This document shows, piece by piece, positions 1-55,710 of a stretch of 55,710 nucleotides of DNA. Source of the stretch: Candidatus Peregrinibacteria bacterium CG_4_10_14_0_2_um_filter_38_24 (GTDB lineage: Bacteria > Patescibacteriota > Gracilibacteria > UBA1369 > LOWO2-01-FULL-3); assembly GCA_002792535.1 (NCBI GenBank), contig PFOM01000012.1:1-55710 (forward strand), read 5' to 3'. The notes beneath the pieces were generated by a model. That model was not told the DNA's origin and did not search any database. It saw nothing but the letters and a program-made list of their open reading frames with translations. Position 1 is the stretch's first letter, and each line of letters starts with the position of its first letter. The position numbers and the translations under genes were made by a program.

Positions 1-61
1 ATGAAATAGGCGATGAGATTAGCATACATTGAAGGTGTCCGCAACGAAAATTTCATACAAC
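1..61 (-). other. Start of a third gene cassette, cut by the window edge
   Basis: Read on the minus strand, this is the first 60 bases of the next cassette after attC1, starting with the R' box GTTGTAT. A possible promoter lies inside it (TTGCGG, 17 bases, TAATCT on the minus strand). No coding region can be judged because the rest lies beyond base 1. Confidence 0.5.
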
Positions 62-181
62 GTCCATGAATAACTGAAGTTTGGTGGCGGTACAATTTGC
101 GCGATAGCGCATACCGCCGCCAAATTTGGGAGAGCGAATGAAGCAAAGCGGAATGAGTGAACCAGTTATTCATTGTTAGCT
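55..181 (-). other. attC-type recombination site 1 (end of cassette B)
   Basis: On the minus strand the order is R'' AGCTAAC, then A, L'' ATGAATAACTG, an asymmetric arm, an inner stem (TTTGGYGGCGGTA paired with its complement), a small TGCGC-GATA-GCGCA tip, L' CAGTTATTCAT, spacer GGAC and R' GTTGTAT. L'' and L' pair perfectly over 11 bp. The single base between R'' and L'' opposite a four-base GGAC spacer between L' and R' gives the unpaired central spacer known from integron attC sites (compare TAAC-AA and GGC-GTTA in Vibrio VCRs). An extra stretch of about 30 bases on one side of the fold makes it asymmetric. It shares its plan and flanking words with the site at 1940-2061. Confidence 0.82.
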
Positions 182-237
182 GTTGTAATTAAATTCGCGA
201 GCGATAGCGAGCATTATTTGGGGCAATTCTTGTTTCA
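179..237 (+). repeat. Terminal inverted repeat of cassette B, distal arm
   Basis: Bases 213-237 are the exact reverse complement of 1880-1904 (25 bp), and 179-196 is a near-perfect complement of 1925-1943. The two matching blocks are separated by unrelated small hairpins in each arm. The arm begins exactly at the TGA stop codon of the cassette gene and ends in the R'' box of attC1, so the two ends of the cassette are complementary over about 60 bases. Confidence 0.85.
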
Positions 238-1821
238 GTAAACTTCTTGCAGATAACATTTTTCACAGTAGACTTTTTGCGCATCTTTTGCCGTGAATGG
301 TGTTGTTATTTCAATACTGCATTTGTCACATTGTTTTTTTACCAATTTGCGAGCAGGACGTAAAGCCAGTCTTTCTTTGTGCCGTTGATCTGGATGTCTT
401 TTGGGGATTGATAAATTCATGGACTTGTAAAACTCTTTTTCGGCATCAACGAGATTAAATGGTCGCCCTGTAATTTCGCAGATGATACTATTTGGTGGTA
501 TTTCCCCTTGGTATTTAGTTTCTTTTTCTGTATGCGGGAAATATTCATTGGCTACGGTATCTTCATATTTAAACGGACTCATTTCCAAGGGGAAATACTG
601 GCCCCATTCGCCGGTTTTTTGCATGTGTTCAATGATTTTGGCGACCATTTTTTCGTATTCTGGCTTTGCGTACTGCTTGTTTAAAATGCAGTACTGTCCG
701 TTTCGCAAATTTGAGCAGCCGAATACATTTTGGCATGAGTGGACATTATCAACGTAAAGCGCATTATTTGTGCTCCAAGCTCCGTTGGCAAAAAGAACAT
801 TGTATGATTTGTAACCCACACTCATGCCTTCATACGAAAGCTCCATTTCTGTTGTATGGCACACATCCATAATGTCTTTAACTTGATAGCCGGTATAAAC
901 AAAACGGCAATCTTCCCCGTATGCCAGATCAAAGCAGAGTTGTGCGTTTTTGCAGTTTGAAAGAAAGTTGCCCAAGCTGTTTTCACAGTTGGTCATGCTT
1001 AAACCTTTGTGAATGGTATTGAATTTAAGTTTTACAAACTGCTCACGGAGGCTATCAAGTTTCCCTTCAGAAAGCTGTTTGGCTATTTCCGCTTTCTTGG
1101 AAAGAAACTGCTCCTTTGAATAAGGTTGATTGAAAATATAATACTGTTTATTTCGTAAATTCGATGAGAACAGGCAGTTGGAGCAGTTTCGACAGTTGTA
1201 GAGAAACATGCTTTCATTGCAGTTTTTACAGTCTTGAGAGTATAAAAGCTGATAACAGCCCTGCACATCAACGACCTCGTAGCAATATTTTGATTCCAGA
1301 CAATTGAGTGTGTCCAAACAGCTTTCTGATTTAATAACTTGTGTGCCATACAAACAGTCTTCGTTGTATTCGGCTGCGAAAATAAGATGGCAATGCTTGT
1401 TATAGCCCGATAGGTTTATATATTCGGAGCTTTCGTTGTTTGTAACATGCAGTGACAAATGCGGTATTGACTGTTTGAGTTCAGCAAATTGCTCGAAGAA
1501 AGGGCGCTCGAAATCAAAGTCACGACCAAAATCTAACGGATTCCACTTATCACTCCACCATTCTTGAGGTGAATAAACTTTGTATGGTGAATCTTGTCTA
1601 TAAATTGAGATAATGTCTTTACTGCTCATGTCGCATTTACGGTGATAGAGTGCCCTTTCGTTGCGGAAAGATAAGCGTCTTTGCTGTCTGCAATCTGGAC
1701 ATAATGTTGGTTCTGGAACGGCAAAAGTTGCGCCTTCAATTTTTACTGAAAATTTTTGCAAGAAGTTTTTGTCATCTTCTGGAATTGTGAACTGATTTTG
1801 GCACTTTTCACATGTTTTCAT
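235..1821 (-). CDS. Cysteine-rich zinc-ribbon protein with internal repeats, cassette-borne
   Basis: Product of 528 residues with no recognised enzymatic domain. It opens with a CxxC pair (Cys4, Cys7), a second CxxC (CPDC) near residue 42, and closes with CDKC and CEKC pairs in the last 35 residues, consistent with zinc ribbons at both ends. The middle carries many paired cysteines in repeats such as NCRNCSNC followed by SNLRNKQYYIFNQPYSKE; a second copy of the unit (GCSNLRNGQYCILNKQYAKP) lies near residue 370. I recall similar uncharacterised proteins as frequent in CPR genomes. It is the sole gene of cassette B; its TGA stop coincides with the start of the cassette's terminal inverted repeat. 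No Shine-Dalgarno sequence is visible. Function unknown; structural zinc binding is an inference from the cysteines. Confidence 0.9.
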   Translation of the reverse strand: MKTCEKCQNQFTIPEDDKNFLQKFSVKIEGATFAVPEPTLCPDCRQQRRLSFRNERALYHRKCDMSSKDIISIYRQDSPYKVYSPQEWWSDKWNPLDFGRDFDFERPFFEQFAELKQSIPHLSLHVTNNESSEYINLSGYNKHCHLIFAAEYNEDCLYGTQVIKSESCLDTLNCLESKYCYEVVDVQGCYQLLYSQDCKNCNESMFLYNCRNCSNCLFSSNLRNKQYYIFNQPYSKEQFLSKKAEIAKQLSEGKLDSLREQFVKLKFNTIHKGLSMTNCENSLGNFLSNCKNAQLCFDLAYGEDCRFVYTGYQVKDIMDVCHTTEMELSYEGMSVGYKSYNVLFANGAWSTNNALYVDNVHSCQNVFGCSNLRNGQYCILNKQYAKPEYEKMVAKIIEHMQKTGEWGQYFPLEMSPFKYEDTVANEYFPHTEKETKYQGEIPPNSIICEITGRPFNLVDAEKEFYKSMNLSIPKRHPDQRHKERLALRPARKLVKKQCDKCSIEITTPFTAKDAQKVYCEKCYLQEVY

Positions 1822-1834
1822 ATTTGTAGTTTAG

Positions 1835-1873
1835 ACTTCCGCCGCAAACCCGCCTGCGTAAGCTGGCGGAAGT
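1835..1873. repeat. Hairpin in the leader of the cassette B gene
   Basis: A 9-bp perfect inverted repeat, ACTTCCGCC with GGCGGAAGT, contains a second nested pairing (CCGCC with GGCGG). It sits directly upstream of the 528-residue gene, so it would be in the 5' untranslated region. It is not followed by a T-run and is not a convincing terminator. Confidence 0.55.
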
Positions 1874-1879
1874 TTAGTT

Positions 1880-1945
1880 TGAAACAAGAATTGCCCCAAA
1901 TAATTTTTCGGCGACAGCCGAAAAGAATTTAATTATTTCAGCTAA
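1880..1945 (-). repeat. Terminal inverted repeat of cassette B, proximal arm
   Basis: Partner of the arm at 179-237: 25 bp (1880-1904) match perfectly and a further block next to the R box matches nearly so. Between them is a small hairpin (CGGCGACAGCCG) that has no counterpart in the other arm, where a different GC-rich tip occurs. Confidence 0.85.
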
Positions 1946-2061
1946 CGTCCATGACTATGCGACGTTTGCCAGTGGTAAAATACGCTGAAAGCGTACCACT
2001 GGCAAATGTGGGAGAATGACTGAGCGGAGCGAAGGAATGAACCTCATAGTCATTGTTGTGT
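1940..2061 (-). other. attC-type recombination site 2 (end of cassette A)
   Basis: Minus-strand order: R'' ACACAAC, A, L'' ATGACTATG, a one-sided extra arm, an inner 13-bp perfect stem (TTTGCCAGTGGTA at 1965-1977 with its complement at 1994-2006), a tip with ACGCT and AGCGT, L' CATAGTCAT, spacer GGAC, and R' GTTAGCT. R'' is complementary to the first seven bases of cassette A (plus strand 2422-2428) and R' is the first heptamer of cassette B. The GGAC spacer and the words GGGAGA...GAATGA on the long side are shared with attC1, while the stem sequences differ, as is usual for attC sites: structure is kept, sequence is not. Confidence 0.83.
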
Positions 2062-2087
2062 GATGAAGTCAGAAATTTCCTTCTTGA
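2055..2087 (+). repeat. Terminal inverted repeat of cassette A, distal arm
   Basis: GTTGTGTGA followed by AAGTCAGAAATTTC and CTTGA, with short interruptions, is the reverse complement of 2396-2428. It extends the pairing of the cassette ends about 25 bases past the R box. Confidence 0.82.
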
Positions 2088-2094
2088 GAATTGT

Positions 2095-2346
2095 TTATTG
2101 GTTTCTCTTTAGGGCTTCTGTAGCAAGTTTTGCTTCCCACTTAACAATGACTACTTTTCCGTAGGGTGTATCAATTTCCTTGGCATCTAATGGTCTTTGG
2201 CCATCAGAGTCGAGATTCAGGGAATCCTCAACTGTATCAGCTGGAGAGGTATTCCAATAAACAATTCTTCCATCTTCCTTATAGCGTTTACCGCCGTTTG
2301 GATAGGAATTAAGTATATCGTCCGAATTTGTGTCCAAGTTTTCCAT
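2095..2346 (-). CDS. Small hypothetical protein, gene of cassette A
   Basis: 83 residues, acidic in the middle, with no recognised domain, signal peptide or membrane segment. The N-terminal half contains a YPNGGKRYKEDGRIVYWN stretch that looks like a short beta-hairpin. The gene is adjacent to the predicted attI side of the array and has its own promoter at 2375-2403 (TTGACA, 17 bases, AATAAT), leaving a leader of roughly 20 bases. It occupies a 482-bp cassette that ends in attC2. Support for coding comes from its position in the cassette, the promoter and the clean ATG. Function unknown. Confidence 0.68.
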   Translation of the reverse strand: MENLDTNSDDILNSYPNGGKRYKEDGRIVYWNTSPADTVEDSLNLDSDGQRPLDAKEIDTPYGKVVIVKWEAKLATEALKRNQ

Positions 2347-2374
2347 AAATTTATAAGTTAATTGGCAAGAGTTG

Positions 2375-2403
2375 ATTATTGCCTAAATTCACCAATCTGT
2401 CAA
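2375..2403 (-). promoter_or_regulatory. Sigma70-type promoter at the head of the cassette array
   Basis: On the minus strand, a perfect -35 TTGACA (2398-2403) is followed after 17 bases by AATAAT (2375-2380). It lies inside cassette A, its -35 overlapping the terminal inverted repeat, and points into the array, so it could serve the downstream cassettes much as the Pc promoter does in classical integrons. Confidence 0.65.
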
Positions 2404-2428
2404 GAAATTTCTGACTTTTTCACACAAC
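2396..2428 (-). repeat. Terminal inverted repeat of cassette A, proximal arm
   Basis: Complement of 2055-2087, ending in the boundary heptamer ACACAAC (2422-2428). The -35 box of the array promoter falls within it. Confidence 0.8.
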
Positions 2429-2450
2429 TGGTTCTTATACGAACTTTTTA
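2422..2450. other. Predicted attI-like insertion site next to the recombinase
   Basis: The cassette boundary ACACAAC (2422-2428) is followed by the inverted pair GTTC-TTATAC-GAAC (2431-2444), two half sites around a 6-bp centre, as in dif/Xer-type core sites. It is the only boundary in the array that is not a long folded site, it lies between the first cassette and the recombinase gene, and this is where an integron's attI belongs. Assignment is by position and symmetry only. Confidence 0.5.
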
Positions 2451-2524
2451 GAAATATTTTAGGATTTTTTAATAAAAATTTAATCCTATGCTGTTATGGT
2501 AGCTCGTGTATTTAATAAAATCAA

Positions 2525-3385
2525 ATGTTTAAAATACCTTTTAGAGGTTTGCAAATCGCAAAGTTTGATAGTATCGATTTTTGCGTGAGAGAAACAGAGC
2601 GGGAATTGAAATTGAGGAATTATAGTCCAAAAACCATCAAAAGTTACTTGTTGTACCTTAAAGATTATTTGTTTTTTGTGAAAAATAACAATAAAAAACC
2701 TGATATTGAAGCAATCAAAGATTTTCTTCTTGAGAAACATGACCTAAAATATTCTCCACAAACCGTAAATCTTGCTCTTAATTCTATAAAATTTTTCTAT
2801 AGAAATATTGCGGGAAATCCTTTTCCTGTACGGATAAAATGTTCTAAAAGATCTATGAAGTTGCCTGTCGTTATCTCAAAAAATAATATTTTAAAATTAA
2901 TAGACTCAATTCAAAATAAAAGACACAGGCTTCTTATCTCTCTTTCTTATGGAGCTGGATTTCGTGTTAGTGAAGCCATCAAACTCAAGATTAAAGATTT
3001 GAATTTTGAAGAAAATATCATTTATGTCCGTGAATCAAAAGGCGGCAAAAGCAGAATCACTATTTTGCCTGAGAAGTTAAAAACTGATCTTTCTGATTTT
3101 ATTTTGGGACGTGATTTTAATGATTATGTTTTCGTTAGCAATAGATGTGGACGGCTTACCACTCGCACTGCACAAAAAATCTTTAGCAATGCACTTTTAA
3201 AGACAGGCGTTTTCTGTGATGCGACTTTTCACAGTCTTCGCCATAGTTTTGCCACCCACCTGCTCGAAAACGGCACCGATATCCGCTATATACAAACTCT
3301 TTTGGGGCATCAAAACATACGCACCACGCAGAGATATACTCAGGTTTCTGTGTCGAGTATTCAAAATATTAAAAGTCCGCTTTGA
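2525..3385 (+). CDS. Tyrosine recombinase, Xer-like, at the integrase position of the cassette array
   Basis: 286 residues with an N-terminal core-binding domain (about 20-108) and a complete catalytic domain (about 112-286). The catalytic set is visible: Arg147 (GFRVSE), Lys172/175 (SKGGKSR), His236 and Arg239 (HSLRH), His262 (LLGH) and the nucleophile Tyr271 (TQRYTQ). The C-terminal IKSPL resembles the end of IntI. Between the beta-hairpin lysine and HxxR it is short and lacks the roughly 20-40-residue stretch that marks IntI integrases, so by sequence it is closer to XerC/D and archaeal XerA-like enzymes. It is divergent from the cassettes and convergent with higA, whose stop is 3 bases away. 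It would cut and join the attC and attI-like sites to its left; that substrate link is inferred from adjacency. Confidence 0.9.
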   Translation: MFKIPFRGLQIAKFDSIDFCVRETERELKLRNYSPKTIKSYLLYLKDYLFFVKNNNKKPDIEAIKDFLLEKHDLKYSPQTVNLALNSIKFFYRNIAGNPFPVRIKCSKRSMKLPVVISKNNILKLIDSIQNKRHRLLISLSYGAGFRVSEAIKLKIKDLNFEENIIYVRESKGGKSRITILPEKLKTDLSDFILGRDFNDYVFVSNRCGRLTTRTAQKIFSNALLKTGVFCDATFHSLRHSFATHLLENGTDIRYIQTLLGHQNIRTTQRYTQVSVSSIQNIKSPL

Positions 3386-3388
3386 ATA

Positions 3389-3703
3389 CTAAGCTAAAAC
3401 TAACCTTGAAGTGTCCAATGGTTTTATTTCAAAATTCAGCTTTTTTGATAATTTTTCTGATTCGATCTCGAGGTTATAATGAGATTGAAGGTTTAGCCAA
3501 AATTGTGCCGAAGTTGTAAAATATTTACTAAAGCGAAGTGCCGTATCAGCAGAGATAACCCTTTCTCCGTGCACTATTTCATTTATTCTTCTCGCCGAAA
3601 CTCCGATGTCTTTTGCAATTTTGTATTGAGAAAGACCGAAAGGTTTCATGAATTCTTCCATTAGAATTTCTCCGGGAGTAATTGGTGATATTTTTTTAGT
3701 CAT
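3389..3703 (-). CDS. higA: HigA-type antitoxin, XRE-family DNA-binding protein
   Basis: 104 residues, a typical HigA length. The opening TPGEILMEEFMKPFGLSQYKIAKDIG is the HigA signature followed by a helix-turn-helix (about 22-45), and HGERVISADTALRFSKYF continues the fold. It binds and neutralises the adjacent HigB ribonuclease and represses the shared promoter. It is the second gene of the pair, starting 3 bases after the higB stop; toxin-first order is normal for higBA. I placed the start at the ATG next to the higB stop. Confidence 0.92.
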   Translation of the reverse strand: MTKKISPITPGEILMEEFMKPFGLSQYKIAKDIGVSARRINEIVHGERVISADTALRFSKYFTTSAQFWLNLQSHYNLEIESEKLSKKLNFEIKPLDTSRLVLA

Positions 3704-3706
3704 TGT

Positions 3707-3991
3707 TTATTTGTGATAATTTGTTATTTCTACTTCATGTGCTTCTCCGTTTTTCCACTCGAAGCAAATTCTCCATTTGTCATTTATTCTTACACTATAT
3801 TGGCCTTTCCTGTCCCCTTTCAACTGTTCCAGATGATTTGACGGCGGGATACGTAGGTCATTTATCGACATAGCCGCATCTATCATCCATACCTTTCTCA
3901 TTGAGATCCTTTGAATTTCCGGAGGTAGTTTTCGAGACATTTCTCTGTTGAATATTTTCTCCGCCTCCTTGTCTTTGAAACTCTTAATCAT
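3707..3991 (-). CDS. higB: HigB-type toxin, RelE-superfamily mRNA interferase
   Basis: 94 residues: IKSFKDKEAEKIFNRE at the start, DLRIPPSNHLEQLKGDRKG in the middle and YSVRINDKWRICFEW toward the end are the HigB/RelE hallmarks. The family cleaves mRNA on the ribosome. First gene of the higBA operon, with operator repeats directly before its ATG. It is intact, unlike the RelE gene at 6906. Confidence 0.92.
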   Translation of the reverse strand: MIKSFKDKEAEKIFNREMSRKLPPEIQRISMRKVWMIDAAMSINDLRIPPSNHLEQLKGDRKGQYSVRINDKWRICFEWKNGEAHEVEITNYHK

Positions 3992-4036
3992 ATTAACGTA
4001 GTACGTTATTAGTGTAGCGCGTTATTAGTGCGCGGT
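3992..4036 (-). promoter_or_regulatory. higBA operator: tandem repeats with palindrome
   Basis: Two copies of a 17-base unit, GTAGyrCGTTATTAGTG on the plus strand, lie in tandem just upstream of higB. The copy nearer the gene is part of a perfect 7+7 palindrome, TAACGTA-g-TACGTTA. This is the expected layout of a HigA-bound autoregulatory operator. Confidence 0.65.
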
Positions 4037-4188
4037 CAATATTATTTATTAGCAAAATTAAATTTTATTTACAAGATTTTGTTGTGAAAAAGTGTTGTTG
4101 GATTTGTAACGACACTTTTTATAATAATTTTGTGGACAAGTTCTCCAATTTCTTGTACGATGACCAAAAGACCTAAATTTTTTAGTAT
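4037..4188. other. Intergenic region between higBA and purP
   Basis: AT-rich spacer between two divergent units. It must hold the purP promoter, but I cannot pick a single convincing pair of boxes. No RNA gene or long repeat is visible. Confidence 0.4.
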
Positions 4189-5214
4189 ATGGGAAACATT
4201 AAAGATTACAAAATAGCGACACTTGGAAGCCACACCGCTTTGCAAATCTTAAAAGGCGCAAAAGATGAAGGATTTGAGACAATATGTATTTGTGAAAAAG
4301 GCAAAGGAAAACCTTATCAAAGCTACGAAGTCGCGGATCAGATTATCATGGTTGATTCGTTTAAGGACTATTTTACTATTGAAGATCAGCTGATAAAGCA
4401 AAATGCAATTATCGTTCCCCATGGGTCTTTTGTGGCTTATATCGGCCCTAGCAAAATGATGGAGGTCAAGGCTATGCATTATGGAACAAAAGCTATTTTG
4501 GAATGGGAATCGGACAGGATGAAAGAGAGGCAATGGCTTCTTAGTGCCAATATAAAACTTCCAAAAGTTTTCAAAACACCTGAAGAAATAGACTGCCCTG
4601 TCATCGTAAAATTTCATGGAGCACATGGAGGAAAGGGATATTTTATTGCAAATTCTGCAAAAGAATTTTATGAAAGATATGAGGTTTACAAAGGCAAAGA
4701 AGGTCATGACAAATATGCAATACAAGAATACGTGGTCGGAGTTCCTGTATATACACACTATTTTTATAGCCCCCTTACAGGCGAACTTGAGGTAATGGGA
4801 TTTGATAAAAGATACGAGTCAAATGCCGATTCTATCGGGCGAATTGCGGCAAAAGATCAGGTTGATGTAGACATCCGTACGACTTATACAATCACCGGAA
4901 ATGTACCTTTGGTGGTCAGAGAATCGCTTTTACCTGAGATTTTCGAGATGGGACAACGTGTAGTCGAGGCTTCGAAAAAATTGGTTAAAGGAGGGCTTTT
5001 CGGGCCGTTCTGTCTTGAAGGTATCATCGATCCTGAACTTAATTATTCAGTTTTTGAAATTTCAGCAAGAATTGTAGCCGGTACAAATCCGTACATCAAC
5101 GGGTCTCCTTACACTTGGCTAAAATATAATGAACCAATGAGCACTGGACGTAGACTGGCAAGAGATATTAAAATGGCGATAGAGCAAGACAGGCTTTCGG
5201 AGGTTCTTGGATAA
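4189..5214 (+). CDS. purP: PurP, formate-dependent FAICAR synthetase (copy 1)
   Basis: 341 residues, matching archaeal PurP (5-formaminoimidazole-4-carboxamide ribonucleotide synthetase), an ATP-grasp enzyme that formylates AICAR with formate and ATP. Visible features are the N-terminal substrate motif LGSHTALQ (12-19), the IIVPHGSFVAYIG stretch, the ATP-grasp glycine-rich segment FHGAHGGKGYF (about 140-150), GVPVYTHYFYSPLTGELE and the C-terminal FEISARIVAGTNPY. In most bacteria this step is done by PurH with formyl-tetrahydrofolate. A second, more divergent paralogue follows after 33 bases, presumably in one operon. The start is the only ATG before the conserved N-terminus; no Shine-Dalgarno is present. 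Confidence 0.93.
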   Translation: MGNIKDYKIATLGSHTALQILKGAKDEGFETICICEKGKGKPYQSYEVADQIIMVDSFKDYFTIEDQLIKQNAIIVPHGSFVAYIGPSKMMEVKAMHYGTKAILEWESDRMKERQWLLSANIKLPKVFKTPEEIDCPVIVKFHGAHGGKGYFIANSAKEFYERYEVYKGKEGHDKYAIQEYVVGVPVYTHYFYSPLTGELEVMGFDKRYESNADSIGRIAAKDQVDVDIRTTYTITGNVPLVVRESLLPEIFEMGQRVVEASKKLVKGGLFGPFCLEGIIDPELNYSVFEISARIVAGTNPYINGSPYTWLKYNEPMSTGRRLARDIKMAIEQDRLSEVLG

Positions 5215-5247
5215 GAAAGCTGAAATTATATTTTAATTTTTACAGCA

Positions 5248-6435
5248 ATGATCGGACAAAAAGATATTTTGGAAATTTTGAAATCTTATGATCTTAAAAA
5301 TATAACAATCGGTGTTCTTGGCGGACACAGCGCACTTGATGTTTGCTCTGGCGCGAAAAAACATGGATTTAAAACTGTTGCAGTTTGCCAAAACGGCAGA
5401 GACAAGACATATTCTAAGTATTACAAAACTCGTGACGGGAAGGGTTGTATAGACGAAATTATTTTAGTCGATAAATTTTCAGATATTATAAATGAAGATG
5501 TTCAGGAAAAGTTGAGGGCTATTAATACGATTTTCATACATAATAGATATTTTTGGGTTTATTTTAAGGATTTCAAAGACTTTGAAAACAAGTTTAAAGT
5601 GCCGGTCTTTGGGCTTAGGGAAGGCGTAAAACTTGAAGAGAGAGATCAGCCGAAAAATCAATATTATCTTCTTGAAAAAGCTGGGATAAGAATGCCGAAA
5701 ATCATAAGAAAAGGTGGTGAAAAATTGAGTTATGATGAGACAAAAAAATTGTTGGACGCACACTTTGTTACTGAAAAAGGTGGACCATTGATTGTAAAAG
5801 TGAATGAGGCAATAAGGGGATATGAAAGAGCTTTTTTCGTAGTTACAAATACTGATTCTTATTTTACCGTTAGTGAAAAAATGATAAATGAAGGAAAAAT
5901 AAATAAATCAGATTTGGATAATTCCGTAATCGAGGAATTCATCATTGGTGCACAAATAAATTTCAATTTCTTCTATTCCACTCTTACCGGTGAGATTGAA
6001 ATCATGGGAACTGACCTACGCCGACAGACTTCTTTGGATGGATTCTTGAGATTAAATGCAGATACACAGATGGAACTTTTGAAGGATGGATATGCGCCTT
6101 CGATGATCGAAACAGGACACGTGGCCTGTACGACAAAAGAATCAATTCTCGAAAAAGCTTTTGAGGCAGGAGAAAAATTTGTGGCAACTTTGAAAGAAGA
6201 GGTCGCTCCCGGAATCATCGGCGCTTTTGCCCTACAGGGAGCCATTGCGGCGTACGAAGGAAAGGAAGAATTTGTAGTTTTTGATGTTTCAATGAGAATT
6301 CCCGGATCACCGGGGACGAGATTTACGCCTTGTACAACCTATCTTTATGGCGAGAGCGTGAGTTATGGCGATAGAATCGCAATGGAGGTGAAAGAAGCGG
6401 TGAAACAAGGGAAGTTGGGGGAGATTTTGACTTAA
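5248..6435 (+). CDS. PurP-family ATP-grasp enzyme (copy 2, divergent paralogue)
   Basis: 395 residues, clearly homologous to the gene before it: LGGHSALD (24-31) corresponds to LGSHTALQ, INFNFFYSTLTGEIEIMG to the YSPLTGELEVMG segment, and the end contains FDVSMRIPGSPGTRF in place of SARIVAGTNPY. It is about 50 residues longer, with extra sequence around 50-130 and in the middle. Archaea also often carry two PurP paralogues, where the second copy's role is uncertain; it may be a partner subunit or a related ligase. Downstream there is an AT-rich gap before the RelB gene. Confidence 0.87.
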   Translation: MIGQKDILEILKSYDLKNITIGVLGGHSALDVCSGAKKHGFKTVAVCQNGRDKTYSKYYKTRDGKGCIDEIILVDKFSDIINEDVQEKLRAINTIFIHNRYFWVYFKDFKDFENKFKVPVFGLREGVKLEERDQPKNQYYLLEKAGIRMPKIIRKGGEKLSYDETKKLLDAHFVTEKGGPLIVKVNEAIRGYERAFFVVTNTDSYFTVSEKMINEGKINKSDLDNSVIEEFIIGAQINFNFFYSTLTGEIEIMGTDLRRQTSLDGFLRLNADTQMELLKDGYAPSMIETGHVACTTKESILEKAFEAGEKFVATLKEEVAPGIIGAFALQGAIAAYEGKEEFVVFDVSMRIPGSPGTRFTPCTTYLYGESVSYGDRIAMEVKEAVKQGKLGEILT

Positions 6436-6564
6436 GGAATTTTTTCTCTTGCCGATCTATGCAAGTTATTATTTCCTAGTAAAGATTTTAGTTTTTTTTA
6501 ATAAAAATTTAATGTCGATGTGTTAGTGTGCATTTGATCTTTGATTGTTTGCATCCTTAATACG

Positions 6565-6593
6565 TTGACAATGTCAGTACAAAGTAATTACAA
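6565..6593 (+). promoter_or_regulatory. Promoter and operator of the RelB/RelE module
   Basis: A perfect -35 TTGACA (6565-6570) and TTACAA (6588-6593) are separated by 17 bases. The -35 overlaps a perfect palindrome, TGACA-A-TGTCA (6566-6576), a likely RelB binding site. This promoter lies downstream of the earlier in-frame start codons, which supports the start at 6619. Confidence 0.6.
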
Positions 6594-6618
6594 CGATAGT
6601 GTTCTTAACCAATATAAT

Positions 6619-6909
6619 ATGAGCACTATTCAAGTTCGGATTGATGAAAAAATGAAGAAACAATCTCAAAAAATCCTTGAGGAAATAGGGATGGATTTGA
6701 GCGGAGCTATTAAAATTTATCTTAAGCAAATAATTATAAAAGAAGGCTTGCCTTTCAAGGTTTTGACCGAAAATGGGTTTACAAAGGAATTCGAAAAAGA
6801 AACTTTAGAGGCATACAAAATGGCTAAAAATAAAAAAGATTTGGTAGGACCTTTTGAAGGGAACAAGGCAGTAGATTACTTAAAAGATTTGATTAAAAAG
6901 AAAAAATGA
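6619..6909 (+). CDS. relB: RelB/DinJ-family antitoxin
   Basis: 96 residues from the chosen start. MSTIQVRIDEKMKKQSQKIL followed by GMDLSGAIKIYLKQIIIKEGLPF is the ribbon-helix-helix DNA-binding domain of the RelB/DinJ family, with a charged C-terminal toxin-binding tail. In-frame upstream starts (TTG 6541, ATG 6571) lie on or before the promoter and are less likely. It overlaps the toxin gene by ATGA at 6906-6909, so the two were translationally coupled. Confidence 0.88.
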   Translation: MSTIQVRIDEKMKKQSQKILEEIGMDLSGAIKIYLKQIIIKEGLPFKVLTENGFTKEFEKETLEAYKMAKNKKDLVGPFEGNKAVDYLKDLIKKKK

Positions 6910-7200
6910 AGATTTTTTACAGTAAAAAGTTTGTGAAATCTTTTAGGAAGCTTCCTCTAAAACTTCAAGTGAAAGTGTCTGAAAAAAATAAAATTGTTTA
7001 TTCTAAATAGATTCGATAAGACATTGAATAATCATTTACTGAAAGGTAAGTTTACTGATTTAAGGTCGATATCTGTAACCGGAGATTTGAGGATAATTTT
7101 TAAAGAGGAAAAAGGCTATACAATCGTTATAATGCTTAATATCGGAAGCCTACTAGTTTACCATCTAAAACCTTTCAAAACTCCCCTTTTCGCTGTATAA
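6906..7200 (+). pseudogene. RelE/YafQ-type toxin broken by a one-base frameshift
   Basis: The first 34 codons read MKIFYSKKFVKSFRKLPLKL... and end at a TAG (7008-7010). The +1 frame carries the rest: LFILNRFDKTLNNHLLKG, LRSISVTGDLRIIF and the end VYHLKPF. Removing one A from the A7 run at 6982-6988 restores one continuous RelE/YafQ protein of about 97 residues across the junction (...VSEKIKLFILNRFD...). Either the gene is inactivated while its antitoxin survives, or the run is a sequencing or assembly error. A switchable homopolymer is a third possibility. Confidence 0.88.
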
Positions 7201-7224
7201 TCGCGGTACATGTATTTATAAATT

Positions 7225-8538
7225 ATGAAAGTATTACTTCTCGGCGCAGGTAGGAGCAAAAGGATGAAGCCAATTACGGACAAGAATTTTTTGAATTTTC
7301 TTGGCAAACCTTTGATTGAATGGCAACTTGAACTTATTAAAAATGCTGGACTTGATGAGGTGGTTATTGTTGGAGGGAAGCACAATTTGGAGAAGTTGGT
7401 ATTGTGCGGTAAAAACTTAGGGATTGATGTTACTGTTATAGAACAAAAAGACTTGGATGCCGGAATGTGCGGTGCTGTTTTGGCGGCGAAAGATAAAATT
7501 GGAAGTGAGCCTGTTTTGATTTTCAGCAGTAATGATGTAGTTGAAAAATCCGCATTTGAAAGCGTTCTTACGGCTTTTGAGGCTGGCGAAGCTGAAGGAT
7601 ATTTGCTTGGAAAAGTTGTTCATACATACTTCCCCGGCGGATATTTGGAAATTTCGGAAGACGGATGCATAAAAAATATTGTCGAGAAGCCCGAAAAAGG
7701 CAAAGAGCCTAGCAATTTGGTAAATTTGGTTGTGCATATACATAAAGATTTTGCAAAATTGGTTTCATATTTGGAAAAGGCAAAAAGTGATAGCGACGAT
7801 TTATATGAAGTGGCTTTGGGAAATATGATTAACGATGGGATTAAAATGAAAGCGGTGAAATATGAAGGCTTCTGGCAGCCGATAAAGTTTCCTTGGCATG
7901 TGAATAAAGTTTTCAAATTTTTGTTTGAGAATGCAGAAAAAACTACCTCTAAAAGTGCACAGATTTCGAAAAATGCCATCATAAAGGGCGACGTGATTAT
8001 CGGAGAAAATGTGAAAATTCTTGAAGGTGCTACGGTAAACGGACCTGTATATATTGGCGATGGCAGTGTGATTGCCACGAATGCTTTGGTTCGTGAAAGT
8101 AATATCGGAAAAAATTGCGTGATTGGATTTTCGACAGAAGTCGCAAGAAGTTTTCTTGGTGATGATGTTTGGACTCATTCAAACTACATCGGCGATAGCG
8201 TAATCGGCAATAATGTATCTTTTGGTGCGGGGACTGTGACTGGCAATTTAAGGCTTGATGAAGGCGAAATTTCGGTAACAGGAGACAATAAAAAAACTCC
8301 TACCGGTGAATGCAAACTTGGACTTATTACAGGCGATAATGTGCGTGTCGGAATAAATAATAGTTTCATGCCGGGAGTAAAAATCGGCAGTGATACTTTT
8401 ATTGGCGCAGGGCTTGTGATTGCTGAAAACATTCCGGCAAAAAGTTTTGTAAAAGGTGAAGTCACATTAAAAATCACTGAAAATAAGGTAGATATAAGTA
8501 AGATAAATCGTGACGAAATGAAGAAAAAAATAAAATAA
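7225..8538 (+). CDS. Bifunctional sugar-1-phosphate nucleotidyltransferase/acyltransferase, GlmU-like
   Basis: 437 residues in two parts. Residues 1 to about 235 are a nucleotidyltransferase fold with the loop GAGRSKRMKPITDKNF (7-22), in place of the classical LAAGxGTRMxPLT, and EKP (about 152-154). From about residue 245 there is a left-handed beta-helix of hexapeptide repeats (AIIKGDVIIGENVKI, SNIGKNCVIG, DSVIGNNVSFGAGT). The HSNYIGDSVIGNNVSFGAGT stretch matches archaeal-type bifunctional enzymes such as the Sulfurisphaera ST0452 group, which make UDP-GlcNAc or dTDP-sugars. It would supply activated sugar for cell-surface polymers. A glycosyltransferase gene follows after 13 bases. Exact sugar specificity cannot be read from sequence. 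Confidence 0.85.
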   Translation: MKVLLLGAGRSKRMKPITDKNFLNFLGKPLIEWQLELIKNAGLDEVVIVGGKHNLEKLVLCGKNLGIDVTVIEQKDLDAGMCGAVLAAKDKIGSEPVLIFSSNDVVEKSAFESVLTAFEAGEAEGYLLGKVVHTYFPGGYLEISEDGCIKNIVEKPEKGKEPSNLVNLVVHIHKDFAKLVSYLEKAKSDSDDLYEVALGNMINDGIKMKAVKYEGFWQPIKFPWHVNKVFKFLFENAEKTTSKSAQISKNAIIKGDVIIGENVKILEGATVNGPVYIGDGSVIATNALVRESNIGKNCVIGFSTEVARSFLGDDVWTHSNYIGDSVIGNNVSFGAGTVTGNLRLDEGEISVTGDNKKTPTGECKLGLITGDNVRVGINNSFMPGVKIGSDTFIGAGLVIAENIPAKSFVKGEVTLKITENKVDISKINRDEMKKKIK

Positions 8539-8551
8539 TTTTTATATTTAA

Positions 8552-9340
8552 ATGGCTATGAAACTCTCTGTCACAATAGTAAATTACAATCAAAAATATT
8601 TTCCAAGACTTTGCGTTGAGGCCTTGAAAAAGAGTAAAACTGATTTTGAATTTGAAATAATTTTCTGCGATAACGCTTCAACCGATGACAGTTTGCAATA
8701 TTTGAGAAGTGCTGTTTCAAGCGGAGAAATAAAACTGGTTGAACCCGGAAAAAATCTTGGTTACGGGAGCGGGCATAACTTTGCGGCAAAAGTTGCGACT
8801 GGCGAACATATTTTGATTTTAAATACCGATATTACTGTCGATGAAGACACTCTTCAAAAGCTCGTGGATTATCTTGATGCACATAAAAATGTTGGCATGG
8901 TTGGGCCAAAATTGATGTATAACAGCGGTGAGGTTCAGCAATCATGCAGACGAGATTTTAGGTTTTTTGATCTATTTATAAAACGTAGTTTTTTACGAAA
9001 AGTTTGGCCATTTAAAAAGAGATACGAGAAATATATAATGTTTGATTTTGACCATAGCAAAGAGCAGGAAGTCGATTTAATCACCGGTGCTTTTATGGTT
9101 ATGCCGAAAAAAGTTTTTGATGAAATCGGTGGATTTGATGAAAGATATTTCCTTTTCATGGAAGATTTTGACCTTTGCAGGAAGACCAGAAAAGCCGGTT
9201 ACAAGGTCGTTTACTATCCTTCCGCTGTTGCGATGCATTATCACAAACGGCTTAGCGATGGCTCATTTTTCAAGCTCCTATTCAACAAAATTTCTTGGTA
9301 TCACTTGGCAAGTGCGATCAAGTACTTTCTGAAGTGGTAA
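8552..9340 (+). CDS. Family 2 glycosyltransferase, rhamnosyltransferase-like
   Basis: 262 residues. The GT2 (GT-A fold) landmarks are VTIVNYNQ (7-14), IIFCDNASTDDS, NLGYGSGHNFAA, ILNTDITVDEDTL (the DxD region), LITGAFMVMPKKVFDEIGGFDERYFLFMEDFDLCRKTRKAG and a short hydrophobic C-terminus. The EDxDLCRR-like motif near residue 205 is typical of WbbL-type rhamnosyltransferases. Soluble or peripheral, acting at the cytoplasmic membrane on surface polysaccharide. It is likely cotranscribed with the nucleotidyltransferase before it. A second ATG two codons in (8558) is an equally good start. Confidence 0.88.
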   Translation: MAMKLSVTIVNYNQKYFPRLCVEALKKSKTDFEFEIIFCDNASTDDSLQYLRSAVSSGEIKLVEPGKNLGYGSGHNFAAKVATGEHILILNTDITVDEDTLQKLVDYLDAHKNVGMVGPKLMYNSGEVQQSCRRDFRFFDLFIKRSFLRKVWPFKKRYEKYIMFDFDHSKEQEVDLITGAFMVMPKKVFDEIGGFDERYFLFMEDFDLCRKTRKAGYKVVYYPSAVAMHYHKRLSDGSFFKLLFNKISWYHLASAIKYFLKW

Positions 9341-9342
9341 AG

Positions 9343-9374
9343 AAAAAGCCCCCATTTTTAGTGGAGGCCTTTTA
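9343..9374. terminator. Bidirectional Rho-independent terminator
   Basis: GCCCCCA (9348-9354) pairs with TGGAGGC (9362-9368) with one mismatch, around a 7-base loop, with CTTTT after it on the plus strand and a run of five T on the minus strand. It lies between convergent genes and can serve both. Confidence 0.8.
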
Positions 9375-9384
9375 AATGTGTTCT

Positions 9385-10584
9385 TTACGCCATTATCTTC
9401 TCTGCCCATTCCTTGATTCGCTTGCATCCTTCTCTTAGTGTTTCTTCCGTTCCGACGTATGAGAAGCGAACAAAGCCTTCTCCATGAGGACCAAAGCCTG
9501 TTCCCGGAAGTAGAAGAACATTTGCTTCTCTCATGATTTTCTTTTGAAGCTCAGAACAATTCATTTGGAATTTTTCGCAAAGTGGTTTCACGTTAGCGAA
9601 AAGATAAAAAGCTCCTTTTGGAGATTTTGCTGAAAACCCTGGGATTTGATTAACTAATTCTACAAGAATATCTCTTTTTCTTAGGTATTCTTTTCTCATT
9701 TCTTCAATTGCATCTTGTGGGCCTGAAACGGCTTCCATAACCGCTAATTGATTCATTGTTGGTGAAGAAGATGTATCGTTTGATTGGATTTGTTCAATCT
9801 GTGCGCGCATTTCTTTGTTTTTTGTTACCGTCCATCCCATTCTCCATCCAGTCATCGCAAATGTCTTTGATGCACCGTTGACAAGTACTGTTCTCTCAGC
9901 CATTCCTGGGATTGATGTGATAGAAAGATGTGTTCCTTCGTGAACAATTTTGTCATATATTTCGTCTGAAATAACCCATAAATCATGTTCAATTGCAATT
10001 TTTGCAAGAGCCTCAAGAGTTTCTTTTGTGAAAATTCCTCCTGTTGGATTTGATGGGCTGTTTACGATCATCAAGACTGTTTTGTCTGTGATAGCGTTCT
10101 TTACTTCTTCGAGATTAGGCTGAAAATCTGCCTCTTCTTTAAGTTCGATAAAGACAGGTTTTCCTCCAAAATATTTTACTGGAGAAAAATGAATAGGCCA
10201 TGTCGGATCGAAAATAATTACTTCATCTCCTTCATCAATAATCGCATTTAGTGTGTAAAAAACTCCAGGTTTAGCGCCTGAATGAATAGTTACATCTGCT
10301 GCTTCGTACTGCGTTCCTGTTCCTTTTGTTGAGTAATCAGCGACGGCTTGTCTGACCTCCATCAATCCTGATGTTGGTGTGTAGTGAGTTTTATTCTCTT
10401 GAATTGCTTTGATTCCAGCTTGTTTAATATTTTCCGGAGTATCGAATGCAGGTTCTCCAATTTGCATGTATACGAGGCTCTTTCCTTGAGGAGTAAGCTC
10501 TTCTTGCTCAAACTTTTTCGCTACATTCAGAATTGAAAAAGCGTCTTCTGTTCCTAGATTTGCGAGCCTTTTTGAGAATTTCAT
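9385..10584 (-). CDS. Pyridoxal-phosphate aminotransferase, aspartate aminotransferase-like
   Basis: 399 residues, class I/II fold. Visible landmarks: YMQIGEPAFDTPENI, HYTPTSGLMEVRQAVADY, IVNSPSNPTGGIF, WVISDEIYDKIV, the PLP lysine in NGASKTFAMTGWRMGW (about 239), and FVRFSYVG at the end, containing the Arg that grips the substrate carboxylate. This is the AspC subgroup I-gamma pattern, so aspartate:2-oxoglutarate or a related amino acid is likely; broader or aromatic use cannot be excluded. The gene heads the same way as the split transketolase, 38 bases downstream of it, and may share its transcript. Confidence 0.88.
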   Translation of the reverse strand: MKFSKRLANLGTEDAFSILNVAKKFEQEELTPQGKSLVYMQIGEPAFDTPENIKQAGIKAIQENKTHYTPTSGLMEVRQAVADYSTKGTGTQYEAADVTIHSGAKPGVFYTLNAIIDEGDEVIIFDPTWPIHFSPVKYFGGKPVFIELKEEADFQPNLEEVKNAITDKTVLMIVNSPSNPTGGIFTKETLEALAKIAIEHDLWVISDEIYDKIVHEGTHLSITSIPGMAERTVLVNGASKTFAMTGWRMGWTVTKNKEMRAQIEQIQSNDTSSSPTMNQLAVMEAVSGPQDAIEEMRKEYLRKRDILVELVNQIPGFSAKSPKGAFYLFANVKPLCEKFQMNCSELQKKIMREANVLLLPGTGFGPHGEGFVRFSYVGTEETLREGCKRIKEWAEKIMA

Positions 10585-10621
10585 TGTTGTTTTGAGGTTA
10601 AAATTTTTAAAATTTAATAAT

Positions 10622-11569
10622 TTATTTTTTTCGTTTTAAAACTTCAAGAGCTTTTTCTACTATATTTACTGATTTGCATCCGTATTTTTTCATTAGCTCT
10701 CCAGGAGTTCCTGATTCTCCAAAAGTATTATTAACTCCAACAAATCCCATCGGTACGGCAAAATTCGCAGATAAAACTTCTGAGACCGCACTTCCCATTC
10801 CCCCCATTATTTGATGTTCTTCAGCCGTTACCACTGCTCCTGTTTTTGTTGCGCTTGCGATTAAGGCTTCTTTATCTATTGGTTTTATAGTGTGTAAATT
10901 TATAATTTCCGCTGAAACTCCTTGTTCTTTCAATGTATCCGCCGCCTCCAAAGCTTCCGCAACCATTGCGCCACAAGCCACGATTGTTACATCTGTTCCT
11001 TCTTGTATTATTTTTGCTTTGCCGACAATGAATTCATCATTTTCAGCAGAAATAACCGGCAATTTTTCACGACCGAATCTGAGATAAACCGGTCCGACTA
11101 TTTCCGCCGCCGCTAATGTCGCTTTTTTCGCTTCATCGTAATCCGCAGGTACAATCACTGTCATGTTTGGCAAACATCTCATTACCGCTATTTCCTCAAG
11201 AGCTTGGTGGCTTGCGCCGTCCGGCCCTACAGAAAGCCCTCCGTGAGCTCCTCCAAATTTCACATTCAACTTATTCATGCATACCGTATTTCTTATCTGC
11301 TCCCATGCACGACCTGACATAAAAATTCCATAAGTTGCGCAAAATGGAACAAATCCCATCAGAGAAAATCCTCCAGCCATATTTACCATGTTTTGTTCTG
11401 CGATTCCGACATTGAAAGATCTTGTCGGAAACTTATCTTTGAATAAATTTGTAAGTGTAGATTTTGAAAGATCCGCATCAAATACCGCAACATTAGGATT
11501 TTTTTCTCCTAATTCAACTAGAGCATCAGCCCATCCTTGTCTCACTAATTTCATTTCCCAATTTCTCAT
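10622..11569 (-). CDS. Transketolase, C-terminal subunit
   Basis: 315 residues covering the pyrimidine-binding and C-terminal domains of transketolase: FNVGIAEQNMVNMAGGFSLMGFVPFCATYGIF holds the glutamate that activates thiamine diphosphate, followed by GGLSVGPDGASHQALEEIAVMRCLPNMTVIVPADYDE. The N-terminal half is a separate gene directly upstream, overlapping this one by four bases (ATGA), which implies coupled translation of a two-subunit enzyme. Transketolase moves two-carbon units among sugar phosphates. The split arrangement is usual in archaea and CPR bacteria. Confidence 0.92.
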   Translation of the reverse strand: MRNWEMKLVRQGWADALVELGEKNPNVAVFDADLSKSTLTNLFKDKFPTRSFNVGIAEQNMVNMAGGFSLMGFVPFCATYGIFMSGRAWEQIRNTVCMNKLNVKFGGAHGGLSVGPDGASHQALEEIAVMRCLPNMTVIVPADYDEAKKATLAAAEIVGPVYLRFGREKLPVISAENDEFIVGKAKIIQEGTDVTIVACGAMVAEALEAADTLKEQGVSAEIINLHTIKPIDKEALIASATKTGAVVTAEEHQIMGGMGSAVSEVLSANFAVPMGFVGVNNTFGESGTPGELMKKYGCKSVNIVEKALEVLKRKK

Positions 11570-12435
11570 TGTTGGTTGTTTAGCTGATTAATTTGATCAT
11601 CAAGTTCTTGTATTCCTTTGTCGTATTCTTCTTTGTTTGGCGCTTTCCCATGCCATCCGCAAACATTTGCCATGTAAGAAACTCCGTATCCTTTTATCGT
11701 TGTTGCTATTATTACGGTTGGTTTTTCTGTTGTTTTAGATAATTCTTCAACTTTTTTAAATGCGTCGTAAACCTCTTTCAGATTGTGTCCGTTTTTTACA
11801 ACTATTACATTCCAATTGAATGCTTCGAATTTTTTATCGAGTGGTGCAACTCCCATTATATCTGATGCACATCCGTCTATTTGAAGATTATTGTAATCAA
11901 CTATCATGCACAAATTATTCAATTTGAAATGTGGAGCCGCCATTATCGCTTCCCACATTGATCCTTCTTGAAGTTCACCTTCGCTTGAAAGATCATAGAC
12001 CATCGCTGTTTTATTTCTTTGTTTAAGACCAAGTGCAAGTCCGCATGCTACTGAGAAATTTTGCCCTAAGGATCCTCCTCCTATTTCTATCCCATGCTTG
12101 AGATCTTTCTTTGGATGCCCTTGAAGAAAACTGCCAAATTTTCTAAAGTTTGGAATTTCCGCAGGGTCAATGTATCCCGTTCTTGCAAGGATTGAATAAT
12201 ATCCCGGAGTTATATGCGCTTTTGAAAGAATAAATCTGTCTCTGTCTTCGTTTTCCGGCTCTGATGGCTCGTGTCGTAAAATGCAGTTATAAAGGACAGT
12301 TAAAATTTCCGTAGCAGAAAGTGACCCACCCGGATGTCCGCTTCCAGCTGAATGCGTAGCCAAAAGGATGTCCTTTCGCATCTGAATCGTTTTTAATTTT
12401 AACTCCCTTTCATCGAAAGGAATTGGATATTTCAT
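11566..12435 (-). CDS. Transketolase, N-terminal (thiamine diphosphate-binding) subunit
   Basis: 289 residues with ATHSAGSGHPGGSLSATEIL (about 26-45), FILSKAHITPGYYSILA, GGSLGQNFSVACGLALG, and the ThDP/Mg motif region DLSSEGELQEGSMWEA, which continues to VDYNNLQIDG. It provides the diphosphate-binding half of the active site and pairs with the subunit encoded immediately downstream. The ATG chosen lies just before the conserved ERELKLKTIQMRKDIL helix. No Shine-Dalgarno is seen. Confidence 0.92.
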   Translation of the reverse strand: MKYPIPFDERELKLKTIQMRKDILLATHSAGSGHPGGSLSATEILTVLYNCILRHEPSEPENEDRDRFILSKAHITPGYYSILARTGYIDPAEIPNFRKFGSFLQGHPKKDLKHGIEIGGGSLGQNFSVACGLALGLKQRNKTAMVYDLSSEGELQEGSMWEAIMAAPHFKLNNLCMIVDYNNLQIDGCASDIMGVAPLDKKFEAFNWNVIVVKNGHNLKEVYDAFKKVEELSKTTEKPTVIIATTIKGYGVSYMANVCGWHGKAPNKEEYDKGIQELDDQINQLNNQQ

Positions 12436-12492
12436 TTTATTTGATTATCTGCCCGTAAAAACAAGATATATTAAAATTTCCAAAAATCAAAA

Positions 12493-13077
12493 TTATTTTT
12501 CTTTTGCAAGCTGGCGAATTATTTCGGGATACCACTTTTTCTCCAAGGCTTGCACCTTTTCTTTTAATGTTTCCGGTGTATCTGTAGGTAAAACTTCGCA
12601 TTTTTTCTGTAAAATAATTTCTCCCGCATCAACTTCTTCATCTACATAGTGAATAGTCATGCCGGTTTCTTTTTCTCCTGCCGCAAGTACCGCAGAATGC
12701 ACATTTGAACCGAAGAAATTTTTCCCTGAAAATTTTGGGATAAGGGCCGGATGTACGTTTATTATTTTATGCGGGAATTTACGGACGAAATTTGGTGAAA
12801 GAATTCTCATGTATCCGATAAGTACGACCAAATCGACTTTGTTTTCTTCTAAGATGCCTGCGACTTTTTCATCGAATTCTTCGCGAGTTAGGTCTTTTGG
12901 ATTTACGAAAATTGCTTTGTAGCCTTGTGATTTTGCTCTTTCGAGTGCATATGCATCTTCTTTATTGCTGACCACGACGGCAAGTTCTATTCCTTCCATT
13001 TTACCGGCGTTCATCTCGTCGATAATGGCCTGCAGGTCAGTTCCTTTTGTCGATGCCAAAACTCCGATTTTAAACAT
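12493..13077 (-). CDS. purN: Phosphoribosylglycinamide formyltransferase (PurN)
   Basis: 194 residues, standard length. It transfers a formyl group from 10-formyl-tetrahydrofolate to GAR in purine synthesis. The N-terminus IGVLASTKGTDLQAIIDEM corresponds to the GSNLQ nucleotide loop, here TDLQ. Catalytic Asn and His lie in INVHPALIPKFSG and the Asp in YVDEEVDAGEII. Together with the two purP genes at 4189-6435 this suggests mixed bacterial and archaeal style purine synthesis. It is a single gene set between transketolase and the divergent aroE. Confidence 0.93.
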   Translation of the reverse strand: MFKIGVLASTKGTDLQAIIDEMNAGKMEGIELAVVVSNKEDAYALERAKSQGYKAIFVNPKDLTREEFDEKVAGILEENKVDLVVLIGYMRILSPNFVRKFPHKIINVHPALIPKFSGKNFFGSNVHSAVLAAGEKETGMTIHYVDEEVDAGEIILQKKCEVLPTDTPETLKEKVQALEKKWYPEIIRQLAKEK

Positions 13078-13139
13078 ATTTTTTGGTTATTACGCTGAGA
13101 TATTAACAGTTTTTTGGTTTTTATGATAATCTTTTCTAG

Positions 13140-14018
13140 ATGATAAAAACTTATGGAATTTTGGCGTATCCTGCAGGACATTCGCTGTCCCCTGTTGTGC
13201 ATAATGCCGCTTTTAAAGCGCTTGGCGTTGATGCGCAGTATGGCGTTTTTGAAATTGCCGACACGGAACTTTCGCAGTTTATTGATAATGTTCGACATGA
13301 ACCGATCAGCGGACTTTCCGTTTCTTTGCCTTATAAAGAGGCAATCTTGAGATATCTTGATGTCACTGATAAAGATGCGAAAAAAATCGGAGCTGTGAAT
13401 ACTGTCGTAAATAAAGGTGGATTTTTGTATGGATATAACACGGATTTTGCTGGTGCGGCTGAAGCGCTGAGGGAAGTTTTTAATGATTTGAAAAATGTTA
13501 ATGCAGTTGTTTTGGGTGCAGGTGGAGCGGCGCGTGCGGTTATTTATGGAATTTTGAAAAATGGCGGAAAAGTTTCGTGTATCGTAAATCGCACTAAGGA
13601 AAATGCTGAAAAATTGGCAAAAGAATTTTCCGAAATGTTTGGTACTCAAATTGTTGGTATTGGGTCGAAAAATGAATTCGCTCGCTTTGCTCGCTCATGC
13701 TCCTTGTCTAGCAACCCTTCGGGTCGCTTGGTTTTCATAAATACTTCTTCAATCTGGACACTAAATCAGGAGGCTGATTTTTCTGAAATCGGCAAATATT
13801 TTAGTGATGAATACTTGAAAAATTTTGAGTGTTTTATGGAAATCGCATACAATCCTTTGATAACTCCACTCATCAAAAAAGCTCAAGAATTAGGGAAAAA
13901 ATACATCACCGGAGATAAAATGTTTTTGTATCAGGCGATGAAACAATTTGAAATTTTTACTGAACAAAAAGCTCCTGCGGAAGTGATGAGAAAAGTTCTT
14001 GAGCAAAATTTGGAATGA
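13140..14018 (+). CDS. aroE: Shikimate dehydrogenase (AroE) with a loop insertion
   Basis: 292 residues. Substrate residues are Ser15 and Ser17 (GHSLSP), the catalytic pair Lys66 (LPYKE) and Asp102 (NTDFAG), and the nucleotide motif GAGGAAR near 126-132. It reduces 3-dehydroshikimate to shikimate with NADPH. Between about residues 178 and 197 there is extra sequence, EFARFARSCSLSSNPSGR, before the conserved LVFINTSSIW strand; the DNA there (13672-13729) is GC-rich, repetitive (GCTCGC twice) and contains a hairpin, unlike the rest of the gene. Its stop codon abuts the lspA stop from the other strand. Confidence 0.92.
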   Translation: MIKTYGILAYPAGHSLSPVVHNAAFKALGVDAQYGVFEIADTELSQFIDNVRHEPISGLSVSLPYKEAILRYLDVTDKDAKKIGAVNTVVNKGGFLYGYNTDFAGAAEALREVFNDLKNVNAVVLGAGGAARAVIYGILKNGGKVSCIVNRTKENAEKLAKEFSEMFGTQIVGIGSKNEFARFARSCSLSSNPSGRLVFINTSSIWTLNQEADFSEIGKYFSDEYLKNFECFMEIAYNPLITPLIKKAQELGKKYITGDKMFLYQAMKQFEIFTEQKAPAEVMRKVLEQNLE

Positions 14019-14441
14019 TTATTTTTTTACTTTTTTGAAGAAAATTATTATCCCAAGAATTCCGACAGAGATACAAATGTCGGCTATGTTAAATGATGGA
14101 TATATCCATATTGAAATAAAATCCGTGACAGATCCTCTGAAAATTCTGTCTATCAAATTTCCGATTCCTCCTCCTAAAACCATCGCGATAAAAACTTGAG
14201 TAAGTGTGTTTTTTATTTGTAGTTCTTTTTTTGCTGCGTAGATAATAATTCCTATCAATATTATGTTCGATATCACAATTGTCCATATGTTGCCAACGTC
14301 GATTCCAAAGGCGATTCCGGTGTTGTTACTTACGATTTCAGGGAAGTTTTTTTCTGTGACGAATTTCGCCAACTGGTCTACCAGAACGGTTAAAATTGTA
14401 AGCCCTGTAATTTTCCAAAATATCTTTTTCACGCAATTCAT
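14019..14441 (-). CDS. lspA: Lipoprotein signal peptidase (LspA)
   Basis: 140 residues with four membrane helices (about 11-28, 50-70, 80-98, 117-136). Conserved motifs are NNTGIAFGI, GGGIGNLIDRIFRGSVTDFI and SFNIADICI; Asp107 and Asp121 are the expected catalytic pair. It cleaves the signal peptide of prolipoproteins in the cytoplasmic membrane; the lipoprotein at 22686 is a plausible substrate. Short for the family but complete. Divergent from ftsW. Confidence 0.93.
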   Translation of the reverse strand: MNCVKKIFWKITGLTILTVLVDQLAKFVTEKNFPEIVSNNTGIAFGIDVGNIWTIVISNIILIGIIIYAAKKELQIKNTLTQVFIAMVLGGGIGNLIDRIFRGSVTDFISIWIYPSFNIADICISVGILGIIIFFKKVKK

Positions 14442-14499
14442 TATAATTGCTCTTTTGGTTTAAAACCAGTAATATTCGCGTCGGATATAATTTTTTTTG

Positions 14500-15708
14500 A
14501 TGAAAAATGTTTTTAAATTTGATACTCCTCTTTTTTTAAGCGTAGTTTTTCTGCTTATACTTGGGCTTATCATGATTACGAGTATCGGAGTTCCAAAATC
14601 GATTGCTCTTTCCGCGCCCAATATACTTTATCCAAATTGCAGTGATGCAAATGTGGATTGTTATTTGCTTTTCAAAAAGCATTTAATACGCCTTGGCATA
14701 GGGATTTTGGCGTTTTATATTTCTTATAAATTGCCGATAAAATTTTGGAGGAAAATTGCCACTCCGTTTTTTGGAGCTATCGTGATGCTTTTGCTGTTTG
14801 TTCTTATTTTTGGAAGCACTTTCGGAACAATCGCACAAAATTGGCTCGTGGTTTTCAATACATCTCTTCAACCTTCGGAGTTCGCGAAACTGGCTATCAT
14901 ACTTTATCTCGCGTATTGGTTTAGCAAAAAACAGGCTTATATAGAGGATTTCAACAAAGGGCTTATTCCTTTTTGTATAATTTGTAGCATTATTGTTTTA
15001 CCCATAATTTTGCAGAATGATTTCGGCGGAACATTGACCGTTTCTATTATTGCCGTAGCTATGTATTTTATGGCTGGAGCGAAATTGCAACATCTCGGAA
15101 TTCTTTTTCTTGTCGCTTTTATCGGAGCACTGATTGTTATACTTTCGGTGCCGCATGTACGTGAGAGATTTCAGGGATTCACAAGTGTAAATGAAGAATG
15201 TATAGAAGATTATTGTTGGCAATCTCAACAGGCGAATATCGCTGTAGGAAGCGGTGGAGCATTTGGAAAGGGGCTGACGCAGGGAGTGCAAAAATCTTAT
15301 TGGTTGCCGCAAGCTTCCGATGATTTTATTTTCGCGGCAAGTGCCGAGGAGCTTGGATTTTTCAGGATTGTTTTCGTGATTTTGGCGTATTTTGTTATTG
15401 CTCTGCGTGGATACGAAATCGCAAGTAAGTTGCAGGGAAGTTTTGAAGCTTTGCTGGCGATAGGGCTTACAATATGGATTACCGTGCAGGCTTTTGTTAA
15501 TATTGCAGTGAACACGGGGCTTATGCCTGTGACCGGAATCACTTTGCCGTTTGTGAGTTATGGGGGGTCATCTCTTATATCATGTTTGGTCGCAGTTGGA
15601 ATTCTTTTAAATCTTTCACAAAATACAAGTTACCATGAGAATAATATTAACAGGTGGGGGAACCGCAGGACACGTTATCCCCAACGTGGCCGTTATCGAA
15701 GAGCTTAG
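14500..15708 (+). CDS. ftsW: FtsW/RodA-family peptidoglycan glycosyltransferase
   Basis: 402 residues with about ten membrane helices. SEDS landmarks: QPSEFAKLAIILYLA, LQNDFGGTLTV, QSQQANIAVGSGGAFGKGLTQG, QASDDFIFAASAEELGF and PVTGITLPFVSYGGSSLI. The last is strongly FtsW/RodA. With murG next to it, FtsW (septal polymerase) is the better call. A TTG three bases upstream (14497) is in frame, but ATG at 14500 is preferred. The 3' end overlaps murG by 74 bases, so the last 24 or so residues form an arginine-rich tail encoded within murG in another frame. Confidence 0.9.
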   Translation: MKNVFKFDTPLFLSVVFLLILGLIMITSIGVPKSIALSAPNILYPNCSDANVDCYLLFKKHLIRLGIGILAFYISYKLPIKFWRKIATPFFGAIVMLLLFVLIFGSTFGTIAQNWLVVFNTSLQPSEFAKLAIILYLAYWFSKKQAYIEDFNKGLIPFCIICSIIVLPIILQNDFGGTLTVSIIAVAMYFMAGAKLQHLGILFLVAFIGALIVILSVPHVRERFQGFTSVNEECIEDYCWQSQQANIAVGSGGAFGKGLTQGVQKSYWLPQASDDFIFAASAEELGFFRIVFVILAYFVIALRGYEIASKLQGSFEALLAIGLTIWITVQAFVNIAVNTGLMPVTGITLPFVSYGGSSLISCLVAVGILLNLSQNTSYHENNINRWGNRRTRYPQRGRYRRA

Positions 15709-16687
15709 AAAGCGCGGAGGCGCTGAAGTTCTTTACGTGGGATCAAAGGTGGGAGTGGAATGCGGAATAATGGAAAAAATGGGCGTGCCTTTTGTAGGCG
15801 TTCATTGTGGAAAACTTAGAAGATATTTTTCTTGGAAAAATTTTGTAGACGCCTTGAAAGTTCCGACCGGAATTTTTCAGGCATACAAGGCCTTGAAAGG
15901 ATTTTCTCCTGATATAGTTTTTAGCAAAGGCGGCTATGTTGCTGTGCCGGTTGTTATTGCGGCGAGTCTTTTAAGAATTCCTGTAGTTTCGCATGAATCA
16001 GACGTAAGTCCAGGGCTGGCAAATAAAATTTGTTTCAGATTTTCTAAACAAATTTGTTTGAGTTTTGAAGAGACAAAAAGTTTTATTTCAAAATCTTTGA
16101 TGAAAAAAGTTGTTGTGACCGGAAATCCTGTTCGCGAAAGTATTCTAACGGGAAACAGCGATATTGGGCATAGATTTACGGGCTTAGACAAGCATCGTCC
16201 CGTGATTTTGATAATGGGCGGGAGTCTTGGGGCGAAACAAATAAATGATTTCGTTCGTGAATCTTTGAACGAACTTTTGAAGAGATATCAAATCGTGCAT
16301 ATTGCCGGAAAAGGAAATCTTGATATGGGCGTACATAAGGAAGGATATAGGCAATATGAATTTCTGGATGAACCTTTGAAAGATATTTTTGCGATGAGTG
16401 AAATGGTAGTTTCTCGCGGCGGGGCAAATAGTCTTTTTGAGCTTGCCCTAATGAAAAAGAAGGTTTTGATTATTCCACTTGCCATGCACGCAAGTCGTGG
16501 CGAACAGATTGCAAATGCACAGGTTTTTGTGAGAAAATTCGGATGGTCGATGCTTTCTGGAAATATTTCCGCAGATGAATTTTTGAAAACCATCGAATAT
16601 GCTTTCAATAACAATATAAACAAAAGTGCGAAAGTCGAAAATGGGACGAGTGGGATAGTTGATATCATCAATAAATTTAAAAAATAA
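15635..16687 (+). CDS. murG: MurG, UDP-GlcNAc:lipid I N-acetylglucosaminyltransferase
   Basis: 350 residues, family GT28. The N-terminal glycine-rich loop is GGGTAGH (7-13), a variant of the usual GGTGGH. FSKGGYVAVPVVIAA, VSHESDVSPGLAN, VTGNPVRESI, IMGGSLGAKQINDFV and VVSRGGANSLFELALMKKKVLIIP complete the donor site. It makes lipid II on the cytoplasmic face of the membrane. The start lies 74 bases inside ftsW; the N-terminal beta strand and loop require this start. Its TAA shares one base with the next ATG. Confidence 0.95.
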   Translation: MRIILTGGGTAGHVIPNVAVIEELRKRGGAEVLYVGSKVGVECGIMEKMGVPFVGVHCGKLRRYFSWKNFVDALKVPTGIFQAYKALKGFSPDIVFSKGGYVAVPVVIAASLLRIPVVSHESDVSPGLANKICFRFSKQICLSFEETKSFISKSLMKKVVVTGNPVRESILTGNSDIGHRFTGLDKHRPVILIMGGSLGAKQINDFVRESLNELLKRYQIVHIAGKGNLDMGVHKEGYRQYEFLDEPLKDIFAMSEMVVSRGGANSLFELALMKKKVLIIPLAMHASRGEQIANAQVFVRKFGWSMLSGNISADEFLKTIEYAFNNNINKSAKVENGTSGIVDIINKFKK

Positions 16688-17214
16688 TGAATCTTGTAAA
16701 TATTCTCATCATAGTTGGCGCGGTGATTTTTATATTGGCGTTGTGGATTATTGTTGGAGTGAGGCACTTGAAATATTTGAGGCTGTCTGCCGAAAACCAA
16801 TGGGACACAGTAGATGCAAAAATAAGAAAAAGACATGATTTGATTCCGCTATTTGTAGAGTTTTTTAAAACTCATATAAGCGGACAGGACGTGCTTATAG
16901 AGGGATTGATTGCAGAAAGATCCATTGCGTCGAAAGAATATGCGCCAAGTGCAAATAAAATGGTTTATGAACATGATATTTCTGCCACTTTGGGTAAAAT
17001 TTTTAACATTGCTAAAACCAATCCTGAGTCATTTAAAGATACTGTTTTTTTGGAAGTAAAAAGCCAAATGGTGGATGTTTTTGATGGAGCGAGAAGTGAT
17101 TTGAAAAAATATAATGAGACCATAAGAACATATAATGCTCATCGTGATTTCGTTATACTGAAGCCTATTTCTCGCATTTTCGGATATGGCGTTTTAAACA
17201 TCTTCGACATATAA
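16687..17214 (+). CDS. LemA-family membrane protein
   Basis: 175 residues: an N-terminal membrane helix (about 4-25), then LSAENQWDTVDAKIRKRHDLIPLFVEFFK, which is the LemA signature (AENQWDxVDxxLKRRxDLIPNLV), and near the end DLKKYNETIRTYNAHRDF...PISRIFGYG, matching the paired YN motifs. The N-terminus is out, helical-bundle domain placement is as in other LemA proteins. Role unknown in bacteria. It shares one base with the murG stop and so belongs to the ftsW-murG unit. Confidence 0.82.
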   Translation: MNLVNILIIVGAVIFILALWIIVGVRHLKYLRLSAENQWDTVDAKIRKRHDLIPLFVEFFKTHISGQDVLIEGLIAERSIASKEYAPSANKMVYEHDISATLGKIFNIAKTNPESFKDTVFLEVKSQMVDVFDGARSDLKKYNETIRTYNAHRDFVILKPISRIFGYGVLNIFDI

Positions 17215-17247
17215 TTCGATTTTTTCAACTTATTTGTAGAAATACTA

Positions 17248-17298
17248 TTGACGGTGAGTCTTTACTCACCTATATTGGGGGTGAGCATACACTTACCC
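17248..17298 (+). promoter_or_regulatory. lexA promoter with two LexA-type operator palindromes
   Basis: A promoter TTGACG (17248-17253), 17 bases, TATATT (17271-17276) has the spacer almost filled by a perfect palindrome, GGTGAGTCTTTACTCACC (17253-17270). A second palindrome of the same size and sequence class, GGTGAG-N6-CTTACC (17280-17297), covers the expected transcription start. Consensus GGTGAG-N6-CTYACC. This is neither the E. coli CTGT-N8-ACAG box nor the Gram-positive CGAAC-N4-GTTCG box. Placement argues for tight autorepression. Confidence 0.8.
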
Positions 17299-17308
17299 TA
17301 ATAAATAT

Positions 17309-17926
17309 ATGGATCAAGTATTAACAGAAAAACAGGAGGCCGTACTAAAATTTATCGAAGAATATCAATTGGCTTACGGCAAGTCCCCTACTTTGCGCGA
17401 GATGCGAGAACATTTTGGAGTTAGTTCTGACAACAGCATCCTTAAGCATTTGAGTGCATTGAAAGAAAAAGGATATATACAAAAAGATGACACGCCTCGC
17501 GGAATTGGACTTCTAAACAGTGTTAAAGAAAAACTTGTAGAAGGTGCGTTCAGTTTACCTATCTTGGGATTTGTGCCGGCTGGAGGGCCTGTGGTGACTG
17601 ATGAATACGTAGAAGGATGGATGAAAGTTGGAGAAGAGCTAGCAAAAAATAATACTGATTATTTTTTCTTGAAAGTTACGGGAATCAGCATGATAGATGC
17701 AGGCATTTTTGAGGGAGATTTGGTCCTTGTAAATACAAAAAAGGAACCAAGGGCAGATGATATCGTTGTTGCGTTGATTGACGAAGGAAATACTTTAAAA
17801 AGACTTGTTAAGACCAATGGAAAATATTATTTAAAAGCTGAGAACAAGGATTATAAAGATATTTATCCAAAAGAATCTTTGACTATTCAGGGAGTTGTTA
17901 CCGGACTAATAAGGCAATATCAGTAG
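17309..17926 (+). CDS. lexA: LexA SOS repressor
   Basis: 205 residues. The N-terminal winged helix (1-70) has LTEKQEAVLKFIEEYQ and TLREMREHFGVSSDNSILKHLSAL. The S24 peptidase part has the self-cleavage pair Ala91-Gly92 (FVPAGGPV), nucleophile Ser127 (GISMIDAGI; the family usually has GDSM) and general base Lys164 (NTLKRL). On DNA damage, RecA-stimulated cleavage at Ala-Gly lifts repression. The recognition helix region differs from E. coli, in keeping with the unusual operators directly upstream. Single gene unit; no Shine-Dalgarno, only an AT-rich stretch before the ATG. Confidence 0.94.
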   Translation: MDQVLTEKQEAVLKFIEEYQLAYGKSPTLREMREHFGVSSDNSILKHLSALKEKGYIQKDDTPRGIGLLNSVKEKLVEGAFSLPILGFVPAGGPVVTDEYVEGWMKVGEELAKNNTDYFFLKVTGISMIDAGIFEGDLVLVNTKKEPRADDIVVALIDEGNTLKRLVKTNGKYYLKAENKDYKDIYPKESLTIQGVVTGLIRQYQ

Positions 17927-18394
17927 AATCTCTCAGAAAAAGAAAATTTAAAAAATTAAAACGTATTTCTCGTTATTTAAGCGAGACGTTATTTCCCTAA
18001 CCCCAAAACTTATGTTCATCACATTAACAATCGACACTCACAAAGTGAAAAAGTCTGCAGTAAAGATGCAGAAAAAAATCTTTGTTCCCGGTACTGGAGG
18101 TAGCTGGAGGAATGGTTTGCATGCCAAAAAACGTGGTTTCTTTGACAAAATGTTTGCCTTGAAACGAGTCAGAGGAAACTATGCACTCAGTGGACAGGGA
18201 GTGTTGGTGTAAACGATATTACCTGTCGTATTTCCCCATATTTATCGCTTTGTTCTGCCCTACTGTTTCATTAATACCTTGTGGTGATGTCCACTGAGTT
18301 GATAATGGACTCAATGTGCATATTCTTAAGTAATATCCATTCACTGTATCCCTTATTGCTTTATCTGGATGTGTGGACGCGGAATTGCCCCGTA
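17927..18394. other. Region without a convincing gene downstream of lexA
   Basis: About 470 bases with only short open frames. One (18012-18212) could encode 66 basic residues and is listed separately. An inverted repeat TCTCG...CGAGA lies near 17967-17987 and TGAGT...ACTCA near 18295-18315. The right part abuts two gene fragments, so the whole stretch is probably rearranged or decaying DNA. Confidence 0.4.
18012..18212 (+). CDS. Possible small basic protein, uncertain
   Basis: 66 codons from ATG to TAA. The product is lysine/arginine-rich with a glycine-containing VPGTGGSWRNG stretch and no recognised domain. There is no clear promoter or ribosome binding site. It sits in a region that otherwise looks degraded, so it may be a remnant or chance frame. 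I do not recognise it. Confidence 0.25.
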   Translation: MFITLTIDTHKVKKSAVKMQKKIFVPGTGGSWRNGLHAKKRGFFDKMFALKRVRGNYALSGQGVLV

Positions 18395-18815
18395 TTAATC
18401 TATCATATCTACTGTAAATTTATATGCAGCTCCAAGCGATTCAGCCGTGTCTGCGCCATAGTGTCCAAATCCCACAGTGCTGAGCCCTGAATCTTTTATT
18501 GATTGAACCCATTGTTCGTGTTTTTTTGCTGCTGATAAAAAACTCGTTACTCTTGATAATCCCCTAGTCTCTATTTCAAATCCAGGATTTTCTTCTTTTA
18601 ATCTTTTTATTTCTTGTGAGAAATTGTAAAGCATTTCCGGAGATTGGAATAAATCTAAATTTGATAGGTACATTGATAATTTATTTACTCCTAATCTCTT
18701 CGCTCTTTTTATTAAATATTCCAAATCTTTTATTGCTATATCTATATTTCTATATTGTTCTCTTTGTTGTTTATCCGCGGCACAAAATGTGCATCCTTGA
18801 TTACAACCTTTTGCT
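18395..18815 (-). pseudogene. Radical SAM protein fragment
   Basis: The frame contains KGCNQGCTFCAADKQQR with the canonical radical SAM iron-sulfur motif CxxxCxxC, then a helix-rich stretch (RNIDIAIKDLEYLIKRAKRLGVNKLSMYLSNLDLF...) compatible with the first part of the TIM-barrel. Only about 140 residues remain; family members are usually 250 or more, and both ends look cut. The open frame extends to 18928 but that part is antisense to the TrmB fragment and makes no sense as the start of a radical SAM protein. Substrate cannot be guessed. Confidence 0.6.
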
Positions 18816-18935
18816 TCATGGAAAGAAAAAATGGCGATTATCATTAAGTCGAAAGAGATCGCAGATTTCCATAAAAAAATGTATGAACTATCGTGGAATC
18901 TTCTGAAGGAATCTAAGAGTAAGCGCAAGAAATAG
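18813..18935 (+). pseudogene. C-terminal remnant of a TrmB-family transcriptional regulator
   Basis: Thirty-nine codons with no proper start read ASWKEKMAIIIKSKEIADF and go on to HKKMYELSWNLL before a lysine-rich tail and TAG. This strongly resembles the C-terminal end of TrmB-type regulators (pattern SFKE..GIIIexKEIA...FELxW). The rest of the gene is missing: the frame is closed by a TGA at 18798-18800 and the adjoining DNA reads as a radical SAM fragment on the other strand. Confidence 0.55.
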
Positions 18936-18987
18936 CTTTTTATTTTTGCTTTACGACTGCTCGCCGATGTCCTAGAATCAGCGGTGT

Positions 18988-19063
18988 GCCACTATAGCTC
19001 AGCTGGTAGAGCAATGCTTTCGTAAAGCAGAGGTCCCCGGTTCGATTCCGGGTAGTGGCTCCA
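18988..19063 (+). tRNA. tRNA-Thr (anticodon CGT)
   Basis: Cloverleaf by eye: acceptor GCCACTA with TAGTGGC, D arm GCTC...GAGC, anticodon loop TTCGTAA with CGT at the centre, and T arm CCCGG-TTCGATT-CCGGG. Discriminator T, and CCA is encoded (19061-19063). The outer anticodon-stem pair is A-G rather than Watson-Crick. No other RNA gene adjoins it. Confidence 0.95.
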
Positions 19064-19077
19064 CTTAATTTTCATCT

Positions 19078-19398
19078 ATGAAATTCAAAAATGTAAAAAT
19101 TGTTGTGTATGTTCCGATTTCTCATGCTGATAAAGTTAGGGAAGCTCTTTCTGAGTCTGGCGCAGGACATATCGGGGATTATGATTCTTGCAGTTTTAGC
19201 GTGAAAGGGGTTGGAAGGTTTAAGCCTCTTGAAGGAGCGAATCCATATATTGGCAAAGTTGGAGATATCGAAGAAGTCGAGGAGGAACGCATAGAGACTA
19301 TTTGCCCCTTTGTAAAACTTGAAGTAGTCTTGGCTGCGATCAGAGCTGTTCATCCATATGAAGAACCGGCGATCGATGTTATTCCACTTTTGAATTAG
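19078..19398 (+). CDS. YqfO/NIF3-associated PII-like domain protein
   Basis: 106 residues. VPISHADKVREALSESGAGHIGDYDSCSFSVKGVGRFKPLEGANPYIGKVGDIEEVEEERIET and AIRAVHPYEEPAIDVIPL match the PII-like domain that is inserted in YqfO/NIF3 proteins and also occurs alone (COG3323). Such a domain forms trimers and is thought to bind metal or small ligands; the biochemical role is not established. It starts 15 bases after the tRNA and ends overlapping the convergent RelE stop by 4 bases. No relation to the toxin pair is implied. Confidence 0.82.
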   Translation: MKFKNVKIVVYVPISHADKVREALSESGAGHIGDYDSCSFSVKGVGRFKPLEGANPYIGKVGDIEEVEEERIETICPFVKLEVVLAAIRAVHPYEEPAIDVIPLLN

Positions 19399-19661
19399 TC
19401 GTATATTTCTTTTCTGTGTTTTATGGATAAGATCCAGATTTCCCCTTTTTCCGGTTTTGCCTCTATTATTGCCCTGTAGTTTCCTATTCTAAACCTATGA
19501 GTTGCTGGGAGCATGCCTATCAATGGCTTTGCAAAATTTAACGGATTTGGCGTACTTAAGAACCATTCTAATTTATTTAAAATCCTTAAAGCTAATCTCG
19601 GATTTAAAGTATTTAAATCTCTGCTTGCTGTTTTTGAATAAACCAATTTCATTTGTTCCAC
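19395..19661 (-). CDS. relE: RelE-family toxin
   Basis: 88 residues: MKLVYSKTASRDLNTLNPRLALRILNKLEWFL, then FAKPLIGMLPATHRFRIGNYRAIIE and IWILSIKHRKEIYD. This is the compact RelE/ParE fold of a ribosome-dependent mRNA interferase, ending with the usual HR-x-YD. Second gene after the RelB antitoxin, 9 bases downstream. The ATG at 19652 (codon 4) is an alternative start. Intact. Confidence 0.9.
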   Translation of the reverse strand: MEQMKLVYSKTASRDLNTLNPRLALRILNKLEWFLSTPNPLNFAKPLIGMLPATHRFRIGNYRAIIEAKPEKGEIWILSIKHRKEIYD

Positions 19662-19670
19662 TTATAGAGC

Positions 19671-19928
19671 TTAAAGCTTTTTTGCTATTTGAGCTTTAAG
19701 GTCTTTGTGTGACACACAGTCCCCATTCTCTATTTGGTCATGGGCTGTTTTTAATTCCTGTAGTACCCCTTCCCTTGTTCTCATTGAGAATGGTATGCCT
19801 TTGTCCTCAACAACTTTTGCCAGATATATTTTTATACCTGTCGATAAATCCAATCCAAGCTTGGAAAAAATTTTTGAGGCTTTGGCTTTTGTCTCTACCG
19901 GAACCCGTATATGTACAAGTGTAGTCAT
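19671..19928 (-). CDS. relB: RelB/DinJ-family antitoxin
   Basis: 85 residues from the chosen start MTTLVHIRVPVETKAKASKIF, then LGLDLSTGIKIYLAKVVEDKGIPFSM, the ribbon-helix-helix of the family, and an acidic then basic toxin-binding tail. An in-frame ATG five codons earlier (19941-19943) falls on the operator and close to the predicted transcription start, so the later ATG is favoured. It represses its own operon together with RelE. Confidence 0.88.
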   Translation of the reverse strand: MTTLVHIRVPVETKAKASKIFSKLGLDLSTGIKIYLAKVVEDKGIPFSMRTREGVLQELKTAHDQIENGDCVSHKDLKAQIAKKL

Positions 19929-19933
19929 GTTTG

Positions 19934-19962
19934 ATGTATACATTGTATACTCATTGTATCAC
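19934..19962 (-). promoter_or_regulatory. relBE promoter/operator
   Basis: Three GTAT half-sites lie about 9 and 11 bases apart, including the inverted pair GTATACATTGTATAC. On the minus strand two TACAAT -10-like boxes fall inside. Likely bound by the RelB-RelE complex. Confidence 0.5.
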
Positions 19963-20023
19963 GTTTTGCCTTAAAGCGTAAAGCAAGAAATTCAATACAT
20001 TGTAAAGGCAGAAGATTAAATTT

Positions 20024-20056
20024 TTGTTAAATTTTCATTAAATTTTCTTAAAATCT
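20024..20056 (+). promoter_or_regulatory. Promoter-like element with 11-base periodic TTAA repeats before mutS
   Basis: TTGTTA (20024-20029) begins a run in which TTAAATTTTC occurs twice in tandem at 11-base spacing and then continues as TTAAAATC. It resembles the element at 52265-52300. It could be a promoter (TTGTTA ... TAAAAT) with an added tandem binding site. Confidence 0.45.
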
Positions 20057-20096
20057 TTGCTAAGCTTTTTTTCCTAGGGCAATTTAATTAGGGTTT

Positions 20097-22631
20097 ATGG
20101 AAAAGGTTACGCCAATGATGGCGCAATATCATAGAATTAAAGAAATTCATAAAGATGCTATTTTGATGTTTCGACTCGGAGATTTTTATGAAATGTTTTT
20201 TGAGGATGCACAAAATGCTTCAAAAATTTTGCAAATTGCTTTAACAGCAAGGCATGGCACTCCGATGTGCGGCATCCCATATCATGCACTTGATAATTAT
20301 CTTTCAAAACTTACTCGCGCAGGGAAAAAAGTCGCTATTTGTGATCAGGTTACAGAGCCTACCGGCAAAGGAATTGTTGAAAGAGAAGTTATGCGAATTG
20401 TCACTCCAGGTACAACTTTTGACGAAAATATTATCGATAGTAGGACAAATAACTACGTGGCTTGTGCCTACGAAAATAAAGGTATTTTTGGCTTTGCATA
20501 CTGTGATATTACTACAGGAGATTTTCATTCAACTGAGGTGCAAAACTTAAACGAACTTGGTTCTGAAATTTTACGCGTTAGTCCTGCTGAGATCATTTAT
20601 GATTCAAATTCTAAAGAAAATTTTGTTAGCTTCTTAAAAAGCTTGAAAGAGATTTATGCTTTTCCTTTTTCTTATGTAAAAGTTTCTGAAGAAAGTTTAA
20701 AAAAATATTTTGGAATACATTCGCTTGGTGTTTTTGGGCTTACAGACAGGACTTCTGCAATTTTTGCGAGTGGAATGCTTTATGAATATTTACTTGAAAC
20801 ACAAAAGTCCGACATAAAACATATTCAAAAAATTTCTTCTTATGCCGTTTCTGATTTTATGATTTTAGATCAATCATGTATTAGAAATCTTGAGATTTTT
20901 TATACTTCACGCGATAAAAAAGAAGGTAGTGTTATTTCTATTTTGGACAATACAAAAACCCCAATGGGTGGCCGTATGATGAGAAGTTTCATGCTTCATC
21001 CTCTACTCAAAAAAAATGAAATCGATGAGAGGCTTAATAAAGTTTCTTTCTTCGTTTCAGATTCGAATCTGCTACGAAATTTGCGCGATTTATTGAACGA
21101 AATTTTTGATATAGAAAGATTACTTAGCCGTTTGAGCCTAGGCACAGGCAATGCGCGTGACCTTGTTGCATTGAAAGAATCGCTTAAAATTTTGCCAACA
21201 ATAAAAAAACTTTCAGACTTTTCGAATATTTCAGATTTGATTTCTGATCTTGGAGATTTTTCCGTACTTACGGATTTAATAGATAAGGCTATTGTGGATG
21301 CGCCTTCTTTGACCGTAAGGGAAGGGGGAATCATAAAAGATTCTTATAATGAAGAATTGGATGAATTACGAAATATCGGGACGGAAGGAAAAACTTTTAT
21401 AAGAAATTTGCAGGAAAGAGAAATTTCGAGAACTGGAATTTCGTCGTTGAAAATAAAATTTAATAGTGTTTTCGGTTACTATATAGAAATCAGTAAATCA
21501 AATCTGTCTGCGGTTCCGGAAAATTATATTCGCAAACAAACTTTGGTAAATGCGGAAAGATTTATCACTCCGGAATTGAAAGAATATGAAGAAAAAGTTT
21601 TGAATGCAGAAGAAAAAATCAGACAACTTGAATATGAGATTTTTTATAAAGTGAGGATGGAAGTCGTAAAAAACATGAACGAGATTCAGGCTTGTGCCAG
21701 AGCGATTGCCCTAATCGATGTGTTTTCCACTTTTGCGTTTAATGCTGTAAAAAATAATTATTGTCGTCCGAAAATCCTTGAGGATGATGATTCTTTTGAA
21801 ATTACAAATGGCAGACACCCCGTCATAGAGCGCTTAAATGAATCCTCAAATTTTGTCCCGAATGATTTGGCCATGAGCGATGATTTAAGATTTTTACTGA
21901 TCACAGGTCCGAACATGGGAGGAAAATCCACCTATTTGAGGCAGGTCGCAATAATAGTTCTGATGGCCCAAATTGGAAGTTATGTTCCTGCAGACAGTGC
22001 GAAAATGCCTATATTTGACCGCATTTTTACACGTGTCGGGGCAAGCGATAATTTGGTTCAAGGAGAAAGTACTTTCATGGTTGAGATGCAAGAAGCGTCT
22101 CATATCCTTAATCATGCGACTGATAAAAGTTTAATCATTTTGGATGAAGTCGGGCGTGGAACTTCCACTTATGATGGAGTGAGTATTGCATGGGCAATCA
22201 CTGAATACATTCACAATTTTGTAAAAGCAAAAACTCTTTTTGCGACGCATTATCATGAACTCATGGGGCTCGCAGATAGCCTTACCTCAGCCAAAAATTT
22301 CAGTGTCGCCATCAAAGAAAATGAGAGAGATGGAGTAGTATTTTTGTATAAAATAATCGAAGGAGGAATTGATAGAAGTTATGGAATTGAGGTGGCAAAA
22401 CTTGCAGGACTGCCTTATGAGATTGTTGAGAGAGCAAAAGAAGTTTTGGTAGACCTTGAAAATAAAAAAATAAATAAACCTGCACCTGATCCTTCTCAAA
22501 TGAAACTTTTTGAAGCCAATGAAAGAACTCACGGAATTTTGAGTGAATTAAGGACGCTTGATATCGATTCTTTGACTCCATTACAGGCATTACAAAAGCT
22601 TGACGAAATAAAGAAAAGGAGTGGAAGTTAA
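20097..22631 (+). CDS. mutS: DNA mismatch repair protein MutS
   Basis: 844 residues, full length. The N-terminus TPMMAQYHRIKEIHKDAILMFRLGDFYEMFFEDA contains the mismatch-binding GDFYEMF (the family's Phe-x-Glu). The ATPase domain has Walker A GPNMGGKST near 604-612, LIILDEVGRGTSTYDGVSIAWA (Walker B and signature), and FATHYHEL. It recognises mispaired DNA and, with MutL, starts repair. Leads a mutS-lipoprotein-mutL cluster on one strand; the next start is 54 bases after its stop. Confidence 0.97.
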   Translation: MEKVTPMMAQYHRIKEIHKDAILMFRLGDFYEMFFEDAQNASKILQIALTARHGTPMCGIPYHALDNYLSKLTRAGKKVAICDQVTEPTGKGIVEREVMRIVTPGTTFDENIIDSRTNNYVACAYENKGIFGFAYCDITTGDFHSTEVQNLNELGSEILRVSPAEIIYDSNSKENFVSFLKSLKEIYAFPFSYVKVSEESLKKYFGIHSLGVFGLTDRTSAIFASGMLYEYLLETQKSDIKHIQKISSYAVSDFMILDQSCIRNLEIFYTSRDKKEGSVISILDNTKTPMGGRMMRSFMLHPLLKKNEIDERLNKVSFFVSDSNLLRNLRDLLNEIFDIERLLSRLSLGTGNARDLVALKESLKILPTIKKLSDFSNISDLISDLGDFSVLTDLIDKAIVDAPSLTVREGGIIKDSYNEELDELRNIGTEGKTFIRNLQEREISRTGISSLKIKFNSVFGYYIEISKSNLSAVPENYIRKQTLVNAERFITPELKEYEEKVLNAEEKIRQLEYEIFYKVRMEVVKNMNEIQACARAIALIDVFSTFAFNAVKNNYCRPKILEDDDSFEITNGRHPVIERLNESSNFVPNDLAMSDDLRFLLITGPNMGGKSTYLRQVAIIVLMAQIGSYVPADSAKMPIFDRIFTRVGASDNLVQGESTFMVEMQEASHILNHATDKSLIILDEVGRGTSTYDGVSIAWAITEYIHNFVKAKTLFATHYHELMGLADSLTSAKNFSVAIKENERDGVVFLYKIIEGGIDRSYGIEVAKLAGLPYEIVERAKEVLVDLENKKINKPAPDPSQMKLFEANERTHGILSELRTLDIDSLTPLQALQKLDEIKKRSGS

Positions 22632-22685
22632 TGTGGATTTTTGTTATTATCTGCGCCTGCAGAACTATTTGATTAATCAAAATGT

Positions 22686-23258
22686 ATGTATAAGAAAATC
22701 TTAATTATTTCTCTCGTTGTTTTATCATCAGCTGTCTTGTCAGGATGCAGAATCCCGTATATCGATGATTTGAAAGAGCAAAAAGATGCCGTTGAAAAAT
22801 TACAGATTGAGGTAAAAGATCTTCAAACAAAGCTCGGGCTTGTTCAAGAAGATGTAAAGACTGTCGCTGAGGTTAAAAAAGCTGAACCTGTAATAGTAAT
22901 CGAGGGGAAACCTGCAGAAGAGAAAAAGCCTGAGGAAAGCGCTTCAACGAGCTTCATAAAAATCACGAGTCCTGAAAATGATGTAGTTGTAACGACACAA
23001 CCTGTTGTTTTTCTAGGAACTGTTTCTCCTGATGTCACAAAAGTTTCGGTTGAATCAGAATTTACAAAAAACGGAAAGACCTTGAAAGACTCATACACTT
23101 TGAAAAGCTTTAAAGAGGGAAATCCAAATTTTTCATATAAGGCCAGCCAAACATTAGGAAATCTTGGAGTCGGTAAAAATACTTTTAAATTCACGGCTAC
23201 TTTTAAGGATGGAAAAACTCAAACTTCTGAAATAGTTGTAAATTATTCAACAAATTAA
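22686..23258 (+). CDS. Lipoprotein with coiled coil and Ig-like domain
   Basis: 190 residues: signal peptide YKKILIISLVVLSSAVLSGC with lipobox LSGC (Cys21), then a short coiled coil (about 28-62), a lysine/glutamate/proline-rich linker, and a C-terminal beta domain from about residue 95 (FIKITSPENDVVVTTQPVVFLGTV...) like bacterial Ig-like surface domains. Expected to be diacylated and anchored outside the cytoplasmic membrane after LspA cleavage. It lies between mutS and mutL, ending 1 base before mutL, so it is cotranscribed with mismatch repair, for which no functional reason is apparent. Confidence 0.85.
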   Translation: MYKKILIISLVVLSSAVLSGCRIPYIDDLKEQKDAVEKLQIEVKDLQTKLGLVQEDVKTVAEVKKAEPVIVIEGKPAEEKKPEESASTSFIKITSPENDVVVTTQPVVFLGTVSPDVTKVSVESEFTKNGKTLKDSYTLKSFKEGNPNFSYKASQTLGNLGVGKNTFKFTATFKDGKTQTSEIVVNYSTN

Positions 23259-23259
23259 G

Positions 23260-25017
23260 ATGTCTATAATCAAACTTTTACCTGAGAACCTCGTAAATCA
23301 GATCGCCGCCGGAGAGGTCGTAGAAAGGCCTGCCAGCGTGGGAAAAGAATTGGTTGAAAATAGTATCGATGCAGGTGCGGATAGAATTGTTGTCGAGGTG
23401 AAAGATGCTGGAAAAACTTTCATAAAGGTTTTTGATAATGGGCGCGGAATGTCGCGAGAAGATTTAATGATGTGTACTCAAAGGCATGCAACAAGCAAAA
23501 TTTCTTCCGAGTCCGATCTATGGAAAATAAATACGATGGGCTTTAGAGGCGAAGCTTTACCAAGTATCGCTTCCGTTTCAAACATGATTATTAAAAGTAA
23601 AAATGCCGAAGATATTTCCGGAACAGCAATAAATATAAAAGGCGGGAATACCGTTTCCAGAGACGATATCGGGATTCCTGTCGGCACTATTATTGAGGTA
23701 TATGATTTATTTTTTAATACTCCTGCGAGACAAAAATTTTTGAAAAAAGAGACAACTGAGCTTGGACATATCACTACGATGTTTGACAATATCGCGCTTG
23801 CAAATCCTCATATTGCTTTAAAGCTTATACATAATGAAAAAGTTATTTCCGATTTTCCGAAATCCACTGATTTGATTTCCAGAATAGCGGATATTTTTGG
23901 TAAAAATACCGCCGAGGCAATGCTTCCTATCTTTTATGGCGGCAGTGAACTACAAATTGATGGGTTTATTGGGAAACCTCTTCTTTCCCGAAGTACTTCG
24001 CAACATCAATATTTTTTCGTTAATGGAAGATATATCCAACATCATCTTTTCGCCCATACAATCAAGTCCGCATATCATTCTATGTTGATGGAAAATAAGA
24101 AACCTGTGTTCATTATAAATATAAAAATAAATCCTGCGATGGTAGATGTGAATGTGCATCCACGAAAAATAGAAGTTCGTTTTGCTGACCAGCAAGCCTT
24201 AAATTCAGTTCTTTATTCTGCCACAAAAACTGTACTAGAGAAAAGTAATTTGATTCCAAAAGCTTTTATCGAAACCCAAAGATACATCTCTGACAGTTTG
24301 CCGAAATCAATTTCTTTCGGTGGAGGCTATCCTTCTTCAGGAATTTCTCGTGAGAATTTTTCTGCGCAAGATTCTATAAATTTTTCAAAAGATATTTTGA
24401 TGCAGCGCGAACAAAATAGCGCTGCAATGATACAAAAAGAGCCTGTATTGAAATCCATTGTTCAGATTTCCGATTCTTATATTGTCGCAAAAAATGATGA
24501 AGGACTTGTTCTTATTGATCAACATGCGGCACACGAAAGAGTTCGTTACGAAGAACTCATGACTCAATTTTCAAGTGCTGATAAAAAAATTCAGCCTCTT
24601 CTTGTTCCTTCGCAAATAGAGTTTACAAGCACCGAAATTGCTCAGGTTGAAACCAATATTGATGTGTTTAAAAATCTTGGATTTGAGATAGAGAATTTCG
24701 GAGGCAATACTTTTAATGTTTATTCCGTCCCTTCATTCTTCTCCGGAGAAGACATCGAACAAGTGATAAAAGGAGTTTTGGACGACATTGAAAATGAAAA
24801 AAATCCTTCAAGATTTCAGGGAAACATTGAAACTATAATCACATATATGGCTTGTAGAAGCGCAATAAAATTTGGGCAAAAACTTAGTCTCGACGAAATG
24901 CAATCTCTGATTATGCAAATGGAAAAAGTAAAAATGCCTTATACGTGCCCGCATGGAAGACCAACAATGATTTCACTTACACTCTCCGAACTTTCAAAAA
25001 TGTTTGGAAGGAAATAG
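23260..25017 (+). CDS. mutL: DNA mismatch repair protein MutL, endonuclease type
   Basis: 585 residues. The GHKL ATPase has IAAGEVVERPASVGKELVENSIDAG (17-41), DNGRGM and GFRGEALPSIASVS. The C-terminal domain carries DQHAAHERVRYEE (about 420-432), which fits the endonuclease motif DQHAx2Ex4E, and also ACRSAIKFGQ and CPHGRP (about 563-568), the zinc-site motifs. So it is the nicking type found in bacteria without MutH. It abuts a convergent gene: one base separates the two stop codons. Confidence 0.96.
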   Translation: MSIIKLLPENLVNQIAAGEVVERPASVGKELVENSIDAGADRIVVEVKDAGKTFIKVFDNGRGMSREDLMMCTQRHATSKISSESDLWKINTMGFRGEALPSIASVSNMIIKSKNAEDISGTAINIKGGNTVSRDDIGIPVGTIIEVYDLFFNTPARQKFLKKETTELGHITTMFDNIALANPHIALKLIHNEKVISDFPKSTDLISRIADIFGKNTAEAMLPIFYGGSELQIDGFIGKPLLSRSTSQHQYFFVNGRYIQHHLFAHTIKSAYHSMLMENKKPVFIINIKINPAMVDVNVHPRKIEVRFADQQALNSVLYSATKTVLEKSNLIPKAFIETQRYISDSLPKSISFGGGYPSSGISRENFSAQDSINFSKDILMQREQNSAAMIQKEPVLKSIVQISDSYIVAKNDEGLVLIDQHAAHERVRYEELMTQFSSADKKIQPLLVPSQIEFTSTEIAQVETNIDVFKNLGFEIENFGGNTFNVYSVPSFFSGEDIEQVIKGVLDDIENEKNPSRFQGNIETIITYMACRSAIKFGQKLSLDEMQSLIMQMEKVKMPYTCPHGRPTMISLTLSELSKMFGRK

Positions 25018-25018
25018 T

Positions 25019-27157
25019 TTATTTCTCCCAAATACTTGAGAAATATCGATCATAAACAAGATTTGTTTCGTAGTTTATTTCTTTGTTTGTGGATGATTTT
25101 TGGTCCATAGGATAGAACTCCAAATTGTGGATTTCATTCCCATGTATTTCTTTTGTCAAAATACTTCCTCTACTTCCCGGCTGTTTGTCGGCATACAATT
25201 TATACGTAACCATAGGCGAAAAATCCAATCTAAAAGGTAATTGATATTTTATATTTATTTCTTTTGACTCTCCGGCTTTCACTTCCACTTGAAAAATAAA
25301 ATATGTTTTTTTGAGATCCCTATCGTATTTTGTTTGAATTTCCGCGCCAGTTGAGCTTAATAAAATCACTCCGTCAGGCACATAAACTCTTGTTAAGGTC
25401 TTGTTTCTACCTCTCCCTAATATATCTATTACGTAATCCGGTATTTTATTAATGCCATATGATTCCAATGTTTTTTTCCATTGATAGTAGATAGCGTCAG
25501 TCCACAGATGTGTACGCTTTATATTTACTTCATCTATAATCGTTCCAAATTTATCGATTGTCGTATTGTGATATATCTTTTCTTCTATGAATTGATCTGA
25601 CTTTGTTCCTCCAACTGAAGTACTTATTACACTTAAATAATCTTCATCGTTTTTCAGTTTGTTCATTTCTCCGTTTAAGCCAAAGGACTCAAAAAGAGAT
25701 TCGACTTGCGAATCAGATGAATACGCCATGATGTGCTTTTGCTGAATTGCCTTGTATAATTTGCTCATTATTTTGCCAACATTTTCTTCTTTCATTATTT
25801 GTTTTTTGAATTCCGGAATAAAAACTTTCAAAATATGTTTTGGATCTTTTGCCCCCCAATATTTCGATTCGATAATGAAACTCAAAAGTAAATTGTAATT
25901 TTCTGAATTTAGTTTTCCAAAACTTCCAACTTGGACAGGCCCTGAAATTTCCAGCATATCTTTAAGTAGTCCCTGATTTATTGCTATTACAGTATCTATT
26001 TCCGGACCACCTTCTGTTTCCAAAAACCACTTCGCCTTTGCTGCCGCAACCTTGAAATCCGGCGAATAATTTGAGTCTCTAAATCTCCAATTTGTTGTGA
26101 AAAATTTCAATTCTTCCGGAGGCTCTATCACTCCTTTATAACTTCCGTCGATGTCATAAACGTCATGTACATCAAGTTTTTCTATATATCCGTCCTGTAT
26201 TTCAACTATTGCATAACTCCCTATGAAGCCTCCTGTAGCGCGAATTTCATTGTTGTTTTGCAGAAGAATTAAATATCTGTGTAGCTTTTTATCTCCCAAA
26301 AGTTTTAGCAACGAAGGGAATGATTCCGATATCGTTTTTAAAATGCCTGACACTTCGTTTATTTTTTGTTTTGCTAAAGTTATCCTTGATCCTATCTCCG
26401 TCGGCAATGATTTTTCATCTATATTTTTTATTTTTTCCGTAGCAGACGAAATTTCTTTTAATGCTATTTCGGTCTTATCAAGGCCTTTTTTCAGCAGTTC
26501 CGTTATTGATACTTTTTGCGTTGTTTCAGGATTATTCTTTGACACAAAAAAGACCGGAATTTTATTAAATTCATCAAGGGCTTCCGTAAAATATTTTCCG
26601 GCTATCGCAAAATGTTTACCACTTTGAAGTAAAGATTCTACTGCATTCCCAGCGTTATTGTCAGATGCGTAAAATGTCTTGTCTTTGCTGATAAACCATA
26701 AGTCGTTTTCCGCTGTAGAAAAATTTTTCAAAGCTTTGTCGAAAGTTTCCAATGCATTTTCGAACTGAATTTTTGTCGCACTTTTCCCTGCATCTACAAG
26801 GTAGCTTATCCCTTCGTATGCAATATTTGAGATTTCTTTCTCTAAAGATTTTCCCTGAAAATAAATGGAAACGGAGTTCAATACGAATACTATGATAAAT
26901 CCAAAAATTCCAATTTTCAAAATGTTACCAATGAATTTTGGAGCCTTGTAAGCCTTTCCTTTGATGTATGAATATGAAGGTTTACCGTTGCCGGATAAAT
27001 CCTTTACTTCTTTTACTGTAGGCGTTTTTTTGTATAAGATGTTTTTGCTTTTCTTTAAAATTTCAGCTTTTTTTCGCAACTCTAAATCGTTAGGCTTTCT
27101 CAAGTCTATTTTTTCTTTTGATGTCCCCTCCTGTATGTCTTTTAGTTTTTCCTGCAT
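25019..27157 (-). CDS. DUF4012-family membrane-anchored protein
   Basis: 712 residues. A basic cytoplasmic N-terminus of about 85 residues, one membrane helix (IFGFIIVFVLNSVSIYF), a long helical region, then the DUF4012 core: QNNNEIRATGGFIGSYAIVEIQDG (about 300-323), DGSYKGVIEPPEELKFF, NWRFRDSNYSPDFKVAAAKAKWFLE and a beta-rich C-terminal part. DUF4012 proteins are large surface-exposed proteins common in CPR and some Gram-positive lineages; function unknown. The gene follows the DUF3352 gene after 2 bases, and the two proteins share the same topology, so they probably act together outside the membrane. Confidence 0.85.
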   Translation of the reverse strand: MQEKLKDIQEGTSKEKIDLRKPNDLELRKKAEILKKSKNILYKKTPTVKEVKDLSGNGKPSYSYIKGKAYKAPKFIGNILKIGIFGFIIVFVLNSVSIYFQGKSLEKEISNIAYEGISYLVDAGKSATKIQFENALETFDKALKNFSTAENDLWFISKDKTFYASDNNAGNAVESLLQSGKHFAIAGKYFTEALDEFNKIPVFFVSKNNPETTQKVSITELLKKGLDKTEIALKEISSATEKIKNIDEKSLPTEIGSRITLAKQKINEVSGILKTISESFPSLLKLLGDKKLHRYLILLQNNNEIRATGGFIGSYAIVEIQDGYIEKLDVHDVYDIDGSYKGVIEPPEELKFFTTNWRFRDSNYSPDFKVAAAKAKWFLETEGGPEIDTVIAINQGLLKDMLEISGPVQVGSFGKLNSENYNLLLSFIIESKYWGAKDPKHILKVFIPEFKKQIMKEENVGKIMSKLYKAIQQKHIMAYSSDSQVESLFESFGLNGEMNKLKNDEDYLSVISTSVGGTKSDQFIEEKIYHNTTIDKFGTIIDEVNIKRTHLWTDAIYYQWKKTLESYGINKIPDYVIDILGRGRNKTLTRVYVPDGVILLSSTGAEIQTKYDRDLKKTYFIFQVEVKAGESKEINIKYQLPFRLDFSPMVTYKLYADKQPGSRGSILTKEIHGNEIHNLEFYPMDQKSSTNKEINYETNLVYDRYFSSIWEK

Positions 27158-27159
27158 AG

Positions 27160-29010
27160 CTATTTAACATGCAAGTAATTGATTGAGACAATTCCGTCAT
27201 CAAAATAATTATTACCGCCACTGATTTCCGAGACCGGCAAAGGCAAATTTGGTAATAATTTTGCAAGATTAAAGTATGAAATTTCATCTGAATTCTTTAA
27301 AACCGGTTCGATTAATTTTTTAAATGTTTCAGAAATTTTTAGATTATTTTTGTTTTCTTTTAAATCTATGCTGTTCTTGATTCCGGCTAAGCTATCAGAA
27401 ATTACAGCAACATCTTCTATGGTTGCGTAAAAGAATCCTTTTGATTCTTCTCCCACGTGAAGTGCCGTAACTTTTATTCCTTTGTAATCTTCAGATTTTT
27501 TATTTATGGCTTCAGGAATAGCGATAATCTCTCTTGATGGAGTGCCGTCCGGCAAAATATGTTCGACTACTTCTTGTCTAAAAACTCCTCCTATTTTTGC
27601 AAAATTATCAGCTATTTTTTCCAGCCTTTCCATGTCTTTTTCTTTATCGGAAAGCTCTAAGAAAAATTTATATATTGGCTTTCCTCCTTCGTTCTCTATC
27701 GCAAGAGCGTATTCATTTTTTAGTAAAGGCATTATGTCTAAATTGAATAACACTTCCGAACCAAAATATTTTTGAGTGTAATTTTGCAAGACTTTATCGA
27801 AATTTTCCACCACTTCTTGTTTACCACTTGATAATACCTCTACGATACGTTTGATTTGGCTTCCCACATTTTGTCCGCCATAAAAGGCCATTGCGTTTTC
27901 TCCCACGTACTGCGCAATATTTGCGGAATATTTTTCCGTCATTTTTATATATTTTTCTTCTTTTACTTTGTCTATGGTCAAATTTAAAAAGCTTTGAATC
28001 GCAAATTTGTTGTTCATTGCAACAAGAACCATGCCGTCAGAATCCATAAGTTTCATTAGAGGCAATAATTGTTTAAAATTTATATCAAAATCTTTCAATA
28101 ATGGAATGTTTCTCAAAAATTCTTCCGATATTTGGTTGAAATTCACGTACAAGAAAGCCATTTTGTTTATAGGCATATTATTTGATATCCTTGAATATTT
28201 ATCGGATGAGAATACAGATTTTTCGTTGGATTTTTCAAAATTCAATAAATCTTCCATCGCTTTTTTGTTTTGAGTGTAGAAAATATAACTGTCTACGAAA
28301 GCTATGTTTTCACCGCTTTGAGATGAGTAAACTTCATATCCAACATATCCCATTTTTATGTATGTATTTTTGTTCTCTATAAATCTTTTTGCGTTATTTT
28401 GATTTAGTGCTTCTGCAAAATAAATAATATCCAAAGATTTTTCATCGGATTTTCCTTTTAAAAAAGCTACTCCCATCCCTCTGCCAAGCCATGGATTTAT
28501 ATCATTGTCGTAATTCCCCAATAATTTTTTTTCCAATAATTCTTGTACTTTTTGTTTTGAATATTCCGGATAATCTTTCAATAATTCAAAACTTTTCGTG
28601 AGCTGATTGTGATTAAAATTACTGTTTATTTCGAGAAAAGCTATCGTTCTGTCCGATGGCAAATATTTGGCTATAGGAATGGATTTAAAGACCTTTTCGA
28701 ACAGTAAATATCCAGTTGCAACGAGGATTGAAAGCATTATGAGCACAAGGGCTCCTCCAAATATTTTCTTGCTATTGAAGGATAATCTGATTCTTGTTCT
28801 TTCTTTTTCATGGACTGTTCCTGTTTGTTCTTTTTCTTTTGTTTTACGTTTCCCCTCATGTGTATTTTTTTCATTTTCCTTTGCTTGTTCTTCTTTTCGT
28901 ATTCCTTTAACAAGCTCCTTTTTTATCTTGCGCTTATCTTTCTTGTCTCTCCCTTCTTTTTCTTTGATTAATTCCCTAACTATTTTTTTGATATTTGCTT
29001 TTTTGCCCAT
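27160..29010 (-). CDS. DUF3352-family membrane-anchored protein
   Basis: 616 residues. The first 75 residues are extremely rich in Lys, Arg and Glu (KKANIKKIVRELIKEKEGRD...) and cytoplasmic, followed by a membrane helix (about 79-108) and a long extracellular part. LPSDRTIAFLEINSNFNHNQLTKSF and DINPWLGRGMGVAFLKG are DUF3352 marks. Function unknown. Located directly upstream of the DUF4012 gene with 2 bases between, and divergent from alaS across a 77-base promoter region. Confidence 0.8.
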   Translation of the reverse strand: MGKKANIKKIVRELIKEKEGRDKKDKRKIKKELVKGIRKEEQAKENEKNTHEGKRKTKEKEQTGTVHEKERTRIRLSFNSKKIFGGALVLIMLSILVATGYLLFEKVFKSIPIAKYLPSDRTIAFLEINSNFNHNQLTKSFELLKDYPEYSKQKVQELLEKKLLGNYDNDINPWLGRGMGVAFLKGKSDEKSLDIIYFAEALNQNNAKRFIENKNTYIKMGYVGYEVYSSQSGENIAFVDSYIFYTQNKKAMEDLLNFEKSNEKSVFSSDKYSRISNNMPINKMAFLYVNFNQISEEFLRNIPLLKDFDINFKQLLPLMKLMDSDGMVLVAMNNKFAIQSFLNLTIDKVKEEKYIKMTEKYSANIAQYVGENAMAFYGGQNVGSQIKRIVEVLSSGKQEVVENFDKVLQNYTQKYFGSEVLFNLDIMPLLKNEYALAIENEGGKPIYKFFLELSDKEKDMERLEKIADNFAKIGGVFRQEVVEHILPDGTPSREIIAIPEAINKKSEDYKGIKVTALHVGEESKGFFYATIEDVAVISDSLAGIKNSIDLKENKNNLKISETFKKLIEPVLKNSDEISYFNLAKLLPNLPLPVSEISGGNNYFDDGIVSINYLHVK

Positions 29011-29033
29011 GTGAATAATATGTCACAGTTTAC

Positions 29034-29062
29034 TTGTAAGTTAAAGTAATTTTTCGTAGAAT
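29034..29062 (+). promoter_or_regulatory. Predicted alaS promoter
   Basis: TTGTAA (29034-29039), 17 bases, TAGAAT (29057-29062), with the ATG 25 bases further on. Confidence 0.5.
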
Positions 29063-29087
29063 AAGCGAGCAAAATCCACTAAAATAT

Positions 29088-30929
29088 ATGAATAATCAAA
29101 AATTGACAGCTCAGGACTTAAGAAATCGTTATATTAATTTTTTTGCCAAGAAACATGGCCACAGAGAGATAAAAGGAGCTTCCCTTATCCCTGAGAATGA
29201 CCCGACCGTTCTTTTTACAACTGCCGGAATGCATCCTCTGGTTCCTTTTCTTATGGGGGCGCCTCACGCAGAAGGTAAAAGGCTCACAGATGTACAGAAA
29301 TGTATAAGAACTGATGACATTGATGAGGTTGGAGATATGTGCCATCTTACATTTTTTGAAATGTTGGGGAATTGGTCTCTCGGTGATTATTTCAAGGAAG
29401 AAGCCATAAAAATGAGTTTTGAATTTTTGACTAAAGAGCTTGGGCTTTCTTTGAAAAATTTGGCTTTTTCTTGTTTTGCCGGAGATAGTGATGCCCCAAA
29501 AGATGAAGAATCTGCAAATGTATGGAGGAATCTTGGGGTTTCAGATGACAGAATTGCGTTTTTGCCAAAGAAAAATAACTGGTGGGGGCCTGCCGGATTA
29601 ACCGGACCATGCGGACCTGATACGGAAATGTTTTTCTGGACAGGTGAAGGAGAAGCTCCAAAGAAATTTGATTCTGATGATGCGAAATGGGTGGAAATTT
29701 GGAATGACGTTTTCATGCAATATAATAAAACTGCGGAAGGGACTTACGAGCCTCTTAAACAACAAAATGTGGACACGGGGATGGGGCTTGAGCGTGTTTT
29801 GACTGTTATGAATGGAGCTAAATCACCTTTTGAAACTGAACTTTTTGATGAAGTAATAAAAGAAATAAGACTTCTTGGAAATTATTCTGAGGCGAATGAA
29901 GAAATACAAAAATCCGAGAGAATTATTTCGGATCATTTGAGGGCCGGTACTTTTATTTTAGGAGATCGCTTTGCCGTCACTCCTTCAAATGTTGATCAAG
30001 GATATGTGCTACGAAGGCTTATTAGAAGGGCAATTCGACACGGAAGGAAGGTTGGAATCGAAGTCGATTTTTGTAGAAAGCTCGCAGGTATTTTCGTAAA
30101 AAATTACTGTGATTTTTATACTGAGCTTCTTGAAAATCAGGAGAGAATATTCAGTGAAATGGCAATGGAAGAAGAAAGATTTGGAAAAACTTTGAATAAT
30201 GGAATTGCTGTTTTGAAAAAAGAAATGACAAAATTTGAAAGTCAAAAATCTGAAGGATTAAATGTATTTGCTGAGAATTTTTTCTTTGAAATGTTTGCGA
30301 CTTATGGCTTCCCTATAGAAATGATCATCGAGGAGCTAGAAAATTCCGGATGGATAAAAGACGCTAAAGATAAAGATTTCGTCACTGCAAATTTTGATAA
30401 ATTTTTTAAGGAACACCAAGACCTTTCACGTGCCGGAGCTGACAAAAAATTTGCCGGTGGTTTAGCGGATCATAGCGAGGAAGTCACAAAACTTCATACT
30501 GCAACCCATCTTTTACACAAAGCTTTGCGTACCGTTTTGGGGGAACATGTCGAGCAAAGAGGTTCAAATATTACTGCGGAAAGACTTCGTTTCGATTTCT
30601 GTCACGGAGAAAAAATGACACCTGAACAAATCAAAAAAGTTGAAGATATTGTAAATGAACAGATTAAAAATGCTTTGCCTGTGAGTTACGAAGAAATGAC
30701 TGTAGATGAAGCAAAAGAGAAAGGTGCCATGGGGCTTTTTGAATCAAAATATGGTGAAAAAGTGAAAGTTTACACAATGGGAGAAGACGAAAAAAGAACT
30801 GTTTTCAGCCGTGAAATTTGTGGAGGTCCTCATGTAAACAACACATCAGAATTAAAAAGTTTCAAGATTCTAAAAGAAGAAAGTTCATCCGGCGGGATAA
30901 GGAGAATTAAGGCTGTGGTTGGAGTTTAG
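29088..30929 (+). CDS. alaS: Alanyl-tRNA synthetase, short form ending after the editing domain
   Basis: 613 residues against about 870 in most bacteria. The catalytic core has FFAKKHGHREIKGASLIPENDPTVLFTTAGM, RTDDIDEVGDMCHLTFFEMLGNWSLGDYFKEEAI, and GPCGPDTEMFF. The editing domain has the metal ligands HTATHLLH (about 469-476) and CGGPHV (about 578). The protein then stops, with no C-terminal DHHA1/C-Ala domain. The stop is clear and the next 120 bases do not continue the protein, so this is a natural short form as described for CPR bacteria rather than a frameshift. Confidence 0.95.
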   Translation: MNNQKLTAQDLRNRYINFFAKKHGHREIKGASLIPENDPTVLFTTAGMHPLVPFLMGAPHAEGKRLTDVQKCIRTDDIDEVGDMCHLTFFEMLGNWSLGDYFKEEAIKMSFEFLTKELGLSLKNLAFSCFAGDSDAPKDEESANVWRNLGVSDDRIAFLPKKNNWWGPAGLTGPCGPDTEMFFWTGEGEAPKKFDSDDAKWVEIWNDVFMQYNKTAEGTYEPLKQQNVDTGMGLERVLTVMNGAKSPFETELFDEVIKEIRLLGNYSEANEEIQKSERIISDHLRAGTFILGDRFAVTPSNVDQGYVLRRLIRRAIRHGRKVGIEVDFCRKLAGIFVKNYCDFYTELLENQERIFSEMAMEEERFGKTLNNGIAVLKKEMTKFESQKSEGLNVFAENFFFEMFATYGFPIEMIIEELENSGWIKDAKDKDFVTANFDKFFKEHQDLSRAGADKKFAGGLADHSEEVTKLHTATHLLHKALRTVLGEHVEQRGSNITAERLRFDFCHGEKMTPEQIKKVEDIVNEQIKNALPVSYEEMTVDEAKEKGAMGLFESKYGEKVKVYTMGEDEKRTVFSREICGGPHVNNTSELKSFKILKEESSSGGIRRIKAVVGV

Positions 30930-31048
30930 GGCTTATTCAACAGGCATATCTATTTCTGAGATAAGGCCTCCATTTTTGCAGGTTCAATTTCACCTCCGGG
31001 CTCAACAACCACACGTTGTTCACCTAAAGACCTCAACTTATTATATTA
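30930..31048. other. Spacer between convergent alaS and the giant gene; in-frame tail after the stop
   Basis: On the minus strand, directly after the TAA-TAA that ends the giant gene, the same frame stays open for 31 codons (YNKLRSLGEQRVVVEPGGE and on to EALSQK) before TAG. The tail resembles the PTEGKVEPTT spacer in the protein itself, so the gene may once have been longer. No terminator hairpin is convincing. Confidence 0.45.
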
Positions 31049-34000
31049 TTAATCAGGCACATTATCAGAAACCTCAGGCTTCGGAATTTCAGCTTTCGAA
31101 ACCACCTCCCCACCCTTAACATTAGTCGTCGGTTCCACCTTCCCCTCTGTAGGCTTCTCCCCCAATAAAGACAAATAGAATTTCCATTGCGAAACAGGAA
31201 CCATTTTTAAATAAGCTATTAAAAAACGATTAGCTTTTTTTTCCGATATTTTTTTTACTTCAACAAGTTTTTTTTTGGCAGAGACATATTCATCAATCGC
31301 AACCCTCACTCCATTAAAATAGTTCGTTTTAGTCTGTTTAAAAAATCCACCAAACCAAGCCTCAAACCCTTCCATCCCACCAAAAACTCTATCAATATTC
31401 GCCTTTCCAATCCCGTTAAGAATATCTCCTTTAAATAAACCATTAAAATACGGCCTTTCAAGATAATCATAAATGCCATTCTCCTCGCATAAAATATCGA
31501 TTAATCCCTCACGTAGGGAATCCCCCTCGAATCTATCATCACTATCGTAAGCAAAAATTTCAGTTTTTAACCTTATCCCAACATAATTAAGATAGAGTTC
31601 AACATATTCATTGAACTTTGCGATATTAACTTCCCCACTCTCATCCAAGAATACTCCACTTTCCAACTTCCTACTTTTATAAGTTCTAATCTCCAAATTA
31701 CTTTCATCTGCAAACTCCGTGCGCGAATCCCAAAAATGTTGCCCCTCATGTATAGAAATAATACGAAGCTTACGGGAATCATTCCCCGGAGGAACAGCCA
31801 TGATCGAAAAACCTAATGGAGTTTCAGCTCTAAAAAAACCACCACAATTAATATCTTCAGCTCCATCAAAAACGTCAAAATCCTTCCTGGAATCAAATTT
31901 AAAAGTAATTATTCCCTCATCCTGCGACATATAAACATTCCCTTCCAAATGAATATTAAAAAATTTCAAAAAGATTTCGGAAACAATTTCTTTATTAACT
32001 TCATCTTCTACCCTATCTATTTTCTCATAGTCTTCATCTGACTTCTCTCCAGATTTTCGGAAAAATAATTCATCACCAAGTCGCTCCCTCATTCTAAAAG
32101 ACATTTCGTTTGTAAAAAACGTAGAAAAAATTGAACTACGCGCCTTAATTAAAGAAGCAGTTCTCAAAAAACTGAGCAATGCATCCGCCCCATAAAGATC
32201 AAGATTTTCGAAATTAACATTTTTTTGAAAAAAATCAGAGATGGACACCTCAACTCCAAATGGTCCTCCCACCCCAACCCCCAACATTGCATCTGCTTCA
32301 ACCAACGCCATAGCGAAAGCCATATTTTGCCGATACAACTTATCCTTCATTTCTTCAACTGTCATTCGACCTTCTGCAACTTCTTTTTTCCCAGCTTCTA
32401 AGGTCAACCTAAAATTCTTCGAAACCTTTTCCCTAATTTCAGCCTCTTGAGCTCTACCATCATGTTCAGATAATAAAAAACTATCGCTAATACTCTGAGA
32501 TCCCCTCAATGTAGCTAATCCCATGTTGACATATTGACCTTCAGGTGGTGTTTCCTCATGATGCCTGAAAACTGCTTTTAACCCATCAATAATTTTTTCA
32601 TTAGAAGTTTTTTTAGAAATGCCAATCGCATCTGCACCCTCGCCCTTAGTCGTCGGTTCCACCTTCCCCTCTGTCGGTAAGGAAATAGCAATTCCTCTAA
32701 CATTACCGGTGACCCCCTCAGCTTTTCCGTCATAACTAATAACTGCCGGAACTCTTCCGTTGAATGCCCCACCAATTTCATAGTGACCATCCCCGCTTGC
32801 CGATGGAGCAACCGTGACAGCCTTTGTTGTCTCACTTAACAAAGCTTTTCCAAATTCTTTTTGAATTTTTTCCTGCAAATGTTGAAGAGTCAATCCGCAA
32901 CTATTAAGAGCTGCATCTGTAACAAATATATCTATTGATCTCGAACCTGCCACATTTCTAATTGACCTCAATTTTCTCAAAACAGCCAAAACATTCGTTA
33001 CAAGAATATCAGGAGAGCGAGCTCCATAGACATTATCCATAACAAAAGAAAGTTTTTTTTCGCCATTCTCTTCTTTTGTCTCTAGTACGGTAACAAGTTC
33101 ATCAGATAAACTTTGAGATGGATTCATACTGAACTCACGAGTAACAATAAAAAATCGATTTCTATCACCAAAAGTAAGATTAGTGTCATTATTTACCTCC
33201 TTTTCCTTACATCCCAAGCACTGGCGAATATGGGCAATAACATCATTAAGGTTGCCGGTCATAGTGCTACGTAAAGTTATAGCCTTATCACCAGACTCAG
33301 CTACAATAATCTTACGGAAAGTACTCAGCCGCGACTTAAATATATCACTCAATTCACTTGTTTTTTTACTCGCTTCGTCAAGCAATGAAAACTCCTTTGT
33401 TATTGTATCCTTAACGACATAAAGCTCCATCGTAGTTTTCCTCACTCCATCCAAATACCCCTTTGCAGTATTATATTCTTCCTCCGTAATCTCACTCCGC
33501 TTTTTATTGAGAATAGATTCAAGATATTCAATATCATCACTAATCGGTTTAGCCCCGGAATTACCACTCATCTCTACATCTATTTTCTGAAAAACAGCAA
33601 TAACCTGAAAAGATGGAGTAAGTGCATTTTCAAGCCGACGAACATGCCCACCAATATCTGCCGCCTCGATAGTCTCCTGAAATTTCAAAAGAGATCCAAA
33701 AATACGAGCAACTTTTTGTAATGTTGGCAAAGTCTCTTTTTCATTGTCAATAGGTCCAAGAGCCTCTATAACTTCGTCAGAATAACTGGCATCTCTAAAG
33801 CGCATAGAAAGAGCTTTCCCAACCTTTTTAGGTCCAAATCTCTGAACAACATCAAATAAATGACGTTCTGTTTCGCTAAAATTATCAGGATCTTTTAAGT
33901 CAGCCGAATGACGATCTATCTCTCCAAGCGTACCAACAATACCTCCACTCTCACCAACCATGACCGCTTCAGTTGATTCATTAAGCTTCGCAAAAAATGA

Positions 34001-37000
34001 CTGATCAAACCCGGCAAAAATATCATACGCCGTTCTTTTTGACAGATAAGCCTGTAGTTGCGCCACATTATCATCTGAAAAATTAGTAGATAAATCTATC
34101 TCCTCTCCGCGTTTAAATGCGTCCCACTTCCCAGAAATTTGAAGAGAAATAAAAAACGAAAGTATTAGTCTCTTTTCCTGACTGACCTTAGCGATATTTG
34201 TGAGATAAGTTATAAACGGAGTAATCTTTTCCATCATTTCCGCCGTAACAGGAGGAAGGTTTCTTAATCCCATTTCTTGTTCTAAGAAACTGCTTAGCAT
34301 CTGCGTAATTTGAGTATTACATTCCTGAAGAATAGCCCTTTGTTGCGCAACATCATCTGTCCCCGAAATTTTAACCGCAAGATCATTCATCATTGATTGA
34401 ATACGAGGCATATGAGTTTTAACATTGCCGGAAGCAATCGCAATGAGTGACGTTACTCCCTGTATAATTCCAGACTGCATTAATGCGTAATTTTCCCTGT
34501 CTACCTGAAGAGAATCAAATGTACTTACCGTGGACAAAAGCAGGTTCGTGTCGCATCTTATTACCCCAAACTTTTCGTAAAATGAAGCAATATCAGCATG
34601 AGTATAATTAATGTTTTTCCCATGATTCGTCCTATCCCTCTGGGCAAATTTACGAAGAAGAGATTGTGATTTTTCCCTGATAGTCTTAAACGAATCCACA
34701 TGTTCCTCTTCAGAAGGATTAAGATTCGAGATAAATTTGACCGTAGAGTCAATCATCTTATAATTTGGAACATTATATATATGGGTAATCATTCCCATTT
34801 CCAGAGGAGTCAATCCCTCCCAACCTTTGGCGAGCACCCGATCCCTCACCCCGATTAAACGCTCAAGAATCAAATTTTTCGAGGAATCCATAAGTGCTTG
34901 GACTTGATTACCAAATTCCGATACATCCTCCCTCGTTCGAGGGTAAGCAAGAAGAACAAACTGCCAATTATCCTCGGTAACGCCGCCATCAAGATCATAT
35001 TCGGGAAAAAGCTTTTTGAGATCAGGATAAATCCGCTCAACATCCAGCGCCTTGCCAGAAAAGACTCTTGTCTTAAGATAGCTTTTCAAAATTGCCTCCT
35101 CACTCTGTTCCCCTTTATGCTTTTCACGAAAAACAAGATATTCCTCAATAAAAGCATGTTCATTACCAATTAACTTATATCCGGAATACAATATGTCAAA
35201 AAGAGCATGGTCGTAATTTAGAGAGAAAGGAACATTATTAATGCTCGAATGAAGCTTAATTGCTAGAGAAAAAACGACTATATTACGACAAGTATTCCCT
35301 AAGTCCTGACCACTTACGGAAATAATCCTTACATATTCGCGAAATATTGCTATATCGTTTTCGAAAATATCCATTCCCTCAGAAGCAAGTTTCATAGCCA
35401 CATAAGAACCATGGTCTTTAATTATTTTGGCAAATGCAAGAAACATTTCTGTATTTTCTTTATATGCGACTCTCACTGTATAAAGATCTTTAATACCGTA
35501 GGGCTTACTGGAAACCTCCAAACAAACCTTGAACATTTCCAAATTATCACCATAAAATTCCTTGGCTAAAATGAGATATTGAGCATCTTCAGCAGTACTA
35601 TTCATCCTTGAATGATTCCCGTAATCTCCAGAATCAACAGCCGTACGTCCTGCAAGAAATTGAACATACGCCTCAAGCATAGGAATATTATTTTCATATA
35701 TCGGACGTCCCGATTCAATAAAGGATAACACAAAGCCCAAATACTTCGGATTAATACCCGCAACCAAAGAAGAAAATCTGTTAAAAGCTTTTACATCTTT
35801 TCCGTACAAGGACCGAACGTCATCAATAACATGGACCAGTTCGGCGCCTTCATTAAGCTTTGCAACTTCTTGGTATAAAGATGCAGTGCCTTTTTTCTTT
35901 GTAAATTTCGCCACTGTTTCATAAAGTATCTGCAAAACCTGAGTTCCGGACATTCCGAAAGCTACTCCTTGCTCCTTAAATTTCGCATCAAAAATTGTTG
36001 CCAACTCTTTGGCGTTAGTTTTTAAGTAAACTCCGATTGTTTTAAATTTCGCTACCGTTTTCAAGAATGCAGTTTTTGATTTTTTCACAGTTTCTCCAAA
36101 GAGTTCATCGATAATTTCTATCGCAGTTTCTCCTACTTCAGAATCACTAATTTTTCCGGCAAGATCCCTCGCTCGGCCTTGTTTAGGGGTAGACTTCACC
36201 TCCACTGCTCGGCTGTCTGTTGCGACTTTTGTCGATGGATGGATGGTTAGTGTCGCAATACTTTGGTGCAAAGTTTTTCCGTAAATTGAAATTCCGATTG
36301 TTCCATCGGGATTGATAGTCGCATCAAAAGATGAACCTTTTCTTCCTGCGAATTGAGCTTTTAGATTTGCGATAAATTCCACAGGAGTTTTTGTTGTGTA
36401 TGTAATCTTATTTCCTTCCGTTGATATTCCAACTTTCTTGGTATTCACTCCCGCCATATTTAGTTTCACATTCATTCCATCCGAGGAATTTATGACGCTG
36501 ACAAAAAATTCCAAATAAGGATTGTTTATTCTTTGCCCAATTTGTCCTACTCCTTCCTCTATTGTTTCTTCCGCAAATTCTTCTCCGAATTTTGCTCCAA
36601 AACGACCAAGTGCTGTTTTTACATTATGAATTTCAAATGGCGAGGTTAATGCTTTTGCTTTTTGAATTGTATGTAACATTCTTGATGCACCGGTTGCGAC
36701 TCTTGCATTTCCGGAATGGCTCGCAACCTTTAGCGCGGATATCGCCCCTTTTGCCGTCATTAAAGCTCCTAGAGAAAGGCCATATCCGTAAACGAAATCT
36801 TTACCCATCTGTTTTGGATCCCAAACGTTTTCAAAATTACTAAGCCCCGTCGCATTTGTTAACGACATTCCAATTCTTGATCCGATAACTCCTCCTGCGG
36901 AGGTGCCTATCGGCACTAGAAAAATCGATGATGTTCTGAGCACTCCTGTGATTGAATATGATCCTGCAATTCCCCCCATTATTGATGTCGCCATGATTAT

Positions 37001-39157
37001 CGTAAATACTGCTATGTTTTTTAGCACGCCATTTAAGAAATCTTCTTTTTCTTTTTCAAAATCCCTTTGAGCTAATTTTAATTTTTCGAGTTGTTGTGTG
37101 GAAATTGGAGAATTAGGATTGTCCAAAACTTGGTCCACACTTTGTATCGCATTTTCCAATACCATTGCGTATACATCTCTTAATTGTGGATGCAGTTTTA
37201 ACAGAGGACTGTCCCCATGTTGAACGTTAAAAAGGGCTAAAGATAGATCTGATTTCATCTCTTTAAATCTTCCTCTGGTGGCCTCTATCGAAGGTATCAT
37301 TTTCGCATAAGCTTCCGATCCCTGATTGAATATTCTTACAAGTTTTGTCCCATGTTCTTCCGCCCAATCCGGATTAGCTTGAGCTTTTTCAAATTGATCC
37401 ATTATATTTCCCAAAGTCCCGTAATCGTTTGAAACATTATCCATGACTCCCTTATACTTTGCTTCCAAACCTGCATTTTCTTTTTGAATTAATGTGAGCG
37501 TTAGGCGTGACAAAGATGCCTGATTTATATCCTGCCCTTCGTAGCCTTTTATATCTAGAAATGAGGCCACTATCTTCGCTTCATTGTCTGATTTTTCAGC
37601 CTCCTGCCTTGTCTCTGCCACTACGGTTTCCCATGATCTTTTCTCCGTGTCTTCCGGTTTCTTTTCCGGCCTTGTCCCCATCAAATCGTATGTCGCGGCT
37701 ATCGAAAGAAGCCTTCCCTGCATAGATGCATATTGATTTAATAGCTGTAAATAGCCCTGCAGTCTTAGTGCAGTTGCTCTTTTTTCTTTTGCCGGAACTT
37801 GCGAAATATCTTTATATTTTTGGAGTAATTTTTCAAAATATGTTGCTTCTGCGTCTATCTTGTCGGCAAGTTTATCTGAGATATCAATCAATTTTGAGCT
37901 TTCAAACGCGAGTCTGTTTAAAATTGCTGTTTTGTCCGATCCTTCCACTTTTCCTGTTTTGTAGAATTTATCGTAGGCTTGTCTTGCGTATGGGCTATTT
38001 CCTGTTTCTCTTGCGATATATTCGTCTACGCTTTTTGTTTCAAAATTTGATTCTGCAGTTTGAAGGGAATTAATTGTTGCCGGCAATGCGACCTTGTATT
38101 TCGAGCTTAAGGATTTAATACTTTTACTGTCTTTACTCTGGAAAATTTCCTCAATCGCCACTTTTGCTTTTGTATAGTTGAAAGCTTTTCCGGATTTATT
38201 AAGATATGCAAAAGCTAATTCACTTTTTGTTGTTTCAAGCATTTGCAACATTTCGTAATATACGACATTGTGTGCCGCATCAACCATCGTGGCTTCGTAT
38301 TTTGCGAGTGTTTCGTCTAATTCAACCCCAGGATTTTCTTTTTTGTATCTTGCTATTCTTTTTCCAAAGTTTTTCACTACTGTTTTATTTTTTTCAATTT
38401 CTCTTTTGTTTGCGGTATATTCTCGCGTAAATCTTGCCCTTATGTTCAATTGCGCTTTTATAAAATCTTTGCCTAAGGGGCCTATTGCTTTGAAAATTGC
38501 CGCCAATGCAACGAGGTTGTTTATTAGTAAATCTTTTGAGAGTTTTAATGCTTTAAAATCTTCCGGAGATAATTTTTTTATTTGTCCAATCAGCTTATTC
38601 GCCATCTTTGGGCCCAAATTGTTTGCCTGGGATTGTGATAAAAATTCTTTCGCTTGTGCGTCATTAAATTTTGTTCCGATTGTTTTTTCAATACTGTTTA
38701 TCAAAATCCTTGCATCGATATTTGAAAATAATTCTATTTCGAGATCATTTGCTTCCTGATCTCTACCAAGAAGATGAAGCTGTAATATTTCGAGGAGATT
38801 TTTTGACCTATCATGGATTATTGTTGCCGCTAAAGTTGATTCTTTAGCCTTCATGAAGAATATCTTTATTCTGTTGTACACCAATTCAATCGGTGGTCTT
38901 TTATCTTTTGACACCAGCGTGTAATATCCACCTTTGTAGAAATCTACGGGCAATTTTATGCCCAAAGCCTCGAATTCCTGCTCCATTTTACGGAAGTATT
39001 CGTCCACCTTTTGGCGTTCGGTTTGCAAAGGCCTTGGAACACATAATCCCTCTGCAGGCGTCACTCCCACCTCTTTGCGTGCTTCGACACATTGATCCGA
39101 AATATTTGGCCCTGCTTTAGGCTTTTCCGAGCCTTTATGTGAATCTAATCCACCCAT
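31049..39157 (-). CDS. Giant protein of 2702 residues with a C-terminal HEXXH metallopeptidase-like motif
   Basis: No overall match to a family I know. The N-terminal third is helical and charged. Two hydrophobic, glycine-rich segments (about 709-765: IAVFTIIMATSIMGGIAG and IFLVPIGTSAGGVIGSRIG) can cross a membrane. A beta-rich stretch follows (about 880-985), then about 1000 helical residues. Near the C-terminus, IISIHEGQHFW holds HEXXH at 2470-2474, and KTEIFAY places a Glu at about 2533, a plausible third zinc ligand of a gluzincin. There is no N-terminal signal peptide. The spacer PTEGKVEPTT occurs twice (about 2165 and 2675) with nearly identical DNA. Base composition changes near 36.1 kb (residue ~1000), suggesting fusion of two parts. 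Convergent with alaS; followed upstream by miaB on the same strand. Confidence 0.85.
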   Translation of the reverse strand: MGGLDSHKGSEKPKAGPNISDQCVEARKEVGVTPAEGLCVPRPLQTERQKVDEYFRKMEQEFEALGIKLPVDFYKGGYYTLVSKDKRPPIELVYNRIKIFFMKAKESTLAATIIHDRSKNLLEILQLHLLGRDQEANDLEIELFSNIDARILINSIEKTIGTKFNDAQAKEFLSQSQANNLGPKMANKLIGQIKKLSPEDFKALKLSKDLLINNLVALAAIFKAIGPLGKDFIKAQLNIRARFTREYTANKREIEKNKTVVKNFGKRIARYKKENPGVELDETLAKYEATMVDAAHNVVYYEMLQMLETTKSELAFAYLNKSGKAFNYTKAKVAIEEIFQSKDSKSIKSLSSKYKVALPATINSLQTAESNFETKSVDEYIARETGNSPYARQAYDKFYKTGKVEGSDKTAILNRLAFESSKLIDISDKLADKIDAEATYFEKLLQKYKDISQVPAKEKRATALRLQGYLQLLNQYASMQGRLLSIAATYDLMGTRPEKKPEDTEKRSWETVVAETRQEAEKSDNEAKIVASFLDIKGYEGQDINQASLSRLTLTLIQKENAGLEAKYKGVMDNVSNDYGTLGNIMDQFEKAQANPDWAEEHGTKLVRIFNQGSEAYAKMIPSIEATRGRFKEMKSDLSLALFNVQHGDSPLLKLHPQLRDVYAMVLENAIQSVDQVLDNPNSPISTQQLEKLKLAQRDFEKEKEDFLNGVLKNIAVFTIIMATSIMGGIAGSYSITGVLRTSSIFLVPIGTSAGGVIGSRIGMSLTNATGLSNFENVWDPKQMGKDFVYGYGLSLGALMTAKGAISALKVASHSGNARVATGASRMLHTIQKAKALTSPFEIHNVKTALGRFGAKFGEEFAEETIEEGVGQIGQRINNPYLEFFVSVINSSDGMNVKLNMAGVNTKKVGISTEGNKITYTTKTPVEFIANLKAQFAGRKGSSFDATINPDGTIGISIYGKTLHQSIATLTIHPSTKVATDSRAVEVKSTPKQGRARDLAGKISDSEVGETAIEIIDELFGETVKKSKTAFLKTVAKFKTIGVYLKTNAKELATIFDAKFKEQGVAFGMSGTQVLQILYETVAKFTKKKGTASLYQEVAKLNEGAELVHVIDDVRSLYGKDVKAFNRFSSLVAGINPKYLGFVLSFIESGRPIYENNIPMLEAYVQFLAGRTAVDSGDYGNHSRMNSTAEDAQYLILAKEFYGDNLEMFKVCLEVSSKPYGIKDLYTVRVAYKENTEMFLAFAKIIKDHGSYVAMKLASEGMDIFENDIAIFREYVRIISVSGQDLGNTCRNIVVFSLAIKLHSSINNVPFSLNYDHALFDILYSGYKLIGNEHAFIEEYLVFREKHKGEQSEEAILKSYLKTRVFSGKALDVERIYPDLKKLFPEYDLDGGVTEDNWQFVLLAYPRTREDVSEFGNQVQALMDSSKNLILERLIGVRDRVLAKGWEGLTPLEMGMITHIYNVPNYKMIDSTVKFISNLNPSEEEHVDSFKTIREKSQSLLRKFAQRDRTNHGKNINYTHADIASFYEKFGVIRCDTNLLLSTVSTFDSLQVDRENYALMQSGIIQGVTSLIAIASGNVKTHMPRIQSMMNDLAVKISGTDDVAQQRAILQECNTQITQMLSSFLEQEMGLRNLPPVTAEMMEKITPFITYLTNIAKVSQEKRLILSFFISLQISGKWDAFKRGEEIDLSTNFSDDNVAQLQAYLSKRTAYDIFAGFDQSFFAKLNESTEAVMVGESGGIVGTLGEIDRHSADLKDPDNFSETERHLFDVVQRFGPKKVGKALSMRFRDASYSDEVIEALGPIDNEKETLPTLQKVARIFGSLLKFQETIEAADIGGHVRRLENALTPSFQVIAVFQKIDVEMSGNSGAKPISDDIEYLESILNKKRSEITEEEYNTAKGYLDGVRKTTMELYVVKDTITKEFSLLDEASKKTSELSDIFKSRLSTFRKIIVAESGDKAITLRSTMTGNLNDVIAHIRQCLGCKEKEVNNDTNLTFGDRNRFFIVTREFSMNPSQSLSDELVTVLETKEENGEKKLSFVMDNVYGARSPDILVTNVLAVLRKLRSIRNVAGSRSIDIFVTDAALNSCGLTLQHLQEKIQKEFGKALLSETTKAVTVAPSASGDGHYEIGGAFNGRVPAVISYDGKAEGVTGNVRGIAISLPTEGKVEPTTKGEGADAIGISKKTSNEKIIDGLKAVFRHHEETPPEGQYVNMGLATLRGSQSISDSFLLSEHDGRAQEAEIREKVSKNFRLTLEAGKKEVAEGRMTVEEMKDKLYRQNMAFAMALVEADAMLGVGVGGPFGVEVSISDFFQKNVNFENLDLYGADALLSFLRTASLIKARSSIFSTFFTNEMSFRMRERLGDELFFRKSGEKSDEDYEKIDRVEDEVNKEIVSEIFLKFFNIHLEGNVYMSQDEGIITFKFDSRKDFDVFDGAEDINCGGFFRAETPLGFSIMAVPPGNDSRKLRIISIHEGQHFWDSRTEFADESNLEIRTYKSRKLESGVFLDESGEVNIAKFNEYVELYLNYVGIRLKTEIFAYDSDDRFEGDSLREGLIDILCEENGIYDYLERPYFNGLFKGDILNGIGKANIDRVFGGMEGFEAWFGGFFKQTKTNYFNGVRVAIDEYVSAKKKLVEVKKISEKKANRFLIAYLKMVPVSQWKFYLSLLGEKPTEGKVEPTTNVKGGEVVSKAEIPKPEVSDNVPD

Positions 39158-39214
39158 TTTTATTTTTGTTTTTCGCTAAAAAAATGAATCTAGTAATTAT
39201 ACCATATTTTTGCC

Positions 39215-40591
39215 TTATTTTGAAGCTATAATCTTGCCGTAAAGCCTAAAATCGTCGTGAGAAGTGATTTTCACTTTTACTATTTGTCCGAGTAGATCTT
39301 TTTTTGATTTGAATCTGACTTCTTTGTAGTGTTCACTTCGCCCAAACCATTCATCCTTTTCTTGGCCTTCCACTAATACTTTTAGGGTTTTATCTACAAA
39401 ACCTTTTAGCACTTTATTTGAGTTTTTTTTGAGTGTGTTGTTTAGTGTATGCCATCTTGAGTGTTTAATTTTTGGAGAGATATTGTCTTTTAGTTTTTTG
39501 CTGGCATATGTGCCATTTCGGTTTGAATATTGAGAGATAAATGCATGTTCAAAGTCCATTTCTTCAAAAAATTTTCGCGTGGTTTCGAATTCTTCATCCG
39601 TTTCTCCGCAAAATCCTACAATTATGTCTGTTGTTATAGAAATTTTCGGAATTTTTTCGCGCAATTTTCGAATTATTTCTTTGTATTGCGTAACAGTGTA
39701 TGTTCGATTCATGCGCTTAAGGACTGCGTTTTCACCTGCTTGAACAGGGAGATGCAAATACGGCATTTGAGTTTTCAATCTGCTCATTGCGTCTATTAAA
39801 TCATCTGACATATCTTTCGGATGTGACGATGTAAAACGCACTCTTTCGAGCCCCAAATCTGACAATTTATCCAATTCTTCCAGCAAATATACAAACGGTT
39901 CTTTTTTTAGATAATCAAATGTTTTTTCAGCTTTATCGTAAGTGCTTAATCCGTATGAATTTACGGTTTGTCCTATCAAAATTATTTCTTTTGCGCCATT
40001 TTTTACGGCAACCTGAGCTTCTTTTAAAATTTGCTCAAGAGGCCTGCTTTTCTCTCTACCACGGCTAAAAGGCACTATACAATACGTGCAAAATTTGTCG
40101 CATCCGTTTGAAATCGCGATAAATGCCTGAGAATTTGATGCGTGACTTGAATGAGTCGGATTTATTTGAAAATAACTTTCCAAACTTTCTTCCGGAATTT
40201 CTTTTATATTAATATCAGGGTTTACTTCTCTGATCAGTTTTGCGAGAAGTGGCAATTCGTCGTTTTTTATCGCTACATCCAGCTCTTTTATTTTCGTAAA
40301 AAGACCGTCTCTTTTCGCCGAATATTTTGAACTGGGCGTTCTGACCATACATCCTGTAATAACGACAACCAAATTTTTGTTATGCTTTTTTAAATCGCCC
40401 ATCCTTACCATTTGTCCAAGGACTCTATCTTCCGCTCTTTGCCTTATGCTACACGTATTAAAGATTATCAAATCCGCTTTTTTCAGCACTGGATTTTTCT
40501 TATAACCCAGCGCCTCAAGATATGTTTCCATTCTCTCGGTGTCGGAATAGTTCATGCTACAGCCGTATGTTTGTATTGAGTATGTGAGCAT
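39215..40591 (-). CDS. miaB: MiaB, tRNA-2-methylthio-N6-isopentenyladenosine synthase
   Basis: 458 residues, full length. The N-terminal cluster cysteines are Cys11 (QTYGCSMNYSD), Cys47 (NTCSIRQRAEDR) and Cys81 (TGCMVR). The radical SAM cluster is Cys164, Cys168 and Cys171 (SNGCDKFCTYCIVPFSRGRE). A TRAM domain ends the protein (VLVEGQ...GQIVKVKITSHDDFRLYGKI). It adds the methylthio group to A37 of tRNAs reading U-starting codons. Divergent from the next gene; 57 bases separate it from the giant gene downstream. Confidence 0.95.
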   Translation of the reverse strand: MLTYSIQTYGCSMNYSDTERMETYLEALGYKKNPVLKKADLIIFNTCSIRQRAEDRVLGQMVRMGDLKKHNKNLVVVITGCMVRTPSSKYSAKRDGLFTKIKELDVAIKNDELPLLAKLIREVNPDINIKEIPEESLESYFQINPTHSSHASNSQAFIAISNGCDKFCTYCIVPFSRGREKSRPLEQILKEAQVAVKNGAKEIILIGQTVNSYGLSTYDKAEKTFDYLKKEPFVYLLEELDKLSDLGLERVRFTSSHPKDMSDDLIDAMSRLKTQMPYLHLPVQAGENAVLKRMNRTYTVTQYKEIIRKLREKIPKISITTDIIVGFCGETDEEFETTRKFFEEMDFEHAFISQYSNRNGTYASKKLKDNISPKIKHSRWHTLNNTLKKNSNKVLKGFVDKTLKVLVEGQEKDEWFGRSEHYKEVRFKSKKDLLGQIVKVKITSHDDFRLYGKIIASK

Positions 40592-40700
40592 ATTTTAATT
40601 TTGTGGAGCAAGGATAGCGGAAAAGCTATTTGAGCTCAAGCGCTCTTGCCTCCCAATCTTAAATCCTGTATTCTCTCCCTGCTAAAATAACCCAATATAT
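40592..40700. other. Divergent promoter region with a small hairpin
   Basis: Between miaB and the plus-strand hydrolase-like gene. ATAGC-GGAAAA-GCTAT forms a hairpin, inside a looser CAAG...CTTG pairing. A -10-like TAAAAT precedes the plus-strand gene by about 13 bases. No further feature seen. Confidence 0.35.
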
Positions 40701-41249
40701 ATGGAAATTATATGGAAAGGAAACTCAGTTTTCGAAGTAAGAGGTAAAAAGGCAGTTGTGGCTGTGGATAACGGCGAAATAGGCGTTTTGGAATCTGGAA
40801 AATCATTCACATGGCCCGGAGAATATGAAGTTAAAGAGATTCCTATTATTGCACTTTCGGCTTGGACAAAGAGCAAATCCAAGGAAGAAACCGAAGGAGC
40901 AAAGGGAGATGAAACTCTGATTATTCACTTTATCGTAGATGGAATCAGGTGTTGTCATCTTGGGGAATTGGGACATATTTTGCCTAGCGATATTGTGAAT
41001 AAAATAGGAGACGTGGACGTTTTGATGGTTGAATTTGGTGCAGGAACAAATCTTGATAATAAAAAAGCTATTGAAGTTATTGAGGCTATAGAGCCAAGAT
41101 CTGTTGTTCCGATGGGAACGAATGCCAATGCCGCTTCTTTAAAAGAGCTTGGGGCTGAAGATGTCATTGTTCAAGATAAATTTGTGATAAAGAGCCAATC
41201 CGATCTTCCGAACGATAAGAGAATTTATATTTTGCTTTCAAATAATTAA
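40701..41249 (+). CDS. Metallo-beta-lactamase-fold protein with degenerate metal site
   Basis: 182 residues. The order of elements follows the UlaG-like MBL fold (COG2220): WKGNSVFEVRGKKAVVAVD at the start, FTWPGEYEVKEIPIIALSAW, TLIIHFIVDGIRCCHLGELGHILPSDIVNKIGDVDVLMVEFG and IEPRSVVPMGTN at the end. The HxHxDH signature is absent; only HLGELGH resembles a ligand region, and the last ligand motif (P.H) is replaced by VPMGTN. It is therefore probably not a zinc hydrolase in the usual sense. Function unknown. The tRNA-Arg follows 15 bases after its stop. Confidence 0.75.
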   Translation: MEIIWKGNSVFEVRGKKAVVAVDNGEIGVLESGKSFTWPGEYEVKEIPIIALSAWTKSKSKEETEGAKGDETLIIHFIVDGIRCCHLGELGHILPSDIVNKIGDVDVLMVEFGAGTNLDNKKAIEVIEAIEPRSVVPMGTNANAASLKELGAEDVIVQDKFVIKSQSDLPNDKRIYILLSNN

Positions 41250-41264
41250 AATGGGTGCCCACTT

Positions 41265-41339
41265 GCTCTCGTAGTTTAATGGATAGAACTGGGGTTTCCT
41301 AAACCCTCAATGCAGGTTCGATTCCTGCCGAGGGCACCA
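41265..41339 (+). tRNA. tRNA-Arg (anticodon CCT)
   Basis: Acceptor GCTCTCG pairs with CGAGGGC (one T-G wobble), anticodon stem GGGGT with ACCCT, loop TTCCTAA with CCT at the centre, and T arm GCAGG-TTCGATT-CCTGC. Discriminator A and encoded CCA (41337-41339). Directly upstream of enolase. Confidence 0.95.
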
Positions 41340-41356
41340 AAAATTAACAAAACATT

Positions 41357-42655
41357 ATGTCAAAAATTACAAAAATTCAGGCTAGGGAAGTCTTGGATTC
41401 AAGAGGAATCCCAACAATTGAAGTTGAGGTTTTTACCGAAAAAGGTTTTGGTAGAGCGATAGTGCCGAGTGGCGCGTCTACGGGAATTCATGAAGCGCTT
41501 GAATTACGCGATGGAGATAAAAAAAGATATATGGGAAAAGGTGTTTTGAAGGCCGTAAAAAATGTTTCTTTAATTGCGGAAGCTTTAGTTGGAATGGATA
41601 GTTTTCAGCAAGAAGAAATTGATAAAAAAATGATTGAAATTGATGGGACAGAGAATAAAAGCAAGCTTGGAGCGAATGCTATTCTGGCTGTTTCTTTGGC
41701 CGTTTTGAAAGCCGCGGCAAATGAGAAAAATTTGTATTTGTATGAATACATAAATCCAAATGCCGTTACTCTTCCTGTGCCAATGATGAATATTATCAAT
41801 GGCGGGAAACATGCAGATAGTGGCTTGGATATACAGGAATTTATGATTGTACCGGTTGGCGGATCGAAATTTTCCGAGGCTTTAAGAATGGGTGTTGAAG
41901 TTTTTAATGCGTTAAAAGATTTGCTTAAAGAAGGTGGATTTTCTGTCGCTGTCGGTGACGAGGGAGGATTTGCGCCGAAACTTAAAGGCAATGAAGACGC
42001 ACTTGATTATATCGTGAAGGCTATAGAAAAGGCTGGATACAAGCCATGGAAAGACATCATGATTGCTTTAGACCCTGCGGCGAGTGAATTTTATGACAAA
42101 GAAAAAAATGTTTATAAAATAAAGGTTGATGGAGTTTCTCAAGAACTTTCAAGTGCTGATTTGATAGGATTTTACGATGTATTACTTCGAAAATATCCTA
42201 TCGTTTCTATAGAAGATTCTCACGCTGAGGATGATTTTGACGGGTTCCAGAAAATGATGAAAGCCACTGATGGTGGCATTCAAATCATGGGGGATGATCT
42301 TTTCGTTACGAATGTAAAAAGGCTTGAAGAAGGCATTTCTAAAGGACTTGCAAATTCCGTTTTGATAAAATTAAATCAGATTGGGACTTACAGCGAAACT
42401 ATTTCTGCGATAAAAATGGCGAAAGATGCAGGATGGACTACTGTAGTTTCTCATAGAAGTGGCGAAACAGAAGATACCACAATTGCGGACTTGGCTGTAG
42501 GAATGGAAATGGGGCAGATAAAGACCGGATCTCTTTCGAGAACAGAGAGAATTTGTAAATATAATCAACTACTTAGAATAGAAGAACGGCTTGGAGATAG
42601 AGCTATTTTTGCAGGAGGAAAGGCGTTTTATAACCTTAAGAAAAATGTTGCCTGA
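41357..42655 (+). CDS. eno: Enolase
   Basis: 432 residues, full length. It converts 2-phosphoglycerate to phosphoenolpyruvate. Visible landmarks: [51 protein letters not shown], the catalytic Glu in [11 protein letters not shown], metal ligands in DPAASEFYD and [10 protein letters not shown] and MGDDLFVTN, the base Lys in [13 protein letters not shown], and [18 protein letters not shown]. It begins 17 bases after the tRNA, perhaps on the same transcript, and its 3' end overlaps nnrD by 11 bases. Confidence 0.97.
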
Positions 42656-43505
42656 AATAAAAAAATCACTTGTTGAAAAACTTTTGCCAAAACGAGACGG
42701 CAAATCTCACAAGGGTCAAAATGGAAAAGTTTTGATTGTGGGAGGAAGTTTGGAATTTCATGGAGCGCCGCTTTTGGCCGGGCTTGGCGCACTATATAGT
42801 GGTGCTGATTTGGTTTATTTGTATGTGCCTTCATGTAATTTTGATGTGACACGAAGCATGTATCCGGATTTTATTGTGAAAAAATTTGACGAGGACTCAT
42901 TGCAGGAAAAAGATACTGATACAATTATTTCTTTGGGGAAAGAGTGTAACAGTATTCTTATCGGACCGGGAATCGGCACTCAGGAAAGCAGTCAAAATGC
43001 TGTCGTGAAAATTTTGCAGGATTTACATATTCCAACAGTTCTTGATGCCGATGCGATTTCTTCTCTCAAAAAAATTGATAAATTTCCGTTGCAACAAACA
43101 ATTGTAGTGACTCCACATGCGAGAGAATTTCAAAATCTCGTAGATAAAGATGTCGTAATAGATGAACAAGATGCGAAGTCTGTGATTTTGCTAAGGTCTA
43201 TTTCTATGGACTTGAAACTTAATGTTTTACTTAAAGGTCCGGTCGATTATGTTTCGTCCGAAGAAGGCCATGTCGAGACAAATCATACTGGAAATGCTGG
43301 AATGACAGTTGGTGGAAGTGGTGATGTTTTGGCTGGAGTGGTCGCGGCTTTTTTGGCCCAAGGATGCGAAGGATTTGATGCGGCACGTGCGGCGGCTTAT
43401 GTCGTTGGAGATGCTGGGGACATCATGAAAAAAACAAAAGGTTGGTATTTTTCTGCCAGCGATATTGCGACTGCACTTCCGTTTTGCTTGAATAAATTTT
43501 TGTAA
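42645..43505 (+). CDS. nnrD: ADP-dependent NAD(P)H-hydrate dehydratase
   Basis: 286 residues from ATG 42645. An upstream in-frame ATG (42591) would add 18 residues read from within enolase and is unlikely. Landmarks: [26 protein letters not shown] (KGxxGxVLVIGGS), [26 protein letters not shown] and the signature [28 protein letters not shown], which holds the catalytic Asp. It repairs damaged NADHX/NADPHX. The NnrE epimerase domain often fused to it is absent here. Confidence 0.93.
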
Positions 43506-43507
43506 AT

Positions 43508-44569
43508 TTATTTTTCGTATTTTGATTTCTTGCCGAAGTGTTTCGACATTTGTTTTGATGAAGATTTTTTACGTTTCATTATCTCCGCGCGTTTTTTCAA
43601 AGTGGCGGGAAGTAGCTTTAAGAAGCCTAAAAAACTGCCCCAAAGATATGGTTCAAAAATTGTTATGTATCCAAACATAAGAATTTTTTTGCCGACTATT
43701 TGGAAAAAATCTTTGAAAAAATTTCCGGGAATTTCATTTTTTACTTCCATCAAAAGTTGATTTCTGAAAGAGAATTTTTTCTGAAATTTGCTCAAATTTT
43801 TGCGGTTTTCCACCACCTCTTTGTTTGTAAATCTTCTGATAACTCCTGTTCCTCTTCCGTGATATGCGATGGCCTTCGGGTAAAATAAATTTTTCCATCC
43901 AAATAATAAAAATCTCCATGAAAGATCGACATCTTCTTTGTACATAAAAAAATTTTCGTCCAAATATTCGTCGCCGATTTTGACGTCTGTAATCGCCTCT
44001 CTTCGATATAACGGGCATGCACCGGAGATTCCAAACACTTCCTGCTCTTGATCGAATTGACCTACGTCTTCCACTCCCTGTCCATCGTCAATTATACGCC
44101 TGCTTTTGTATGCAAACAGGCCAACTGTATCAATAATATTTGTAGGTTTTTTATTTGCAAAATCATACTTGTAAACCTTTCCGGTGATCGATGCAATTTT
44201 CGGATCTTTCTCAATTCTTTCTACGATTTTTTCAAAATATTCTGGAGTGTAAATAATGTCTGGATTCGTAATTACTAAAAATTCCGAATTCCCCTCCATT
44301 GCAATTTTTATTCCTTGATTGGCTGCCTTCGCATAACCAAGATTGTCCTCATTATTTATCACTATAAGAGATTTGTTATGACGAAGTTCAGGATCATGAG
44401 AATAAGTGTCGCGGACAAATTCTATTCCTTCGCGATCAGGTGAATTGTTATCTATAAAAATTACTTCAATGTTTTCGTAAGTTTGACCAAAGATTCCGTC
44501 CAAACATGTTTTCAAAAAATGTGGAGTATTGTAGTGAATTATGATGATAGAGATTTTTGGCTTATCCAT
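43508..44569 (-). CDS. Family 2 glycosyltransferase with C-terminal membrane-associated tail
   Basis: 353 residues from the ATG at 44569. The earlier in-frame ATG (44629) would overlap the metK promoter and lacks homologous sequence. GT2 landmarks are ISIIIIHYNTPHFLKTCLDGIFGQTYENIEVIFIDNNS, NLGYAKAANQG, LVITNPDIIYTPEYF, GISGACPLYRREAI and EDVDLSWRFLLFGW. After about residue 260 there is an amphipathic or membrane-associated stretch and a basic tail. Likely acts on surface polysaccharide at the inner face of the membrane. Convergent with nnrD (2 bases between stops) and divergent from metK. Confidence 0.88.
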   Translation of the reverse strand: MDKPKISIIIIHYNTPHFLKTCLDGIFGQTYENIEVIFIDNNSPDREGIEFVRDTYSHDPELRHNKSLIVINNEDNLGYAKAANQGIKIAMEGNSEFLVITNPDIIYTPEYFEKIVERIEKDPKIASITGKVYKYDFANKKPTNIIDTVGLFAYKSRRIIDDGQGVEDVGQFDQEQEVFGISGACPLYRREAITDVKIGDEYLDENFFMYKEDVDLSWRFLLFGWKNLFYPKAIAYHGRGTGVIRRFTNKEVVENRKNLSKFQKKFSFRNQLLMEVKNEIPGNFFKDFFQIVGKKILMFGYITIFEPYLWGSFLGFLKLLPATLKKRAEIMKRKKSSSKQMSKHFGKKSKYEK

Positions 44570-44585
44570 GGTTGTTTCACAAAAA

Positions 44586-44614
44586 TTGACTTTGCTTTTG
44601 CTTCCTTTTAATGT
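44586..44614 (+). promoter_or_regulatory. Predicted metK promoter
   Basis: TTGACT (44586-44591), 17 bases, TAATGT (44609-44614), 38 bases before the ATG. The leader is too short for a SAM riboswitch, and none is visible. Confidence 0.55.
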
Positions 44615-44652
44615 ATATTTGTTCGGCAATAGTTTACTTATATATTTTTGTG

Positions 44653-45804
44653 ATGTCTACATATCTTTTTACATCAGAATCGGTCACCGAAGGTCATCCT
44701 GATAAGATCGCTGATGCGATTTCCGATGCCATCTTGGATGATTTGATTAAGCAAGATCCAATGAGTAGGGTTGCGTGCGAAACTATGGTTTCAACCGGGC
44801 TCGTGCTTATTACTGGAGAAATTCGCACAAATGGATATGCCGATATTCCGAAAATTGTTCGAAATACCATAAAAGATATTGGTTATACTGATGCGACTTA
44901 TGGCTTTGATTACAAGGCTTGCAGTGTTCTTACCGCGATTGATGAACAGAGTGCTGACATCGCGCTTGGTGTCGATACCGGAGGAGCGGGAGATCAGGGA
45001 ATGATGTTCGGATTTGCGTGTGACGAAACGCCGGAGCTTATGCCTATGCCAATAATGCTTGCACATAAACTTGCGATGAGACTTGCCGAAGTGAGAAAGA
45101 AAGGAATTCTTTCATATTTGCGTCCTGATGGAAAAACTCAAGTAACCGTGGAATATGATGGATTTAAGCCGGTTCGTATAGACACTATTGTTGTTTCTAC
45201 TCAACATGGACCTGAAGTTTCTCAGTCGAAAATTAAAAAAGATGTGATTGAACATGTCATCAAACCTGTTTGTGGAAAACTTTTAGATGGCAAAACAAAA
45301 TATCACGTAAATCCAACTGGAAGATTTATCATCGGGGGCCCTCCAGGGGATAGCGGACTTACCGGACGAAAAATAATTGTGGATACTTATGGTGGAATGG
45401 CGCGACACGGTGGAGGCTGTTTTTCTGGCAAGGATCCAACAAAAGTCGACAGAAGTGGTGCGTACATGGGAAGATATGTTGCGAAAAATGTTGTGGCGTC
45501 TGGACTTTGCAAAAGGTGCGAAATCCAAGTTGCTTATGCTATCGGCGTAAAAGAGCCTGTGAGTATTTTTGTGGAAAGTTTTGGGACAGGAGCTGTAAAA
45601 AACGGCAAAAAAATCTCAGATAGTGATATCGCAAAAATAATAAAAAAGAATTTTGATTTCTCTCCGCAGGGAATTATAAAGACTTTAAATCTGAGGCGCC
45701 CTATTTACAAGAAAACGGCCGCTTACGGGCATTTTGGTAGAACAGGTGAGGGTTTCACATGGGAGAAAACTGACATGGCAGAGAGGCTAAAGAAATCGAT
45801 TTAA
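44653..45804 (+). CDS. metK: S-adenosylmethionine synthetase
   Basis: 383 residues from ATG 44653, whose product begins [30 protein letters not shown] as in the family; an upstream ATG at 44611 falls in the promoter. Also visible: [19 protein letters not shown] (family GAGDQGxMFGYA), [29 protein letters not shown] and [28 protein letters not shown]. It joins ATP and methionine to make SAM, needed by MiaB nearby. The phosphate loop has Cys in GGGCFSGKD where most have Ala, a tolerated change. Confidence 0.96.
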
Positions 45805-45840
45805 TCAGAAACTTCTATTCTTGTTATGTGTAACGCTCTT

Positions 45841-45870
45841 TTGAGGATAGCAAGGTTTGGCAGATATAAT
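45841..45870 (+). promoter_or_regulatory. Promoter with perfect -10 and no protein-coding gene downstream
   Basis: TTGAGG (45841-45846), 18 bases, TATAAT (45865-45870). Expected start near 45877, directly before the structured region listed next. Confidence 0.6.
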
Positions 45871-45876
45871 TTTTAG

Positions 45877-45990
45877 AGCTCAGGCGCCGGTTGCAAGAAT
45901 TTTTTGATAGTCTTGAAGATTTTTAGTGTACCTGTAGCAAGTTTCGTTGCTAAAAAATTTCACGACGCCTGATGGCAATAAAGTTTTATC
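45877..45990 (+). ncRNA. Possible small structured RNA between metK and the S-layer gene
   Basis: The predicted transcript opens with TCAGGCG (45880-45886), which pairs with CGCCTGA (45966-45972), closing a roughly 93-base fold. Inside, GAATTTTTT pairs with AAAAATTTC with one mismatch, and TAGCAA-GTTTCG-TTGCTA (45935-45952) forms a tip hairpin. A promoter with TATAAT ends six bases before the start. There is no open frame of note. It does not show the SRP Alu/GGAAG tetraloop motif, tmRNA ends or RNase P motifs. No strong T-run closes it, only GTTTTATC. Confidence 0.4.
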
Positions 45991-46045
45991 ATGTCGACAT
46001 TAAGGAATCGTTAAAAAAAGTTAAGATTTTTATAAAAAGATTTTC
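45990..46045 (+). repeat. Copy 1 of a ~55-bp promoter-like intergenic element
   Basis: This stretch aligns with 52252-52308: CATG-CNACATTAA-GAAT-GTTAAA, then a TTAA at 11-base spacing, then an identical TATAAAAAGATTTT. It reads as TCGTTA, 17 bases, TATAAA on the plus strand, but it points toward the terminator and 3' end of the minus-strand S-layer gene. Confidence 0.55.
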
Positions 46046-46073
46046 ACAAAAAACCCCTCGGAATGGAGGGGTT
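46046..46073 (-). terminator. Rho-independent terminator of the S-layer gene
   Basis: On the minus strand AACCCCTC (46073-46066) pairs perfectly with GAGGGGTT (46059-46052) around a 6-base loop, followed by TTTT. It begins 15 bases after the stop codon. Confidence 0.85.
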
Positions 46074-46087
46074 CCGGAGAATGGCTT

Positions 46088-49000
46088 TTATTCCGCTACA
46101 CCAAGAAGGTTGGCGAACATTTTGTATAGCATTTTTGCCGCTTTTGCTCGAGTAATCGTTCCGTTGGCATAGAGACATGTGCCTTTTTTACATTCAGTCC
46201 CAGTGATAAATCCTTTTGCGCTTGCCGCCGCAACATCCGGCGCATACCAAGCCTCTGCGCTTACATCGTTGAATTTGATATTTGTGAGATCTTCTTCAAG
46301 TGCTTTTATTTCTTCCACTTCGTCCGGCACCGCCAATTTGTATATATTCATTGCGAATTTCAAGAATTCCGCTTTGGTCGGGAATGTTTCCGGACCATAT
46401 GTACTTACTTTATCACTTACCAATTTCATATCCTTCATTTTTTGGATATATCCCGCATACCATTCATCTTTTGGAACGTCTGAATATGGGTTTTCATCAG
46501 GACTTTCCGCCGGATCATAGAATCCTAATACTCGATAGAATACCGCAGCAACTTCAGCTCGACTGATGCTCTTGTTTGGCTCAAATGTGCCGTCTGCATT
46601 TCCTTTAAATATTCCGGCTTTCAGCATTGCTTCAATGAAAAGTTTTTCCGGTGATTCTGTAAGTTCTTTAAGGTCTTGTTCCTTCTTGGTTTGCTCTGTA
46701 GGTGGAACTATTTCTTCTGCGGCGGGTACTATTTCTTCCGCTGCTGGTGCTGCTTCTTCTGCTGCTGGTGCTGCTTCTTCTGCTGCAGGTGCTACTTCTT
46801 CCGCTGCAGGTGCTACTTCTTCCGCTGCAGGTGCTGCTGACTGTGAACCTGAATCTCCTCCACTATCTCCAGCGGCCCCTTTTAAGAAATAGCTTATTTC
46901 TGAACTTGCCGTTCCAACATTACCGGCTATGTCCACACCGTATCCTTTTGTATAGTAAGTACTTCCTTCAGTGAGTCCTGAAATATTTGTTGTTACAGTT
47001 GAGATTGTTGATAAGGCTGAAGCATCGGTAACTTTCCATAAACTGCTTGCAAGTCCTACTCCTGAAGATGTGCCGTATGCAAACATGTAGCTTCCAAAAT
47101 CGGCTAACGTAGCGTGTGCATTCCAATTTATAATTGCGGTATCTGAACTATTTATTCCTCCATATGTTACATTTGTAATTTGGCTCGGTGGAGTCGCGTC
47201 CCATGCTGTTGTAGATGCCACTACCGTAGTTGTTGCTACTGCGTTTGGCGTTGTTGCCAAATCTTGTACATCAAGTACGTTGGCTATCGGTGTCATTGTT
47301 GGTGTCGTCGGTGCTGTTGCTCCCGCCAAGAAAAATGATCCTGAAGTATTATTGAATGTGATTACTATTGTCGTTGCGTTTCCGCTATTTGTGAGAGCTA
47401 CGTTGTTTGCTGTTGCAACATTGTTTGTGAAATCACTTGTTCCATCCCATGCTACTATTCCAGCTATTGTTTTTGCTGTCGTCATTGCTCCAAGTGTTGT
47501 AGTGCTTGTCGCCGAAGATCCTGATGTTATTTCTCCTGTCGCTCCATCTCCTCCCGTGTAGATGGCCAATTGCTCGGAATAGGTGAGTGTTAAAATATTT
47601 TTATTTGATGCTGTGTCGAATACTGCGGCTGTGACTACCGGTGATGCTGAGTCCACTTCATTTCCGCTACGGTCTACGGTGTCGATCGTTCCACCTATCG
47701 TCGTCTCCAAAAGATTTCCAGCTAAATCCGTGAAGGCAGGCGAGTTTGCTGTACATAGGAAAAGTCCGTCTGAAGCCGCCGTTCCGACTGTCGCGTCGTC
47801 TGTTGTTCTGTTAAATTGTTTACTGATCGCATCAGCGGCTGATGAAAATGTTCCACCTCCACCCGCCAATGTGCAATTATTGTCCGCTATTGATGCTCCC
47901 CGCATTGTTTCGCTAAATGTGATTGTAGCTCTATCTATGCTTCCGTTTATTGTATTTTCTGAATATGTGATTCCTGTTGTGGCTGTGATTGTAGGTTTTG
48001 TAAGATCCCATGCTCCTGTGATTGTTGGGGATGTCCCCACTGTTGTTGTGGCTACTGCGAGTTGACCTCCTTGATCTCTTAATACAGTAGAGTCTGCTTC
48101 AGGCGTGAATGTATTATCCGCTGCTGGTGCTGTTGTACTTGTTGAAGTGAAATATCCTCCAGTCTGATCATTGAACGTGACTGTAAGGATTTTGTCAGTT
48201 GCATCTAACGAAATAGAATTGTCTGTCACTGCATTATTGGCTATATTCCCAACTGTTCCTCCTGCCCATGCTCCTATTCCATCTATCGTTCCCGCCAATG
48301 TCATTTCTCCGAAATCGGCATCTGATGCTTTTGTTCCATCCGCATTTGTATACCAACTGCCGTCCGTGTTGAATTCCACCGCTTCGGAATATGTGATTGT
48401 AGTTATATCCGCTCCGCTTGATGTGTCTGTCGCGATTGAGATAATGATCGGCGCAGCTCCATCTGTAATATTTTGCGCAGATATATTTCCTGTATTGTTG
48501 GTACCGTCATTTACACTATTTGATGTTCCTCCTGCCGCTGTATACGCAACTGTTGGGGCCATTGCGCCTCCTGTCACATTTACCGTTCCTGTCAGAGTCA
48601 ACCTTACGTCTGCTCCAACCGCCACTCCAGCCGTTTCATTTGTTAGGGCCACTGTTCCCGCTGTTATCGTCCAGTCCGCATCATCCCATTCATTCAAAGT
48701 CACAGTTTCTGAAAATGTAATATCAAGTCTGTCTATTGTTCCATCTGTATTCATGTCTTTGTATGCAGAACTTACGTATGCTGGAGCCGCTCCATCTATT
48801 GCAACTGCTGATGCTCCTTCTATTACCGCATCTACTCCCGCTAAATCCGCGATGTTTCCGGTGATTTGAAGTTTTAGTAAATTACTTGTATCGTTTGGAG
48901 TACAGTCACTACATCCGAAAAATAATGTGGTGTCGTCTGTGGTGTCACCATATACCGATGTTAAAGCTGTATTATCATTTAGGGTTATGACAAAATCTCC

Positions 49001-51421
49001 CGCGACAGCTGTACTTGCATCCATGGATTCTGTAAATGTTGCGAGGATTCCATCCATTGTTCCGTCTGTTATTCCCGCCGCTCCAGCTGAATCATCTGTA
49101 TCTTTTGTGACACGGGATAGGATTACCGCACCTGCTCCATCCGTGATTGAGGTTACAGCTATGTTTGCAAGATCGTTTGGGGTTAATGCTTGATCTTTCA
49201 CCCTGTTCGCCGCCGTTACGCTCTGAGTGTACGTGTATGTTGGCTCCGTTCCTCCGCTTACTCCGGTGAGATCTGTTGTGGCTGACATTGTAAGAGTAAG
49301 TGTTGCTGTTCCACTACCTTCTACTATTGTAGGGGATCCGGCAAATCCTGATAAATCATTTGCAACAGCTACAATTTGAGATAAATCACTACCATTCCAT
49401 GTAACATTTTCAGAAAAACCCAAGACTAATGTGTCGACTGATCCGTCTTCTCCGTTATCCGTATATGTCATGGTCGTTACTATCGGCACCGCTGCATCCA
49501 GTTCAGTTATATCCGCTGAAACAATAGTTCCCGGTGTAAGTGTATTTAATAAATTCCCTGCTCGATCAGTGATAAGTGTTGTTGAGCCGGAGTATAATAA
49601 ATCCGATGTTACTGCGCTATATGAGGTATCAACATTTCCGGTATCATTTGTCCTACTGAATGTTGTTGTTTCATCGTTTGCTGTTCCTGTAGAGAATGTT
49701 CCTGTCGCAACACCTATTGTTCCCAATGTTGCGTCAGCATCTGTTATTGATTCATCTTTTATACTTTCAGAGAACAACACTATCGCTTGATCTATTTTCC
49801 CGTTTGTTCCTGTGGCATCACTTACCGTTACCGAGGATAGATTCGGCTTTGTTAAATCCCATGCGGCACTTGAAGTAATTGTGGATTGGATAGACGTTGA
49901 TTCTATGCCGTTTCCGGTGTTTGGTTCAAAGTCTGTCACATATATTCCTACCGCATTTGGAGTAAAGGTATCGGATGGTTCTGTGGATGAAGTTGCATTT
50001 AAATATCCACCTGTTTGTCCGGCCAGCATAATTGAAAAACTCGATAAATCTCCGTTTTCCAAAACTGTATTTTTTGTCGTTTGGGATGCTACATCTCCTG
50101 TTGTTGCAAATGAACCAAAGCCATTTATCACTCCCGGAGAAGTTACATCTCCCACCAATGCCGTACTTGCCGCAAATTCAGACATAGAATCCCATGTGCT
50201 TATTTTTACATTTTCACTGTATGTAATAGTAACATTGTTTCCGCTAAATCCACCTGTGTCTTTATCTATGCTTAGAATTACAGGATTTGTGTTGTCCGCC
50301 ATGTTTAAGACTGTTGCGGCGATACTTCTGCCCCATGGATCGTAGATGGATGTCGCGTCAAATCTTTTTATGGTATCGACTGTTGCTGTTGTTAAGTCCG
50401 CCGCCTCTAAATTTGCACTAAAATATACGACAGCCCACTTCATATTCGGAGTTTGGTTTACCGAGGATATCAATTTTCCTCCACCTCCGGTATCTGTATA
50501 TAAAAAGTCTGTACCTTCTAACGTCGCTGTCATGTCTGGATTTGAAGCGTTGAACATAGGATAATTAAATCTTACAAGGGCTCCTCCATCCCCCACAGCT
50601 GCGTCAGCATATGTTGCGGCATCATCTGTATGAACTTTTGAATAGTCAGCTGAAAATAAAGACATATTTACTAATGCTTTTGGTGTTCCCATTGCCGAAG
50701 CATTTCCTAATGCATCGTATACAGATGCCCCTGTTGCAAAATCAAAAGTATCTACGGTATCACCGTCTACGGCTAATGTTGCACATTTTTCCAATATGAA
50801 GTCTGCCCCTGCAGAGGTTACTTCCAAATCTACAAATACATCACAACCTGCCGCGTTTCCGTTTGCTAAGGAAAGGGCATTATAGTTTAAAGCTGTAGAT
50901 GCTGCGGCATCACCGAAAACCGGTTCGTCAAAGCCTATATAAACCCATTGGCTTCCTGTTACAAATTCTCCATGTTCCCCGAATCCTTCGCTTGCTATTG
51001 GACCTGATGTATCTGATGATAAAAATGTAGTTTTTTCACTTAATGCCCCGCCTACGGTGAAGATGCTGTTTGCTGTTGCCGCTATTGTACAAGTTGCCTC
51101 TGTTGCTCCGGCTGCACCTGCCATGTCTAGAAGTACCCATGTGCTTCCGGGGCTTGAGATATTTATTCCTGCAATCGTAGGGCTAGTTGAAAAGTCACAA
51201 GTCCCTCCCATTTGAAAATCGCCAACCGTTAATGCTGTAGTGTGTCCCGTGTCCCCCCAAACCGGAACATTGAACTTTACCATGATTTTTGTTATTCCTG
51301 TTTTATATGTTGCGGAGGTTATTGCGGGAGTTGTTCCTGCCGCAAATGCAGTCATGGAAGTCGCGATCAAAAGTGCCGTTGCAAAAATTGCAATAATGAA
51401 TAGTTTTGTAAAATTCTTCAT
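46088..51421 (-). CDS. S-layer-type surface protein with Ig-like repeats and three SLH domains
   Basis: 1777 residues. A Sec signal peptide ends near AFA-AGTTP (residue ~28). The bulk is a chain of roughly a dozen beta-sandwich modules recognisable by the recurring strand pattern ITYSENV / LTFSETV preceded by DGSIDRATI-type segments. A fibronectin III-like module lies at about 1415-1515. An Ala-Pro-Glu spacer of 7-residue repeats (APAAEEV; about 1525-1575) leads to three SLH domains (about 1588-1777; GIFKGNADGTFEPNKSISRAE, NPYSDVPKDEWYAGYI, KFNDVSAEAWYAPDV). SLH domains bind cell-wall polymers, so this is probably the main surface layer or a large adhesin. It has its own promoter and terminator. 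Confidence 0.93.
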   Translation of the reverse strand: MKNFTKLFIIAIFATALLIATSMTAFAAGTTPAITSATYKTGITKIMVKFNVPVWGDTGHTTALTVGDFQMGGTCDFSTSPTIAGINISSPGSTWVLLDMAGAAGATEATCTIAATANSIFTVGGALSEKTTFLSSDTSGPIASEGFGEHGEFVTGSQWVYIGFDEPVFGDAAASTALNYNALSLANGNAAGCDVFVDLEVTSAGADFILEKCATLAVDGDTVDTFDFATGASVYDALGNASAMGTPKALVNMSLFSADYSKVHTDDAATYADAAVGDGGALVRFNYPMFNASNPDMTATLEGTDFLYTDTGGGGKLISSVNQTPNMKWAVVYFSANLEAADLTTATVDTIKRFDATSIYDPWGRSIAATVLNMADNTNPVILSIDKDTGGFSGNNVTITYSENVKISTWDSMSEFAASTALVGDVTSPGVINGFGSFATTGDVASQTTKNTVLENGDLSSFSIMLAGQTGGYLNATSSTEPSDTFTPNAVGIYVTDFEPNTGNGIESTSIQSTITSSAAWDLTKPNLSSVTVSDATGTNGKIDQAIVLFSESIKDESITDADATLGTIGVATGTFSTGTANDETTTFSRTNDTGNVDTSYSAVTSDLLYSGSTTLITDRAGNLLNTLTPGTIVSADITELDAAVPIVTTMTYTDNGEDGSVDTLVLGFSENVTWNGSDLSQIVAVANDLSGFAGSPTIVEGSGTATLTLTMSATTDLTGVSGGTEPTYTYTQSVTAANRVKDQALTPNDLANIAVTSITDGAGAVILSRVTKDTDDSAGAAGITDGTMDGILATFTESMDASTAVAGDFVITLNDNTALTSVYGDTTDDTTLFFGCSDCTPNDTSNLLKLQITGNIADLAGVDAVIEGASAVAIDGAAPAYVSSAYKDMNTDGTIDRLDITFSETVTLNEWDDADWTITAGTVALTNETAGVAVGADVRLTLTGTVNVTGGAMAPTVAYTAAGGTSNSVNDGTNNTGNISAQNITDGAAPIIISIATDTSSGADITTITYSEAVEFNTDGSWYTNADGTKASDADFGEMTLAGTIDGIGAWAGGTVGNIANNAVTDNSISLDATDKILTVTFNDQTGGYFTSTSTTAPAADNTFTPEADSTVLRDQGGQLAVATTTVGTSPTITGAWDLTKPTITATTGITYSENTINGSIDRATITFSETMRGASIADNNCTLAGGGGTFSSAADAISKQFNRTTDDATVGTAASDGLFLCTANSPAFTDLAGNLLETTIGGTIDTVDRSGNEVDSASPVVTAAVFDTASNKNILTLTYSEQLAIYTGGDGATGEITSGSSATSTTTLGAMTTAKTIAGIVAWDGTSDFTNNVATANNVALTNSGNATTIVITFNNTSGSFFLAGATAPTTPTMTPIANVLDVQDLATTPNAVATTTVVASTTAWDATPPSQITNVTYGGINSSDTAIINWNAHATLADFGSYMFAYGTSSGVGLASSLWKVTDASALSTISTVTTNISGLTEGSTYYTKGYGVDIAGNVGTASSEISYFLKGAAGDSGGDSGSQSAAPAAEEVAPAAEEVAPAAEEAAPAAEEAAPAAEEIVPAAEEIVPPTEQTKKEQDLKELTESPEKLFIEAMLKAGIFKGNADGTFEPNKSISRAEVAAVFYRVLGFYDPAESPDENPYSDVPKDEWYAGYIQKMKDMKLVSDKVSTYGPETFPTKAEFLKFAMNIYKLAVPDEVEEIKALEEDLTNIKFNDVSAEAWYAPDVAAASAKGFITGTECKKGTCLYANGTITRAKAAKMLYKMFANLLGVAE
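46690..46850 (-). repeat. 21-bp tandem repeats encoding the APAAEEV spacer
   Basis: Six to seven copies of a 21-bp unit, with the product repeating A/V-P-A-A-E-E-V/A/I. Copies differ by a few bases and come in similar pairs, as expected from slippage-driven expansion. Copy number is likely to vary between strains. Confidence 0.9.
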
Positions 51422-51493
51422 AGCGGTGAGGGATTTAATTTTTTAAATTGGTGCGTTTATGCTTTAACGGCGCACTTTTTCGTGTTTTGTGTA

Positions 51494-51522
51494 ATTTTAC
51501 ACCAAAAGAAGCGGAAAGTTAA
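51494..51522 (-). promoter_or_regulatory. S-layer gene promoter and structured leader
   Basis: On the minus strand TTAACT (51517-51522), 17 bases, TAAAAT (51494-51499). The leader of about 66 bases contains GTGCG...CGCAC (51451-51475), a hairpin that could stabilise the mRNA. No Shine-Dalgarno precedes the ATG. Confidence 0.6.
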
Positions 51523-51577
51523 ATTTGATTGGAATGATTTTGTTGACAGAAGTTGGAGGTGTGGGGGCTAAGAGGAA

Positions 51578-51880
51578 TCACAAAAACTTTTTTAATCGTT
51601 TTGCGGCATGGATGTAAACGATTAAGTCTTTTCTGATTCCGATTTTTATTACTTCAACAATGATTTTTTTATTTTCTATACGGTAAATTGCCCTATAGTC
51701 CATGATTCTGAGCCTGAAATACCCTTTTAGTTCCCCTTGAAGTGGCTTACCGTATGCGTATGGATCTTTTGAAAGTTTTTTAAATATGGCTGAAAGGATT
51801 TTTCTTTGATCTCCCTGCGGAATTTTCTTAAAATCTTCCGTGAGAACAAGGGGATGGTATATGATTTTGTATAAGTCCAT
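51578..51880 (-). CDS. RelE/ParE-family toxin
   Basis: 100 residues: YKIIYHPLVLTEDFKKIPQGDQRKILSAIFKKL, then KPLQGELKGYFRLRIMDYRAIYRIENKKIIVEVIKIGIRKD. This is a complete RelE-fold toxin with the typical FRLR..DYR.IY strand pair. It follows a Phd/YefM antitoxin with 1 base between. Predicted mRNA interferase on ribosomes, or gyrase-directed if ParE-like; sequence does not decide. Confidence 0.9.
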   Translation of the reverse strand: MDLYKIIYHPLVLTEDFKKIPQGDQRKILSAIFKKLSKDPYAYGKPLQGELKGYFRLRIMDYRAIYRIENKKIIVEVIKIGIRKDLIVYIHAAKRLKKFL

Positions 51881-51881
51881 T

Positions 51882-52166
51882 TTATATTAAACCTAATTTT
51901 TTTATCATTTCTTCGTGAGAAATATATTTCTTTAGATTCGTCGTTTTCGCTCTCGCCTTCGCCAAAAATCCGAATATTATATCTTCGTATTCTTCCAGAA
52001 GTTTTTCTCTTTCATTGTAAGTTTCGAAATCTTGAATTATGGCTATCGGTTTTCCTCTTTTGGTGAGGATTACTTTTTTTTCTTTTATTTCTTTCTCGAC
52101 TTTCGGGATTTCCGTTCTTAATTCTGATGTTCCTATCATGATTGTGTTTTCATTAATGTTTATCAT
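51882..52166 (-). CDS. Phd/YefM-family antitoxin
   Basis: 94 residues. MIGTSELRTEIPKVEKEIKEKKVILTKRGKPIAII is the Phd/YefM DNA-binding domain; the rest is helical and binds the toxin. The ATG at 52166 gives eight extra residues (MININENT), and the ATG at 52139 (MIGTSELR) is the alternative start. Pairs with the RelE gene directly downstream. Repeats before the gene are its likely operator. Confidence 0.88.
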   Translation of the reverse strand: MININENTIMIGTSELRTEIPKVEKEIKEKKVILTKRGKPIAIIQDFETYNEREKLLEEYEDIIFGFLAKARAKTTNLKKYISHEEMIKKLGLI

Positions 52167-52177
52167 ATCGCAGTGTT

Positions 52178-52214
52178 AATTGTACATTTGAATTGTACAT
52201 TATATTGTACGATT
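52178..52214 (-). promoter_or_regulatory. Operator with three TTGTACA-type repeats
   Basis: Three copies of TTGTAC at 13- to 14-base spacing, two of them extended to the palindrome TGTACA. This fits cooperative binding of a Phd-type repressor to the promoter region. Confidence 0.6.
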
Positions 52215-52251
52215 TTACAATGCTTTACTGTTGATTTCGGTTATGTTATAG

Positions 52252-52308
52252 CATGGCAACATTAATGAATTGTTAAATTTTCTTAAAATTTAGTATAAAA
52301 AGATTTTT
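52252..52308 (+). promoter_or_regulatory. AbiE operon promoter; copy 2 of the ~55-bp element
   Basis: TTGTTA (52270-52275), 18 bases, TATAAA (52294-52299). The surrounding 55 bases match the element at 45990-46045. Between the boxes TTAA recurs at 11-base spacing, as upstream of mutS. Confidence 0.6.
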
Positions 52309-52368
52309 GCCCGATTGGCTTGCAATTTGGGTGATTTTTTGCTATTATATTTCCGTAAAAGGACAATA

Positions 52369-53013
52369 ATGTCCCTTAATAGAAATATTATGACGTTCAC
52401 GGAATTCCAAAATCGGCTATCCGGTTATCCGGTTTTTTCACTGCAAGATGTGAGAAAAGTTTTTAGTAATTTTTCTTATCGACAAATTGACCGTTTTGCA
52501 AAGAAGGGGTATTTAAAGAAGATTAAACATGGTTTTTACTGTTTCGGGGCTCAGAATTTGGATAAAAATTTCCTTTTTTATGTAGCAAATAAAATTTATT
52601 CGCCTTCTTATGTATCGATGGAGATTGCCTTGAAATATTATGGGTTAATCCCAGAAGAAATTTTTCAAATAACTTCTGTGGGCACGAAGAAGACTGCAAA
52701 TTTTGAGACTTCGATTGGGAATTTTAGCTACAAATCTGTTAAACCAAGCCTTTACTTCGGTTATCGATTAACGGAATTTGGAAAGCAAAAAATACTTTTG
52801 GCAGATCCTGAAAAGGCACTTTTGGACTATCTATATATTAATTCAAATTTGAAAACCTGTGATGATTTTTTAGGAATGCGTATAAACAGCGATGAATTTA
52901 AATTGCAAATTAATCTTGAGAAACTACAAAAATATCTTGCTGTTTTTTCGAATAAACAGCTCTCTAAGCGTACAAATACATTTTTAACAACCATGAGAAA
53001 TGATAACACTTGA
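52369..53013 (+). CDS. AbiEi-family antitoxin/transcriptional regulator
   Basis: 214 residues from ATG 52369, the first after the promoter; ATG 52390 is an alternative. The N-terminal winged helix (FSLQDVRKVFSNFSYRQIDRFAKKGYLKKIKHGFY) and the following SPSYVSMEIALKYYGLIPE, YKSVKPSLYFGY and ADPEKALLDYLYINS match AbiEi. In AbiE systems AbiEi represses the operon and counters the AbiEii nucleotidyltransferase in a type IV, non-contact manner. Overlaps the toxin gene by 14 bases. AbiE systems act as phage-abortive and plasmid-stabilising modules. Confidence 0.88.
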   Translation: MSLNRNIMTFTEFQNRLSGYPVFSLQDVRKVFSNFSYRQIDRFAKKGYLKKIKHGFYCFGAQNLDKNFLFYVANKIYSPSYVSMEIALKYYGLIPEEIFQITSVGTKKTANFETSIGNFSYKSVKPSLYFGYRLTEFGKQKILLADPEKALLDYLYINSNLKTCDDFLGMRINSDEFKLQINLEKLQKYLAVFSNKQLSKRTNTFLTTMRNDNT

Positions 53014-53776
53014 TCAAATACTTTCGATATATCCTGAAAATTTACGGGCTTTTAAAGAAAGTATTTTGAAAGAATATTTACAGTATAAAATTTTAAACAG
53101 CATTTTTAACAGTGAGCATGCGAATAAATTGGCTTTTCTTGGCGGAACCGCTCTTCGTATCGTTTATGGAAGTACGAGATTTTCGGAAGATTTGGACTTT
53201 GATAATTTTGGGTTGAGCGAGGCTGAGTTTATTGATTTGAGTAAAATTGTTCAAAGAGATCTCATGCTTGAAGGGCTTGAAGTAGAGATAAATACTGTCA
53301 CTAAAAATGCCTATCGTATAAAAATCCGCATTCCAAAATTGCTTTTCGATTCCGGTCTTTCGGATATGAATGACCATAAAATTCTTATTCAGGTTGACAC
53401 TGTGCCTCAAAATTTTGAATATGTTCCGGATAAACCCCTTATAAACAAATTTGATGTTTTTACTCAGATAAATGCGGTTCCAAAAGATTTACTTCTTGCG
53501 CAGAAAATTTTCGCATCAATAAACCGAAAAAGAATTATGGGCCGAGATTTCTTTGATGTTGTTTTCCTGTATGGGCTTGGCGCCAAGCCAAATTTTGCCT
53601 ATCTTAAAAAGAACATTGGTATTGATAATCAGAAGGATTTGAAAAAATATTTATTGAAGAAAGTGTCCTCCCTTGATTTTGAAAACTTGGCGCGTGATAC
53701 CGAACCCCTACTTTTTGATCCGAAGGATAAGAAAAAGGTTCTGCTATTTCGTGAATTTATAGAGCAGAATTTCTAA
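53000..53776 (+). CDS. AbiEii-family nucleotidyltransferase toxin
   Basis: 258 residues. The nucleotidyltransferase motif is LAFLGGTALRIVYGSTRFSEDLDFD (about 48-72): GG plus the DxD metal pair. Later landmarks are VDTVPQ, the segment KDLLLAQKIFASINRKRIMGRDFFDVVFLYGLG, and a C-terminal helical part. AbiEii toxins modify or bind tRNA or nucleotides to stop growth. Complete, and overlapping its antitoxin, so this module should be functional. Confidence 0.88.
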   Translation: MITLDQILSIYPENLRAFKESILKEYLQYKILNSIFNSEHANKLAFLGGTALRIVYGSTRFSEDLDFDNFGLSEAEFIDLSKIVQRDLMLEGLEVEINTVTKNAYRIKIRIPKLLFDSGLSDMNDHKILIQVDTVPQNFEYVPDKPLINKFDVFTQINAVPKDLLLAQKIFASINRKRIMGRDFFDVVFLYGLGAKPNFAYLKKNIGIDNQKDLKKYLLKKVSSLDFENLARDTEPLLFDPKDKKKVLLFREFIEQNF

Positions 53777-53959
53777 AAAAGACCCTCCGGTTTAAGGGAA
53801 TTTATTTTCATATGAGATATATGGCACGTATAAATATCCCGTCTGAAGTAAGATAGTTGGATTTTTATATTGCAATTCTCCCATGAAAGGCGTATGCTGT
53901 GAGATGGAGGTAAGAAAAACTCTTACTTCCGTGTCACAATGTGTATAACAGAACCGATT
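53777..53959 (+). promoter_or_regulatory. Promoter and inverted-repeat operator of the second AbiE module
   Basis: A half-site GAAGTAAGA (53845-53853) precedes a promoter TTGCAA (53869-53874), 17 bases, TATGCT (53892-53897), and a near-perfect inverted repeat of the same half-site, GGAGGTAAGA-AAAAC-TCTTACTTCC (53906-53930), follows it. AbiEi proteins are known to bind inverted repeats in their own promoters. A weak CCCT...AGGG hairpin near 53786-53802 may end the first module. Confidence 0.6.
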
Positions 53960-54532
53960 ATGAAAAGTTTAAACGCAAAACTATATAAGTATTCGAAAAC
54001 AATCCTTACGACGAAGGACTTGGCTTTAATATGGGAGGAAACGAACAAAAATAATTTAAAAGCGAAAATTTCTTATTATGTAAAAAAAGGCGTATTAGTA
54101 AAGATTAGGAGAGGTATCTTTTCAAAAGACAACCATTATGATGAAAGAGAATTGGCTTCGAGTATGTATTTGCCGTCATATATAAGTTTCGAAACCGTAC
54201 TAAGAGATTCAGGTGTAATATTTCAACACTACGATAGTATTTTTGTTGCATGTCAGTGGTCAAAAAATATAAAAATAGGTGATAGAACTTTTATTTTCAG
54301 AAAACTTAAGGATGAGATTTTATTTAATACATCAGGGATTATCTTTGAGAATAATTACAGTGTGGCTACTCCGGAAAGAGCATTTTTGGATATGATTTAT
54401 TTATTTCCGAAATACTATTTTGATAATCTTGAAGGCATAAACTTCGAAAAATGTTTTGAGATCGCAAAGATATACAAAAATGGAAGAATGATAAAAGAAT
54501 TAAATAAATATTATAAAAAATATGTTAAATAA
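53960..54532 (+). CDS. AbiEi-family antitoxin of the second module
   Basis: 190 residues from ATG 53960, which lies just after the operator; the ATG at 53939 is less likely. KTILTTKDLALIWEETNKNNLKAKISYYVKKGVLVKIRRGIF is the winged helix, then ASSMYLPSYISFETVLRDSGVIFQHY and YSVATPERAFLDMIYLFPKYYFDNLEGI. This subfamily differs from the gene at 52369, so the two modules are separate acquisitions rather than a recent duplication. Overlaps the broken toxin gene by 11 bases. Confidence 0.85.
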   Translation: MKSLNAKLYKYSKTILTTKDLALIWEETNKNNLKAKISYYVKKGVLVKIRRGIFSKDNHYDERELASSMYLPSYISFETVLRDSGVIFQHYDSIFVACQWSKNIKIGDRTFIFRKLKDEILFNTSGIIFENNYSVATPERAFLDMIYLFPKYYFDNLEGINFEKCFEIAKIYKNGRMIKELNKYYKKYVK

Positions 54533-54870
54533 AGAAAAACATCAACTAATCATGGGACAAATTTTGAGGGATATATATTCCGATACGGAAATTTCTTCAC
54601 TTCTCGGCTTTAAGGGAGGCACATGCGCTTATTTCTTTTATAATTTGCCGAGATTTTCCGTTGATTTGGATTTTGATTTGCTCAAACAAGATTTGATATT
54701 AAAAGAAAAAATATTTGTTGGAATGCATTAAAGTTGTAGAAAAGGTTAAAGATAGTCAAGTTTTGCAAGGACTTGGAGAATTAATAAGTGAAAAAGAAAA
54801 ATCATGGATCAAAAGTAATTTGAAAAATGAAACAATCTTTATACTAAAAAATTATGCATCGGTGCTGTGA
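54522..54870 (+). pseudogene. AbiEii-type toxin with internal deletion and frameshift
   Basis: The first frame encodes a proper N-terminus (NKEKHQLIMGQILRDIYSD, then LLGFKGGTCAYFFYNLPRFSVDLDFDLL with the GG and DxD motif) but stops after 69 residues. The other frame from 54721 gives ECIKVVEKVKDSQVLQGLGELISEKEKSWIKSNLKNE and ends in TGA at 54868-54870, which is the expected C-terminus of the same family. About 120-140 middle residues are missing and the two ends are out of frame, with the junction near 54690-54720. The toxin cannot be made, while its antitoxin remains intact. Confidence 0.85.
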
Positions 54871-55710
54871 ATCAACTTATCTTTCAAAAACAAGAAAACG
54901 TCTCCTCTCTCCCTTGCAACCTTCATAAGCTCTTCCGTATATCCGCTTTTACCGAAAAGCGCAAATTTTTCTTTTCTTTTGCCATTATTCCAATCTACTT
55001 TTTTAGATTTTTCTATTAAGTCATTTAAAATATTTGTGCCAATGTTTTTGTTTGACCATTTACATTCACAGAAGATTATTTGCTTGTTCTCGCTGTTTAT
55101 TCCGATAAAATCAATTTCGTTATTATTATCCCACCATCGCCCGATTTTTTCGAAAGAGAATATATTTTTTTGATTTTCTTTCAATATTTCCGAACAAATT
55201 TGTTCGTAGGTATGACCTAATAAAATAGAAAATCCTGTTCTAAACTTATGCATTACATCAGAATATTCTCCGATTTCAAGATTGCTTTTGTAAGGGTAAA
55301 CATACTGAAACCAAATTTTTATAAAATTATCAGATATTTTATAAATACCTCTTTTTGATTTCAACTTGTTCTCTTCAGTCACCGGAACTTCTCTTGTTAT
55401 TAATTTTAAATCTTCCAAAACGCCAAGATATTTAAACAGAACATTTTTTTCCAGACCTGTTTCGTTGATTATTTCACTTGCTCTCGTTTTTCCCCAAGAT
55501 ATTGCCTTCAGGACTGAGAGATATGTTCTTGGTTCTCTTAATTCCTCTCTTAAAATAAATTCAACTTCGTTGTGTAGAAATTCTTTTTTATCCAAGATTT
55601 TTGTTTTCAAATTATCTTCCACGGAATTTTTCGGATTAATTTCCAGTAAATATGCGGGCATGCCCCCCGTCAAAGTAAAATATGAAAGAAATTCTTCGAA
55701 TGATTTTTCT
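54852..55710 (-). CDS. DUF234-type archaeal AAA ATPase, C-terminal part (N-terminus beyond window)
   Basis: At least 286 residues, open to the right edge, so the ATPase half lies outside. What is here: FEEFLSYFTLTGGMPAYL (the end of the ATPase), LREELREPRTYLSVLKAISWGKTRASEIINETG (a winged helix), YKISDNFIKIWFQYVYPYKS, and a C-terminal nuclease-like DUF234 domain with WWDNNNEIDFIGI...IIFCECKWSN, whose D...ECK resembles a PD-(D/E)xK core. Such ATPases are common in archaea and CPR near mobile elements. The 3' end overlaps the wrecked AbiEii gene by 19 bases on the opposite strand. Confidence 0.85.
   Translation of the reverse strand, partial: EKSFEEFLSYFTLTGGMPAYLLEINPKNSVEDNLKTKILDKKEFLHNEVEFILREELREPRTYLSVLKAISWGKTRASEIINETGLEKNVLFKYLGVLEDLKLITREVPVTEENKLKSKRGIYKISDNFIKIWFQYVYPYKSNLEIGEYSDVMHKFRTGFSILLGHTYEQICSEILKENQKNIFSFEKIGRWWDNNNEIDFIGINSENKQIIFCECKWSNKNIGTNILNDLIEKSKKVDWNNGKRKEKFALFGKSGYTEELMKVARERGDVFLFLKDKLIHSTDA

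Follow-up and report, generated by a model that had tools for sequence, protein, structure and literature searches.

We consider it likely that the window analyzed here, a stretch of 55,710 nucleotides from Candidatus Peregrinibacteria bacterium CG_4_10_14_0_2_um_filter_38_24, holds a genuine and probably working integron platform, whose own integrase would be the recombinase encoded at 2525-3385, a member of a family without the I2 domain. What can be read from the DNA itself comprises the layout of the platform, its G|TT boundaries, an attI-like site, an attC fold with covariation, an asymmetry between the two strands, the lack of I2 and of canonical extrahelical bases (EHBs), and the recurrence of the arrangement across phyla. 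From these features it seems probable that the 2525-3385 enzyme makes the exchange, and fairly probable that it acts on folded single strands. IntI1 reportedly needs I2 to capture cassettes (Messier and Roy 2001, cited in PMC7790495), and deletion of the EHBs blocks attC x attC recombination by IntI1 and VchIntIA, while attI x attC recombination by IntI1 falls only about 6-fold (PMC2727003), so that activity without both would be unexpected for an IntI.

Layout of the integron platform

The recombinase gene adjoins a cassette array and is divergent from it. Along the minus strand, leading away from the recombinase, follow an attI-like site, cassette 1, its attC, cassette 2, a second attC, and the contig end (Table 1), and the cassette genes run outward from the integrase, the usual orientation in integrons. 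In one of its two alternatives, the earlier note had spoken of a CALIN-type array, a label that does not fit, since a recombinase that is divergent from the array and adjoins an attI-like site has the layout of a complete integron. The attI-like motif, CGYATA-N4..9-GTTR, occurs upstream of 18 of 62 I2-less relatives, whereas shuffles gave 0.36 and the downstream sides none (0 of 70), and it is this conservation, together with the cassette boundary, that points to a putative attI beside the integrase gene.

Table 1. Features of the integron platform in the window
Feature	Position	Strand	Description
I2-less integron-type tyrosine recombinase	2525..3385	+	286 aa, complete ORF
attI-like site AAAAAGTTCGTATAAGAACCAG|TTGTGTGA	2428..2450	-	Crossover between 2428 and 2427; motif upstream of relatives; cassette 1 begins here
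Gene cassette 1, 482 bp	1946..2427	-	ORF 2095-2346, 83 aa, no family
attC of cassette 1	1939..2062	-	R'' CACACAAC, L stem ATGACTATG/CATAGTCAT, R' CGTTAGCTG; found by scans and covariance model
Gene cassette 2, 1885 bp	61..1945	-	ORF 235-1821, 528 aa, Cys-rich, no confident family
attC of cassette 2	54..182	-	Uninterrupted 11-bp L stem ATGAATAACTG/CAGTTATTCAT
Third cassette, start only	1..60	-	Cut by contig end; contig C15 begins at window position 1

The attC sites of the array have the R''-L''-L'-R' fold, and the covariance model R1 scored 60.7 bits (E 7.9e-11) on the site of cassette 1 and 59.9 bits on that of cassette 2, the latter value not being independent as this site is one of the 18 used to build R1. 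Both cassettes start at G|TT. By direct reading, cassette 1 begins with GTTGTGTG (G|TTGTGTG) and cassette 2 with GTTAGCTG (G|TTAGCTG), and each start is complementary in 8 of 8 positions to the cassette's own R'' (CACACAAC and CAGCTAAC, respectively). Across 24 neighboring attC pairs from relatives and contig C43, a cassette start and its own R'' were complementary in 6.9 of 8 positions on average, against 4.1 for shuffled partners (0/2000). Such complementarity is expected only if a cassette circularizes via its own R' and R''.

Five more attC sites of the window type lie on other contigs of the genome, including C31, C43, C10, and C28. Several of these are at or near contig ends, where the assembly breaks at the array, so that the window probably shows only part of the array. 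On contig C43 (L281), the cassettes carry a restriction-modification-like gene (881 aa), a 706-aa gene, and a 357-aa gene, while contig C10 (L283) holds a relative of the 528-aa gene of cassette 2, whose own product gives a weak zf_Tbcl_2 match under the cut-off. We also observed in several genomes (e.g., at L281, L010, and L036) a recurrent hairpin, AGAGGGG..GTTTTCTCCGC..CGAAAAC, just past the attC/attI crossover, although its reading as a conserved cassette leader is only partly supported. Rfam reported only tRNAs in the window and no match in the array loci.

On the integrase side, HigA-like antitoxin and HigB-like toxin genes (3389-3991, minus strand) lie directly downstream of the recombinase; beyond them are two PurP-like genes (4189-6435) and a second toxin-antitoxin-like pair (6541-7200), whose second frame is apparently frameshifted into two overlapping short frames. 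A PurH-like gene lies on contig C31 (G000:C31, L282:2014-3552), the first bases of which hold an attC of the window type. The integron may thus interrupt a purine locus.

A recombinase without the I2 segment and the search for a canonical integrase

The earlier note had read the recombinase as catalytically intact and as lacking the IntI-specific insertion, and both readings were borne out. The residues R147, K172/K175, H236-x-x-R239, H262, and Y271 are each present where it had placed them and vary little or not at all across 45 relatives. Between residues 186 and 237, that is, between patch II and HxxR, the protein has 52 residues, compared with 93 to 95 in seven canonical IntI and 54 to 60 in XerA, XerC, and XerD of the same alignment, which makes it about 42 residues shorter than IntI across the I2 region. 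Its match to the integron integrase model TIGR02249 (integrase_gron) reaches 197.7 bits, below the cut-off of 265, and falls into two pieces that skip profile positions ~178-236. By contrast, it scores barely above the cut-off of 220 (220.7 bits) with the XerA model NF040815, the own name of which also covers “integron integrase”; the score with PF00589 (Pfam) is 142 bits. The earlier note had also proposed structural modeling of the loop region. In the AlphaFold model (mean pLDDT 88), residues 193-213 are predicted to be without a helix, and the best PDB match of the model is VchIntIA (2a3v, TM 0.77), ahead of XerA.

An array of this kind could also be mobilized in trans by a canonical IntI encoded at another place in the genome, supplied by a partner cell, or present in earlier hosts, with the adjacent recombinase as a bystander. 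This would agree with the finding that IntI1 recombined eight of nine archaeal attC sites tested (PMC9668308) and with the absence of the recombinase from some attC-bearing genomes. However, none of the four PF00589 proteins in this 98.5% complete genome matches the I2 part of TIGR02249, no protein above the cut-off of this model was found in any of 380 sampled genomes of the phylum, and none of 22 genomes of other groups holding relatives contains a canonical IntI above the cut-off. Mobilization in trans is also at odds with the consistent divergent adjacency, the conserved attI-like site, and attC sites without EHBs, and we regard it as very unlikely. The suggestion of the earlier note that the true integrase lies elsewhere, leaving a CALIN beside this gene, fails on these searches and on the recurrence of divergent attC arrays beside the enzyme family in many genomes.

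At first glance, the protein of locus L094, which has the best TIGR02249 score of the phylum over the full length of the model, resembles a canonical IntI in Patescibacteria. Under closer inspection, its insert of 30-odd residues lacks an I2 motif and lies in a loop that is variable among its Magasanikbacteria relatives. Within that branch (L047, L062, L069, and L094), the same loop carries inserts of differing length and unrelated sequence that are not I2-like.

attC sites without canonical extrahelical bases

Canonical attC sites carry two or three EHBs on the R''-L'' arm, which are held by I2 (PMC2727003, PMC7790495). With a bulge-tolerant scanner, canonical-IntI loci gave 22 U, 1 MU, and 1 V among the 24 sites of a first set and 33 U, 6 MU, 3 UV, and 4 others among the 46 sites of a second, so that 65 of 70 sites have an R''-L'' bulge and none has an uninterrupted stem. 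Loci with I2-less enzymes instead gave 37 uninterrupted sites, 10 V, 8 nominal U, 5 UV, and 5 others, and the control compartments 0 to 1 uninterrupted sites. The contrast of U against uninterrupted sites between the two kinds of loci is large (Fisher p 8e-22); the sites are nonindependent and essentially two clades are compared, so that this value speaks to the size of the difference and not to repeated coevolution. The L stem in I2-less loci is mostly an uninterrupted 9 to 12 bp, and the two or three EHBs of canonical sites are mostly absent from the R''-L'' arm. The nominal U bulges at L036, L044, and L054 were rejected, as they largely arise from the register of a CGATATC palindrome adjoining the spacer.

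The alignment of type A sites reads R''-A-[L'' 11 nt]-hairpin 1-CC-hairpin 2-[L']-spacer-R'. Pairing holds in 97.9% of its cells, and 12 pairs show double changes, far above shuffles and slides, with the reservation that the 18 sites had been preselected for a paired stem and that the count therefore leans towards structure. Where the top strand has a conserved A.C mismatch, the bottom strand has a G.T wobble. With I2-less enzymes, it is the bottom strand that folds more stably at 44 of 46 sites (30 of 30 genomes), compared with 16 of 28 canonical sites. A search of 37 canonical-IntI loci with model R1 gave no match. The model recovered sites at loci that the scanner had missed and gave a single match in a Treponema genome, at L073:427-601, where a type-A-like attC (30.1 bits) lies upstream of an I2-less recombinase. 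In a second attC type, found in Absconditabacteria/Gracilibacteria-like genomes (L027, L038, and L046), the L'-R' arm is interrupted by one bulge after 5 to 6 bp, e.g., CGCACTATCC/GGA[C]TAGTGCG. With the bulge on the other arm, this type indicates that recognition is not uniform.

Given that I2 and EHBs are both absent, that the loop has Xer-like length, and that attI and the L'-R' side of attC have a CGYATA-like motif in common, one might suppose that attC is recombined as ordinary double-stranded DNA in the manner of Xer, its L'-R' half (CNNATA..AACGTT) serving as an attI-like simple core and the palindrome being of little import. We think this improbable: the complementarity of the R''-L'' arm is kept through many double changes, R'' has likewise remained complementary to the start of its cassette, and the bottom strand is the better folder in all 30 genomes compared, none of which a duplex-only site would need.

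If the enzyme instead acts on folded strands, as we favor, the reaction might proceed as follows. The enzyme would bind attI as a duplex (TTCGYATAA..AAC) and attC as its folded bottom strand, with the uninterrupted L stem and the R box mimicking an ordinary Xer-type duplex arm. It would then cut the R box, which reads G|TT in the top strand, and carry out one strand exchange, and the junction would be resolved by replication. Strand choice, which in canonical IntI depends on I2 and the extrahelical bases, would here come from foldability (the mismatch on the top and the wobble on the bottom strand), possibly aided by the unpaired GG at the three-way junction and the asymmetric central spacer.

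Relatives, history, and comparison with known systems

I2-less relatives of the window enzyme were found in Peregrini-, Magasanik-, Gracili-, Abscondita-, Falkow-, and Kerfeldbacteria, Woese- and Nanoarchaeota, spirochaetes, and others. Among the best 80 matches, an I2-like segment is absent from all that are readable in frame; those of L062, L069, and L094 have longer loops. On the minus strand upstream of these recombinases, attC-like sites occur at 1.47 per 10 kb, compared with 0.07 to 0.10 in three control compartments, in a scan whose ungapped stem is biased against extrahelical bases; the later scans were bulge-tolerant and had canonical positive controls. When 79 genomes of the class were surveyed, recombinase and attC occurred together in 20, the recombinase alone in 6, attC alone in 12, and neither in 41 (Fisher p 6e-6). 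Where recombinase and attC share a contig, the divergent layout is repeated (G155:C6, G217:C8, G243:C3, G408:C18, and G450:C6 among the examples), and I2-less relatives placed divergently beside attC arrays are spread over Patescibacteria and DPANN archaea. Against our preferred explanation it also counts that 12 of 32 attC-bearing genomes have no close recombinase and 6 of 26 recombinase-bearing genomes no attC, and that the joint absence of I2 and EHBs amounts to essentially one evolutionary contrast.

We placed the enzyme in a tree rooted on XerC/XerD with 29 diverse IntI, from a sample without archaeal and spirochaete IntI and with the I2 columns below the fill filter. IntI with I2 form one clade (100/100) that is sister to the I2-less rows (86/89), and the joint clade has a support of 99/92, after 99/93 in an earlier tree. 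XerA, XerC, XerD, and the genome's own XerC/D-like protein fall outside it, so that the window recombinase groups neither within IntI nor with the Xer references. The idea of the earlier note that a Xer-like enzyme had independently taken up folded substrates thus survives in part: an enzyme without the insertion acting on folded attC has become better supported, but “Xer-like” and “independently” have not, since the clade is sister to IntI.

Nested in the I2-less group is a plasmid/spirochaete group that is almost without attC. Since related I2-less recombinases without attC occur on plasmids, in one case next to an IS91 transposase, the window enzyme could in principle be a phage, transposon, or IS91-associated XerA-like recombinase that came to lie beside a CALIN by chance. 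These plasmid/IS91-neighbor and spirochaete recombinases, the nearest relatives without attC, form a branch separate from the attC-associated rows of the window (97/89, 98/93); no relative was found on viral contigs, no transposase adjoins the 2525-3385 gene, and adjacency to attC is recurrent. A chance neighborhood is hence largely refuted and extremely improbable, and the phage or transposon clade always found without attC, which the earlier note had named as a possible placement, is not where the protein falls.

The tree is read most economically as a single gain of I2 on the IntI stem, which we favor without regarding it as proven: all Xer outgroups lack I2, and a loss would need two steps. 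Whether the lack of I2 is ancestral appears about evenly balanced, and the tree does not date attC use with certainty. It is tempting to speculate that Patescibacteria, DPANN archaea, and perhaps some spirochaetes hold an integron lineage that split from IntI before I2, such that folding and exchange first arose with a Xer-like enzyme and EHB-free sites and I2 and EHBs came later in the IntI branch, a history that may equally be right or wrong. Alternatively, the enzyme may descend from a normal IntI that lost I2 secondarily, the attC sites losing their EHBs afterwards, which would be compatible with the function we propose. The sister position leaves the direction open if the common ancestor had I2, and the archaeal and spirochaete IntI are outside the sample, but the 29 IntI form one clade with the I2-less rows outside, and together with the economy of a single gain this renders secondary loss unlikely.

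I2 is treated as the innovation that enabled single-strand cassette capture, and the lack of intermediates has been described as an obstacle to reconstructing the origin of IntI (Escudero 2020, PMC7790495). A natural, attC-associated family without I2, with matching EHB-free sites, provides test material for this origin, and the integron of a tiny-genome bacterium may show the state before the I2 segment was added. The surveys and pipelines consulted use the I2 domain to recognize IntI (PMC9668308, PMC2426708) and would list an integron without it as a CALIN, from which it follows that counts of integron activity in Patescibacteria and archaea are too low. In the literature searched, which was limited in coverage, we found no report of integrons in Patescibacteria, Parcubacteria, or Peregrinibacteria, or of integrases without the domain.

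Archaeal integrons (Ghaly 2022, PMC9668308) likewise comprise attC arrays, in DPANN and other archaea, most of them called CALIN. The IntI reported there, unlike the window enzyme, all have the IntI-specific domain, which was a requirement of the search and would have let enzymes without I2 go unnoticed. The archaeal Xer enzyme XerA (NF040815, PDB 4a8e, 5hxy) resembles the window recombinase in loop length and gives its best family score, just above the cut-off, whereas it falls outside the IntI and I2-less clade and the window gene adjoins an attC array. Plasmid and IS91-neighbor site-specific recombinases are I2-less and belong to the same wider clade, yet no attC lies upstream of them in the five loci read. 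Compared with the chromosomal (sedentary) integron of the Vibrio superintegron/VchIntIA type, the integron of the window lacks I2 and the R''-L'' extrahelical bases, its attC spacer is 1/3-4 instead of mostly 3/3, and its covariance model matches none of the canonical-IntI loci searched. The two nevertheless have in common a divergent integrase, an attI-like site, attC-bounded cassettes at G|TT, the R''-L''-L'-R' fold, the catalytic residues, and, as the closest solved structure of the modeled enzyme, the fold of VchIntIA itself.

Follow-up and report, generated by a model that had tools for sequence, protein, structure and literature searches.

The promoter of lexA in the window (the whole stretch of 55,710 nucleotides that was analysed) carries two copies of a palindrome of the form GGTGAG-N6-CTYACC, and the question raised by this arrangement is whether the palindrome is the operator of LexA, and thus the SOS box, in this lineage. 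LexA motifs vary by phylum. The lexA gene (17309..17926, + strand) is complete and encodes a 205-residue protein, the assignment of which rests on profiles and structure alignment. The protein carries both Pfam domains, the winged helix-turn-helix LexA_DNA_bind (PF01726) and Peptidase_S24 (PF00717), scored 164.1 bits against the TIGR00498 equivalog (cut-off, 110.95), and matched E. coli LexA structures at an E-value of about 1e-29. Alignment with E. coli LexA placed the recognition helix, SDNSILKHL, at residues 40-48 (codons 17426..17452), the predicted self-cleavage site at Ala91-Gly92 (17579..17584), and the predicted catalytic pair at Ser127 (17687..17689) and Lys164 (17798-17800), all on the + strand. 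Close relatives of this LexA are found in MAGs named Candidatus Peregrinibacteria, Peribacteria and Gracilibacteria, i.e., Peregrinibacteria-type Patescibacteria. On the 3′ side, a consensus scan alone marked a terminator-like hairpin at 17968..17986 (+ strand), and directly 5′ of lexA, at 14497-17214, lies a cluster of cell-wall type with FtsW-like, MurG-like and LemA-like (175-aa) genes, which were named by eye.

A sigma-70 scan identified the −35 hexamer TTGACG (17248..17253, + strand) and the −10 hexamer TATATT (17271..17276, + strand), with 10 of 12 consensus matches and a spacer of 17 bp. Operator 1, a predicted SOS box (GGTGAGTCTTTACTCACC, 17253..17270, no strand assigned), matches at 6/6 arm positions, overlaps the −35 hexamer by that hexamer's final G and otherwise equals the exact 17-bp spacer; given the hexamers and the spacing, spacer and operator 1 are thus one and the same. 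Predicted operator 2 (GGTGAGCATACACTTACC, 17280..17297, no strand assigned), with 5/6 arm matches, covers the predicted transcription start near 17283, upstream of the lexA ATG at 17309. The initial annotation had placed two 18-bp palindromes in the lexA promoter, one filling the −35/−10 spacer and the other on the transcription start; direct reading of the sequence confirmed the palindromes, and the sigma-70 scan bore out their positions. Operators 1 and 2 are the only exact matches to the pattern in the 55.7-kb window, and with up to two mismatches the window alone gave five matches against a shuffle mean of 2.1, which is not significant. The weight of the case therefore rests on genome-wide counts.

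The host genome (1.10 Mb in 43 contigs) was scanned with the reversed pattern as the control. The exact pattern occurred at seven sites and the control at none, and the best form of the box, GGTGAGYRTAYRCTCACC, was found with up to three mismatches at eight sites, again against none. These eight sites precede lexA (two sites), recA, radA, dinD (the dinD equivalog, at 370 bits with a cut-off of 242), one Bro-N gene and two RhuM-family genes. Seven of the eight lie between TTGAC and a TATNNT-type −10, the exception being the second lexA operator. A scan upstream of recA, uvr and polymerase genes had been proposed as a check of the motif. In the host it located the box at recA, and also at radA and dinD, but no uvr gene is among the eight consensus sites (up to three mismatches); as all eight are at other genes, uvr control in the host was rejected. 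With respect to polymerases, the host genome encodes no Y-family polymerase (IMS, PF00817), although its LexA regulon is intact; Y-polymerase genes with sites were found in four relatives, and a uvrA site in one family, designated f15.

Conservation was determined in 29 readable lexA promoters of the order, the host included. Operator 1 is present in 28 of them with 11-12 of the 12 arm positions, so that the motif is indeed kept before lexA in relatives, and operator 2 is present in 26 with at least 10 arm positions. The centre-to-centre spacing between the two ranges from 21 to 28 bp across the relatives, which suggests that a set helical phase between the boxes is probably not required. In the class sample, for which totals were summed by hand from a per-genome table, the exact form GGTGAG-N6-CTCACC had 212 occurrences across 60 order genomes, where the control had 2; the 228 genomes from elsewhere in the class together held 11, with 18 for the control. 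Judged against the reversed-pattern control, the host-genome and order counts rule out a chance origin of the motif. Outside f15, the order genomes lacking an exact site are G014 and G035, where the sites are degenerate. A 25-bp composite of promoter and box, TTGACRGTGAG-N6-CTCACCTA, was rare outside the order in the phylum sample when up to two mismatches were allowed; a spread of the composite promoter beyond the order was rejected, the remainder of the phylum sample being at background level. No exact composite site was found in viral contigs.

Promoter register and targets were surveyed at about 107 sites in 26 genomes of the order. At 70 of the 107, TTGA is located 5-6 bp 5′ of the box and a −10 follows it, a count that is biased toward this layout because the orientation of each site was picked by promoter score; the chance level of the −35 register was estimated at about 3/107. 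Of these 70 sites, 66 are followed by a start codon at a distance of 1-66 bp. The recA gene carries a box in the TTGAC layout in 25 of the 26 genomes, and the remaining one (G031) has a site with one mismatch. Other targets in this layout were radA (7), dinD (6), Bro-N and RhuM relatives (17), rmuC (3) and KilA-N (2), with single cases of a Y-polymerase, a PIF1-like helicase, DUF2130, AntA, Fic and a cytosine methylase. The other 37 sites are outside the TTGAC register; many of them are upstream of members of an HNH-type gene family or of no clear target, and a number may have arisen by chance.

The HNH-type family is multicopy (PHROG match) and has SOS-box-like palindromes upstream, often off the TTGAC register (L131:86-1267, L178:184-1212 and about 20 more loci); one member scanned against Pfam gave no match. 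In f15, the boxes of this family take the f15 form described below. Three DUF763 genes (L145, L185, L189) are preceded, at 18-50 bp, by an exact box without TTGAC in the usual register.

The family f15 bears on the identity of the protein that binds the box. Exact GGTGAG boxes are absent from all five f15 genomes, and the LexA recognition helix reads SDGF[IV]VHC (IHC in one genome) in place of the SDNS[IV]LKH of the GGTGAG users. The f15 lexA promoters carry TTGAC-[CT]ATGAG-N6-[CA]TCATA or near variants (L062-L065, L067), the recA promoters of all five genomes carry T[AG]TGAG-N6-[CT]TCA[TC]A, and the pattern YATGAGYNNNNRCTCATR is enriched in f15 genomes. Sites of the f15 form, in short TATGAG-N6-CTCATA, precede lexA, recA, a Y-polymerase gene, uvrA, an unclassified 386-aa gene and the HNH-type family (L151-L155, L204-L218). 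In the LexA tree, f15 forms a clade (support 100/99) that is nested among GGTGAG users and adjoins G044 and G040. In G071, a genome of family f28 from outside the order, the SDNS helix is retained and the lexA and recA boxes are of the GGTGA type. Helix and box thus change in concert, as binding by LexA would predict, and this covariation of helix and operator constitutes strong indirect evidence that LexA would bind the GGTGAG box. On the tree the change took place once, as a single natural experiment, so the evidence is strong but unrepeated. Another form was seen in family f19 of the same class (L069-L071, L073), in which GTGNACGNNCGTNCAC-type palindromes occur at lexA together with a helix that reads RSKNA[IV]AK; this form is related to the GGTGAG box and has few sites genome-wide.

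We conclude that GGTGAG-N6-CTCACC, with GGTGAGYRTAYRCTCACC as its best form, is almost certainly the SOS box of this order of Patescibacteria and the predicted binding site of LexA. The reading of the palindromes as a LexA operator, put forward in the initial annotation, is thus supported by the target genes and by conservation before lexA in relatives. According to the mechanism that we propose by analogy with the LexA family, one palindrome would be bound by one LexA dimer, and in the usual layout, TTGAC-GGTGAG-N6-CTCACC-TATAMT, the box itself forms the −35/−10 spacer. Since the box is the promoter spacer, bound LexA should exclude RNA polymerase, and the second lexA box, over the transcription start, should confer tighter autorepression. 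Upon DNA damage, RecA on single-stranded DNA would promote self-cleavage of LexA at Ala91-Gly92, which would release the lexA, recA, radA, dinD, Bro-N and RhuM genes. Binding, occlusion, cleavage and induction are all inferred from what is known of the LexA family.

Could another repressor, either a LexA-like paralogue or one of phage type, bind the palindrome, lexA being merely one of its targets? The host does have a second LexA-type gene (G000:C5:7939-8535; L219:1534-2145, − strand) whose product is 36% identical, and several of the box targets are phage-like (Bro-N, RhuM, AntA and KilA-N). However, the paralogue differs in its helix (TSHSTAQFH), and its own promoter, which contains TTGACGTGAACATTCTTAC, has no GGTGAG box, two features that disfavour it as the binder. 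Moreover, most genomes of the order have a single strong LexA match and yet possess the motif, and in f15 the operator and the main-LexA helix change jointly. We therefore regard binding by another repressor as very improbable. It is harder still to credit that the repeats belong to the promoter only incidentally, or to an unrelated repeat family, and are positioned at lexA by coincidence. Such a reading would fit the two-mismatch matches in the window alone, which do not exceed shuffles, and the roughly one third of order-wide sites that fall outside the promoter register, but it is at odds with the order counts (212 exact sites versus 2 in the control) and with the preservation of two operators before lexA. 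It is also contradicted by the target list, which consists mostly of recA, radA, dinD, lexA and Bro-N/RhuM, and by the covariation of helix and operator.

A further alternative accepts the LexA box as genuine and concerns its novelty. Sanchez-Osuna, Barbe and Erill reportedly described the SOS network of Patescibacteria in 2017, a study of the same superphylum that asked the same question as the present one. The motif could already have been reported there, which we consider possible but rather unlikely. A comparative study of exactly that scope does exist (doi 10.1111/1462-2920.13826) and is cited in PMC8565304 and PMC7739468. In PMC7739468, however, it is one of three studies cited for LexA proteins whose recognition sequences are direct repeats, not palindromes, which suggests that at least one motif of the 2017 study differs from the GGTGAG palindrome. 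A literature search found no GGTGAG LexA motif among the titles and abstracts listed.

Taking the palindrome as the LexA box of this order, we compared it with known SOS systems. The initial annotation held that it differs from the known SOS boxes, and this stands with respect to the motifs quoted in PMC8565304 (among them GTTC-N7-GTTC, TTAC-N3-GTAA and GGTT-N10-AACC). Seventeen LexA motifs were known by 2021 (PMC8565304), so the GGTGAG box is one more lineage motif within an established range. The nearest is the Geobacter sulfurreducens operator GGTT-N10-AACC (PMC8565304), likewise a palindrome of 18 bp whose outer arms are GGT-N12-ACC, and bound by LexA in Geobacter; the box described here differs in that positions 4-6 are GAG, the core prefers YRTAYR, the lineage is another, and box and promoter spacer are fused. 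As in the LexA/RecA system of E. coli, there is an intact LexA with a winged helix-turn-helix, an Ala-Gly site and a Ser/Lys dyad, and boxes are found at lexA, recA and dinD, but the operator sequence and recognition helix are different and the host regulon is small and without a Y-family polymerase gene. Lineage-specific operators with a conserved target core are also features of the Bacteroidetes SOS repressors; arms and spacing differ from those, however, and the present protein is a LexA homologue, which the Bacteroidetes regulators are not.

The lack of a translesion polymerase in the host regulon runs contrary to the usual core of the SOS response, of which such a polymerase is usually called a conserved part (PMC8565304). 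With this motif, the DNA-damage regulon can be read throughout an order of bacteria that are uncultivated and have small genomes. We put at about even the chances of a broader proposal, namely that this order uses a LexA code of its own, built in as a consensus-promoter spacer, and that f15 rewrote GGTGAG to TATGAG through a few helix changes in an orthologous LexA while keeping the targets. The f15 case has the appearance of an in-place drift of the SOS code and, if the proposal is true, would document a step in the evolution of an SOS box in which no paralogue take-over is detectable. The nested f15 family is in effect a natural mutant, with which both the LexA protein-DNA code and the drift of the SOS box would be directly testable.
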